Assembly: GCA_016458225.1 (NCBI GenBank)
Contig: JAEMGR010000049.1
Coordinates: 1 to 36,730 of the forward strand
Source of the DNA: Myxococcaceae bacterium JPH2
Lineage (GTDB): Bacteria > Myxococcota > Myxococcia > Myxococcales > Myxococcaceae
Reading direction: 5' to 3'
DNA length: 36,730 nucleotides
In this document: positions 1 to 36,730 of the stretch, piece after piece
Layout: every line of letters begins with the position of its first letter
Numbering within the stretch: position 1 is the first letter of the stretch
Made by a program: the position numbers and the translations under genes
The notes under the pieces: model-generated
Seen by the model: only the letters and a program-made list of their open reading frames with translations
The model's database searches: none
Told to the model about the DNA's origin: nothing

Positions 1-1
1 G

Positions 2-223
2 TTCGCGCTGCCGCATCCGATGCTCGGCGAAGAGGTCGCCGCCGCGGTCGTCACGCGCGAAGGAGCACACGTCTCCGAACGAGAGCTGCGGGACTTCGTG
101 GCGCGCCGGCTGGCGGACTTCAAGGTGCCACGTCGGGTGGTGTTCCTCTCCGAGCTGCCCAAAGGGCCCACCGGAAAGGTGCAGCGCCTGGGGCTCGCCG
201 AGCGACTGGGCCTCACGTCATGA
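2..223 (+). CDS. Acyl-CoA synthetase / AMP-dependent ligase, C-terminal fragment
   Basis: The frame is open from the window edge, so only the last 73 residues are present. They match the small C-terminal subdomain (AMP-binding_C) of class I adenylate-forming enzymes, which activate carboxylic acids as acyl-AMP and then usually acyl-CoA. Visible marks are an HPMLGEEVAA stretch, the F-K-V-P segment, and the terminal A10 motif PKGPTGKVQR, whose Lys contacts the acyl-adenylate. The stop TGA overlaps the next ATG (ATGA at 220-223), implying translational coupling. The substrate cannot be deduced because the main domain lies outside the window. Confidence 0.85.
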   Translation, partial: FALPHPMLGEEVAAAVVTREGAHVSERELRDFVARRLADFKVPRRVVFLSELPKGPTGKVQRLGLAERLGLTS

Positions 224-1203
224 AGATCGCCATCTTCGGCGCGGGAGCGATTGGCGGACTCCTGGGCGTCAAGCTGATCCAAGCGGGCGCTGACGTCACC
301 CTCATCGCCCGAGGGGCGCACCTGACCGCGATGCGTGCGCACGGCCTCACGCTGACGAGCGACGGAGTCACCGTCACCGTCCATCCGCGCTGCACGGACT
401 CGCCCGACGAGGCGGGCCCCCAGGACGCGGTCTTCCTCACGCTCAAAGCCCATGCCCTGACGGATGCCGCGCCCGACATCGCGCGCCTGCTCGGGCCGGA
501 GACGGCGCTCGTCACCGCGGTGAATGGCGTCCCCTATTGGTACTTCCATGCACTCGACAGCCCGTACCGAGACCACGTCCTCCAGAGCGTGGATCCGGGC
601 GGAGTGCTCTGGCGCACGCTGCCTCCATCGCGCGTCATCGGCGCGGTCGTCTACCCCGCGGCGGAGGTCACCAGGCCAGGCGTCGTCACACACCTGTACG
701 GAGACCGGGTCGTCCTCGGCGAGCCGGATGGGTCGCGCAGTCCACGCGTGGAGGCCTTGTCGGCGCTCCTCACGAAAGCGGGCTTCAAGGCGCCCATCCG
801 CCCGCGCATCCGCGACGAGCTGTGGATGAAGCTCTGGGGCAACCTCGCGTTCAATCCGTTGTCCGCGCTCACCGGAGCCACCCTGGACACGCTCGCGACG
901 GCGCCGGACCTCCGAGACATCGCGCGACGGATGATGGTCGAGGCCCAAGCGGTGGGCGAAGCGCTGGGCGCACGCTTCCTGCTCCCCGTGGATCAACGCA
1001 TCCAAGGCGCGGCGGCGGTCGGCGCGCACAAGACGTCCATGCTCCAGGACCTGGAGCGCGGACGCCCGATGGAGATCGACGCGCTGCTCGGCGCGGTGGT
1101 GGAGCTGGGACACCTGGTGGGAAAGCCCCTGCCCACCGCGGAGCTGGTGCTCACCCTGGTGCGAGAGCGTGCACGCGCCGCGGGCTGCTATCCCGCGAGG
1201 TGA
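220..1203 (+). CDS. 2-dehydropantoate 2-reductase (ketopantoate reductase) family
   Basis: A 327-residue protein, the normal length for the ApbA/PanE family, which reduces ketopantoate to pantoate with NADPH. The N-terminus carries the Rossmann motif GAGAIGG (residues 7-13). The C-terminal helical domain has the family's Lys/Asn segment ELWMKLWGNLAFNPLSALTG, where the Lys is the expected general acid. It overlaps the upstream acyl-CoA ligase by 4 bp. That pairing suggests a paralog acting on another 2-keto acid in an operon rather than the housekeeping PanE, so no symbol is given. Family assignment is firm; substrate is inference. Confidence 0.85.
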   Translation: MKIAIFGAGAIGGLLGVKLIQAGADVTLIARGAHLTAMRAHGLTLTSDGVTVTVHPRCTDSPDEAGPQDAVFLTLKAHALTDAAPDIARLLGPETALVTAVNGVPYWYFHALDSPYRDHVLQSVDPGGVLWRTLPPSRVIGAVVYPAAEVTRPGVVTHLYGDRVVLGEPDGSRSPRVEALSALLTKAGFKAPIRPRIRDELWMKLWGNLAFNPLSALTGATLDTLATAPDLRDIARRMMVEAQAVGEALGARFLLPVDQRIQGAAAVGAHKTSMLQDLERGRPMEIDALLGAVVELGHLVGKPLPTAELVLTLVRERARAAGCYPAR

Positions 1204-1209
1204 TCGCGC

Positions 1210-2958
1210 CTAGTGGTGGAATCGCAGCCACGCCAACGCGCCCAGCACCAACGCCGTGGCGCCAACGATGGCCACCTTCCGCCACGGCGACACTTCGATG
1301 ATCTCCACGGGAGGAGGCTCCTGCAGAGACACCAACTCTTCCAGGAGCGCGTTCCAGCGCCGAGCGTCATCCACCAGTTGGGTCAGCAGGGGAATCCAGC
1401 CAGCGCCCCCGGAGAAGAGCTGCAGTGTCTCGCGCGTGAGCAGGGCCATCGCGCGAGCCCCCACGCGCAGACACAGCCCCACGCGCGTGAGTCGCTCGGT
1501 CAGGTCTTGCAAGCGCGGCGGCTCGGCGTCGGGGCCCACGACGACGCAGAGGTCACCATCGAGTCGCAGCCGGCACGCCACGAGGCCGTTGCCAGCACCC
1601 ACCCGCATCTCCCCCGCGAGGAAGGGATTGATGCCCTCGACGAACATCGCCATGGCCTTGCGCAGCGTCGTGAACACCACGCTGGCGTGCTGGTACGCGT
1701 AGCGGACGAGGTTCCACCAGAAGGTCTTCGCGTGCGCGACCCCCTTCGCCAGCACCGAGGCCACCGTCGTGAGCGAGTCGCCCACCATCGTCAGCCGTCG
1801 CCCCAGCCAGCGCGCGCCTCGGGAGAGCCCATCCCAGAGGAAGAAGATGGGGTCGCGCGAGATGGTGTGCGTCCACACGTCCTTCATCTCCTGCGGGTTC
1901 TCCGCCACGAAGCGCGCGACAAGCTCCGGCGCCACCTCCGCGTGCGAATGCTCGGCCGCCAGGGCCTTCACCAGCGCTTCGTCGATGCGCCCCCCCCGCG
2001 CCGCCAGCTCCGCGTCCGAGTGCTCCTGGTCGCGCCAGAAGGCGACGAGCGCCTCGCGCAACAACCGCCGCCCCACGTCCGTGTCCGTGCGCGAGTCGAG
2101 CGCGCCCACGTCATAGCCAAGCAACCACAGCTCGGAGCGCACCAGCCGGCGGATGAACCGCACGGCCTCCGACTCATCCTCCGAGCCCTCCACGAGCAAC
2201 GGCGTCTGCAACATGTGCCCGAGCGACAGCAGCGCGTCATCGTCGAACGCCAGCTCCAGCGCGGCCCGGTCCGTCAGCGCGCTCCCGCCATCGAGCCCCA
2301 GCGTCCGGACCACCGCCTTGAAGCGGGCCAATGGCTCGCGCAGGGCCTTCGCCCGAGCGGTCGCGGGAGCCTCGAAGCCCAGCATGCGCAAGCGCAGCGC
2401 CAGCGCGCGCACGAGCGCCGGCCTCGGCTCATCCCCAGGCAGCAGCCAGTGGGACAGGTCGAGCGGAGGCTCCAGGGTGATGAGCGCCTGGAGCGCCATC
2501 CACGTCTCCAGCCCCACCCAACCGTCCTGGACAATCCCAGCCTCCTCCTGGAAGCGCCGCACCTCGCGACGAAGCGGGGCATCCAGGCGGTGGCTCGTCA
2601 CGTCCCGCACGGAGTACCCCAGGAGCGCCAGCCGCGCTCGGACCGCGCGGACCCGCGGCTCCAATTCGCGCGTCATCCGTTGCGGATCCTCGAACGGATC
2701 CTCGGCGGGCAGTGACGCCAGCGCCAGGCCCCGCTCGAAGCGCTCCATCCCCGCCTCCAGCCCGTGCATCGCCTGGAAGCGCGCGCGCATCGCCTCGGGC
2801 TCGCTCTCCGCCGCCGAGTCCATCCACGAGGACGGCACGGACTGCGCCGCCCGTTCCATGCCGCCCCCACCCTCCCGAGGGACGGGGTCCAGGCTCAACC
2901 GCGCCGCAGACTCACCGCCCCCCAGCTCCGTGAGGAAGTCCTCCCACGAGGTGCTCAC
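1210..2958 (-). CDS. Tail-anchored protein with degenerate peptidoglycan-binding-like repeats
   Basis: 582 residues from a GTG start with a G-rich Shine-Dalgarno just upstream. No signal peptide is seen. Residues about 105-160 resemble a PG_binding_1 repeat (leading LLGY, central RRFQEEAG, then DGWVGLETWMALQAL). Two weaker copies follow, marked by LRLRMLGF with LARFKAVVRTLGL and by LWLLGYDV with LREALVAFW. Later there is a compact domain around GNGLVACRLRLDGDLCVVVG. The last ~21 residues form a single hydrophobic helix ending in RFHH, which is a tail-anchor topology. The gene lies 15 bp behind 2974-3351 on the same strand, probably as an operon. I do not recognise a named family, and the repeat assignment is tentative. 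Confidence 0.7.
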   Translation of the reverse strand: MSTSWEDFLTELGGGESAARLSLDPVPREGGGGMERAAQSVPSSWMDSAAESEPEAMRARFQAMHGLEAGMERFERGLALASLPAEDPFEDPQRMTRELEPRVRAVRARLALLGYSVRDVTSHRLDAPLRREVRRFQEEAGIVQDGWVGLETWMALQALITLEPPLDLSHWLLPGDEPRPALVRALALRLRMLGFEAPATARAKALREPLARFKAVVRTLGLDGGSALTDRAALELAFDDDALLSLGHMLQTPLLVEGSEDESEAVRFIRRLVRSELWLLGYDVGALDSRTDTDVGRRLLREALVAFWRDQEHSDAELAARGGRIDEALVKALAAEHSHAEVAPELVARFVAENPQEMKDVWTHTISRDPIFFLWDGLSRGARWLGRRLTMVGDSLTTVASVLAKGVAHAKTFWWNLVRYAYQHASVVFTTLRKAMAMFVEGINPFLAGEMRVGAGNGLVACRLRLDGDLCVVVGPDAEPPRLQDLTERLTRVGLCLRVGARAMALLTRETLQLFSGGAGWIPLLTQLVDDARRWNALLEELVSLQEPPPVEIIEVSPWRKVAIVGATALVLGALAWLRFHH

Positions 2959-2973
2959 CCAGCCGCCCCCGCG

Positions 2974-3351
2974 CTACTTCTGGAACTTGGGGACGAGCGC
3001 CTTGAGGTTGTCCGCGAAGTACTGAATCAGCGCGGTGCGCGCGCTCCGGCCGCTCTGCACGGATTGGTCATGCAGCCGCAGCAGCTCATCCAGACGCTCC
3101 AACTTCTCCTGGGTCTGGAAGTTCTGCACGTCCCCATCGAAGAGCACGCGCGTGGCCGCCACCAGCTTCAGCGTCCCCTGCGCCTGCGTGCCCGTGGCCC
3201 GGGTGAACAGCCCATCCCAGTCGATGCCCTGCTTGTCCGGCTTGAGGACCGCCTCGATGTCCCCCGTGTACGTCAGCACCTCCAACGACGAGAAATCCGC
3301 CGCCAGGTCCCCCAACTTCGTCAACGCCTCCTGGAGCTTCGTCTCCGCCAT
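2974..3351 (-). CDS. Hypothetical protein, small, helical
   Basis: 125 residues starting MAETKLQEAL. This internal ATG is chosen over an upstream in-frame one because GGGGGG sits at the correct distance before it and the extra N-terminal stretch is Arg/Cys-rich and not protein-like. The protein is charged and mostly helical (EKLERLDELLRLHDQSVQ), with a short beta-like middle (GTLKLVAATRVLFDGD). There is no signal peptide, membrane segment or known motif. It precedes the tail-anchored gene 1210-2958 by 15 bp in the same direction, so the two are likely co-expressed. Function unknown. Confidence 0.65.
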   Translation of the reverse strand: MAETKLQEALTKLGDLAADFSSLEVLTYTGDIEAVLKPDKQGIDWDGLFTRATGTQAQGTLKLVAATRVLFDGDVQNFQTQEKLERLDELLRLHDQSVQSGRSARTALIQYFADNLKALVPKFQK

Positions 3352-3566
3352 GACGTCCCCCCGAGCCGCAAGGCGCCCGTAGGCGAGGCTCGAATCGCCC
3401 CAGTATAGGAAAACGAGATGAAACCGGCACAACCCGTGCTGCCCGCTATGTCGGACAAGGTGTGCTTCCGGGTTGATCCACCGGACTGTGCGAAAAAACA
3501 CCCTCCGGCCACAACATTTGAGGCCGCACCTCCGATGATAGAGGAAACGCACTTCAGGAGAATCCC

Positions 3567-5225
3567 GTGGCCCGTATCGACAACAGTGGCAGCCGGTCCG
3601 CGCCGCGTCCGAAGCCGGCGAACTTCATCAACCCGAAGGCGCTGAAGGATGTCGCTGCCCAGGTGCAGAAGGACATCAAGAAGCTCGCCAACTCGTCGAA
3701 CAGCACGGTCAAGACGAACAAGGACGGCTCTGTCAGCCGCTCGTCGACCACGACGAAGAAGCAGACCACTCAGTCCAAGGAGCTGACCACCTCCAAGGGT
3801 CCCCTGGGCGAGTCCAAGTTCAAGTACGCCACCACGTCCAAGACGGGCGGGACGACGGCGAAGAACACCCGCACCACCCAGTCCGACGTCTTCGGTCGCA
3901 CCACGTCCACGCATCAGCGTGAGGTCAGCCGCGAGAAGGGCAACACCGCGAAGACCGAGACGAACACCAAGACGACCGACCACCGCGGCACGAAGAAGGA
4001 AGTCGACGCCAAGAGCACCAAGGTGACCACGGGCAACACGTCCAAGACGGACACGCGCTCGGTCACCACGGACTCCCACGGCAACAAGGCGGTGACCAAG
4101 GAGTCCAGCACCGCCACGAAGAACGGCAACACGACCACCACCAAGACCTCCAAGGAGACGACTGGCACCGAGCGGACCAACACCGCCGTCTCCAAGTTCG
4201 AGGATGGCAAGTACACGCTGGGCAACCAGACCGACTGGAAGAACAACAAGTTCAACAAGGAGGTCGGCTTCAACAAGGAGAAGGAGCTGAAGCCCAGCTC
4301 CGCCGACAGCGGCTTCACCCAGGCGAAGAAGGACAAGCTGAGCCGCGCGCAGACGGCCGGCGACCTCCTGGGCGCCGCGGGCGTGAAGAAGGAGTGGAAG
4401 TCGGAGTTCAATCACATCAAGGAGAACAACACCTCCAAGACCCCGGGCACCTTCGTGGGCTCGCGCGTGGGCACCTCCGGCTCGCAGAGCTTCAGCGTGG
4501 GCGCGGATGGCGTGAACGCCGCCTACAACCGCGAGGCCAAGGCTGGCCTGTATGCGGAGAAGACGGGCAAGACGACGGGCAAGTATGGCGAGGCCTCGTA
4601 CAAGGCCGGCGCGCAGCTCGAGGCCAAGGCCAGCGTCGACGCGAAGGGCAAGCTCAACACCAACGGCCTGGACGCCAGCGTCTCCGCGAAGGCCAGCGCC
4701 TCCGCCGAGGTGAACATCAGCGGCAAGGCGCAGACCAAGAGCGTCAAGGTCGCGGGCGTGGACCTCAACGCCTCCGTCGAGGGCAAGGCCAAGGCGTCCG
4801 CCGAGGTCTCCGCCGAGGCCACCGGCAAGGTGAAGGTCACGCGCAACCCGCCCACGGCCATCGCCGAGGGCACGGTGGGCGCCTCCGCGGTCGCCAAGGT
4901 CGAGGGCGAGGTCAAGGCCTCGGCCGGCCCCTTCGCGGTGAAGGCCAGCGCGTACGCGAGCGCCGGCGCCGAGGCGAAGGCCACGGGCGTCATCGGCTAC
5001 GAGGACGGCAAGCTGAAGATTGGCGGCAGCGCGGGCGCGGCGCTCGGCCTGGGCGCGGGCGCGTCGGCCACGGTGGAGATCGACGTGAAGCAGGTCGGTG
5101 AGATGGCGAAGAACACGGCGGTGGCCGTGGCCGACGCCAACCACGACGGCAAGCTCGGCCTCGACGACGCCAAGGCCATCGCGAGCAGCGCGAAGAAGAA
5201 GGTCCTCGGCTGGATCGGCCTCTAA
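3567..5225 (+). CDS. Low-complexity Lys/Thr/Ser/Ala protein with C-terminal EF-hand-like loop
   Basis: 552 residues from GTG at 3567, with AGGAG at 3556-3560. No signal peptide is seen. Residues ~40-220 are low complexity (TTSKT, TKTTD, TTTTKTSKET). From ~310 to 510 the sequence alternates small and polar residues with K/E/V (EAKASVDAKGKL, SASAEVNISGKAQ), a pattern compatible with long amphipathic beta-strands. Residues 523-534, DANHDGKLGLDD, form an EF-hand/dockerin-type calcium loop with ligands at 1, 3, 5, 9 and 12. A short basic tail ends in VLGWIGL. A hairpin follows the stop. I recognise no family. A structural, secreted-by-other-means or toxin-like role are all possible. Confidence 0.75.
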   Translation: MARIDNSGSRSAPRPKPANFINPKALKDVAAQVQKDIKKLANSSNSTVKTNKDGSVSRSSTTTKKQTTQSKELTTSKGPLGESKFKYATTSKTGGTTAKNTRTTQSDVFGRTTSTHQREVSREKGNTAKTETNTKTTDHRGTKKEVDAKSTKVTTGNTSKTDTRSVTTDSHGNKAVTKESSTATKNGNTTTTKTSKETTGTERTNTAVSKFEDGKYTLGNQTDWKNNKFNKEVGFNKEKELKPSSADSGFTQAKKDKLSRAQTAGDLLGAAGVKKEWKSEFNHIKENNTSKTPGTFVGSRVGTSGSQSFSVGADGVNAAYNREAKAGLYAEKTGKTTGKYGEASYKAGAQLEAKASVDAKGKLNTNGLDASVSAKASASAEVNISGKAQTKSVKVAGVDLNASVEGKAKASAEVSAEATGKVKVTRNPPTAIAEGTVGASAVAKVEGEVKASAGPFAVKASAYASAGAEAKATGVIGYEDGKLKIGGSAGAALGLGAGASATVEIDVKQVGEMAKNTAVAVADANHDGKLGLDDAKAIASSAKKKVLGWIGL

Positions 5226-5240
5226 GCCATTCACTCCACG

Positions 5241-5267
5241 CACCCGCTCGTCTTCTCCGAGCGGGTG
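5241..5267 (+). terminator. Hairpin after the EF-hand protein gene
   Basis: A perfect 10-bp stem (CACCCGCTCG / CGAGCGGGTG) with a 7-nt loop lies 15 bp after the stop at 5225. It is not followed by a T-run, so it is a candidate intrinsic terminator or attenuator before the TPR gene at 5284. Confidence 0.55.
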
Positions 5268-5283
5268 AGGAATACTCCCGCCC

Positions 5284-6600
5284 ATGGCCCAGAGTGACCT
5301 GTACCGCCGTGGGTATGAGCAGCTGAAGGCTGGGAATTACGAAGAGGCCAAGCGCCTCTTCCGCGAGAACGAGGCCGCGTCCGGCACCACCGCCGCGACG
5401 CAGGCCCTTCTGAAGCAAGCCGACGCGAAGCTGCGCGAGGGCGACCTGAAGCAGGCCGCCACCCTCTTCGACCAGGTCCTCGACCGCAATCCGTCCATCC
5501 CCGAGGTGTACCAAGGCCTCGCGCGCATCAGCCTCTTCACGGGCGACGGCGACTCGGCCCGCGTGCACGCCACCGCCGCGGTGCGCCTGGGCCCCGGCCA
5601 AGGACTGTCGTGGACGCTGATGGGCCTGGTGCACGAGGCCGCGGGCGAGGTGGAGACCGCGCTCCAGCACCTGCAGAAGGGCGCGGAGCTGTCTCCCACG
5701 GTGTTCCTGTGCCAGTTCAACCTGGGCCGCGTGCTCGCCGCCGCGGGACGGGGCGCGTGGGGAATCCTGCCGCTCAAGCAGGCCACCGAGCTGGAGCCGA
5801 ACAACCCGGACGGCTTCTACACGCTGGGCATGGCTTACAAGCAGACGCGCCAGTTCGAGAACTCGCTGCGCGCCTTCGAGAAGGCCCGCGACCTGGCGCC
5901 CACCAACGTGGACATGTGGGCCACGCTCGCGGACGTGCTCTTCGAGCTGAAGGAGTACAAGGCCGCGCGCGACGTGCTGGACCACGGGCTCGCGCGCTGT
6001 GGCGACCATCCGGCCCTGCTGGAGAAGGCGCTCGCCGCGTCGATGATGCTCTCCGACACCGAGGCCGGCGTGGGCTACGTGGAGCGCGAGCTGAAGGTCG
6101 CGCCCAACTACGAGCAGGCCTGGCTGAACCTCGCCAACCTGACGCTGCTGGAGAAGGACTTCGAGCGCAGCGAGCAGGCCGCGCGCGAGCTGCTCAAGCG
6201 CAACCCCAAGAGCTGGGAGGCGTACTTCCACCTGGGCAACCTCTTCGAGGCCGTGCCCGTGGAGAAGGAAGCCGAGGACGCGTACCGCAAGGCGGTGGAG
6301 CTGGCGCCGGACAACTGGAAGCCGCTCACCAACCTCGCCGGCCTGCTCATCCAGATGAACAACCCGGCGAAGAACGCCGAGGCCGTTCCGCTCCTGGAGA
6401 AGGCGCTGAAGGTCGCGCCAGCGGGCGACTGGACCGTGATGTACAACCTGGCGCTCGCGCACACCAAGCTGGGACAGCGTGACCGCGCCATGGAGCTGGC
6501 CCGCCGCATCCAGCAGGAAGCGCCCGCGGGGAACGACATGGCCGAGCAGGCGCGGCGGCTCGAGTCCAACCTGAAGGAAGCGGCGGCGCGCTCCCGCTGA
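5284..6600 (+). CDS. TPR repeat protein
   Basis: 438 residues. Tandem 34-residue tetratricopeptide repeats fill almost the whole chain, starting at YRRGYEQLKAGNYEEAKRLF. Further copies include LRAFEKARDLAPTNVDMWATLA, SWEAYFHLGNLFEAVPVEKE and DAYRKAVELAPDNWKPLTNLA. TPRs form superhelical scaffolds for protein-protein contacts, and no catalytic domain accompanies them here. No signal peptide is evident, so it is probably cytoplasmic. GAGG lies somewhat far upstream of the ATG. The gene converges on the methyltransferase gene at 6634. The partner is unknown. Confidence 0.9.
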   Translation: MAQSDLYRRGYEQLKAGNYEEAKRLFRENEAASGTTAATQALLKQADAKLREGDLKQAATLFDQVLDRNPSIPEVYQGLARISLFTGDGDSARVHATAAVRLGPGQGLSWTLMGLVHEAAGEVETALQHLQKGAELSPTVFLCQFNLGRVLAAAGRGAWGILPLKQATELEPNNPDGFYTLGMAYKQTRQFENSLRAFEKARDLAPTNVDMWATLADVLFELKEYKAARDVLDHGLARCGDHPALLEKALAASMMLSDTEAGVGYVERELKVAPNYEQAWLNLANLTLLEKDFERSEQAARELLKRNPKSWEAYFHLGNLFEAVPVEKEAEDAYRKAVELAPDNWKPLTNLAGLLIQMNNPAKNAEAVPLLEKALKVAPAGDWTVMYNLALAHTKLGQRDRAMELARRIQQEAPAGNDMAEQARRLESNLKEAAARSR

Positions 6601-6625
6601 CGCGCGCCACCGAATGCGAGCCGAG

Positions 6626-6646
6626 GCCCGCGGCTACTTCGCGGGC
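6626..6646. terminator. Possible bidirectional hairpin between convergent genes
   Basis: A 7-bp perfect stem, GCCCGCG / CGCGGGC, with a 7-nt loop sits at the meeting point of the TPR gene and the methyltransferase gene. It overlaps the methyltransferase stop codon. The short stem and absent T-tract keep confidence low. Confidence 0.3.
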
Positions 6647-7416
6647 TTCACGAACTTGAGCGCGAAGCGGTCACCGGTGCCACGGCGCGCGCCGGCCGCG
6701 CTCGGGCTCGCGCTCCAGTCGCGCGTGTCCTCGGGGTTGCGCCACGCCGCGCTCTCGCCCGCGAGCTGGAAGCCCGCCGCGAGCACCTCGGCGCGCACGG
6801 CCTGCTCGTCAATGCGGTGCAGCGTCTGCACGTCCGCGACGCCCGTGCCCGCCTTCGCGCTGGAGTCGATGACGACGTAGACGCCGCCGGGCTTGAGCGA
6901 CTGGAAGATGGTCGCGTTCATCTTGGCGCGGTCGGTCCCCGTCCAGACGGTGTCGTGGTAGATGGCGTTGCTCACCACCGCGTCCAGGCCCGTCGCCTCG
7001 GGCGGCAGCGGCGAGTCGAGCTCGCGGTCCACGCGCACCACGCGCTGGTTGATGGGGCGCGCCAGCCGCTCGCTCCACGGATTCTCCGCGAAGCGCTCCA
7101 GCACCCACTTCGGATTGTGGCCATAGACGACGCCCTCGGGGCCCACCGCGCGGGCGAGCAACTCCGTGGTGTATCCGCCGCCCGCCATCACCTCGGCGAC
7201 CTTCATGCCGGGCCGCACGCCGATGAACTCCAGCATCTCGGCCGGGTGACGGCCGGCGTCCAGGGCGCGGTCCGCGTCGAGCCGATCCGCCGCATCGACG
7301 ATGGCGCGCGCCGAGGACGCGACGGACGCCGTGGTGACGGGGGTGGACGCATCGGGCGAGGCGGTGTGGGCACACCCCGCGAGGGAGAGACAGGCAGTGA
7401 GCAGGAAGAAGCGCAT
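6634..7416 (-). CDS. Lipoprotein with class I SAM-dependent methyltransferase domain (COG4798-like)
   Basis: 260 residues starting at ATG 7416, behind AGGAGG (7421-7426) at ideal spacing. The N-terminus is a lipoprotein signal, with a hydrophobic stretch then lipobox LAGC (Cys15). The mature part has a class I methyltransferase fold: VAEVMAGGGYTTELLARAVG is motif I (SAM binding), and LDAVVSNAIYHD and LKPGGVYVVIDSS are later strands. This fits the COG4798 predicted methyltransferases, which often carry export signals. It is predicted to lie outside the inner membrane, where a SAM supply is not expected, so its real substrate or activity is open. It diverges from the AAA ATPase gene at 7629. 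Confidence 0.8.
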   Translation of the reverse strand: MRFFLLTACLSLAGCAHTASPDASTPVTTASVASSARAIVDAADRLDADRALDAGRHPAEMLEFIGVRPGMKVAEVMAGGGYTTELLARAVGPEGVVYGHNPKWVLERFAENPWSERLARPINQRVVRVDRELDSPLPPEATGLDAVVSNAIYHDTVWTGTDRAKMNATIFQSLKPGGVYVVIDSSAKAGTGVADVQTLHRIDEQAVRAEVLAAGFQLAGESAAWRNPEDTRDWSASPSAAGARRGTGDRFALKFVKPAK

Positions 7417-7628
7417 GGGGCCTCCTCTTAGCCTCAAGCCCCGCGCGCCGCTGGGGAAACCACGCGCCATGCGGATGTCCTTTCCCGACACGCGGCGGGC
7501 CCCTGGGGTGGCAGGCGACCACGGCACTGTTCAATCCCCTGGAGACGTACTGCACGAAACCAGCACGGACGGAATCCCGTGCGCCATCGCGCCTGCGGCC
7601 CGCCGAGGCGTCTGGTACGTGTGGTGAC
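7417..7628. promoter_or_regulatory. Divergent intergenic region, methyltransferase lipoprotein / AAA ATPase
   Basis: 212 bp separate two divergent starts and must hold both promoters. The only structure noted is a short dyad, GCACGG-N8-CCGTGC, at 7563-7582, about 45 bp before the ATPase ATG. No convincing -35/-10 pair could be assigned. Confidence 0.35.
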
Positions 7629-8918
7629 ATGAAGCTCACGCGGCTGGAGATCCATGGCTACCGCGAGGTCGCGCCCGGGACGGTGCTCACGTTCGGGCCC
7701 GCGCACAACCTGGTGCTGGGTGACAACGGCACGGGCCGCACCACGCTGCTGGAGCTCATCTCCCAGGTGCTGCGCGCGGACTTCTCCACGATGCGCCACG
7801 AGCCCTTCTCGCTCGCGTGGCGCGTGGAGCTTCCTGGCATGACGCTGGACATGGTCGTGCGCAACCTGCCCGCCACGCCGGACGCAGTGACCGTGCCCGT
7901 CGTCACGCCGCGCCTCGCGCTCGCGCTGCCGCCCTCCGAGCCCGACACCGGACTGCACCCCTACCTGGAGGCCGATGTCCGGCTCTCCGGCCCGGACACG
8001 CGGCTGCGCGTGCGCGCAGATGCCTCGGGGCTGGGCTGCGAGGTGGATGGCGTGTCGGTCTGGTCGCGAGGCATGCACTGGTCCGTGTTGGACCGCACGG
8101 TGTGGACGCTGCTCTTCATGGGCGCGCAGTACATCGACCGCGGCCTGCGCGAGCGGCTGCGCGAACTCCTGCGCCGCACGTTCCTCCTGTCGCCGTCGCG
8201 CTTCGACGAGGCGCTCGGGACGTTCGAGCGCATTGGCACGCATCGCTACGCGATGGAGTCGCACGGCGACGACGTGTTCCCCTTGGGGCTCATGGCCCTG
8301 CCCACGTGGCTGCCGGGCTGGCTGCGCCGGCAGGTGGAGCGTGAGCCTCCGCGCGAGGCGCTGGAGTTCGCCCACGATGAGCTGGAGCGGAACTTCCTGG
8401 CGCGGTTCGTGGAACTGGCGGGGTTCGCCTCGGGGACGATGCGGGTGGAGGTGCTGGAGCGACGCGACTACGAGGATGGAGGGAGGCTGGCCTTCGGTCG
8501 CTTCAGCTTCCGCTTCACGCGGCGGGATGGCACCACGCGGAGCCAGGAGCAGCTCGGTCACGGGCAGAAGCGACTCTTGTCCTTCCTGTACTACCTGGAC
8601 GTGAACGAGGACTTCGTCATCGCGGACGAGCTGCCCAACGGCTTGCATCCCCGTCACGTCGCGACCTGCGTGGACGAGCTGGGCGCGCGACAGGCCTTTC
8701 TCACCAGCCAGAACCCGCTGTTGCTCGAACACGTCACGTTCCGCTCGGCCCAGGACCTGCGCCGCTCCGTCATCCACTGCGCGGTGGAGCAAGGCCCCGG
8801 CCCCGAGCGTCTGCGCTGGAGTCAGCCCGACGCGGACGTGGCTACCCGCCTCTTCCCCCCGTGGTGCGATGCTCCTCATGGTCGCGGCGCATTGCTGCGC
8901 ACCCATGGCCTCGGGTGA
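7629..8918 (+). CDS. AAA family ATPase (AAA_21/RecF-like) with Arg in Walker A
   Basis: 429 residues. The N-terminus (LTRLEIHGYREV, then HNLVLGDNGTGRTTLLELIS) is that of single-chain RecF/OLD/AAA_21-type ATPases. The P-loop at residues 31-39 reads GDNGTGRTT, with Arg37 where Lys is nearly invariant; the codon is a clear CGC. A signature-like segment QLGHGQKRLLSFLYYLD and a Walker B with catalytic acid (FVIADELPNGLHP, D333/E334) follow. A QAFLTSQNPLLLEHV segment matches the switch region. So the ABC-like core is complete apart from the Lys. No nuclease (TOPRIM) domain is seen. Role unknown; DNA-linked or defence functions are common in the family. Confidence 0.8.
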   Translation: MKLTRLEIHGYREVAPGTVLTFGPAHNLVLGDNGTGRTTLLELISQVLRADFSTMRHEPFSLAWRVELPGMTLDMVVRNLPATPDAVTVPVVTPRLALALPPSEPDTGLHPYLEADVRLSGPDTRLRVRADASGLGCEVDGVSVWSRGMHWSVLDRTVWTLLFMGAQYIDRGLRERLRELLRRTFLLSPSRFDEALGTFERIGTHRYAMESHGDDVFPLGLMALPTWLPGWLRRQVEREPPREALEFAHDELERNFLARFVELAGFASGTMRVEVLERRDYEDGGRLAFGRFSFRFTRRDGTTRSQEQLGHGQKRLLSFLYYLDVNEDFVIADELPNGLHPRHVATCVDELGARQAFLTSQNPLLLEHVTFRSAQDLRRSVIHCAVEQGPGPERLRWSQPDADVATRLFPPWCDAPHGRGALLRTHGLG

Positions 8919-8941
8919 CTCGGCACGAGTAGCCTCGGGCC

Positions 8942-9436
8942 ATGTCCGACACCTTCGCGTTCACCTCCCAGGTCCCCTTCGAGCGCACGCACCCGACCAC
9001 GCTCGCGGTCTATTGCTCGGATGGGCGATTCACCGAGGCGGTCGAGGATCTCGCCGCGCACCTGGGACATGCGCGCATCGACACGCTCACCCTCCCCGGC
9101 GGTCCCGGGCTGCTCAACCGCTGGGTGGCGGATTATCTGGAGAGCGACGTGGTGGCGCGCGCCGCGGAGTTCCTCATCCGGGGCCACCACATCACCGAGG
9201 TCCTCCTGCTGGCCCACGAAGGCTGTGGCTACTACCAGGCGCGCCACGGTGCGCTGGGCCCGGAGTTCGTCGCGAAGCAGCAGCTCGACGACCTCCGCTT
9301 CGGCGCGGAGGAGCTGCGCAAGGCGCACCCCGGCATCCGCGTGCGGCTCTTCCTCGTCCGTCCCCGCGACGCGCGAATCCACTTCGAGGCGGTGTCGCTG
9401 GAGGGCGACGCAGCCGGTGCCTCCGCGTCCCCCTGA
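8942..9436 (+). CDS. Beta-carbonic-anhydrase-like protein
   Basis: 164 residues, shorter than typical beta-carbonic anhydrases (~200 or more). The zinc-site pattern is visible: Cys25-x-Asp27-x-Arg29 in VYCSDGRF, the Cys ligand and Asp/Arg dyad of the family, and His92-x-x-Cys95 in AHEGCGYY. The intervening LPGGPGLLNRW resembles the family's substrate loop. It may hydrate CO2, or it may be one of the divergent small members without proven activity. It starts 23 bp after the AAA ATPase stop on the same strand, so the two are probably co-transcribed. Assignment rests on motif spacing only. Confidence 0.7.
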   Translation: MSDTFAFTSQVPFERTHPTTLAVYCSDGRFTEAVEDLAAHLGHARIDTLTLPGGPGLLNRWVADYLESDVVARAAEFLIRGHHITEVLLLAHEGCGYYQARHGALGPEFVAKQQLDDLRFGAEELRKAHPGIRVRLFLVRPRDARIHFEAVSLEGDAAGASASP

Positions 9437-9458
9437 GTGGGGTGCGGCGTGAAGTCGC

Positions 9459-9815
9459 TCACCAGCTCATGAGGCCAAGCTGGACCGAGCCCCACATTCC
9501 AAGCGCGCAGACCGCGCCAACGGCAAGCGCGAGCCATCCCAGTCGCACGCGCTGATGCCGCGTGCGTCCCCGGAGACAGAACAGCCCGACGACGGTGCCC
9601 AGCAGGGCACCAGTGGGGGTGCCCAGGACCAACCCCATAAGGCCGGGGAGCCCGTGGGGATCCGAGTCGATGGCCTTGTCGATCACCACGCCAACCGTGA
9701 GCCCGACCGAGCCGCCGGAGAGCAAGAACGCGACGACGAGGAACGCCGCGCTCGCCAACGAAACGCCCAGCTGGGTGGACACGGAGACAGACGGAGATGC
9801 GGGCTCAGTGGGCAT
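9459..9815 (-). CDS. Small membrane protein, hypothetical
   Basis: 118 residues with three predicted membrane segments (VSLASAAFLVVAFLLSGG, GLMGLVLGTPTGALLGTVVG and WLALAVGAVCALGMWG). The second is a Gly-rich helix of the glycine-zipper kind. A basic loop, RGRTRHQRVR, lies between the second and third helices. The start is the ATG at 9815; no good Shine-Dalgarno is seen. It converges on the carbonic-anhydrase-like gene and diverges from the YafY-type regulator. Function unknown. Confidence 0.65.
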   Translation of the reverse strand: MPTEPASPSVSVSTQLGVSLASAAFLVVAFLLSGGSVGLTVGVVIDKAIDSDPHGLPGLMGLVLGTPTGALLGTVVGLFCLRGRTRHQRVRLGWLALAVGAVCALGMWGSVQLGLMSW

Positions 9816-9906
9816 GGGTGTGAACGCTCGTGAGGACAGAGGTCAGACAGCGCCGCGCGTCGAGACACTACCCCACGGAACCTCAATCGGCTCTAAGGTG
9901 CCGGCC

Positions 9907-10596
9907 GTGTCTCGCGCGGAACGACTGCTCGACCTGCTTCAACACCTCCGACGTCAGCGAGGCCCCGTCAGCGGCTCCACCTTGGCGGAGGAGTTGGGCG
10001 TCAGCCTGCGCACGCTCTACCGGGACATCGCCAGCCTCCAGACCCAGGGCGCTCGCATCGAGGGAGAGCCCGGCTTCGGCTACGTCCTGCGCCCGGGCTT
10101 CACCCTGCCCCCGCTGATGTTCTCCGAGGAGGAACTGGAGGCGCTGGTGCTCGGCTCGCGCTGGGTGGCGCACCGAGCGGACGGACGCCTGGGGCGCGCG
10201 GCGAGCGACGCCCTCGCCAAGATTGCCGCCGTGCTGCCCGCCGACCTTCGCGAGGAGCTGGAGTCCACGACCCTGCTCGTGGGCCCGGGAGACCCCATCA
10301 TCGCGGGAGACATCGACCTGGGCGCCCTGCGCCGAGCCATCCGCGAGGAGCGCAAGGTCGTCATCTCCTACCGCGACAAGACAGACGCCCCGAGCACCCG
10401 GACCCTCTGGCCCTTCGCCGTGGGCTTCTTCGACCGCGTGCGAGTCATCGTCGCGTGGTGCGAGCTGCGCGAGGGCTTCCGCCACTTCCGGGTGGACCGC
10501 ATCAGCACCCTGGAAACCACCGAGACGCGCTACCCCCGGCCCCGTCGGGAACTCCTGCGCACCTGGTTCGAGTCCGAGCGCATCCCACCCCAGTAG
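9907..10596 (+). CDS. YafY-type transcriptional regulator (HTH + WYL domain)
   Basis: 229 residues from GTG at 9907, with AAGG eight bases upstream. The frame stays open further upstream, but that stretch has no protein character and overlaps the divergent gene. The N-terminal winged HTH reads [20 protein letters not shown], followed by [19 protein letters not shown], typical of HTH_11/DeoR-like domains. The C-terminal half is a WYL-type ligand-sensing domain ([38 protein letters not shown]). YafY regulators are often found beside VOC genes, as here. It may control the VOC/EVE unit through the dyad at 10607-10629. Confidence 0.88.
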
Positions 10597-10606
10597 CCCG
10601 TGCGCG

Positions 10607-10629
10607 CTGCTGACAGAAACTGACAGCAG
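10607..10629. promoter_or_regulatory. Operator-like dyad between the YafY and VOC genes
   Basis: CTGCTGACA and TGACAGCAG form an 8-of-9 inverted repeat around a 5-nt spacer. The same bases also contain CTGACA twice, exactly one helical turn apart (10 bp). It lies 11 bp after the YafY-type stop and 87 bp before the VOC start. It is a likely binding site for the adjacent WYL regulator, which is inferred from position and symmetry. Confidence 0.5.
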
Positions 10630-10715
10630 CGTCCCCTATGAGTCGTTTCACCGAACGCGGCGAGCCCGCCTCGGCCGACGGGGCTTTTCCCGTCGAGCGC
10701 ACCGGAAACGACTTC

Positions 10716-11087
10716 ATGGCCACGCCCAACTTCATCCTGCTCTACGTCGACAACCCCACCGCCAGCGCCGCCTTCTACGCGAACCTCCTGGGCCAGCCGC
10801 CCGTCGAGGCCTCCCCCACCTTCGCCATGTTCGCGCTGCCCTCCGGGTACATGCTGGGCCTCTGGGCCAGGCATACCGTGGAGCCCGCTGCCAGCGGCAC
10901 GGTGGGCGGCAGCGAGCTGGCCTTCACCGTCCCGGACGCCGACGCCGTCCGGGCATGGCACGCGGACTGGAAAGGCCGAGGACTCCCCATCGCCCAGGCC
11001 CCCACCGAGATGGACTTCGGCCACACCTTCGTCGCGCTCGACCCGGACGGGCACCGCCTCCGCGTCTTCGCGCCGGGTGCGCCGTGA
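10716..11087 (+). CDS. VOC (glyoxalase/bleomycin-resistance) family protein
   Basis: 123 residues from ATG at 10716. An earlier in-frame ATG at 10638 would add 26 residues without family character, so the internal start with upstream GGA is preferred. It opens [20 protein letters not shown], the classic first beta-alpha-beta unit of vicinal-oxygen-chelate proteins, and closes with [20 protein letters not shown], the second metal-site strand. Substrate unknown. Its TGA overlaps the GTG start of the next gene (GTGA at 11084-11087), which indicates translational coupling with the EVE-domain gene. Confidence 0.85.
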
Positions 11088-11560
11088 GTCAGGGCTGGCT
11101 GGCGGTGGCCTCCGAGGAGCACGTCCTCCGAGGCCGCCAAGGCGGCTTCATGCAGGTCTGCCACGGCAAGGGAGCGCCACTGCGACGCCTCCATCCGGGA
11201 GACCGGGTGGTCTATTACTCGCCCACGGTGACGTTTCAGGGAAAGGACACGCTCCAGGCCTTCACGGCGCTCGGCATCGTGAAGGCAGGCGAGCCCTACC
11301 GCTTCGACATGGGCGGCGGCTTCATCCCTTTCCGCCGAGACGTGAGCTGGTTGGCGGCGAGAACCGCACCCATCCGCCCGCTCTTGGATGTCTTGGATTT
11401 CTCAGCGGGCATGCGCAACTGGGGCTATCGCCTGCGCGGCGGCTTGATTCCTCTCAGCGAGCACGACCTGGCGCTCATCTCCTCCGCGATGGGAGCGCCC
11501 GGCTCCAGCATGCTGACTCAGGAACGAGAGATGGCGTCCTCGAGCAGCCCCTGGATGTAG
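11084..11560 (+). CDS. EVE domain protein (UPF0310 family)
   Basis: 158 residues from a GTG overlapping the VOC stop. It opens [20 protein letters not shown], then has [24 protein letters not shown] and [15 protein letters not shown]. These match the EVE/PUA-like fold, which binds modified bases in DNA or RNA. The frame does not match the upstream regulator's frame, so the short GTG-initiated protein is the real product. The last ~14 codons (SSSSPWM end) overlap the convergent membrane-protein gene by 43 bp; the EVE domain itself ends before that. Together with VOC and YafY it forms a three-gene unit. Confidence 0.8.
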
Positions 11561-12171
11561 AAGACTTCGGTGATACGCTCCGCGAGGAAATGCCATATCA
11601 GCACGGCAGCGAGGGCTCCCAGCAAGGAGCCCGTTGCCAATCCCCTGGACGTCACTGGAATTCGCGGAGACACAACGCGCCAGGCAAACAGAGTCACGGC
11701 AAGGAGCACGGGCCACCACACGAAAGCCGAATACAGCCACGACTCCGCGTCGCAAGGAAGCGCGTCCCAGGCAGTCGGAAGAAAGAACAGCCGCCCCAAC
11801 ACCCAGGCCCCCCCGATGTTTCGAAGCAACTCTGCCATTACAATGGCGGTCCAGACGGGAGACGCAACGCCACGCCGCAAAGTGTCTCTGATTTTGTGCG
11901 CACAGAGTCCCACCACGGCGACGATCCCCACGAAGGAGCCGCCAACAATGGGCATGCAGCCTCCACTCTCTAAAACTAGGTAGTCGTCGAGCGGTAGCCA
12001 GCGCCACAACGAGACCCTAATGATCGCCTCACCAAAAATGACGAGGCCCGCGACAACAAAAGCAACAAGCCCCAGTACACGGGGCGAGGCAAGGCCGGCA
12101 GGAGAACAGGCTGAGCCACATGAACCATGCGCGACACGATAGCGCAGGCCCCGGCCCGCGCCCTCCTCCAT
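11518..12171 (-). CDS. Integral membrane protein, hypothetical
   Basis: About 217 residues if ATG 12171 is used. The start is uncertain: that ATG sits in the loop of a strong hairpin and has no Shine-Dalgarno, and no other good start is visible in frame. At least four hydrophobic segments are clear, including [49 protein letters not shown] and [16 protein letters not shown]. Codon use is visibly more A/T-rich than in the neighbours (ATT, GTT and TTT codons near 12000-12090), hinting at separate origin. It overlaps the convergent EVE gene at its 3' end. No family recognised. Confidence 0.6.
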
Positions 12172-12187
12172 GACGAAGGAGGGCGCG
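12157..12187 (-). terminator. Strong hairpin downstream of the coiled-coil gene
   Basis: A perfect 11-bp inverted repeat, CGCGCCCTCCT / AGGAGGGCGCG, with a 9-nt loop lies 11 bp past the stop of the minus-strand gene ending at 12198. There is no T-tract on the minus strand. The apparent ATG of the next minus-strand gene lies in the loop. Confidence 0.6.
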
Positions 12188-12197
12188 TGGGGCGTGA

Positions 12198-13196
12198 CTA
12201 CTTGTTCTTGCTGTACTCGCGGCTCGCGATGACGCCCTGGACCTCCGCCAGCGCGCGGGCTCCCGAGGCGGACTCCAGCGCCTTCTCGGCGATGGTCTGC
12301 ACCTGGCGCTTCGCCTCCGCCAGCTCGGCCTGGAGGGCCTGGAGCGCCGCGGCCTGACGCACGTTCGTCTCCTTCAGCGAGGACACCTCCATCCCCGCCA
12401 CGCGCTGCGCCGTCTCCGCGTCCTTCTGCGCCAGCGTGAACTTCAACTCCCACTCCGACTTCACCCGGTTGCCGACAATCGCCGAGGCCGCATCCACCTC
12501 GCGCTTCGTCACCGCCGGGAAGTCCGCCACCTGCTTGCGCAGGTCCGTCAATTCCTTCTCACGCAGAGCCAGCGCCTCCTCACGCGTGGCCCAGTCCTTC
12601 TCCAGCTTCTCCTTGCGGTCGCGCTCCTGGGCCGACTGCTGCCGCAGCACCTCCTGGAACGCGTCCTGCTCCTTCTTGCGGTGGAGCTGGATGTCATAGA
12701 CATACGCCTCGTCGGACCGCTTGCGCGCGACCTCGGCCGCCTCTCGCTCCGCCGTCAGCTCGGCCTGGAAGCGCGCGCGGGACTCCGCCGCCTCCTTCTG
12801 CATCCGCTCCAGCTCCACGTGCAGGTCCGCCTTGCGCCGGTCGTACTCGGCCACCAGCACGTCGATGGCACTCGCGGCCACGTCTCGGCCATGCAGCGCC
12901 GCCAGCTCCTCGGTCTTCAGCCGGATGGCCTCATCCAGCTTCTTCAGCTCCTCCACGAGCGAAATCACCTGCTCGTTGATGCCACCGAGCGTCTTGTTGA
13001 TGGTGAGCCCCGCCTCGGTCACCTTCTTCACGGCTGACTCGGCCGTGAGCCCCGCCACGCCCGTCAGCACGCTGCGCGCGTGGGTATTCCGAGCGTCCTG
13101 CTCCTTCGACGGAATGACAGGCTTGTTTCGAACCTTGCGAGACATGTCATCAAAAGCAGCCTTGGTCTCCTCGGTAGAACGATTGCGCGCGGCCAT
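12198..13196 (-). CDS. Coiled-coil protein, hypothetical
   Basis: 332 residues, starting MAARNRSTEETKAAFDDM behind GGAGG at good spacing. Residues ~80-315 are an almost continuous heptad-rich coiled coil full of E, K, R and A (ELERMQKEAAESRARFQAEL, RKEKLEKDWATREEALALRE). The ~60-residue N-terminal part is basic and polar (KVRNKPVIPSKEQDARNTHA), then has an amphipathic stretch. No Walker motif, membrane segment or signal peptide is present, so it is not an SMC ATPase. A structural or scaffold role in the cytoplasm is plausible. It is followed by the hairpin at 12157-12187. Confidence 0.75.
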   Translation of the reverse strand: MAARNRSTEETKAAFDDMSRKVRNKPVIPSKEQDARNTHARSVLTGVAGLTAESAVKKVTEAGLTINKTLGGINEQVISLVEELKKLDEAIRLKTEELAALHGRDVAASAIDVLVAEYDRRKADLHVELERMQKEAAESRARFQAELTAEREAAEVARKRSDEAYVYDIQLHRKKEQDAFQEVLRQQSAQERDRKEKLEKDWATREEALALREKELTDLRKQVADFPAVTKREVDAASAIVGNRVKSEWELKFTLAQKDAETAQRVAGMEVSSLKETNVRQAAALQALQAELAEAKRQVQTIAEKALESASGARALAEVQGVIASREYSKNK

Positions 13197-13549
13197 GGAA
13201 TCCTCCAGGTATGGGAATGGTGTGGGAATGGGATGGCCTGCGAGCGCCGCTTGGGCGCCGCCCCCTCTCGGCTGGCCATGCGAGAGTTCTACCCTTCAGG
13301 TCTGACATTGCCGGCCGCGAGAACCGCCAGGCCAGGGCCCTCCGTCCCCCATCGCGCCGCGCCCCTCTGAGGCGCTCCGCGCACCCGCCTAGCCCTCCGG
13401 AGAAGGGTGCTCAACCTGGACGATTGGACCAAGGAAACGGAGTTTCGCACATGGCTCGTCCGAACCCTCCGGACTACTCATGCGCCATCGAAAGGGAGTC
13501 ACTCACCGGCCCTTCATGGCGAAGGGCGTGGACTCCACCGAGGCAGAAA
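13197..13549 (+). other. 353-bp intergenic region upstream of the NmrA-type gene
   Basis: This lies between divergent starts (coiled-coil protein on minus, oxidoreductase on plus). The plus frame is open through much of it, but the translation is Pro/Arg-rich and resembles no family, so it is treated as non-coding. Its one notable element is the 19-bp motif at 13423-13441, described separately. Confidence 0.5.
13423..13441 (+). promoter_or_regulatory. 19-bp shared motif, copy 1
   Basis: ATTGGACCAAGGAAACGGA lies 108 bp before the ATG of the NmrA-type gene. It matches copy 2 (18649-18667, upstream of the first GMC gene) at 18 of 19 bases and in the same orientation. The core TTGG-A-CCAA is palindromic, which suits a regulator half-site pair. 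The binding factor is unknown. Confidence 0.4.
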
Positions 13550-14407
13550 ATGATCGTCGTGACCGGAGCCAATGGAAATGTCGGCAGCGCGCTGGTGCGG
13601 AATCTGCGGCGAGCAGGCCACGCCACCCGGGCCGTGACGCGGGACGCGAAGCGGACGGTGGTGCCCGAGGGCACCGAGGTCGTGACCGGCGACCTGACGA
13701 AGGCGGAGTCCCTGCGGCCCGCGCTGCAAGGGGCACAGGCGCTGTTCCTCCTGATGACCGCGGGCGACGTGGCCAACCGCGTGGACCTGCCCGCCGTGCT
13801 CGCCCTGGCGCGCGAAGCGGGGGTGAAGCGCGCGGTGGTGGTGTCCTCCCTCCTCGCTGGCACGCATCCCCACACCGTGCCGGGCGGCGGCGCCCTCATG
13901 GGGGAGCAGCTCGTGCGGGAGAGCGGGCTGGAGTGGACGATTCTGCGGCCCTGGGAGTTCGCCTCGAATGTGATGGCCTGGGTGCCCTCCATCCAGGCCG
14001 AGGGCGTCGTGCGCGTGGTCACCTCGGGTCTGGCCTCCGCGGCGGTGCACCCCGGTGACATCGCCGACGTGGCGTTCCACGCGCTCACCGAGCCGGGCCA
14101 CGCGGGCGCCATCTACCCGCTCACCGGGCCCCAGGCGCTCACGCCCCAGCAGAAGGTCCACGCCCTCAGCGTGGCCCTCGGCCGGGAGCTGACCTTCGTC
14201 GACCAGAACGACACCCAGGCGCTCGCCGAGATGGCAAAGCACGCCCCGGACGCGGACTCCGTGAAGCTGATGATTCCGGGCGTCTGCGGCCTCGAGAGCC
14301 CCGCGTATGTCCCCACGATGGAGCGAATCGCGGGCACTCCGGCCCGCACCTTCCAGCAGTGGGCCCAGGAGCACGTGAGCGCCTTCCGTCTGGCTCGGGC
14401 GGCGTGA
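13550..14407 (+). CDS. NmrA-like / atypical SDR NAD(P)-dependent oxidoreductase
   Basis: 285 residues from ATG 13550, with GAGG upstream. The N-terminal TGANGNVG (residues 5-12) is the Rossmann motif of atypical SDRs of the NmrA/quinone-oxidoreductase-2 type. LEWTILRPWEFASNVM is the family's characteristic LRP segment. The C-terminal part (YPLTGPQALTPQQKVHAL) matches the usual substrate-side domain. Members either reduce small quinone-like substrates or only sense NADP(H). A longer in-frame N-terminus is possible but lacks homologous character. The shared 19-bp motif lies upstream, suggesting common control with the GMC operon. Confidence 0.85.
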   Translation: MIVVTGANGNVGSALVRNLRRAGHATRAVTRDAKRTVVPEGTEVVTGDLTKAESLRPALQGAQALFLLMTAGDVANRVDLPAVLALAREAGVKRAVVVSSLLAGTHPHTVPGGGALMGEQLVRESGLEWTILRPWEFASNVMAWVPSIQAEGVVRVVTSGLASAAVHPGDIADVAFHALTEPGHAGAIYPLTGPQALTPQQKVHALSVALGRELTFVDQNDTQALAEMAKHAPDADSVKLMIPGVCGLESPAYVPTMERIAGTPARTFQQWAQEHVSAFRLARAA

Positions 14408-14507
14408 GCAGTCATTGCCTACTCTCCCGGGGCGGCACGACCCCTCCGCCTCGGGAAAGCGTCTGTTCACTCCTCAACAAGGACCGATTCTGAACACTCT
14501 CGCGGGA

Positions 14508-14538
14508 TTGAGAAATGCACTCATTTCCTGCTTAGCGT
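14508..14538 (+). promoter_or_regulatory. Promoter-like element before the first Cys-rich lipoprotein gene
   Basis: TTGAGA and TAGCGT are separated by 19 bp, aligning with the TTGAT(G/A)-N19-TAATCT elements upstream of the two related genes at 15267 and 16797. The shared spacing across three diverged copies supports function; the 19-bp spacer is longer than usual. Confidence 0.4.
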
Positions 14539-14602
14539 GTCTCGCCTGGTGCAACGTCGCTCCATTCTCGGAGCGCCGTCGAGCACGAGGGGGGAGCTGG
14601 TC

Positions 14603-15064
14603 ATGAAGCTGGGAATCACGATGCTGCGTGCAGTGGTGGCGGTGTCCGCGGTGCTGGCCCTGGGGGCCTGCGGTTCGGTGCCCTCGGATGACGCCTCGAT
14701 GACGGGAGACGAGTCCCTGATGGAGTCCAAGGCGAACCTGGGGAGCTGCCCGGGCTATGACTCCTGCGCCAATTTCTCGCCCTGGTACGAGATCAACGCG
14801 AACGCCTACTGCGACGTCGCGGGGTCCTGTGGCTATGTGTGGGCTTGTGACAACGAGTGCATTGGCGGCGGCCAGGAGCCCGCCAAGGTGAAGGAGGGCA
14901 GCGACCCGAGCTTCATCCCGTCCTGCCCCTGCGGCAACGCCTACCGCCAGCCCAAGCCCGCCACGTACGGCCTCCAGGAGCGCTACCGCTACTGCTACAA
15001 TCAGGCTGGCCAGGGCTGCACCGACTACGAGCACCAGTACGCCGTCCACGCCTGCGGCTGCTGA
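14603..15064 (+). CDS. Cysteine-rich lipoprotein, paralog 1
   Basis: 153 residues from ATG 14603, preceded by AGGGGGGAG. The signal peptide (MKLGITMLRAVVAVSAVLAL) ends in lipobox LGAC with Cys23 as the lipidation site. The mature chain has twelve further cysteines, enough for six disulfides, and ends ACGC. It is a clear paralog of the protein at 16797-17246: LGSCPGYDSCANFSPW, DPSFIP, YCYNQAGQGCTD and the last cysteines align. No enzyme motif is visible. It is probably a disulfide-stabilised envelope or surface protein. It stands next to a secreted metzincin with a related leader. Confidence 0.8.
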   Translation: MKLGITMLRAVVAVSAVLALGACGSVPSDDASMTGDESLMESKANLGSCPGYDSCANFSPWYEINANAYCDVAGSCGYVWACDNECIGGGQEPAKVKEGSDPSFIPSCPCGNAYRQPKPATYGLQERYRYCYNQAGQGCTDYEHQYAVHACGC

Positions 15065-15081
15065 AGCACGCCGCCGAGCCC

Positions 15082-15106
15082 CCGCTCCTCCTCCCAGGGG
15101 GAGCGG
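15082..15106 (+). terminator. Hairpin after the first Cys-rich lipoprotein gene
   Basis: A 7-bp perfect stem CCGCTCC / GGAGCGG with an 11-nt loop begins 18 bp after the stop. No T-run follows. It is a candidate terminator separating paralog 1 from the metalloprotease unit. Confidence 0.45.
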
Positions 15107-15128
15107 TCCACTCGATTCAAGACCGCAT

Positions 15129-15146
15129 CTGTCCGTGACCGGACAG
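15129..15146. promoter_or_regulatory. Palindrome upstream of the metalloprotease gene
   Basis: CTGTCCG-TGAC-CGGACAG is a perfect 7-bp inverted repeat with a 4-nt centre, about 27 bp before the -35-like TTGATG. In the copy at 16649-16662 the innermost pair is changed on both sides (G:C to A:T), keeping the symmetry. That supports an operator or hairpin role. Confidence 0.5.
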
Positions 15147-15172
15147 TGGTGAATGCCCGACAGACTGCTCTC

Positions 15173-15203
15173 TTGATGGGGCAATCTCATTCACCCCTAA
15201 TCT
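15173..15203 (+). promoter_or_regulatory. Promoter-like element before the metalloprotease gene
   Basis: TTGATG and TAATCT lie 19 bp apart, 64 bp before the chosen ATG. The intervening CTCATTCAC and the boxes themselves are conserved in the copy at 16691-16721. Assignment as a housekeeping-type promoter is inferred from conservation. Confidence 0.45.
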
Positions 15204-15266
15204 GGCTTCCTCCTGTCGCCGCGCATCGTCCTCGAGGCGCCCGCTGGCATGGGGAAGGAACGGCTC

Positions 15267-16526
15267 ATGAAGGCAGGAATGACGTTGCTGCGAGCGGTGG
15301 CGGCGGTGTCCTTGGTGTTGGCGTTGAGCTCCTGCGGAGACGTGCCCCCACCGGACGCGGCACAGCCCAGCACTCGCCAGGATGAGCTGGTCGCAGAGGC
15401 CGTGCCTCTCCCGCTCCCTGCCGGCTGCCTCATCACCTCCCTGGATACAGACCATGACGGCATCTGTGACATCGTCGAGGCGGTGTTGGGCACCGATCCC
15501 AACAAGGCGGACACCGATGGGGACAACCTGAGCGACTACGTCGAATCATTCGGCTTCGGCGGCTTGGATTTGAGTGCCCTCGGCGCCAACGCGCGCAAGA
15601 AGGACATCTTCGTGGAGGTGGACTACTACCCCGGCCTCCAGCCCTCCCAGGCGCTGCTGAACAGCGTGATCACGGCGTTCGCCAACGCGCCGGTGAACAA
15701 CCCGAATGGGACCACGGGCATCAACCTGCACCTGGTGTTGGATCAGCAGATCGCCGCCGCGGATGCGGACCAGGACTTGAATCCGGTCTGGACCGACTTC
15801 GACACCATCAAGGCCAAGTATTTCTCCGCGAACCGTGCGCCGTACTTCCACTACATGCTGTTCGCGAACCGCTACAACGGAGGCAACTCCAGCGGCATCT
15901 CGCGCGGCATTCCCGCGCATGACTTCGTGGTGACCCTGGGCTTCGTGGGAGGCGTGACCGATCTGGCGCTGGCGGGCACCCTCATGCACGAGCTGGGGCA
16001 CAACATCGGCCTGCGCCACGGCGGCAATGACGACTCCAACTACAAGCCCAACTACCTGAGCATCATGAACTACGAATACCAGTTCTATGGGTTCGTCATT
16101 GACCGCATCGGTGGCACGCTCGACTACTCACGCGTGAAGGTGGCCGCCTTCGACGAGAGGACCGTCAGCGAGACGACCGCGTTCGCGCCCGTGGCCCCGA
16201 CCACGGAGGCTGACCTCTCTCGCATTGGAGGGATCCGCGTCAACGGCGTCTCGGTGTTTGGCCATGCCGACACCGACCTCGACTTCAATAACAACATCAA
16301 CATTGACCCCGGCACCTACGCCCTGGACTTCAACCGCAGCGGCTCCGCCACGGATGTCTTCCCGGCGTCGCAGAATGACTGGTTGGCGCTGCTCTTCGAT
16401 GGCGGCGGCACGATTGGCTTCGCCGCGCCGGGCGTCTCGCGGAGCCTGGGGCGCGCGGAGCCCTTCCTCGTGGCCCCCGAGAAGATGGAGCCCTGCCTCA
16501 CGGTGGATCCGAAGCACGCCCCGTAA
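15267..16526 (+). CDS. Secreted metzincin-like zinc metalloprotease lipoprotein
   Basis: 419 residues from ATG 15267, with GGGGAAGGAA six bases upstream; an ATG 18 bp earlier lies ahead of that site. The signal peptide ends in LSSC (Cys23), a lipobox. Residues 60-90 hold two thrombospondin-3-like calcium repeats (DTDHDGICD, DTDGDNLSD). The zinc site HELGHNIGLRHGG gives His241, Glu242 (catalytic), His245 and His251. SIMNY with Met267 is the Met-turn of metzincins. The C-terminal ~120 residues include DTDLDFNNNINID, another Asp/Asn-rich, possibly calcium-binding stretch. Subfamily unresolved. It likely acts at the cell surface or outside the cell. Confidence 0.88.
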   Translation: MKAGMTLLRAVAAVSLVLALSSCGDVPPPDAAQPSTRQDELVAEAVPLPLPAGCLITSLDTDHDGICDIVEAVLGTDPNKADTDGDNLSDYVESFGFGGLDLSALGANARKKDIFVEVDYYPGLQPSQALLNSVITAFANAPVNNPNGTTGINLHLVLDQQIAAADADQDLNPVWTDFDTIKAKYFSANRAPYFHYMLFANRYNGGNSSGISRGIPAHDFVVTLGFVGGVTDLALAGTLMHELGHNIGLRHGGNDDSNYKPNYLSIMNYEYQFYGFVIDRIGGTLDYSRVKVAAFDERTVSETTAFAPVAPTTEADLSRIGGIRVNGVSVFGHADTDLDFNNNINIDPGTYALDFNRSGSATDVFPASQNDWLALLFDGGGTIGFAAPGVSRSLGRAEPFLVAPEKMEPCLTVDPKHAP

Positions 16527-16558
16527 GCACGCCGCCCCTCACTGACGCGCCGAATCCC

Positions 16559-16589
16559 ACCGCCGGGGGCCTGCACGGGCCCCGGCGGT
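16559..16589 (+). terminator. Strong hairpin after the metalloprotease gene
   Basis: A 10-bp perfect stem, ACCGCCGGGG / CCCCGGCGGT, with further inner pairing, starts 32 bp after the stop and is followed by CGTGTCTGTCC. It is the best terminator candidate in the window. Confidence 0.65.
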
Positions 16590-16648
16590 CGTGTCTGTCC
16601 AAGCGCATCGACCCGAACGGTGGGCTCGCTCGAGGCGGATGCCCATCT

Positions 16649-16662
16649 GTCCATGAGTGGAC
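16649..16662. promoter_or_regulatory. Covarying palindrome, copy B
   Basis: GTCCA-TGAG-TGGAC is a 5-bp inverted repeat with a 4-nt centre. Compared with 15129-15146, the closing pair next to the centre is A:T instead of G:C on both arms, while outer bases beyond 5 bp no longer pair. Confidence 0.4.
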
Positions 16663-16690
16663 GCTGATAGATGCCCAACACACTGTGGTC

Positions 16691-16721
16691 TTGATAGGGC
16701 AACCTCATTCACGCCTAATCT
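16691..16721 (+). promoter_or_regulatory. Promoter-like element before the second Cys-rich lipoprotein gene
   Basis: TTGATA-N19-TAATCT, aligned base for base with the element at 15173-15203. Confidence 0.45.
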
Positions 16722-16796
16722 GAAATTCCCGTGTCGCCGCGCCTCATCCTCGGGGCGCCTGCTGGCACGGGAAGGAACAGACCCAAGAAGGTAGGA

Positions 16797-17246
16797 ATGA
16801 CGTTGCTGCGTGCGATGGCGACGGTGTCCGCGGTGTTGGCTTTGAGCGCCTGTGGCGCGATGCCGGGCGACGAGAACGCGCCCCTGGGCGATGACTCCGT
16901 CGTGGAGTCCAAGGCCGCGCTGGGGAGCTGCCCTGGCTATGATTCCTGTGCCGCGTTCTCGCCGTGGGTCGACGTCCCTGGGACCACCACGTGCACCGAG
17001 GACACGTCGTGTGGCTATACCTGGGTTTGCGGCTCGTGTTTCGCGGGCGGGGCGCAGGATGAGCTGAAGGACAACACCGACCCGAGCTTCATCCCCCAGT
17101 GTCCCCCCGGCTCGTGCCCGCAGACCGTGGGCAAGCCCGCCAAGTACGTCCAGCAGACCCGCTACCGCGTCTGCTACAACCCGGCCGGCCAGAGCTGCAC
17201 GGACCGCGAGTACCAGACCGGCGCGAAGGTCGCCTGCGGCTGCTGA
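16797..17246 (+). CDS. Cysteine-rich lipoprotein, paralog 2
   Basis: 149 residues if started at ATG 16797. In the two related genes translation starts four codons earlier at ATGAAG, but here that codon is AAG, so the next Met is used with AAGG five bases upstream. A GTG at 16731 would give a poor, non-hydrophobic extension. The signal MTLLRAMATVSAVLALSAC ends in lipobox LSAC (Cys19). The mature part has twelve more cysteines, and the blocks LGSCPGYDSCAAFSPW, DPSFIP and CYNPAGQSCTD are shared with paralog 1. Probably a disulfide-rich envelope or surface protein; no enzymatic motif. Confidence 0.78.
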   Translation: MTLLRAMATVSAVLALSACGAMPGDENAPLGDDSVVESKAALGSCPGYDSCAAFSPWVDVPGTTTCTEDTSCGYTWVCGSCFAGGAQDELKDNTDPSFIPQCPPGSCPQTVGKPAKYVQQTRYRVCYNPAGQSCTDREYQTGAKVACGC

Positions 17247-17263
17247 ACCCTCCCCGGGGCCCC

Positions 17264-18505
17264 TCAGCGCACCGGCTCGAAGAAGCGCTCGGCGCGCAGC
17301 CCCGTGCCCTTGAAAAGACTGCTCAACAGGCCGTCATACCCCCATGACAGCCAGACAATCATGGCCTTGCCTTTGATGTGGCCATCGGGGACGTAGGCAG
17401 GCACCACGGGACCGCCCAGGCCGTAGCGGCTGTCCAGGCTGTTGTCGCGATTGTCCCCCGCGACGAAGACGTGGCCCTCGGGAACGACATACGGGCCTTC
17501 GTGCGCTCGGGCCGGCGGGCGCACGGGGTTCTGAAGCGCGGCGTGTGTCACCCCCGACAGGTGCTCGCGGTACAGCACGAGGTGCTCCTCGAACCACGCC
17601 CCGCTCTCCTCGGCGCGGTTGTGCACGACCGAGTTCGCGGACTCGAGTTCGCGCGGCTGTGGCTGCCCGTTGATGACCACTCCGTCGTCGACGAACTCGA
17701 CCGTATCGCCCGGAACGCCGACCACGCGCTTGATGAGGTCCGTGGAGGTGTCCACCGGATTGTTGAAGACAATCACGTCACCCCGCGCCGGCGCTCGGAC
17801 GATGCGGAAGGGCACCACATTGAGCAGCGGGATGCGCACGCCGTAGATGAACTTGTTGATGAAGACCTGATCTCCAAGCTGGAGCGTGGGCAACATCGAG
17901 CCCGAGGGAATCCGATACGGCTCGATGATCACGGTCCGGATGAGCAGCGCGATGAAGAGCGCCTTCGCGATGCCCACGAGAAAGCTGCCCGCGAAGGGTC
18001 GGCGCTGCGCGCCCCAAAGCTCGGTGGCGAGCCCGTCCAGCACCTTCACCTCGGCTCGAAGCGTGTCCGCATGGTCCGCGATCGACGCGGCCTCCACGCG
18101 CAAGGCGTGCTCCAGGAGGCGCTCGACGGCGGGCGCGGGCAACGAACCGGCTCCACGCGACAGCAGGCGCTCCACCTCGGCGATGAGTTCGCTCGCGTCG
18201 TGCCTCGGCTGAAGCAGCGCCCGCGCCTTCGCGGACACCTGACGCCAGCCCCACAGCGCGACGCTGGCGAGCACCATCGCCAGCCCCCAGCCCCGCATCA
18301 CGGGCTGGGCCCACGCGGCGGTCTCGGGGAGGGACTCGATGAGCGCCACGTCCAGCACGAAGGCGATACCCAACAAGGACAAGGGCGCCCAGGGGCTCGT
18401 CAGCAGCTCGCGCCGCAGGTGCTGGCGCCTCGCGGCGTGCTGGGCGGGGGTGCGCCGGGCCGCGAGCGTGGCGGACGGTTTCTCGAAGGGACGGGCCGTG
18501 TTCAT
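17264..18505 (-). CDS. lepB: Signal peptidase I
   Basis: 413 residues, longer than the E. coli enzyme (~324). It cleaves Sec/Tat signal peptides at the periplasmic face of the inner membrane. The catalytic Ser203 lies in RIPSGSMLPTL and the general-base Lys259 in DLIKRVVGVPGD. The family box GHVFVAGDNRDNSLDSR is intact. Upstream there are two membrane segments near residues 40-85, a ~90-residue charged helical stretch unlike standard LepB, and a third hydrophobic segment (SFLVGIAKALFIALLIRTVI) just before the catalytic domain. Myxobacteria often have several SPase I copies, so this may not be the only one. Confidence 0.9.
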   Translation of the reverse strand: MNTARPFEKPSATLAARRTPAQHAARRQHLRRELLTSPWAPLSLLGIAFVLDVALIESLPETAAWAQPVMRGWGLAMVLASVALWGWRQVSAKARALLQPRHDASELIAEVERLLSRGAGSLPAPAVERLLEHALRVEAASIADHADTLRAEVKVLDGLATELWGAQRRPFAGSFLVGIAKALFIALLIRTVIIEPYRIPSGSMLPTLQLGDQVFINKFIYGVRIPLLNVVPFRIVRAPARGDVIVFNNPVDTSTDLIKRVVGVPGDTVEFVDDGVVINGQPQPRELESANSVVHNRAEESGAWFEEHLVLYREHLSGVTHAALQNPVRPPARAHEGPYVVPEGHVFVAGDNRDNSLDSRYGLGGPVVPAYVPDGHIKGKAMIVWLSWGYDGLLSSLFKGTGLRAERFFEPVR

Positions 18506-18648
18506 GGGCGAGGGCTGCTCCGAAAGACTTCCTTGAGGAGGGACGAGCCACCCCCCACCCCGAGCCGCCTCGCTTCATAGCCCAGGCGAAGTCCAGGAAT
18601 CCCGGCGACGCGGCGCATGCCCGCCCGCGTCATGAGCCCTGGAGTCGC

Positions 18649-18667
18649 ATTGGACCAAGGAATCGGA
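18649..18667 (+). promoter_or_regulatory. 19-bp shared motif, copy 2
   Basis: ATTGGACCAAGGAATCGGA lies 60 bp before the ATG of the first GMC gene, in the gap to lepB. It differs from copy 1 (13423-13441) at one position. A CCTGGA also lies a few bases upstream of both copies. Confidence 0.4.
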
Positions 18668-18727
18668 CGCCGACCGTTGTAGGAGACGACACGCGCCACG
18701 TGGACGTGGGAAGGGACGAGGGGGCAC

Positions 18728-21052
18728 ATGGGGCTCGCGTACGACGGCCTGGTCATCGGCACTGGCTTTGGAGGAGCGGTGGCCGCGTGCCGGCTGGCCC
18801 AGGCGGGCCTGTCCGTGCGCGTCCTGGAGCGCGGGCGCCGCTATCCGAAGAACGCCTTCCCTCGTGACTGGTCCAACCCGCTCAACGGCTGGCTGTGGCA
18901 GCACGAGCAGGGCCTCTTCGACGTGAAGCTCCTGCCGGGGATGAGCATGGTGCAGGCGGCGGGCTACGGCGGCGGCTCGCTCATCTACGCCAACGTGCAC
19001 CTGCGCCCACCCGCGGAAGCGTTCGCCTCGGACTGGCCCGAGGGCTATGGCCGCGCCGAGTTGGATCCGTACTACGACCTGGTCGCGTACATGCTGGACC
19101 TCCAGCCCATCACCGCGCGCGCGGGCGAGCTGCCCACCAAGACGCGGCGCATGCGGGAGGTGGCGCGCGCGCTCGGTCGTGAGGCGCAGTTCTTCCACCC
19201 CGACCTCGCGGTCAACTTCACGCCCGCTCGCGAGACGGTGCTCAACAAGTTCAACGTCCCGCAGGAGGGCTGCAACCTCTGCGGCGAATGCGACATCGGC
19301 TGCAACGTCCACGCGAAGAACACGCTGGACCTCAACTACCTCGCCGTCGCCGAGCAGCGCGGCGCCGAGGTGACGACGCAGGCCGAGGTCACCCGCATCG
19401 AGCCGCTGTCCCCGGGCTATCGCGTCACGTACACGGACCACGCCGCGGGCGGCGTCTCGCGCACCGTGGACGCGCGCCGCGTCTTCCTCTGCGCGGGCGC
19501 GGTCAACACCACCGAGCTGCTGCTGCGCTGCCGCGATGCCTGGGGCACGCTGCCTCGGCTGAGCGAGCGGCTCGGCTGCCGCTACTCGGCCAACGGAGAC
19601 TTCCTCGCGTTCGCCTTCGACACGCGCGAGATGTGGGACCCCGCCCAGGGCCCCACCATCACCACCAGCCTCGTGGTGGACCAGGGCCAGGACGCGGACA
19701 GGACGTGGTTCCTCTTCCAGGAGGGCGGCCACCCGTCGCAGATCGCCGGTCTGCTGCACCTCATGGCGCCGGGACATGACGGGCCGGTGCCCTCGGACGC
19801 GCTCCAGGCCGAGTTGGTGAAGGCGCTGCGGCTGCGCTCCCGCGACCTGGCCTCCATCGATGCGCAAGCCGGTCGCTTCCAGGCTGTGTTCCTCGCCATG
19901 GGGCGAGACAAGGGCAACGGCAAGCTGTCCCTCTCCTCCCTCACGCGCGAGCTGGAGGTGAAGTGGGACGTGCCCGGCAACCTGCCCCTGTATCGAACGC
20001 AGGAGCAGCTCTGCGAGGACGTGGCGCGCGCCTTGGGCGGACGCGCGGCCTACAACCCGCTCTGGTCGCGGCTGCACATCCCCGTGTCCGTGCACAACCT
20101 GGGCGGCTGCGCCATGGCCGAGGAGCCCGCGTACGGCGTCCTCACGCCCGAGGGTGAAGTGCATGGCCATCCCGGCCTGTACGTGCTCGATGGCGCGGCG
20201 CTGCCCGCCAGCACGGGCGTCAACCCGTCCTCCACCATCGCCGCCGTGGCCGAGCGCAACGTCGAGCGCGCCATCCGCTCGGCGCTCGGCCAACCGAACT
20301 GGACCGCGCCCGAGCGTGCCCCCGCGCCGCTCACCTCGGCCCTGCGCGTGACGCCGCCGCGCGTGGTGCCCCGCATCGACCCCATGGCATCCGTGGTGAT
20401 TCCCAAGGGCGGCACCCCGCCCTCTCCCACCCCCGTGGTGGGCCTGCGCTTCACCGAGCGGATGCGGGGCTTCGTCTCCGCGGGACACCTCCCCGTGGAC
20501 GACTACGCGGGCGCGGAGCGCGCGGGGCAACGCGCGCATACCGTGGCCGACTTCACCGTCACCATCAGCGCGCTCAACCTGGACCGCTTCCTCGCGGAGC
20601 CCACCCACGCGGCGCTCGCGCAGGGCACCGTGCATGTGCACGGCCTCACCCCGCCCGAGGGCGCGACGGTGGAGCACGGCCTCTTCAACCTCTTCGTGGA
20701 CGCGACCGGGTTCTACGAGCGGCGCATGCTGTACCTGCTGCCCTTCACCGGGACGGATGGCCAGCCGTATCTGCTGGACGGCTTCAAGGACGTGAAGGAC
20801 CACGGCGCCTTCGACGTGTGGGGCGCCACCGCCACGCTCCACACCGTCATCCGCCGAGGCCACACGCGCGGCGGACCCGTGGTGTCCAGTGGCATCATCC
20901 GCCTGCACCTGCCGGACTTCATGCGGCAGGTCACCACCTTCGAGGTGCTCGGCACCTCCTCCCCCGTGGCCCAAGCGGATGCGCTGCGGCGCTTCGGGGC
21001 CATGTTCATGGGCTCGTTGTGGGACGTCTTCGTGCGTCCCCGAATGGAATAG
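18728..21052 (+). CDS. GMC oxidoreductase (cholesterol-oxidase-like) with extra C-terminal domain
   Basis: 774 residues, starting behind GAGGGGG. The N-terminal FAD Rossmann motif is GTGFGGAVAACRLAQAG. GYGGGSLIYANVH is the second GMC flavin segment. His456 (VHNLGGC) and Asn499 (GVNPSSTIAAVAER) correspond to the active-site His/Asn region of the cholesterol/choline oxidase branch. A four-Cys cluster, C182-x2-C185-x2-C188-x3-C192, has ferredoxin-like spacing. After ~residue 555 comes a ~220-residue domain (GLRFTERMRGFV through VFVRPRME) that I take for a beta-rich accessory domain found in similar fusions. First gene of a three-gene operon. Substrate unknown, probably a hydrophobic alcohol. Confidence 0.85.
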   Translation: MGLAYDGLVIGTGFGGAVAACRLAQAGLSVRVLERGRRYPKNAFPRDWSNPLNGWLWQHEQGLFDVKLLPGMSMVQAAGYGGGSLIYANVHLRPPAEAFASDWPEGYGRAELDPYYDLVAYMLDLQPITARAGELPTKTRRMREVARALGREAQFFHPDLAVNFTPARETVLNKFNVPQEGCNLCGECDIGCNVHAKNTLDLNYLAVAEQRGAEVTTQAEVTRIEPLSPGYRVTYTDHAAGGVSRTVDARRVFLCAGAVNTTELLLRCRDAWGTLPRLSERLGCRYSANGDFLAFAFDTREMWDPAQGPTITTSLVVDQGQDADRTWFLFQEGGHPSQIAGLLHLMAPGHDGPVPSDALQAELVKALRLRSRDLASIDAQAGRFQAVFLAMGRDKGNGKLSLSSLTRELEVKWDVPGNLPLYRTQEQLCEDVARALGGRAAYNPLWSRLHIPVSVHNLGGCAMAEEPAYGVLTPEGEVHGHPGLYVLDGAALPASTGVNPSSTIAAVAERNVERAIRSALGQPNWTAPERAPAPLTSALRVTPPRVVPRIDPMASVVIPKGGTPPSPTPVVGLRFTERMRGFVSAGHLPVDDYAGAERAGQRAHTVADFTVTISALNLDRFLAEPTHAALAQGTVHVHGLTPPEGATVEHGLFNLFVDATGFYERRMLYLLPFTGTDGQPYLLDGFKDVKDHGAFDVWGATATLHTVIRRGHTRGGPVVSSGIIRLHLPDFMRQVTTFEVLGTSSPVAQADALRRFGAMFMGSLWDVFVRPRME

Positions 21053-21064
21053 GAGACGCGCGAC

Positions 21065-22612
21065 GTGGTGATGGCAACGCGGTACGACGTGGTGGTGGTG
21101 GGCTCTGGCTTCGGCGGATCCATCAGCGCCCTGCGCCTGGCGCAGGCCGGCAAGTCGGTGGCGGTGCTGGAGCGCGGGCGGCGCTATCCCCCCGGCCAGT
21201 TCCCCCGAGACGTCACGCAGCCGGACTCGCTCCTGTGGCGTCACGCATCGCGCCCGAGCGCCCAGGGCCTCTACGACGTGCGCTTCCTGTCTGGCATGGG
21301 CACCGTGACGGCCAGTGGCGTGGGCGGCGGCTCGCTCATCTACGCCAACATCCACGTGCGCCCGGATGCCGTCGTGTTCCAGGACCCGCGCTGGCCGCGC
21401 ACGTGGACCCGCGACGCGCTGGAGCCCTACTTCGACAAGGTCGCGCGCGAGCTGCGCCTGTCGCCTGTTCCCGAGTCCATCCATCTGCCCAAGCGCGAGG
21501 CGTTCAAGCGCGCCGCGAACCAGATGGGCCGCCCCACGTTCGACCCGCCCGAGGCCGTGTCCTGGACGGAGCCCTCGGCCCCCGGCCGCAAGCCCTGTCA
21601 GCTCTGCGCCGAATGCGAGTTCGGCTGTCAGCACGGCGCGAAGAACACGATGGACCTCACCTACCTGGCGCGCGCCGAGGCGCTGGGCACCACCGTCCTG
21701 CCTCGCACGCAGGTGTCCCACGTCGAGCCCGTCACGGGCGGCTACCGCGTGCACGCCACCGACCTGGCCACGGGCGAGCCTCGCGTCGTGGAGGGCACCC
21801 GCGTGGTGCTGTCCGCCGGCACGCTGGGCACGGTGGAGATACTGCTGCGCAGCCGCGACCGGGCGCGCACCCTGCCCCGCGTCAGCGCGCGGCTGGGCCA
21901 TGGGTATTCAGGCAACGGAGACTTCCTCGGCTCGCTCCAGAACGCGCGGGAGGACCTGCAGCCATGGGTGGGGCCCGACGTGGCCACGGTGATGAAGTTC
22001 TTCGACGCCGAGCCGCGCTTCACGATGGTGACGGCCACCTTCAACAAGCCCGTCACCGAGGTGCTCGCGGGCATGGGCCAGCCGAGGCTCGGGCCCTTCC
22101 AGGGCATCGGCGCGCCGCTGTGGACCTGCCTGGGTCCCTTGCTGCACAAGGCCCTGGGCAAGGGACTCTTGAGCAAGCCCCTGGGCTCCGTGGCGAACGC
22201 GTCCGGCGCGTGCAACCTGTTCGCCATCGGCCAGGACAACGCCAATGGGCGCATGGGACTCAAGGGCGACCGGCTGGACGTGGAGTGGGACTTCGCTCGG
22301 GAGAACGCCGCGCTCGTCGCACGCATCTCCGAGGCGATGAGTGAGCTGGCCTCGCAGTACGGCGCCACGTATGCGCCGCTCGTCACGTGGCAGCTCTTCC
22401 GGCGCCCCATCACCGTGCACTCGCTGGGTGGAGCGCACCTGGCCGAGTCCCCCGAGCAGGGCGTGGTGAACACCGAGGGCGAGGTGTTCCATCACCCTGG
22501 CCTCTACGTGGCGGATGGCTCGGTCATCCCCACGGCCATCGGCTTCCATCCGGTGATGACCATCAGCGCGGCGGCGGAGCGGATCGCCGAGGCCGTGGCG
22601 CGCAGCTTCTGA
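21065..22612 (+). CDS. GMC oxidoreductase, second copy
   Basis: 515 residues from GTG 21065 (AGGAG nine bases upstream); GTG 21068 and ATG 21071 are alternatives. It has the FAD motif GSGFGGSISALRLAQAG, the GVGGGSLIYANIHVRP segment and a four-Cys cluster C178, C181, C184 and C188, all paralogous to the previous gene but without its C-terminal domain. The active-site His452 (VHSLGG) is kept. The position equal to Asn499 of the first GMC protein is His495 (GFHPVMTISAAAER), a His-His pair more like glucose-oxidase-type GMC enzymes. It lies 12 bp after its neighbour, so the two are co-transcribed. Confidence 0.85.
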   Translation: MVMATRYDVVVVGSGFGGSISALRLAQAGKSVAVLERGRRYPPGQFPRDVTQPDSLLWRHASRPSAQGLYDVRFLSGMGTVTASGVGGGSLIYANIHVRPDAVVFQDPRWPRTWTRDALEPYFDKVARELRLSPVPESIHLPKREAFKRAANQMGRPTFDPPEAVSWTEPSAPGRKPCQLCAECEFGCQHGAKNTMDLTYLARAEALGTTVLPRTQVSHVEPVTGGYRVHATDLATGEPRVVEGTRVVLSAGTLGTVEILLRSRDRARTLPRVSARLGHGYSGNGDFLGSLQNAREDLQPWVGPDVATVMKFFDAEPRFTMVTATFNKPVTEVLAGMGQPRLGPFQGIGAPLWTCLGPLLHKALGKGLLSKPLGSVANASGACNLFAIGQDNANGRMGLKGDRLDVEWDFARENAALVARISEAMSELASQYGATYAPLVTWQLFRRPITVHSLGGAHLAESPEQGVVNTEGEVFHHPGLYVADGSVIPTAIGFHPVMTISAAAERIAEAVARSF

Positions 22613-22635
22613 CCTCTCTCGACGTGGAGCAGACC

Positions 22636-23679
22636 ATGGTTTCCCTCCCCTCTCCCGAGCGCCACGACTTCTTCGCGGAAGATGGCGCGCCCCTCCAGCT
22701 CACGCGCTACCGGGGCGGCGCGAAGGGCCCGGTGATGCTGGTGCACGGCGCGGGCGTGTGGAGCGGCATGTTCATGCTGCCCACCCTCGAAGAGAACTTC
22801 GTGCAGCACCTGGTGCGCCATGGCTACGACACGTGGCTCTTGGACTGGCGCGCGAGCACGGAGATGCCGCTCACGCAGTTCTCGCTCGACGAGGCCGCCG
22901 CGAACGACATGCCCGCCGCGGTGAAGAAGATGCGCCAGGTGACGGGCGCGCCGTCGGTGCAGGCGGTGGTGCACTGCGCGGGCTCGGTGACGTTCTTCAT
23001 GGCGCTGGCCTCGGGCCTGTTGCCGGACGTGCGCGCGGTGGTGGCCTCGCAGGTGGCGCTGCACCATGACGTGCCCCCGGTGACGCAGCTCAAGTCCCTG
23101 ATGCGCGTGCCCGAGCTCTTGGACATCGGGCTCGATTCACTGTCGCCCACCGAGGATGCGCAGCACCCCTTGTTCCAGGCCGCGTTCGGCGCGCTGGCGA
23201 ACGCGATGCATCTCGAGTGCGACAGCACCGTGTGCCATCGCCTCACGTTCATGTACGGGCACCTGTACCAGCACGCGCGCCTCAACCGCGAGACGCACGC
23301 GCGGCTGGACGAGCAGTTCGGCCGCTGCAACCTCCAGACGTTCCGCCACCTGGCGCAGATGGCGCGCGTGGGTCACTCGGTGGGTTATGACCATGGGCGC
23401 GCGGAGAACCTGCGCCGACATGGGCAGCCCGTGCCGCTCAGCTACGTGCGCACCGAGCACCTGCGCCTGCCCATCACCTTCGTGTCCGGGGAGCACAACC
23501 GGACGTACCTGCCCACGTCCACGGAGCGCACCTACGCGTGGCTGCGCGCGGCGCACGGCGAGGGCCTCTATCAGCGCCACGTCCTGGAGGGCTACGGCCA
23601 CCTGGACACGTTCATGGGCGCCACCGCGTCACAAGACACCTACCCCGTGCTGCGCGAGGCGCTCGAAGCCACCGCCTGA
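22636..23679 (+). CDS. Alpha/beta hydrolase with Cys at the nucleophile elbow
   Basis: 347 residues from ATG 22636, with TGGAG upstream. The alpha/beta-hydrolase core is clear: VMLVHGAGVWSGMFM carries the oxyanion HG, followed by TWLLDWRAS. The elbow reads VVHCAGSVTF, placing Cys114 where lipases have Ser, as in the G-x-C-x-G box of PHA synthases. His322 in GYGHLDTFMG is the catalytic His. The usual acid strand reads FVSGEHNRTYLP, with no obvious Asp. It lies 23 bp after the second GMC gene, completing the operon. In some relatives GMC and hydrolase domains occur in one polypeptide. It likely acts on an ester or thioester of the GMC substrate. Confidence 0.82.
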   Translation: MVSLPSPERHDFFAEDGAPLQLTRYRGGAKGPVMLVHGAGVWSGMFMLPTLEENFVQHLVRHGYDTWLLDWRASTEMPLTQFSLDEAAANDMPAAVKKMRQVTGAPSVQAVVHCAGSVTFFMALASGLLPDVRAVVASQVALHHDVPPVTQLKSLMRVPELLDIGLDSLSPTEDAQHPLFQAAFGALANAMHLECDSTVCHRLTFMYGHLYQHARLNRETHARLDEQFGRCNLQTFRHLAQMARVGHSVGYDHGRAENLRRHGQPVPLSYVRTEHLRLPITFVSGEHNRTYLPTSTERTYAWLRAAHGEGLYQRHVLEGYGHLDTFMGATASQDTYPVLREALEATA

Positions 23680-23808
23680 GTCACGGTGGCGTCGCAGGTC
23701 AGCACTGGGAGAACCGACCATCCCAGGGAATATCGATTATCCGTGATGGGTCATCGTGCGCGGCTCGGACTCGGCAACCGAGGATGTTCGCCCAAGAGGA
23801 GACACTCG

Positions 23809-24444
23809 ATGACCATCACCATTACCGCGTTTGACCGCTCCCCCGATGGGGGCAAGGGACTGGCGCGCGATACGCGCGTTCGCTGGGCGCTCGAGGAAGT
23901 GGGGCAGCCCTACCAGGTTCGCCCTGTTTCGTTTCGCGCGATGAAGGAGCCAGCCCACCTGGCGATTCACCCCTTTGGCCAGATTCCGACGTACGAAGAG
24001 GGCAGTCTGGCCCTGTTCGAGTCAGGGTCGATCGTGCTCCATATCGCGGAGCGGCATGCGGGCCTGCTGCCGGACGATGCCCATCAACGGGCGCGGGCGA
24101 TCTCCTGGATGTTCGCCGCGGTCAACACGATGGAACCGCCGATCCTCGACTTCGCCAACATGAGGATCCATGAGCGGGAGAAGCCCTGGTACGAGGCACG
24201 CCTGCCGTTGGCCGAGGAGCGAGTCCGCGGCCGGCTGAATCAGCTTTCCGCCCGCCTGGGCGATGCCGACTGGCTCGAGGGTGCATTCAGCGCAGGAGAC
24301 CTGATGATGGTCGCGGTCCTGCTCCGCTTGAGAGCCTCGGGCATGCTGGATGACTATCCGAACCTGTCCGCCTATCTCGCCCGGGGAGAGGCACGGCCCG
24401 CCTACCAGAGGGCGTTCGCCGCGCAGCTGGCATTCAATCGGTGA
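23809..24444 (+). CDS. Glutathione S-transferase family protein
   Basis: 211 residues from ATG 23809, behind AAGAGGAGA. The N-terminal thioredoxin-like half has the family's FGQIPTYEEGSLALFESGSI (cis-Pro and E-S glutathione-binding turn). The C-terminal half is the all-helical GST domain (DWLEGAFSAGDLMMVAVLLR, with the conserved D of the N-capping box). GSTs conjugate glutathione or act as chaperone-like proteins; the exact reaction is not predictable. It has its own 129-bp upstream gap after the GMC operon, so a separate promoter is likely. It converges with the LuxR fragment 12 bp downstream. Confidence 0.88.
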   Translation: MTITITAFDRSPDGGKGLARDTRVRWALEEVGQPYQVRPVSFRAMKEPAHLAIHPFGQIPTYEEGSLALFESGSIVLHIAERHAGLLPDDAHQRARAISWMFAAVNTMEPPILDFANMRIHEREKPWYEARLPLAEERVRGRLNQLSARLGDADWLEGAFSAGDLMMVAVLLRLRASGMLDDYPNLSAYLARGEARPAYQRAFAAQLAFNR

Positions 24445-24456
24445 TGGCGCGACACC

Positions 24457-24699
24457 TCAGCGCTCGTCAAACAATCCCAGTGCGAGCGCCTTCACCACCG
24501 CTTGCACCTTGTGGGTCGCGTTCAGCTTGAGGCGAGTGTTGTTGATGTGAAAATTCACGGTGCGCTCCGAGATGCACTGGAGGGTGCGGATGTCGCCGGA
24601 GGTCTTGCCCTCGTACGCCCAGCGAAGCACCTCGCGCTCGCGCGCGGTCAGCACGGCGGCAGCGTCGGGGGCAAGCCGAGGAGAGAGGAACGTCAGCAT
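24457..24699 (-). CDS. LuxR-type HTH fragment (5'-truncated autoinducer regulator, probable pseudogene)
   Basis: 80 residues from ATG 24699 containing a full LuxR HTH: LTAREREVLRWAYEGKTSGD, then CISERTVNFHINNTRLKL and HKVQAVVKALALGLF. The NFHINN and QAVVKALALGLF wording is that of acyl-homoserine-lactone LuxR regulators (~240 aa), whose ~160-residue sensing domain is absent. Upstream of the ATG the same frame still reads ASHLHALMLTFLSP, which resembles the normal linker, up to about 24,720. There it runs into the antisense of the next gene. So it is more likely a broken gene than a designed short regulator. No Shine-Dalgarno is seen. Confidence 0.7.
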   Translation of the reverse strand: MLTFLSPRLAPDAAAVLTAREREVLRWAYEGKTSGDIRTLQCISERTVNFHINNTRLKLNATHKVQAVVKALALGLFDER

Positions 24700-24716
24700 C
24701 AGCGCGTGCAGGTGGG

Positions 24717-25298
24717 ATGCTCTGCTCCGAAGAGCTGTCGAAGCAGCGCTTCCTGGACAGCCAGATCGAGTTCGCGGCGATGGCTCATTTCTTCAATCGC
24801 CCCATGGCGCGGAGGATCGCCAACATCCCGGATGCGAAGCCGCGCGTCGCCCTGGTCGAGAATCTCTGGGAAGAGCACGGCAAGGGCATCATGGAGAAGG
24901 TCCACGGACAGACCCTCCTCACCCTCATGGATCGCCTCGGTGGGGACTCCTCGAAGATCGACCTGCAAGGACCTACGCCCACCGCCAGAATCTTCAACGA
25001 GGCGCTCCGCAGCGTCTCCTCGTTCGAGGACTGTCGCTTCGCGGCCTCCGTGTTCGCGGACATCTCCGAGCCGGTCTGCAAGGCCATCGTCACTCAAGGA
25101 TGGCTCAAGGCAGATCAGATCACCCACGACAGCCAGCTCAAGGAGATGGACATCCAACACGCGGATGACTTCCTGCAAACGGTCAACACGGACTGGAACA
25201 CCCCATCCCTCCAGCCGCTGATTCGGGATGGGTTGCGATTCGGTTGCCAGCTGTTCGCGAACGCCGATTGGGGCTTCTACAGCAGCATGATCCGCTGA
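24717..25298 (+). CDS. Heme-oxygenase-like (TenA/PqqC-fold) iron-containing redox enzyme, likely N-truncated
   Basis: 193 residues from ATG 24717. LSKQRFLDSQIEFAAMAHFF and the ENLWEEHGKG motif are typical of heme-oxygenase-like diiron oxidases/oxygenases (TenA/PqqC fold, UndA/SznF type), where such Glu and His residues bind iron. Later helices contain AIVTQGWLKADQITHDSQ and FGCQLFANADWGFYSSMI. Relatives usually begin with another helix (an HPF/W motif) before the SEELSKQ region, and it is missing here. The 5' end abuts the LuxR fragment, so both genes seem cut at the same place. Codon use is less G/C-biased than in neighbours. Substrate unknown. Confidence 0.65.
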   Translation: MLCSEELSKQRFLDSQIEFAAMAHFFNRPMARRIANIPDAKPRVALVENLWEEHGKGIMEKVHGQTLLTLMDRLGGDSSKIDLQGPTPTARIFNEALRSVSSFEDCRFAASVFADISEPVCKAIVTQGWLKADQITHDSQLKEMDIQHADDFLQTVNTDWNTPSLQPLIRDGLRFGCQLFANADWGFYSSMIR

Positions 25299-25323
25299 GA
25301 GCGCTCACCGCCTCGCGCGACAC

Positions 25324-26265
25324 CTAGCCCAGGCTGCGCGAGGCGCTCGCCACGACCGATTGGGTCACCGTGAAGCGGTGGTGGCCAAGCACGCCGGCCT
25401 TCATCTCCACCACGTCCCCGGGACGCAGCATGCGCGGGTTCTCCGCGTGGGCTCGCAGCGCGGCGGACAGACGAGCGAGGGGCCCAGGCAGGAGCGACGC
25501 GAGCCGGCGCTTCCAGGCCGGCACCGTGAAGGCCACGCCCGACGGAGTGCCGGTGAGGACCACGTCGCCGCGGGCCAGGAGTCCGTTGGGCGCAGCTCGG
25601 GCCGCGAGGGCGAGCAGCTCGCGCGGCGTGGCGATGAGGTCCAGCGTGCGACCGCGCTGTCGGAGTTCGCCGTTGACGGTGAGGGTGAGCGTCACGTCCA
25701 AGCACGCATCGACCTGCGGCACCTCGGGCATCCACAGCGTGGGGCCTGGCACCAGGAAGCCCGGGAAGCTCTTCGCCGCGCCCCAGAAGGCCATGCGGTC
25801 GGCTCGTCCCTCGCCCAGCACCTGCACTGTGCGCGCCGTCACATCGTTGGCGACGAAGTACCCCACCGGTGGCGCGAAGTCCTCGCGCGCCAGCGACTCA
25901 GCCCGCACGTCTTCGAGCAGCAGCAGGCCCAGCTCCACTTCGTAATCCAGGAGCGGAGGCAGCATGGGGAAGCGCGAGGCGAGGCGAGCGGCGAGCGTGT
26001 CATCCAAGCGCGACACCGCTTCCACCAGCGCGTCACGCGACGGCGCCGCGACTTCGCTGCCCTCGCGCAGCAGTGACGTCGCCGCCTTGGCGAAGACGGC
26101 GGGGCCACCCGACTCGCCTCCTGTCTCGCGCAAGTGGGCCGCGTAGGTGAGCCCCAGCGCGTGCACTCGCCCGGGGGACAGACGCAGCGGCTCGGTGCGT
26201 CCCGGCGTCCGCTCCGCGGCAAGCGCGCGCATGAGCGCGGGTGTGACGGGGCGGGCGCGGATCAT
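25324..26265 (-). CDS. Fumarylacetoacetate hydrolase (FAH) family protein
   Basis: 313 residues from ATG 26265, overlapping the upstream stop (ATGA) and preceded by GGGAGG. The FAH-fold metal ligands are visible: DYEVELGLLL gives Glu109 and Glu111, and VANDVTAR gives Asp141. AAKSFPGFLVPGP and VVLTGTPSGVAF are further family boxes. Members hydrolyse C-C bonds of acylpyruvates or decarboxylate/hydrate keto acids late in ring-catabolism pathways. It is translationally coupled to the AttH/CrtC-like gene. A much longer in-frame reading is open upstream but overlaps that gene. The substrate is unknown; the context suggests breakdown of an oxidised hydrophobic compound. Confidence 0.85.
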   Translation of the reverse strand: MIRARPVTPALMRALAAERTPGRTEPLRLSPGRVHALGLTYAAHLRETGGESGGPAVFAKAATSLLREGSEVAAPSRDALVEAVSRLDDTLAARLASRFPMLPPLLDYEVELGLLLLEDVRAESLAREDFAPPVGYFVANDVTARTVQVLGEGRADRMAFWGAAKSFPGFLVPGPTLWMPEVPQVDACLDVTLTLTVNGELRQRGRTLDLIATPRELLALAARAAPNGLLARGDVVLTGTPSGVAFTVPAWKRRLASLLPGPLARLSAALRAHAENPRMLRPGDVVEMKAGVLGHHRFTVTQSVVASASRSLG

Positions 26266-27332
26266 CCGAGGCCTCCCATCGCGCGCGGCGTGGGCTCGGG
26301 GAGCGCGGTGTCGTCCCAACCCAGATAGCGAACGTGCTCCAGCTTCTCCGGCGCGTGGAACTCCAGCGCGCCCACCGTCGAGGTCAACCGGCCCGTCTGT
26401 CGCCACGCCGCGAAGGGATGCGGCCGGGAGAACAGCTCCACCTCGCAGCGCGCCACATCGCTCTGCGCCACGTGCACGTCCCAGCCCTCCGGGTCGCGGT
26501 ACGCGTAGCCCACCAGCGTGCGCGGATCGCACCATGCGCGCCCTCGCATCGCGGCCGTGGCCGAGGCCGTCCGGAAGTGCACCTCGCCCGGGCGCGGCGT
26601 CTCCATGCGCGAGAAGAGAATCCCGGGCACCTCGTGGAAGGTGTGCCGCGCGTCGGACGTGCGCAGGTAGATGGGCGTCAACCGAGGCGACAGCGGGCCT
26701 CGCTTTGGCAACACCGTGAGCGCCTCCAGACGCGCCTCGGGATCCTCCTGGAAGCGCGGGCAGTACAGCCACGTCAGCTCCTCCAGCCGCCTGCGCCCCC
26801 ACAGGTGCTTCTGCAATCCGGGCGCGCCGCGCACTTCGTGGCGCTGGCCGTCCACCGTGACGGTGCCTGTGAACGACACATCGTCCTGCGAGTGGTGCAC
26901 GTGCGTGGTCAGGGGCAACAGGCTCGTGCCCCGAGGCTCGCGCCGCACCGGCACGGCGTCCTCGGGCGAGGAGCGCAGGTCCCACGCGATGGAATGCCCC
27001 CCGGAGTCCACGCGGCCATGGCAACGGCCGGGCGCCAGCTCCGACGCGCCGATGCGGATGCCGAAGCGCCCCGTCGTGGAGGCCTCGAAGTCGGTGACGG
27101 GATGGATGGACTTGAGCGCCATCGCGGGCGTGGCGTCCGAGGCGCAATCGAAGGCCGCCGCCCACACCGTGGCCCGAGGCTCGCCCGGCGCGCCCGGGGC
27201 CGGCGTGAAGAGCGTGTAGCGCAGCCACCAGGCGCGATCGCCCCCGAGGTCCAGCACTACCACGAACCAGATTTCGAAGAACCCGGCCTGCCCCCTCCAG
27301 CGCGGCAGGTTGGCGCGCTCACTCGACCGCAT
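26262..27332 (-). CDS. AttH/CrtC-like lipocalin-fold protein
   Basis: 356 residues from ATG 27332, chosen because GGGGGGAG lies five bases upstream; an ATG at 27389 would add 19 residues without a ribosome site. The opening RGQAGFFEIWFVVVLDLGG, the paired beta-strand pattern, the HSQDDVSFTGTVTV strand and the KHLWGRRRLEELTWLYCPRF segment fit the carotenoid 1,2-hydratase/AttH/tocopherol-cyclase-like superfamily of double lipocalin barrels acting on hydrophobic ligands. No signal peptide is seen. It forms an operon with the FAH gene. Family call is moderate; enzymatic activity is not established from sequence. Confidence 0.6.
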   Translation of the reverse strand: MRSSERANLPRWRGQAGFFEIWFVVVLDLGGDRAWWLRYTLFTPAPGAPGEPRATVWAAAFDCASDATPAMALKSIHPVTDFEASTTGRFGIRIGASELAPGRCHGRVDSGGHSIAWDLRSSPEDAVPVRREPRGTSLLPLTTHVHHSQDDVSFTGTVTVDGQRHEVRGAPGLQKHLWGRRRLEELTWLYCPRFQEDPEARLEALTVLPKRGPLSPRLTPIYLRTSDARHTFHEVPGILFSRMETPRPGEVHFRTASATAAMRGRAWCDPRTLVGYAYRDPEGWDVHVAQSDVARCEVELFSRPHPFAAWRQTGRLTSTVGALEFHAPEKLEHVRYLGWDDTALPEPTPRAMGGLG

Positions 27333-27442
27333 GCGACTCCCCCCATCCAGATGACGGTGCGCGTACCACCGGCCCGGCAGCCCTCGCACCGTCGCAGACG
27401 CGGTGCGCTCCAGGCAAGGCCCTGGCGGCCGAGTACGGCCTG

Positions 27443-27997
27443 TTAGAAATCGTCGCCGCCCCAGGTGATGCGGTAGGTGACCGTCTCCTCGTCGAACACG
27501 AGCACCTCCACCTGCGTGGCCGGGCCTCCCGCCGCGCGCGCGGTGGCCAGCATGACCCCTTGCTTGAAGTAGCGCAGCATGCCGGGCTCGTTCAGCCAGA
27601 GGTCCACCGTGTTGGAGCCGCGCTCGGTGAGCTTGACCTCGGTGTAGTTGTTGCCGGTGCGGAAGCTGTGCTGCGCGCGGCCCAGCACCCGGCGCGTGCC
27701 CAACAGCTTGAGCACCCCCAAGAGCGCCCGGCCCACCATCGTGTCGCGGTAGCCGTCAATCATGCGCTCGCCCAAGAGGCGCCACGCCACCGCGTCCGAC
27801 TCGCCCGGATGGAGTGCCTTGGCCGTGAGCGCCACGCAGCGGATCCACGTCTCCAGCGGGTACGCCGGCAACAAGGGGCGGTCCAGGTCCAGCCCTTCCT
27901 TGCGGAGCTGCTCCTTGAGGGCGAACGGCACCCTGCCGTTCAGCCCCCGGACGAAGAGGCCCTCCACGATGGGTGGGAACACGAGACGCTCGGCCAT
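27443..27997 (-). CDS. DUF2378 family protein (TIGR02265, Myxococcales-restricted)
   Basis: 184 residues from ATG 27997, behind AGGAAGGGG. The order of blocks is that of DUF2378: VEGLFVRGLNGRV near the start, LRKEGLDLDRPLLPAYPLET, a central RLLGERMIDGYRDTMVGRAL, and RTGNNYTEVKL in the C-terminal half. This lineage-restricted family has many paralogs per myxobacterial genome and no known function. It has no signal peptide or membrane segment. It diverges from the SDR gene (91-bp gap) and precedes the AttH/CrtC-like gene on the same strand by 110 bp. It is the best taxonomic marker here. Confidence 0.85.
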   Translation of the reverse strand: MAERLVFPPIVEGLFVRGLNGRVPFALKEQLRKEGLDLDRPLLPAYPLETWIRCVALTAKALHPGESDAVAWRLLGERMIDGYRDTMVGRALLGVLKLLGTRRVLGRAQHSFRTGNNYTEVKLTERGSNTVDLWLNEPGMLRYFKQGVMLATARAAGGPATQVEVLVFDEETVTYRITWGGDDF

Positions 27998-28088
27998 GGC
28001 CCCTTCCTGCCCGGGACCGTGAACGCGGGTCAAGTCCCCTTGGGGGCCACGCGCTACACTCCGCGCCTTCTTCGAGGCGGGAGCGGAC

Positions 28089-28859
28089 ATGAAGCAGCGA
28101 GTCATCGTCATCACGGGAGCGAGCGCCGGCATCGGCGCGGAGCTGGCGCGACGCTGTGGCGAGCAGGGCGCGAAGGTCGTGCTGGCCGCGCGCCGCCTCG
28201 CTGAATTGGAGGCCGTAGCGGCCCGCTCTGGCCCCGAAGCCCTCGCGGTCGTCACCGACGTCACACGTCGGGGCGAGGTGGAGCGGCTCCGAGAGCGGGC
28301 GTTGGAGCGCTTCGGGCGCATCGACGTCTGGGTGAACAACGCCGGGCGTGGCATCTCGCGCTCGGTGGCGGAGCTGACGGACGAGGACCTGGACTCGATG
28401 TGGCGCGACAACGTCCACAGCGCGCTCTATGGCATGCAGGCGGTGCTGCCCCACTTCCAGGCGCGGGGGACGGGGCAGATCGTCAACGTCTCCAGCGAGC
28501 TGGGGCGCCTGCCAGTGGTGCCGCCGCGCTCGGCCTACAGCGCGGCCAAGCACGCGCTCAACGCGCTCAGCGCGTGCCTGCGACTGGAGCTGGCGCACAC
28601 GCACCCGGGCATCATGGTGAGCGTGGTGATGCCGGGCATCGTCGCCACCGAGTTCGGGCTCAACGCGCGAGGCGGCGGCCCGGACTCACGCGCGCTACCC
28701 GGGGCCCAGAGCGTCGAGGACGCAACGGGCGCCATCCTCGACGTCATCGCGCACCCAAGGCCCGAGGCCTACACCCGCTCCGGGACCCAGGCGGAAGTGG
28801 AGCGCTACTACCGCGACGTAGCCGCGTTCGAGGCCCAGGCACTCGCGCGGCGCCCGTGA
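28089..28859 (+). CDS. Short-chain dehydrogenase/reductase (classical SDR)
   Basis: 256 residues. The cofactor motif TGASAGIG (9-16), NNAG (83-86), Ser136 and the catalytic pair Tyr150-x3-Lys154 (YSAAK) are all present, so it should be an active NAD(P)-dependent alcohol/ketone oxidoreductase. AARR after the second strand suggests NADP(H) preference. The gene diverges from DUF2378 and its stop lies one base from the stop of the DUF5996 gene. Its place near GMC oxidases and FAH suggests the same oxidative pathway; the substrate cannot be read. Confidence 0.9.
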   Translation: MKQRVIVITGASAGIGAELARRCGEQGAKVVLAARRLAELEAVAARSGPEALAVVTDVTRRGEVERLRERALERFGRIDVWVNNAGRGISRSVAELTDEDLDSMWRDNVHSALYGMQAVLPHFQARGTGQIVNVSSELGRLPVVPPRSAYSAAKHALNALSACLRLELAHTHPGIMVSVVMPGIVATEFGLNARGGGPDSRALPGAQSVEDATGAILDVIAHPRPEAYTRSGTQAEVERYYRDVAAFEAQALARRP

Positions 28860-28860
28860 G

Positions 28861-29838
28861 TCACGGCGGAGCGGACGCGCGCGCCGCCTCGGCATCGCTC
28901 GCCGAGAGGATGAGCGGGCGCTCCAGGTGCTTGCGATCCCATCGCCCCAGGTCCGCGCAGGCGTCGTAGGTGCTCTGGAAGAAGTCCAGCAGGTAGGCGC
29001 GAGGCTCGCTCGCGCGCCGGACGTCATCGTAGGACAGCAAGAACTCCTGGATGCCGGTGTCGTAGCGCGCCGCGTCCGGGCGCACCCGCGCCGCGGAGAA
29101 GCCCTCGGGAGCGGGGGCGCCGTAGCAGTAGAAGGCAGCGCCCTTCGTCGCGTCCGAGCCCGGCCAGAAGCCCACGCTGCACACCTCCTCGCAGTAGGAC
29201 TCCAGGGTGATGAGGTCGGCCCCTGGGCGCTCCGGCGCGCGACGGCCCGAGAAGCGCGTCACGGCGAGATCGAAGCTCCCCCAGAAGAACTGCACGGGGC
29301 TGCACTTGCCCGTGAAGCGCGCCCGGAACTCGGTCATCGCCAGATGGGCCTGCACGAGGGCGCGCCACCAACGCTGGACGTATTCCGGATCATAGCTGGC
29401 GTGATGCCGGTCCTGACTGAACGGCGTGGTGTCATCCGGAATCTCCACCGGCACATCCCAGATGCTCACCTCGACGCCCAAGGACCGCAGCGTCGCCATG
29501 ACATCCCGGTAGAACTCCGCCACCGAGCGGGCCTCCAGCGCGAGCGTGCGCGTCTCGCCATTGATGGCGCGGAATGACAGCTCATGGTCGATGAAGTCGA
29601 AGTCCACCTCGAAGGCGCCCAGGCCGAAAGGAATCAGGGCGGAGCGCAGCCCGCGCGCCGTCACGCGGAACGTGACGTTCCACCAGTGATTCTCCGGGGG
29701 CGTCAGCGCGAGTTGGACCTTGCCGATGACCTGCGTCCAACGATGCAGGGTGGCGAAGGTGTCCTTCCATGCGTCCAATGGCAGCTCAGGCCATGCCTCC
29801 TGCAAGGTTTCCACGCCGGGCGTCGATGCGCTGGCCAT
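28861..29838 (-). CDS. DUF5996 family protein
   Basis: 325 residues starting MASASTPGVETLQEAWPELP. The blocks WKDTFATLHRWTQVIGKVQL, ENHWWNVTFRVTARG, the conserved VQFFWGSFDLAVTRFSGR and the Glu/Cys-rich YCEEVCSVGFWPGS match DUF5996, a family of unknown function with conserved Trp, His and Cys residues that could form a metal or ligand pocket. No signal peptide or membrane segment is visible, so it should be cytoplasmic. It is convergent with the SDR gene. Nothing in its surroundings fixes a role. Confidence 0.75.
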   Translation of the reverse strand: MASASTPGVETLQEAWPELPLDAWKDTFATLHRWTQVIGKVQLALTPPENHWWNVTFRVTARGLRSALIPFGLGAFEVDFDFIDHELSFRAINGETRTLALEARSVAEFYRDVMATLRSLGVEVSIWDVPVEIPDDTTPFSQDRHHASYDPEYVQRWWRALVQAHLAMTEFRARFTGKCSPVQFFWGSFDLAVTRFSGRRAPERPGADLITLESYCEEVCSVGFWPGSDATKGAAFYCYGAPAPEGFSAARVRPDAARYDTGIQEFLLSYDDVRRASEPRAYLLDFFQSTYDACADLGRWDRKHLERPLILSASDAEAARASAPP

Positions 29839-30156
29839 ACGGCTCCTCCCATGGGCCCATGTCTGCCCTTGAGGGTGAGCCCCGCGTCGCCCGTGCGCCA
29901 GCGCCCCCAGGCAGAGCGCACACAGGCCGCGCAGACCACGGAGCGCACACTCGCTCGGCCGTTGTCAGTCGAGCGTGTCCACCCATCAGAGCCCGAGGTG
30001 AATGGCCGCGAGGTGCACCTTCGACAGGGAGCTGGCAGCGCATCGCCCGACGCCACTCGGCAAGCGGGCGGTACCACCGAGGCTGGCAGCTCGCGCCGCT
30101 GACGCCCGCGGCGCCTCCTTCGCGGCGCGCGCGTTCGTGGTGCAGGGAGCGCGACG
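29839..30156. other. 318-bp intergenic region
   Basis: This lies between the start of the DUF5996 gene and the stop of the MFS gene, both on the minus strand. It must hold the DUF5996 promoter and probably the end of the MFS transcript. I saw no convincing gene, hairpin or repeat; the open plus frame translates to non-protein-like Arg/Pro/Ala sequence. Confidence 0.5.
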
Positions 30157-31527
30157 CTAGGCCGCCCAGCCGCCGCGCCCGGCGCTGACCAGAGCAGCCG
30201 CCAGGGCGAGCACGGCCCCGAACCCCAGCCCCATTCGCGGTGCCATGTCGACCGGCGCCAAGGCGAAGAGCAGCGTCATGACGACCGCGCCCAGCGTCTG
30301 GCCCACCAGTCGGGCCGTGCCCTGCATGCCACCCGCCGCGCCGCTGCGCTCGCGTGGGGCCGCCAGGAACATGTTGCGGTTGTTGGGCGTCTGGAAGAGG
30401 CCGAAGCCCAGACCGCACAGCATGACGATCGGAACCAGGGGCCGCGCATCATCCCGCAGCGGCCAGAGCGCGGCCGCCGCCAGCCCTGTCGAAAGGCACG
30501 CACCACCTGCCGCGCACAACCAGCCCGTCGGAACGCGGTGGGCCAGGCGACCCGCGATCGGAGCCACGACGGCCACGGTCAAAGGCCACGGCGTGATGTA
30601 GAGCCCGGTCGCCAGGGCGCCGCGCCCCAAGGCGTGCTGCAAGTAGAAGGGCAGCGCCACCATGCCCGCCGCTTGCCCCGCGAAACAACAGACCGAGGCA
30701 ATCACCGACAGGCGAAACGACGTCGCGCGAAGCAGGTCGAGCGGAATCAGCGGCGCGCTCCGGGGGGCTTCCCTGCGGACCAGGGCCACGAGGCCGAGGA
30801 CTGCCGAGACCAGCAGGACACTGGCCAGCGACGGTTGTTCGGGTGCCAGCTCGGCGCCGACGACCAGCGCCGCGAAGGCGCCGGCGTTCAGGGCCACGCT
30901 GAGCAAGTCCAGGGGTCGCCCGGTGCCCGCCACCTTCGGCAGCGCGCGGCCGGCGAGCGCGACCACCGCCACGCCGAGGGGCACGTTCACCGCAAACAGC
31001 CAGGGCCAGCTTCCGACGGACAGGAGCGCCGCCCCGACCGTCGGGCCGGCCGCGGAGGACAGGGCGACGGTCAGCGCATTCCAGCCGATGGCCGCGCCCA
31101 GTTGCTCGTGCGAGACGGTGAAGCGCAGCAGCGCGACACCCAACGACATGACGGCGGCTCCGCCCAGGCCCTGGAGGAAGCGGGCCGCGAGCAGCCATTC
31201 CAACGACGGCGACAGGGCGCACATCGCCGATGCGGCCGTGAACAGCGTGACGCCCCCGGCGAACACCCGGCGATAGCCCAGGCTCTCCCCCAGCGCGGCA
31301 CAGGGAAGCAAGGCCATCACCAGCGCCGTCTGATAGGCGGTGACGACGCGCACCGACACGGCCGGCGTCACCTGCAGCGACTGCGCGATCGTCGGCAGCG
31401 CCACGTTGGCGACGGCCGCGTCCAGCACCACCATCACCATGGCGGCCAGCACGGAGGCAATCGCGGCCGTGCGCCAGATGCCTCGCGGCGCGGCATCCGC
31501 TTCGGCCTGGGCTGCGAGCGCGGTCAT
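30157..31527 (-). CDS. MFS transporter, DHA2 (EmrB/QacA-type) drug:H+ antiporter
   Basis: 456 residues from ATG 31527, which overlaps the stop of the cupin gene (ATGA). The first helix has the DHA2 signature VLDAAVANVALPTIAQSL. GESLGYRRVF is motif A, and SSAAGPTVGAAL is the antiporter motif C. Around fourteen hydrophobic segments can be counted, as expected for the 14-TM family. It exports small hydrophobic or cationic compounds across the inner membrane using the proton gradient. With the cupin gene it forms a two-gene operon opposite a LysR regulator, a usual efflux-control arrangement. Confidence 0.9.
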   Translation of the reverse strand: MTALAAQAEADAAPRGIWRTAAIASVLAAMVMVVLDAAVANVALPTIAQSLQVTPAVSVRVVTAYQTALVMALLPCAALGESLGYRRVFAGGVTLFTAASAMCALSPSLEWLLAARFLQGLGGAAVMSLGVALLRFTVSHEQLGAAIGWNALTVALSSAAGPTVGAALLSVGSWPWLFAVNVPLGVAVVALAGRALPKVAGTGRPLDLLSVALNAGAFAALVVGAELAPEQPSLASVLLVSAVLGLVALVRREAPRSAPLIPLDLLRATSFRLSVIASVCCFAGQAAGMVALPFYLQHALGRGALATGLYITPWPLTVAVVAPIAGRLAHRVPTGWLCAAGGACLSTGLAAAALWPLRDDARPLVPIVMLCGLGFGLFQTPNNRNMFLAAPRERSGAAGGMQGTARLVGQTLGAVVMTLLFALAPVDMAPRMGLGFGAVLALAAALVSAGRGGWAA

Positions 31528-32069
31528 GCCGCCCCCACGGTCCAGACACCGTCTCGCTCGACGTAGCGGGTCACCCGACCCTCTTGTTGGTCCTCTTTGC
31601 GCAAGTCGCGCTCGGTGAAGCGATACAGCAGCGCCGGCCCCGTCATGCACCGCGTGTCGTGGATGTCGCCGGGCAGGAAGACCTTGACCTCGCCGGGGCG
31701 CACCCGGGTGGCATCGCGCTTCACCAGCCGAGGCCGACCGTCCGGATCCTCGACCCGGGCGTAGGTGCCCATCTCTATCTCTCCTCGTTGGATTGCGTAG
31801 ATCACCCAGCCCCGCCCGTGGTCATGCGGCGGCCGGTAGAGGCCGGCCTGCTCGGCATGCGCCAGGAGCACGAACCCGTGCACGGGGTCCCGATACAGCT
31901 CCCGGCTGGCGGGGGCGTCTTCGTGCAGCGACGCCAGCCACGCTTCCGAGGCGGGAGCCCGCAGCAGCTCTTCCAGAAGCCGGCGGCAGTCCGACACCAC
32001 CTCGGTGGAAAGCGGCCCCCAGGCCGCCTTCACGCCGTCAACAAACGCTTCGAGAGAATGGTTCGCCAT
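31524..32069 (-). CDS. Cupin-fold protein, cysteine-dioxygenase-like
   Basis: 181 residues from ATG 32069, with GGAGGAAGG four bases upstream. An in-frame ATG at 32183 is rejected: it would run through the regulatory dyad and lacks family character. The metal-binding cupin motif 1 is seen as His82-x-His84 in YRPPHDHGRGWVIYAIQRGE, and motif 2 as PGDIHDTRC (His137). This three-His arrangement suits cysteine-dioxygenase-like non-heme iron enzymes. The MFS gene is coupled by a 4-bp overlap. It may modify the compound that the pump exports, or be a regulator-linked sensor. Confidence 0.75.
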   Translation of the reverse strand: MANHSLEAFVDGVKAAWGPLSTEVVSDCRRLLEELLRAPASEAWLASLHEDAPASRELYRDPVHGFVLLAHAEQAGLYRPPHDHGRGWVIYAIQRGEIEMGTYARVEDPDGRPRLVKRDATRVRPGEVKVFLPGDIHDTRCMTGPALLYRFTERDLRKEDQQEGRVTRYVERDGVWTVGAA

Positions 32070-32145
32070 CGTGCCTTCCTCCGGTTCGGGACCGCTCGTC
32101 CCAGGTTTCGAACCGAAGGTAGCCAGCGGCGTGACATGGCGGAAC

Positions 32146-32173
32146 GCGCACGAATCGCACTGTATTCGTGCGC
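32146..32173. promoter_or_regulatory. LysR-type operator dyad
   Basis: A perfect 10-bp inverted repeat, GCGCACGAAT-N8-ATTCGTGCGC, lies between the divergent cupin/MFS operon and the LysR gene, 40 bp before the LysR ATG. Within it are T-N11-A spacings typical of LysR boxes. It is the natural binding site for the adjacent regulator. Confidence 0.65.
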
Positions 32174-32213
32174 CTGACGCCACATCCGGATCCGACCGCG
32201 CTACGGTCGAATC

Positions 32214-33137
32214 ATGTCGATGCCGGACCTCAATCTGTTGTTCACCCTCGATGTGCTGTTGGCCGAGGGCAGCGTCGCGCGGGCGGCCCGACGGCTGCGA
32301 CTCAGCCCCTCGGCCATGAGCCGAGCCCTGGCGCGACTGCGTGAGACGACGGGCGACCCGCTGCTGGTCCGAGCCGGACGCGGCCTCGTGCCCACGCCCC
32401 GAGCGCTGGAGCTACGCGAGCGCGTCCACCATCTCGTGCAGGACGCCGAGGCAGTCCTGCGCCCTGTCGACAAGCTCGACCTCGACACGCTGGTCCGGAC
32501 CTTCACGCTGCGCACCAGCGAGGGCTTCGTGGAGAGCTTCGGGGCCAGGCTCGTCGCCCGAGTCGCCCGGGACGCGCCCGGCGTGCGCCTGCGCTTCGTG
32601 CAGAAGACAGACAAGGAGAGCACGTCGCTCCGCGAAGGGACCATCGACCTGGAAACCGGCGTGGTGGGCAAGGCGACGGGCCCAGAGGTGCGAACCCAGG
32701 CGCTGTTTCGCGACCGCTTCGTCGGGGTCGTGCGACCGCGCCACCCGTTGACGCGGGGAAAGCTGACCCCCGCGCGCTACGCCGCCGGGCGGCACGTCCT
32801 TGTCTCGCGGCAAGGGCTCGACCACGGCCCCATCGACGAGGCCCTGAAGTCACTGGGGCTGGGTCGGACCATCACCGTCATCGTCGGTGGATTCTCCGCC
32901 GCCGTGGCACTGGCGCGCGACTCCGACCTGATCGCCAGCGTGCCCGAGCGGCATACCGAAGGCGTGCGCTCGGGCCTGCGCACCTTCACCCTGCCCTTCC
33001 CCGCCCCAGAGGTCACGGTGTCGCTGCTCTGGCATCCCAGACAGGAGGGCGACCCCGCCCATCGATGGATCCGCCGCTGCGTGCGGGAGGCATGCGGGCG
33101 CCGCTCGTCCCGAGATGACGGCGGCGAGCAAACCTAG
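32214..33137 (+). CDS. LysR family transcriptional regulator
   Basis: 307 residues, standard LysR length. The N-terminal winged HTH reads LNLLFTLDVLLAEGSVARAA, then LRLSPSAMSRALARLRETTG, followed by the DPLLVRAGRGLVPTPRA turn of this family. The C-terminal periplasmic-binding-like domain (VRTFTLRTSEGFVESFGARL, GPIDEALKSLGLGRTITVIV) binds the inducer. It is divergent from the cupin/MFS operon over a 144-bp gap with the dyad at 32146-32173, so it is expected to control that operon and itself. The inducer is unknown, perhaps the efflux substrate. Confidence 0.92.
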   Translation: MSMPDLNLLFTLDVLLAEGSVARAARRLRLSPSAMSRALARLRETTGDPLLVRAGRGLVPTPRALELRERVHHLVQDAEAVLRPVDKLDLDTLVRTFTLRTSEGFVESFGARLVARVARDAPGVRLRFVQKTDKESTSLREGTIDLETGVVGKATGPEVRTQALFRDRFVGVVRPRHPLTRGKLTPARYAAGRHVLVSRQGLDHGPIDEALKSLGLGRTITVIVGGFSAAVALARDSDLIASVPERHTEGVRSGLRTFTLPFPAPEVTVSLLWHPRQEGDPAHRWIRRCVREACGRRSSRDDGGEQT

Positions 33138-33179
33138 ACACAGGTGGAGAAGCGCGCCGCCATTTTCCGGGCGAGGAGA

Positions 33180-33848
33180 CTACAGCCGGAACAGGAGGCG
33201 CACCCCGGGCTGAATCCAGACGTGGACCTCCCTGGAGTTGTTCGGAATGTCGACCGTCTCTGTCTCGGAGGAACCCGGGATGGACAGGTCCTCATTCGTC
33301 GCATGCGCCGTCGAGTACTGCGCCACCGTCGTCGTGACGTAGGGCCCCACGAAGACGGAGGGGCTGAGCGGAATGTCCAAGCCCGCGTTCACATGCCCCA
33401 ACTCCAATCCCCCCAGCGACGCCGAGAGGCGAAATGTATCGGTCTTGACCGTCCGATGGAGCAGCTCATAACCCGCGCCCACGCCCACCCAAGGCCGCAT
33501 GAATGCCCCGGGCGTGAAGTGATAATTCAGATCCACGCCGAGGCGCAGCACACCGCCGGTGCACTTCCCCTCGAACTGGCACCTCCCGCCTGATGCCACG
33601 CCGTACTGAAAGTACCCTCCCAGCGACAGATGCTCGTTGAAGAAGTAGGACACATCCAGCTGCGGTGACAGCGTATTCCCAAAGGCAGACTGCTCGACAT
33701 CATCGAAGGCCTTCCCTCCGGGAACGCCATATGCCCCTCGCAAGCCAATCGCGAGACCTGAGCTTCGGGCCAGGTCCTCGGCGGCCGCGGGCAGCGCCAT
33801 CAACGAAGCCAATACAATCAGGGATGAAAACGAGGCTCGAGCAGTCAT
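33180..33848 (-). CDS. Outer-membrane beta-barrel protein, intact paralog
   Basis: 222 residues from ATG 33848 (MTARASFSSLIVLASLMALP, then AAAED, a Sec signal peptide with cleavage near residue 23). The mature chain alternates in the manner of a small beta-barrel: SGLAIGLRGAYGVPGG, QLDVSYFFNEHLSLGGYFQY, RLGVDLNYHFTPG, MRPWVGVGAGYELL. It ends WIQPGVRLLFRL, a barrel-type C-terminal strand, though with Leu rather than Phe last. It contains one Cys pair (RCQFEGKC). It may be an adhesin or porin-like envelope protein. Its upstream region and most of its sequence are duplicated in the next gene. Confidence 0.75.
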   Translation of the reverse strand: MTARASFSSLIVLASLMALPAAAEDLARSSGLAIGLRGAYGVPGGKAFDDVEQSAFGNTLSPQLDVSYFFNEHLSLGGYFQYGVASGGRCQFEGKCTGGVLRLGVDLNYHFTPGAFMRPWVGVGAGYELLHRTVKTDTFRLSASLGGLELGHVNAGLDIPLSPSVFVGPYVTTTVAQYSTAHATNEDLSIPGSSETETVDIPNNSREVHVWIQPGVRLLFRL

Positions 33849-33935
33849 GTCGCTCACAGGGGATGGGCCGTCCTTGTGACGGCAGGTCCGTGGTGCGCGC
33901 GGCCCCACTGCAAGCGCTTGGCCAGCCTCCCCAGC
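33340..33935 (-). repeat. Tandem duplication, copy 1 (barrel gene plus upstream region)
   Basis: Most of the 33180-33848 gene and about 87 bp upstream of its start (GTCATGTCG...CAGGGG...GGGCCGTCC) align with 34423-35032. Both copies are on the minus strand, so this is a direct duplication. Confidence 0.65.
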
Positions 33936-33981
33936 CTGTTCGAGACATCTTCAGCTCCGGGAGGTCTTCCCTCGGAGCCCC

Positions 33982-33997
33982 GGGGGCACGTGCCCCC
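33982..33997. promoter_or_regulatory. 16-bp perfect palindrome
   Basis: GGGGGCACGTGCCCCC reads the same on both strands, with the CACGTG core. It lies 134 bp upstream of the intact barrel gene, outside the duplicated block. It could be an operator or part of a terminator stem for the upstream chimeric gene. Confidence 0.35.
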
Positions 33998-34104
33998 CTC
34001 GGCGGTTCGCGCATCCCCTTCTCGAACGGGTCTTCAGCGCCAACATCTCCGAGAATCACGACACTCATGTCATGAGCGAGGACCCTGGATACTGCCCATG
34101 CATT

Positions 34105-34947
34105 TCAGAATCCCTCCGCCATGACTTTCATGTCACGCACGGACTGCCCGCGGCGAGCTGGGTGACAACGGTCCTGAGTCACCCCAGCCTCGGGGACTAT
34201 CGGCCCCTGCAAGCGCGCGGATGCAGCGTGTTCACGGCACCTCGTGGGACGGCCACTGGAGCGCGTCCCCTTCCCCGCCGCGAGGCCGCGCCACGCGTCC
34301 GGGAATCGCGTGCGGAAGGTGTGCGGGTATCGTTCCGGCAGCGCGCTCGCCGCACCGAGCCTGCGCACCTGCTCGTCCGTCAACTGGAGCCGCACAGCCG
34401 CGAGGTTGTCTTCCGCCTGCGCCAGCGTCGTCGTGAAATAGGGCCCCACGAACACGGTGGGATTGAGCTGAAAGTCGAAGCCCACGTTCACGTGCCCCAT
34501 CTCAAATCCCCTCAGAGACACCGCGAGGCGCCGCTCATCGGTCTTGAGCGTCCGCTTGAGCTGCTCATAGCCCGCGCCCACCCCCACCCAGGGCCGCATG
34601 ATGGCCCTGGGCGCGAAGTGATAGTTCAGGTCCACGCCGAGGCGCATGACGCTGCCGGAGCACTTCCCCTCGGGATTGCAATCCCCGCCCGATGACACGC
34701 CATATTGGAAGTACCCACCCAGAGACAGTTGCTCGTTGAAGAAGCAGGTCACATCCAACTGCGGTGACAGCGTATTCCCAAAGGAAGACTGCTCGATGGG
34801 GTCGAAGGCCGTCCCCACGGGAACGCCATAGGCCCCTCGCAATCCAATCGCAAGGCCTGAGCTTCGGGCCATCTCCTCTGCTGCCGCGGGAAGAGAGAGC
34901 AACGAAGCACAGACCATCAGGGATGAAACTGAAGCGCGAGACGTCAT
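34105..34947 (-). CDS. Chimeric gene: beta-barrel protein truncated and joined to an aldo/keto reductase tail
   Basis: 280 residues from ATG 34947 (MTSRASVSSLMVCASLLSLP, then AAAEE signal peptide). Residues up to ~175 match the intact paralog at 33180-33848 (SGLAIGLRGAYGVPVG, DVTCFFNEQLSLGGYFQY, PTVFVGPYFTTTLAQ). From there the paralog's remaining strands are gone. The chain reads AQAEDNLAAVRLQLTDEQVR and ALPERYPHTFRTRFPDAW, which I recognise as the C-terminus of aldo/keto reductases, fused in frame. The last ~55 residues look like read-through. The barrel's closing strands are missing, so a folded barrel is doubtful. Likely a recombination product and possibly non-functional. Confidence 0.6.
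   Translation of the reverse strand: MTSRASVSSLMVCASLLSLPAAAEEMARSSGLAIGLRGAYGVPVGTAFDPIEQSSFGNTLSPQLDVTCFFNEQLSLGGYFQYGVSSGGDCNPEGKCSGSVMRLGVDLNYHFAPRAIMRPWVGVGAGYEQLKRTLKTDERRLAVSLRGFEMGHVNVGFDFQLNPTVFVGPYFTTTLAQAEDNLAAVRLQLTDEQVRRLGAASALPERYPHTFRTRFPDAWRGLAAGKGTRSSGRPTRCREHAASARLQGPIVPEAGVTQDRCHPARRGQSVRDMKVMAEGF
34291..34423 (-). pseudogene. Aldo/keto reductase C-terminal remnant
   Basis: About 44 codons with AKR C-terminal character (AEDNLAAV, LTDEQVRRLGAAS, ERYPHTF), joined in frame to the barrel gene near 34,423. The catalytic domain of a reductase is nowhere in the flanking DNA. Confidence 0.5.
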
Positions 34948-35032
34948 GTCGATCACAGGGGCTGGGCCGTCCATGAAACGGCAGGTCCATGGTGCGCGGC
35001 GCCCCAGCACAAGGGCGCGGCCAGCACCGCGC
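34423..35032 (-). repeat. Tandem duplication, copy 2
   Basis: Partner of 33340-33935. The similarity ends sharply at the TTTLAQ codons, where the aldo/keto reductase-like sequence begins. Confidence 0.65.
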
Positions 35033-35224
35033 CCGTAGCGACCACACCCGACGCCCCTGGCCTTCTCTCACTCCATTGGATTCTGAAAAGCCCGTGACGC
35101 CGTCGCCACGCGGGGCCGGAAACACAGTCAGCCCGGAAATCCCAAGCAGGCGGTCGGGCTCGCGAGTCACGCCGAGGCCCGCAGTCGAGGTAGGGTGGGC
35201 CTTTTTCGAGGACCCATCCACACC
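34948..35224. promoter_or_regulatory. Divergent intergenic region, chimeric gene / LURP-one gene
   Basis: 277 bp. The first ~85 bp belong to the duplicated block upstream of the barrel genes. The rest precedes the LURP-one-like gene and contains a GGCCTTTTTCGAGG stretch near 35,200; no promoter could be assigned with confidence. Confidence 0.35.
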
Positions 35225-35848
35225 ATGACCACTGCCATCCAGCAGCGCCCCAACAGCACCCTGGCCAACGGCCGCTTCGGCCAGACCCGCTACATGATTC
35301 GCCGGAAGTTCTTCAAGATTTTCGGCGGCGCCTTCCACATCTACGACGCGATGGGCACCCTCGCCTTCTACTCGAAGATGAAGGCCTTCAAGCTCAAGGA
35401 GGACCTGCGCGTCTACACGGGCGAGGACATGCAGGAGGAGGTGCTCGTCATCAAGGCCCGCAGCATCCTGGACTTCGGCGCCACCTATGACGTGCAGGAC
35501 TCCGCCACCGGCACGCGCCTGGGCGCCCTGCGCCGCAAGGGCCTCAAGTCCATGCTGCGCGACGAGTGGCTCATCCTCGACGTGAACGACCAGGTGGTCG
35601 GCACCATCCAGGAGGACAGCATGCTGCTCGCGCTCGTGCGCCGGCTGCTCACCAACCTGGTGCCCCAGACGTTCGTGGGCAACGTGAACGGCGCGCCCGT
35701 GCTCTCCTTCAAGCAGCACTTCAACCCGTTCATCCAGAAGATCGACCTGGACTACTCCATGGACGTCCAGGGCCAGTTGGATCGCCGCCTCGGCATCGCC
35801 GCGGCCATCCTCCTGTGCGCCATCGAAGGCCGTCAGTCCGGCGGGTGA
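35225..35848 (+). CDS. LURP-one-related / tubby-C-like protein
   Basis: 207 residues from ATG 35225; an in-frame ATG ten codons upstream adds GLFRGPIHT and is less likely. The sequence starts with a Gln/Asn-rich segment, then MIRRKFFKIFGGAFHIYDAM, LAFYSKMKAFKLKEDLRVYT and VLVIKARSILDFGATYDVQD. This strand order, with DEWLILDVNDQVVGTIQED later, is that of LURP-one/scramblase-like tubby-C folds. The C-terminus ends in a hydrophobic helix (GIAAAILLCAIEG), perhaps membrane-associated. Such proteins have roles in membrane-lipid binding in eukaryotes; the bacterial function is unknown. Confidence 0.78.
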   Translation: MTTAIQQRPNSTLANGRFGQTRYMIRRKFFKIFGGAFHIYDAMGTLAFYSKMKAFKLKEDLRVYTGEDMQEEVLVIKARSILDFGATYDVQDSATGTRLGALRRKGLKSMLRDEWLILDVNDQVVGTIQEDSMLLALVRRLLTNLVPQTFVGNVNGAPVLSFKQHFNPFIQKIDLDYSMDVQGQLDRRLGIAAAILLCAIEGRQSGG

Positions 35849-35926
35849 TGGACTCACATCGCGCGGCGCTCGCCCACCTCTCTCGGCGGCGCCGCGCGGG
35901 CGTGCTCGATTCGCGCTGGCGTGGGT

Positions 35927-35948
35927 CCTGGGGTTGACGTGTCCCAGG
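35927..35948 (+). terminator. Weak hairpin after the LURP-one-like gene
   Basis: CCTGGG and CCCAGG form a 6-bp stem with a 10-nt loop, 78 bp past the stop and 52 bp before the next ATG. It could end the LURP-one transcript or belong to the promoter region of the sigma-54 activator. Confidence 0.25.
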
Positions 35949-35999
35949 GTCCCGGCCTCTCGGACTCGGCCCTTCTCGAGCCGTGATAGTTTGAAAGCC

Positions 36000-36730
36000 A
36001 TGCCTGCACCGGATCGAATTCATGTCGCGTCTTCCGTGCTGGACCTGAAGACTGAGTCAGCCTGGAACTCCAGGGCACCGGAGGCAGCAGGAGACACGGC
36101 GCTCCACATCACGCTGCCCTATGAGCAAGGACGACGGCCGGGAGAGGTGCCGGTGGTGCGGCGCTTCCGGTTGACGTTGATGGAAGGGCCGAGCCTGGGC
36201 GCCACGTGGGAGTCCACGGGCGACACGTGCTCGCTCGGCTCGCATCCGCTCAACGACTTCGCCATCGAGGACCCCACGGTCTCGCGCTTCCACTGCGAGG
36301 TGCGCATTGGCCCGCGCGGCCCGATGGTGAAGGACCTGGACAGCCTCAACGGCGTCATCGTGGACGGCGTGCAGGTGATGGAAGGCATCCTCCGCAGCGG
36401 AAGCCTGCTGCGCCTGGGCCGCGTGGTGGTGCGCTTCGACTTCAGCGCGGAGAACAACCGGCTGCCGCTGTCCGAGCAGGGGCGCTTCGGCACGCTGGTG
36501 GGCGCGTCGGTGGCCATGCGCAGCTGCTTCGCCCTGCTGGAGCGCGCCGCGGCACGCGACACCACCGTGCTCCTGGAAGGCGAGACGGGCACGGGCAAGA
36601 GCCAGGCCGCGCTCGCATTGCATCAGGCCAGCCGGCGGCGCGATGCCCCCTTCCTGGTGGTGGATTGCGGCGCCATCCCCTCGCACATCCTGGAGAGCGA
36701 GCTGTTCGGCCACGAGAAGGGCGCCTTCAC
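36000..36730 (+). CDS. FHA-domain sigma-54-dependent activator (bEBP), 5' part
   Basis: 243 codons are present and the gene runs off the window. Residues ~55-150 form an FHA phosphothreonine-binding domain: [20 protein letters not shown] then FHCEVRI, with the G-S, SRFH and SLNG (here [11 protein letters not shown]) landmarks. From ~165 an AAA+ sigma-54 activator domain starts, with Walker A GETGTGKS and the segment up to HEKGAFT; the GAFTGA loop that contacts sigma-54 is cut at the edge. Myxobacteria use many FHA-bEBPs downstream of Ser/Thr kinases to control development and stress genes. The start is the ATG at 36000. Confidence 0.9.

Follow-up and report, generated by a model that had tools for sequence, protein, structure and literature searches.

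The gene blaNDM-1 is a chimera in which a metalloenzyme is joined, in frame, to the expression signals and initial codons of a different gene; its joint lies after a few codons, and it arrived with a mobile element. A related layout is known from the Vpma and Vsp lipoproteins of Mycoplasma agalactiae and M. bovis. As described in one report (PMC5634654), a single conserved 5'UTR and signal peptide, with a fixed lipoprotein cleavage motif, precedes varied lipoprotein cargos in these systems; short homologous stretches (38 bp) recombine to give hybrid genes, and one promoter is switched by site-specific recombination, resulting in phase variation of related antigens. Myxobacteria have very many surface lipoproteins, and the regulation of these evolves.

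Here we analyse three lipoprotein genes in a 36,730-nt stretch of DNA (the window) from Myxococcaceae bacterium JPH2, a soil bacterium and relative of Citreicoccus inhibens, its sister species. The middle gene is a chimera. Judged from the sequence, it is very probably the product of leader capture, that is, a protease gene provided with the upstream region and signal peptide of a neighbouring gene for a Cys-rich lipoprotein (probability about 0.92).

Three consecutive lipoprotein genes

The locus comprises three consecutive ORFs, each beginning with a signal peptide closed by a lipobox, which reads LGAC in gene 1, LSSC in gene 2 and LSAC in gene 3; lipidation of all three products is predicted from these motifs. 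The features are as follows.

14603-15064, + strand: Cys gene 1 (gene 1, 153 aa), 12-Cys lipoprotein; leader 14603-14671; orthologue in C. inhibens 92% identical
15082-15106, + strand: G+C-rich terminator-like hairpin 3' of Cys gene 1, without a T-run; read from the sequence, uncalled by the scan
15126-15337, + strand: leader block of the protease (upstream DNA, 5'UTR and signal peptide), direct repeat of 16644-16855
15173-15201, + strand: candidate -35/-10 pair (TTGATG, 17 nt, CCTAAT), also present in the gene 3 block, at 16691-16719
15267-16526, + strand: chimeric metzincin lipoprotein gene (gene 2, 419 aa), mature protease behind a Cys-family leader (15267-15335)
15324-15338, + strand: junction, lipobox codons TTG AGC TCC TGC GGA; TTGAGCGCCTGTGGCG at this place in Cys gene 2 and five of six close orthologues
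15324-16600, + strand: cargo homologous to protease genes of other genera (seven orthologous loci); start 15318-15324 and end 16591-16611, depending on the orthologue
15444-15509, + strand: TSP3 calcium-binding repeat, residues 60-81, above the Pfam cut-off
15987-16019, + strand: zinc site HELGHNIGLRH; both H, E, G and the third H invariant in 30 aligned homologues
16059-16073, + strand: Met-turn SIMNY; M and Y unchanged across the 30 aligned homologues
16560-16588, + strand: conserved terminator-like hairpin after the protease, without a T-run, uncalled by the scan; homology to orthologues stops nearby
16644-16855, + strand: leader block of Cys gene 2, the other member of the direct repeat pair
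16797-17246, + strand: Cys gene 2 (gene 3, 149 aa), paralogue of Cys gene 1; start ATG 16797 or GTG 16731

An initial annotation had described three consecutive genes with related, lipobox-ended leaders, two of them encoding paralogous 12-Cys proteins and the middle one a metalloprotease with calcium repeats. The ORFs and lipoboxes agree with this description, as do the 55% amino acid identity between the products of genes 1 and 3 and the zinc site, Met-turn and TSP3 repeat of gene 2.

The mature parts of the two Cys proteins contain 13 Cys each, i.e. 12 plus the lipid-bearing Cys. In JPH2 the gene 3 codon that matches the ATG of other copies is AAG (16785-16787), so that translation would start at one of the two positions given above. 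Homologues in other genera carry an MKxGxxLLRAV leader. The predicted structure of the Cys protein (mean pLDDT 68.5) is usable only from about residue 45 and gave no clear match to a fold; Foldseek returned no match at E <= 0.001. Properdin thrombospondin type 1 domains (TSRs) accounted for 6 of 20 VIA rows for this model, with Z of 3.3-3.6 over 47-51 residues, and a TSP_1 profile matched one of 27 family members weakly (E = 0.081).

Gene 2 is predicted to encode a metzincin by motif, with an HExxHxxGxxH zinc site and a Met-turn, and lies outside every named Pfam metzincin family, its best scores being below the cut-offs (M66, 19.1 of 20.6 bits; Reprolysin_5, 19.2 of 27). One TSP3_bac repeat is above its cut-off (28.8 bits vs 25). 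The sequence profile of gene 2 matches snake metzincins around the zinc site only (E = 6e-4), and the AlphaFold model is poor (mean pLDDT 43). The mature protease is under purifying selection (pN 0.13-0.16 vs pS 0.29-0.32). A TSP3 stretch is shared with the myxobacterial lipoproteins CglD and MtsD (NF033765 and NF047639), and residues 49-94 of gene 2 match CglD with E = 6.9e-9. This is repeat likeness rather than membership, with scores far under the family cut-offs (34 of 400 bits and 12.2 of 800, respectively).

A leader block common to genes 2 and 3

Genes 2 and 3 share a block of 212-221 nt, composed of upstream DNA and signal peptide, which is 78-81% identical and ends at the lipobox. The match of gene 2 to gene 3 extends over 221 nt at 78% identity (E = 1.6e-49), and the block alignment scored 221 compared to a maximum of 29 in 1000 shuffles; the non-coding part alone scored 133, again with a shuffle maximum of 29. 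Gene 1 shares just the leader and about 45 nt (score 69 vs a shuffle maximum of 33, leader included), and its non-coding part alone is at chance level (score 14, reached by 972 of 1000 shuffles). Evidence for a common upstream region thus extends to genes 2 and 3 and not to gene 1. In 30-nt bins upstream of the lipobox, gene 2 matches Cys gene 2 at 70-90% identity and its orthologues at 22-31%; downstream, the corresponding values are 23-40% and 83-96%.

The proposal of leader shuffling in the initial annotation, by which one promoter and signal peptide were copied in front of different cargos, holds for genes 2 and 3, with the joint at the lipobox, and is too broad for gene 1, whose share in the non-coding DNA is not demonstrable. 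The leader likeness, for which a comparison with chance had been suggested, is well beyond it in shuffles, especially for genes 2 and 3. The suggested search for other carriers of the block, made in two genomes of the genus (with scores for 40 of 67 candidates in one and 40 of 69 in the other), gave no further copy above E = 0.006. Among the 33 matches listed from 145 genomes of the order, the leader-only match is unique to the window. A promoter scan of the locus called no promoter above threshold, and the candidate -35/-10 pair falls below it.

Gene 2 as a probable leader-capture chimera

Among 43 short-form copies of the protease (10 further copies are of a longer form and outside this census), 39 carry a leader of the M-S-x-L-x-K-x-LLTAS type, three are truncated or scrambled, and one, that of the window, has the Cys-family type. 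The short-form metzincin lipoproteins form a family without a name; those in g5 and g19, two genera of Myxococcaceae, match gene 2 at 67-78% over the mature part and have the same post-gene hairpin; they differ from it in having their own MSxLxKxLLTAS leader and their own upstream region. DNA homology to the orthologues begins at the lipobox codons and ends near the conserved hairpin after the stop codon, and the joint lies in codons whose 16-nt word is shared by Cys gene 2 and most close orthologues. We found no trace of the orthologues' own upstream region and leader in the two genomes of the genus (best E = 0.026), and no common target sequence or att-like motif was seen when cargo ends in seven loci were compared by eye.

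We also considered the lipobox word as a dispersed exact repeat that favours joints. Matched as the pattern YTGAGCGCCTGYGGC, it occurs only twice in the genome (controls, none), so that this 15-nt word is no general exact repeat making joints common, and the idea is not supported.

We propose that a metzincin gene lost the upstream region and signal peptide that are proper to it in related genera, and that those of Cys gene 2, present in a second copy, now precede it. With the joint inside the lipobox codons, the reading frame is kept, as are the lipid-bearing Cys and the Gly next to it. Only expression and the leader that is cleaved off would be altered, and the final location of the protein would probably be unchanged. 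The outcome is a cargo cassette flanked by two direct repeats of about 212 nt. We expect that the block drives expression and that the protein is lipidated and active.

The empty site in C. inhibens

In C. inhibens, the two Cys genes are adjacent without a protease between them, inside a 457-kb contig, and a search of the genome detected no protease (best match E = 3e-7, at a TSP3 stretch). The single leader block at this site is a mosaic, the 5' part resembling the protease block and the 3' part that of Cys gene 2. Informative sites are divided 9:2 and then 5:18, for a breakpoint picked from the same data, and the permutation test gave 193 of 10000 (about 0.02, modest). In the two parts, the repeats of the window differ by 0.27 and 0.16, and each differs from its C. 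inhibens counterpart by 0.125 and 0.092. As the repeats are less like each other than like their C. inhibens counterparts, the duplication predates the species split, or it was imported.

Recombination between the direct repeats would excise the protease in one step and leave an intact Cys gene, and the mosaic block fits the product of such an event. We favour the loss of the protease in C. inhibens over the gain of a ready-made chimera in the window, a direction judged from two species of the genus. An imported chimera inserted by a single crossover would leave the same mosaic as a loss in C. inhibens.

Alternative explanations

One alternative is that the lineage of the window received leader and protease ready-made as a unit from a different bacterium, through one crossover within the leader block, with C. 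inhibens as the older state. We regard this as possible, though unlikely. The mosaic fits, and single protease genes do travel, as indicated by copies 93-94% identical across g5 and g19 that have only about 1.5 kb around the gene in common and a synonymous divergence of about 0.05-0.08 (vs 0.45 in a GMC oxidoreductase). However, a donor with the chimera is needed, and none was found among the 33 matches listed from 145 genomes of the order. Moreover, synonymous divergence of the window protease from its close orthologues (0.36-0.44) is just under that of one GMC gene (0.47-0.52). In the travelling protease clade, dN/dS was 1.0-1.46 by pairs; positive selection was rejected as an explanation, since pN > pS was non-significant in all five pairs (one-sided p 0.12-0.38).

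A functional partnership, put forward in the initial annotation, would have the protease and the Cys proteins act together, the latter as its inhibitor, substrate or matrix partner. On this reading, selection for co-expression would account for the leader that they share. We consider this improbable. The genes adjoin in JPH2 with a common upstream block, and across 145 genomes the families co-occur above expectation (18 with both, 6 with Cys only, 12 with protease only, 109 with neither), as they do within g19 (10, 2, 3 and 12, respectively; p = 0.0018, uncorrected for relatedness and genome size, which confound it). By contrast, C. inhibens retains both Cys genes and no protease. At the P0001 threshold, Cys genes lack a close protease in three g7 and two g19 genomes, and the protease occurs alone, with no Cys gene, in nine g5 genomes; a profile search adds Cys matches in two of these nine (G062 and G070) and in more genomes. 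For 25 Cys genes of other genera, no listed protease is nearer than 26 kb, and only 7 share a contig with one (the other 18 have none on their own contig). None of 16 neighbourhoods fetched from outside the genus holds both families. The co-conservation suggested as a check is therefore positive as raw co-occurrence and never found as neighbourhood elsewhere. As to the two observations that had been named as speaking against a shared system, Cys genes without a nearby metalloprotease do occur, but the leader likeness is not due to chance. Despite the positive co-occurrence, we dropped functional pairing as the main reading on the basis of the C. inhibens empty site and the distribution of the families.

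An assembly error, either a protease fragment misplaced between the two Cys genes or its collapse in C. inhibens, is highly improbable. The two assemblies are at draft level, with 144 and about 120 contigs, but the protease, which shows purifying selection, is intact, the repeats are only about 80% alike, and in C. inhibens the long contig spans the locus and the protease is missing genome-wide. Convergence among ordinary lipoprotein signal peptides of a high-G+C genome can be dismissed for genes 2 and 3 on the shuffle scores of their non-coding DNA and on the fall of identity at the lipobox in both directions, even though lipoprotein leaders generally resemble one another and the non-coding likeness of genes 1 and 2 is no better than in shuffles.

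Comparison with known systems

The leader-capture chimera provides a clear example of how a bacterium could rewire an exported enzyme in one step. With its joint at the lipobox and an empty site and scar in the sister species, one step of regulatory change becomes readable base by base, and it suggests a specific way, open to experiment, for an exported enzyme to change its regulation and keep its anchor. More speculatively, the direct-repeat blocks might form a lipoprotein cargo slot, in which any mature lipoprotein joined in frame at the lipobox would gain a working expression unit and the repeats would allow its loss, harmless to the resident gene; we hold this to be doubtful. If true, C. 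inhibens would represent an emptied slot, and lipobox-joined cargos would recur in other myxobacterial lipoprotein genes. Literature searches, by titles, gave no report on lipobox-joined leader capture in bacteria.

Similar to the Vpma type as described above, genes 2 and 3 have a shared 5'UTR and signal peptide before different cargos. Unlike there, the full block is present in each gene and the cargos are unrelated. A Pfam search of nine nearby proteins identified no recombinase, and a switched single promoter as in Vpma has no match at genes 2 and 3. Compared to blaNDM-1, gene 2 would have taken a whole signal peptide, from an adjoining lipoprotein gene, with the joint at the lipobox.

Results

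The draft genome around the window comprises 8,994,968 bases in 144 contigs, and its closest relative in the comparison set is Citreicoccus inhibens M34, of the same genus. Three lipoprotein genes concern us here.

Gene 1 (Cys gene 1), 14603-15064: lipoprotein, 12 Cys besides the lipid Cys
Gene 2 (protease gene), 15267-16526: 419-amino-acid lipoprotein with TSP3 repeat, metzincin zinc site, and Met-turn
Gene 3 (Cys gene 2), 16797-17246: lipoprotein, 12 Cys besides the lipid Cys

Genes 1 and 3 are paralogues (55% identity). In the gene 2 product, the TSP3 repeat scores above its Pfam cut-off and no protease family cut-off was reached in the scan; the zinc site is complete and the Met-turn present, both being conserved in 30 aligned homologues. 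The predicted structure model of the protease is of poor quality. At 16785-16787, the position that corresponds to the start codon of gene 2 and of Cys gene 2 in C. inhibens, the window reads AAG, so that translation of Cys gene 2 has to begin at an internal codon or at a GTG upstream. This gene differs from its C. inhibens counterpart by 0.223, and Cys gene 1 by 0.091.

The leader common to genes 2 and 3 reflects homology, not mere likeness: positions 15126-15346 and 16644-16864 are 78% identical, and their non-coding part alone gives an alignment score of 133, where the highest of 1000 shuffles reached 29. The initial annotation had extended a shared leader and upstream region to all three genes. 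The part common to gene 1 is the leader plus about 45 nt ahead of it (125 nt, 70-71%), and its non-coding part alone did not score above shuffles. A search of both genus genomes for further copies of the block, that is, upstream DNA plus signal peptide, gave none better than E = 0.006 (40 of 67 and 40 of 69 candidates scored).

In gene 2 a Cys-family leader is joined to a protease, making it a chimera. Our leader census took in 53 distinct copies of the protease gene at 50 loci, a subset of all protease matches; copies that agreed throughout the first 200 nt of the aligned part entered it only once, and 10 of the 53 belong to a longer form that lacks this leader region. The leader type MSxLxKxLLTASxxxLGLxxCG is present in 39 of the remaining 43, and a truncated or scrambled leader in three (L033, L108, and the second copy of L097). 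Only the window protease (1 of 43) has the Cys-family type, which also occurs on Cys homologues in other genera. In L033 (L084:318-330) and L108 the leader is lost or scrambled near the lipobox; a contig end lies about 0.3 kb from L033. Identity was also taken in 30-nt bins on either side of the lipobox Cys codon. Upstream, gene 2 matches Cys gene 2 at 70-90% and six close orthologues at 22-31%; downstream the values are 23-40% and 83-96%, respectively, and the bin spanning the joint gives 73% and 62%. By Blast, homology to seven orthologous loci begins at 15318-15324, at the lipobox, and ends at 16591-16611, just past a conserved G+C-rich hairpin downstream of the protease stop, which is terminator-like, lacks a T-run, and is absent from the scan listing. 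Because an identical 16 nt, TTGAGCGCCTGTGGCG, occurs at the joint in Cys gene 2 and in five of the six close orthologues, a finer position for the crossover is out of reach. Searching the two Citreicoccus genomes for the orthologues' upstream region and leader recovered no copy (best E = 0.026). The leader shuffling proposed initially is thus borne out for the protease gene.

C. inhibens has the two Cys genes directly side by side, and its DNA matches the window up to 15337 and again from 16644. In the window, two 212-nt direct-repeat copies of the block enclose about 1.3 kb of protease cargo; C. inhibens has one copy of the block. The protease is absent from the C. inhibens genome (best match E = 3e-7, the sole listed place being a TSP3 stretch). 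The first 48 nt of the C. inhibens block lie at a distance of 0.125 from the protease block versus 0.271 from the Cys gene 2 block, and the remainder at 0.092 from the Cys gene 2 block versus 0.177 from the protease block; a permutation test that included the breakpoint search gave 193 of 10000 equal or better. Recombination between the two repeats would yield this single mosaic block and remove the protease.

Instability affects the locus on either side of Cys gene 2. Next to this gene the window carries a signal peptidase I gene (Peptidase_S26, 17264-18505) that is missing from C. inhibens, which has a 214-amino-acid ORF and short remnants (59 nt, 86%) instead (L070:7126-8377).

Protease copies of g5, which we take to be Corallococcus, and g19 (Myxococcus) are 93-94% identical with a synonymous divergence of 0.05-0.08; a GMC oxidoreductase gene gives 0.45 between these genera. 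The stretch common to most of these loci, only about 1.5 kb, starts 200-300 nt ahead of the gene and ends at the hairpin. These comparisons show that the protease family travels as single genes. Metzincin genes of the short form, the class of gene 2, at L034-L038, L094, and L079-L083 are near-identical between two genera in surroundings that are not homologous; their dN/dS is close to 1, and the excess of pN over pS is not significant. Two g19 genomes also contain, close to protease genes, a repeated element of about 150-180 nt whose copies are 91-96% identical.

L081:2524-2684 and 7819-7999: repeated element near protease gene, g19
L082:5669-5821 and 8638-8797: repeated element near protease gene, g19

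Discussion

Between the two repeats of the window the distances are 0.271 and 0.160, larger than those of either repeat to its C. inhibens counterpart, and the block duplication therefore predates the split of the two species, an age that favours protease loss in C. inhibens. Import of the leader-protease unit, ready-made, into the window lineage fits as well in this comparison of two species in draft assemblies, and is possible since the protease cargo belongs to a moving kind.

Gene 2 is no relic, as purifying selection acts on the mature protease (pN 0.13-0.16, pS 0.29-0.32 against orthologues). Cys-Gly stands at the joint in both families, suggesting that the anchor was left unaltered by the swap, the changes being to expression and to the cleaved leader. 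We therefore provisionally take the leader swap as regulatory capture.

That the protease and the Cys proteins act together, as also proposed initially, finds little support. The best evidence is co-occurrence within g19 (10 genomes with both families, 2 with Cys only, 3 with protease only, 12 with neither; p = 0.0018, ignoring relatedness and genome size). Across 145 genomes of the order, both families occur in 18, Cys only in 6, a close protease only in 12, and neither in 109, and a profile search adds weak Cys matches in several genomes scored here as Cys-negative; over 195 genomes of the phylum it places the Cys family in 34, all from one taxonomic family and 4 of 90 genera. But none of the 16 neighbourhoods retrieved outside the genus (nine Cys, seven protease) contains both families, and in other genera only 7 of 25 Cys genes lie on one contig with a listed protease, the closest pair being 26 kb apart.

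The 12-Cys family (window 14740-15064) has W-S-x-W and Y-R-x-C stretches, and the structure model of the Cys protein shows weak likeness to properdin TSR domains. The modelled family might represent a bacterial TSR-like fold.

Our literature searches turned up no title on lipobox-joined leader capture. The NDM-1 chimera is a known relative. The Vpma/Vsp families of Mycoplasma, as described in PMC5634654, have in common a 5'UTR, a signal peptide, and a cleavage motif; their hybrid genes arise via short-homology recombination. They resemble the window genes in placing one type of 5'UTR and signal peptide before lipoproteins, but differ in that the Mycoplasma families, in the same account, switch one promoter (PMC5634654).
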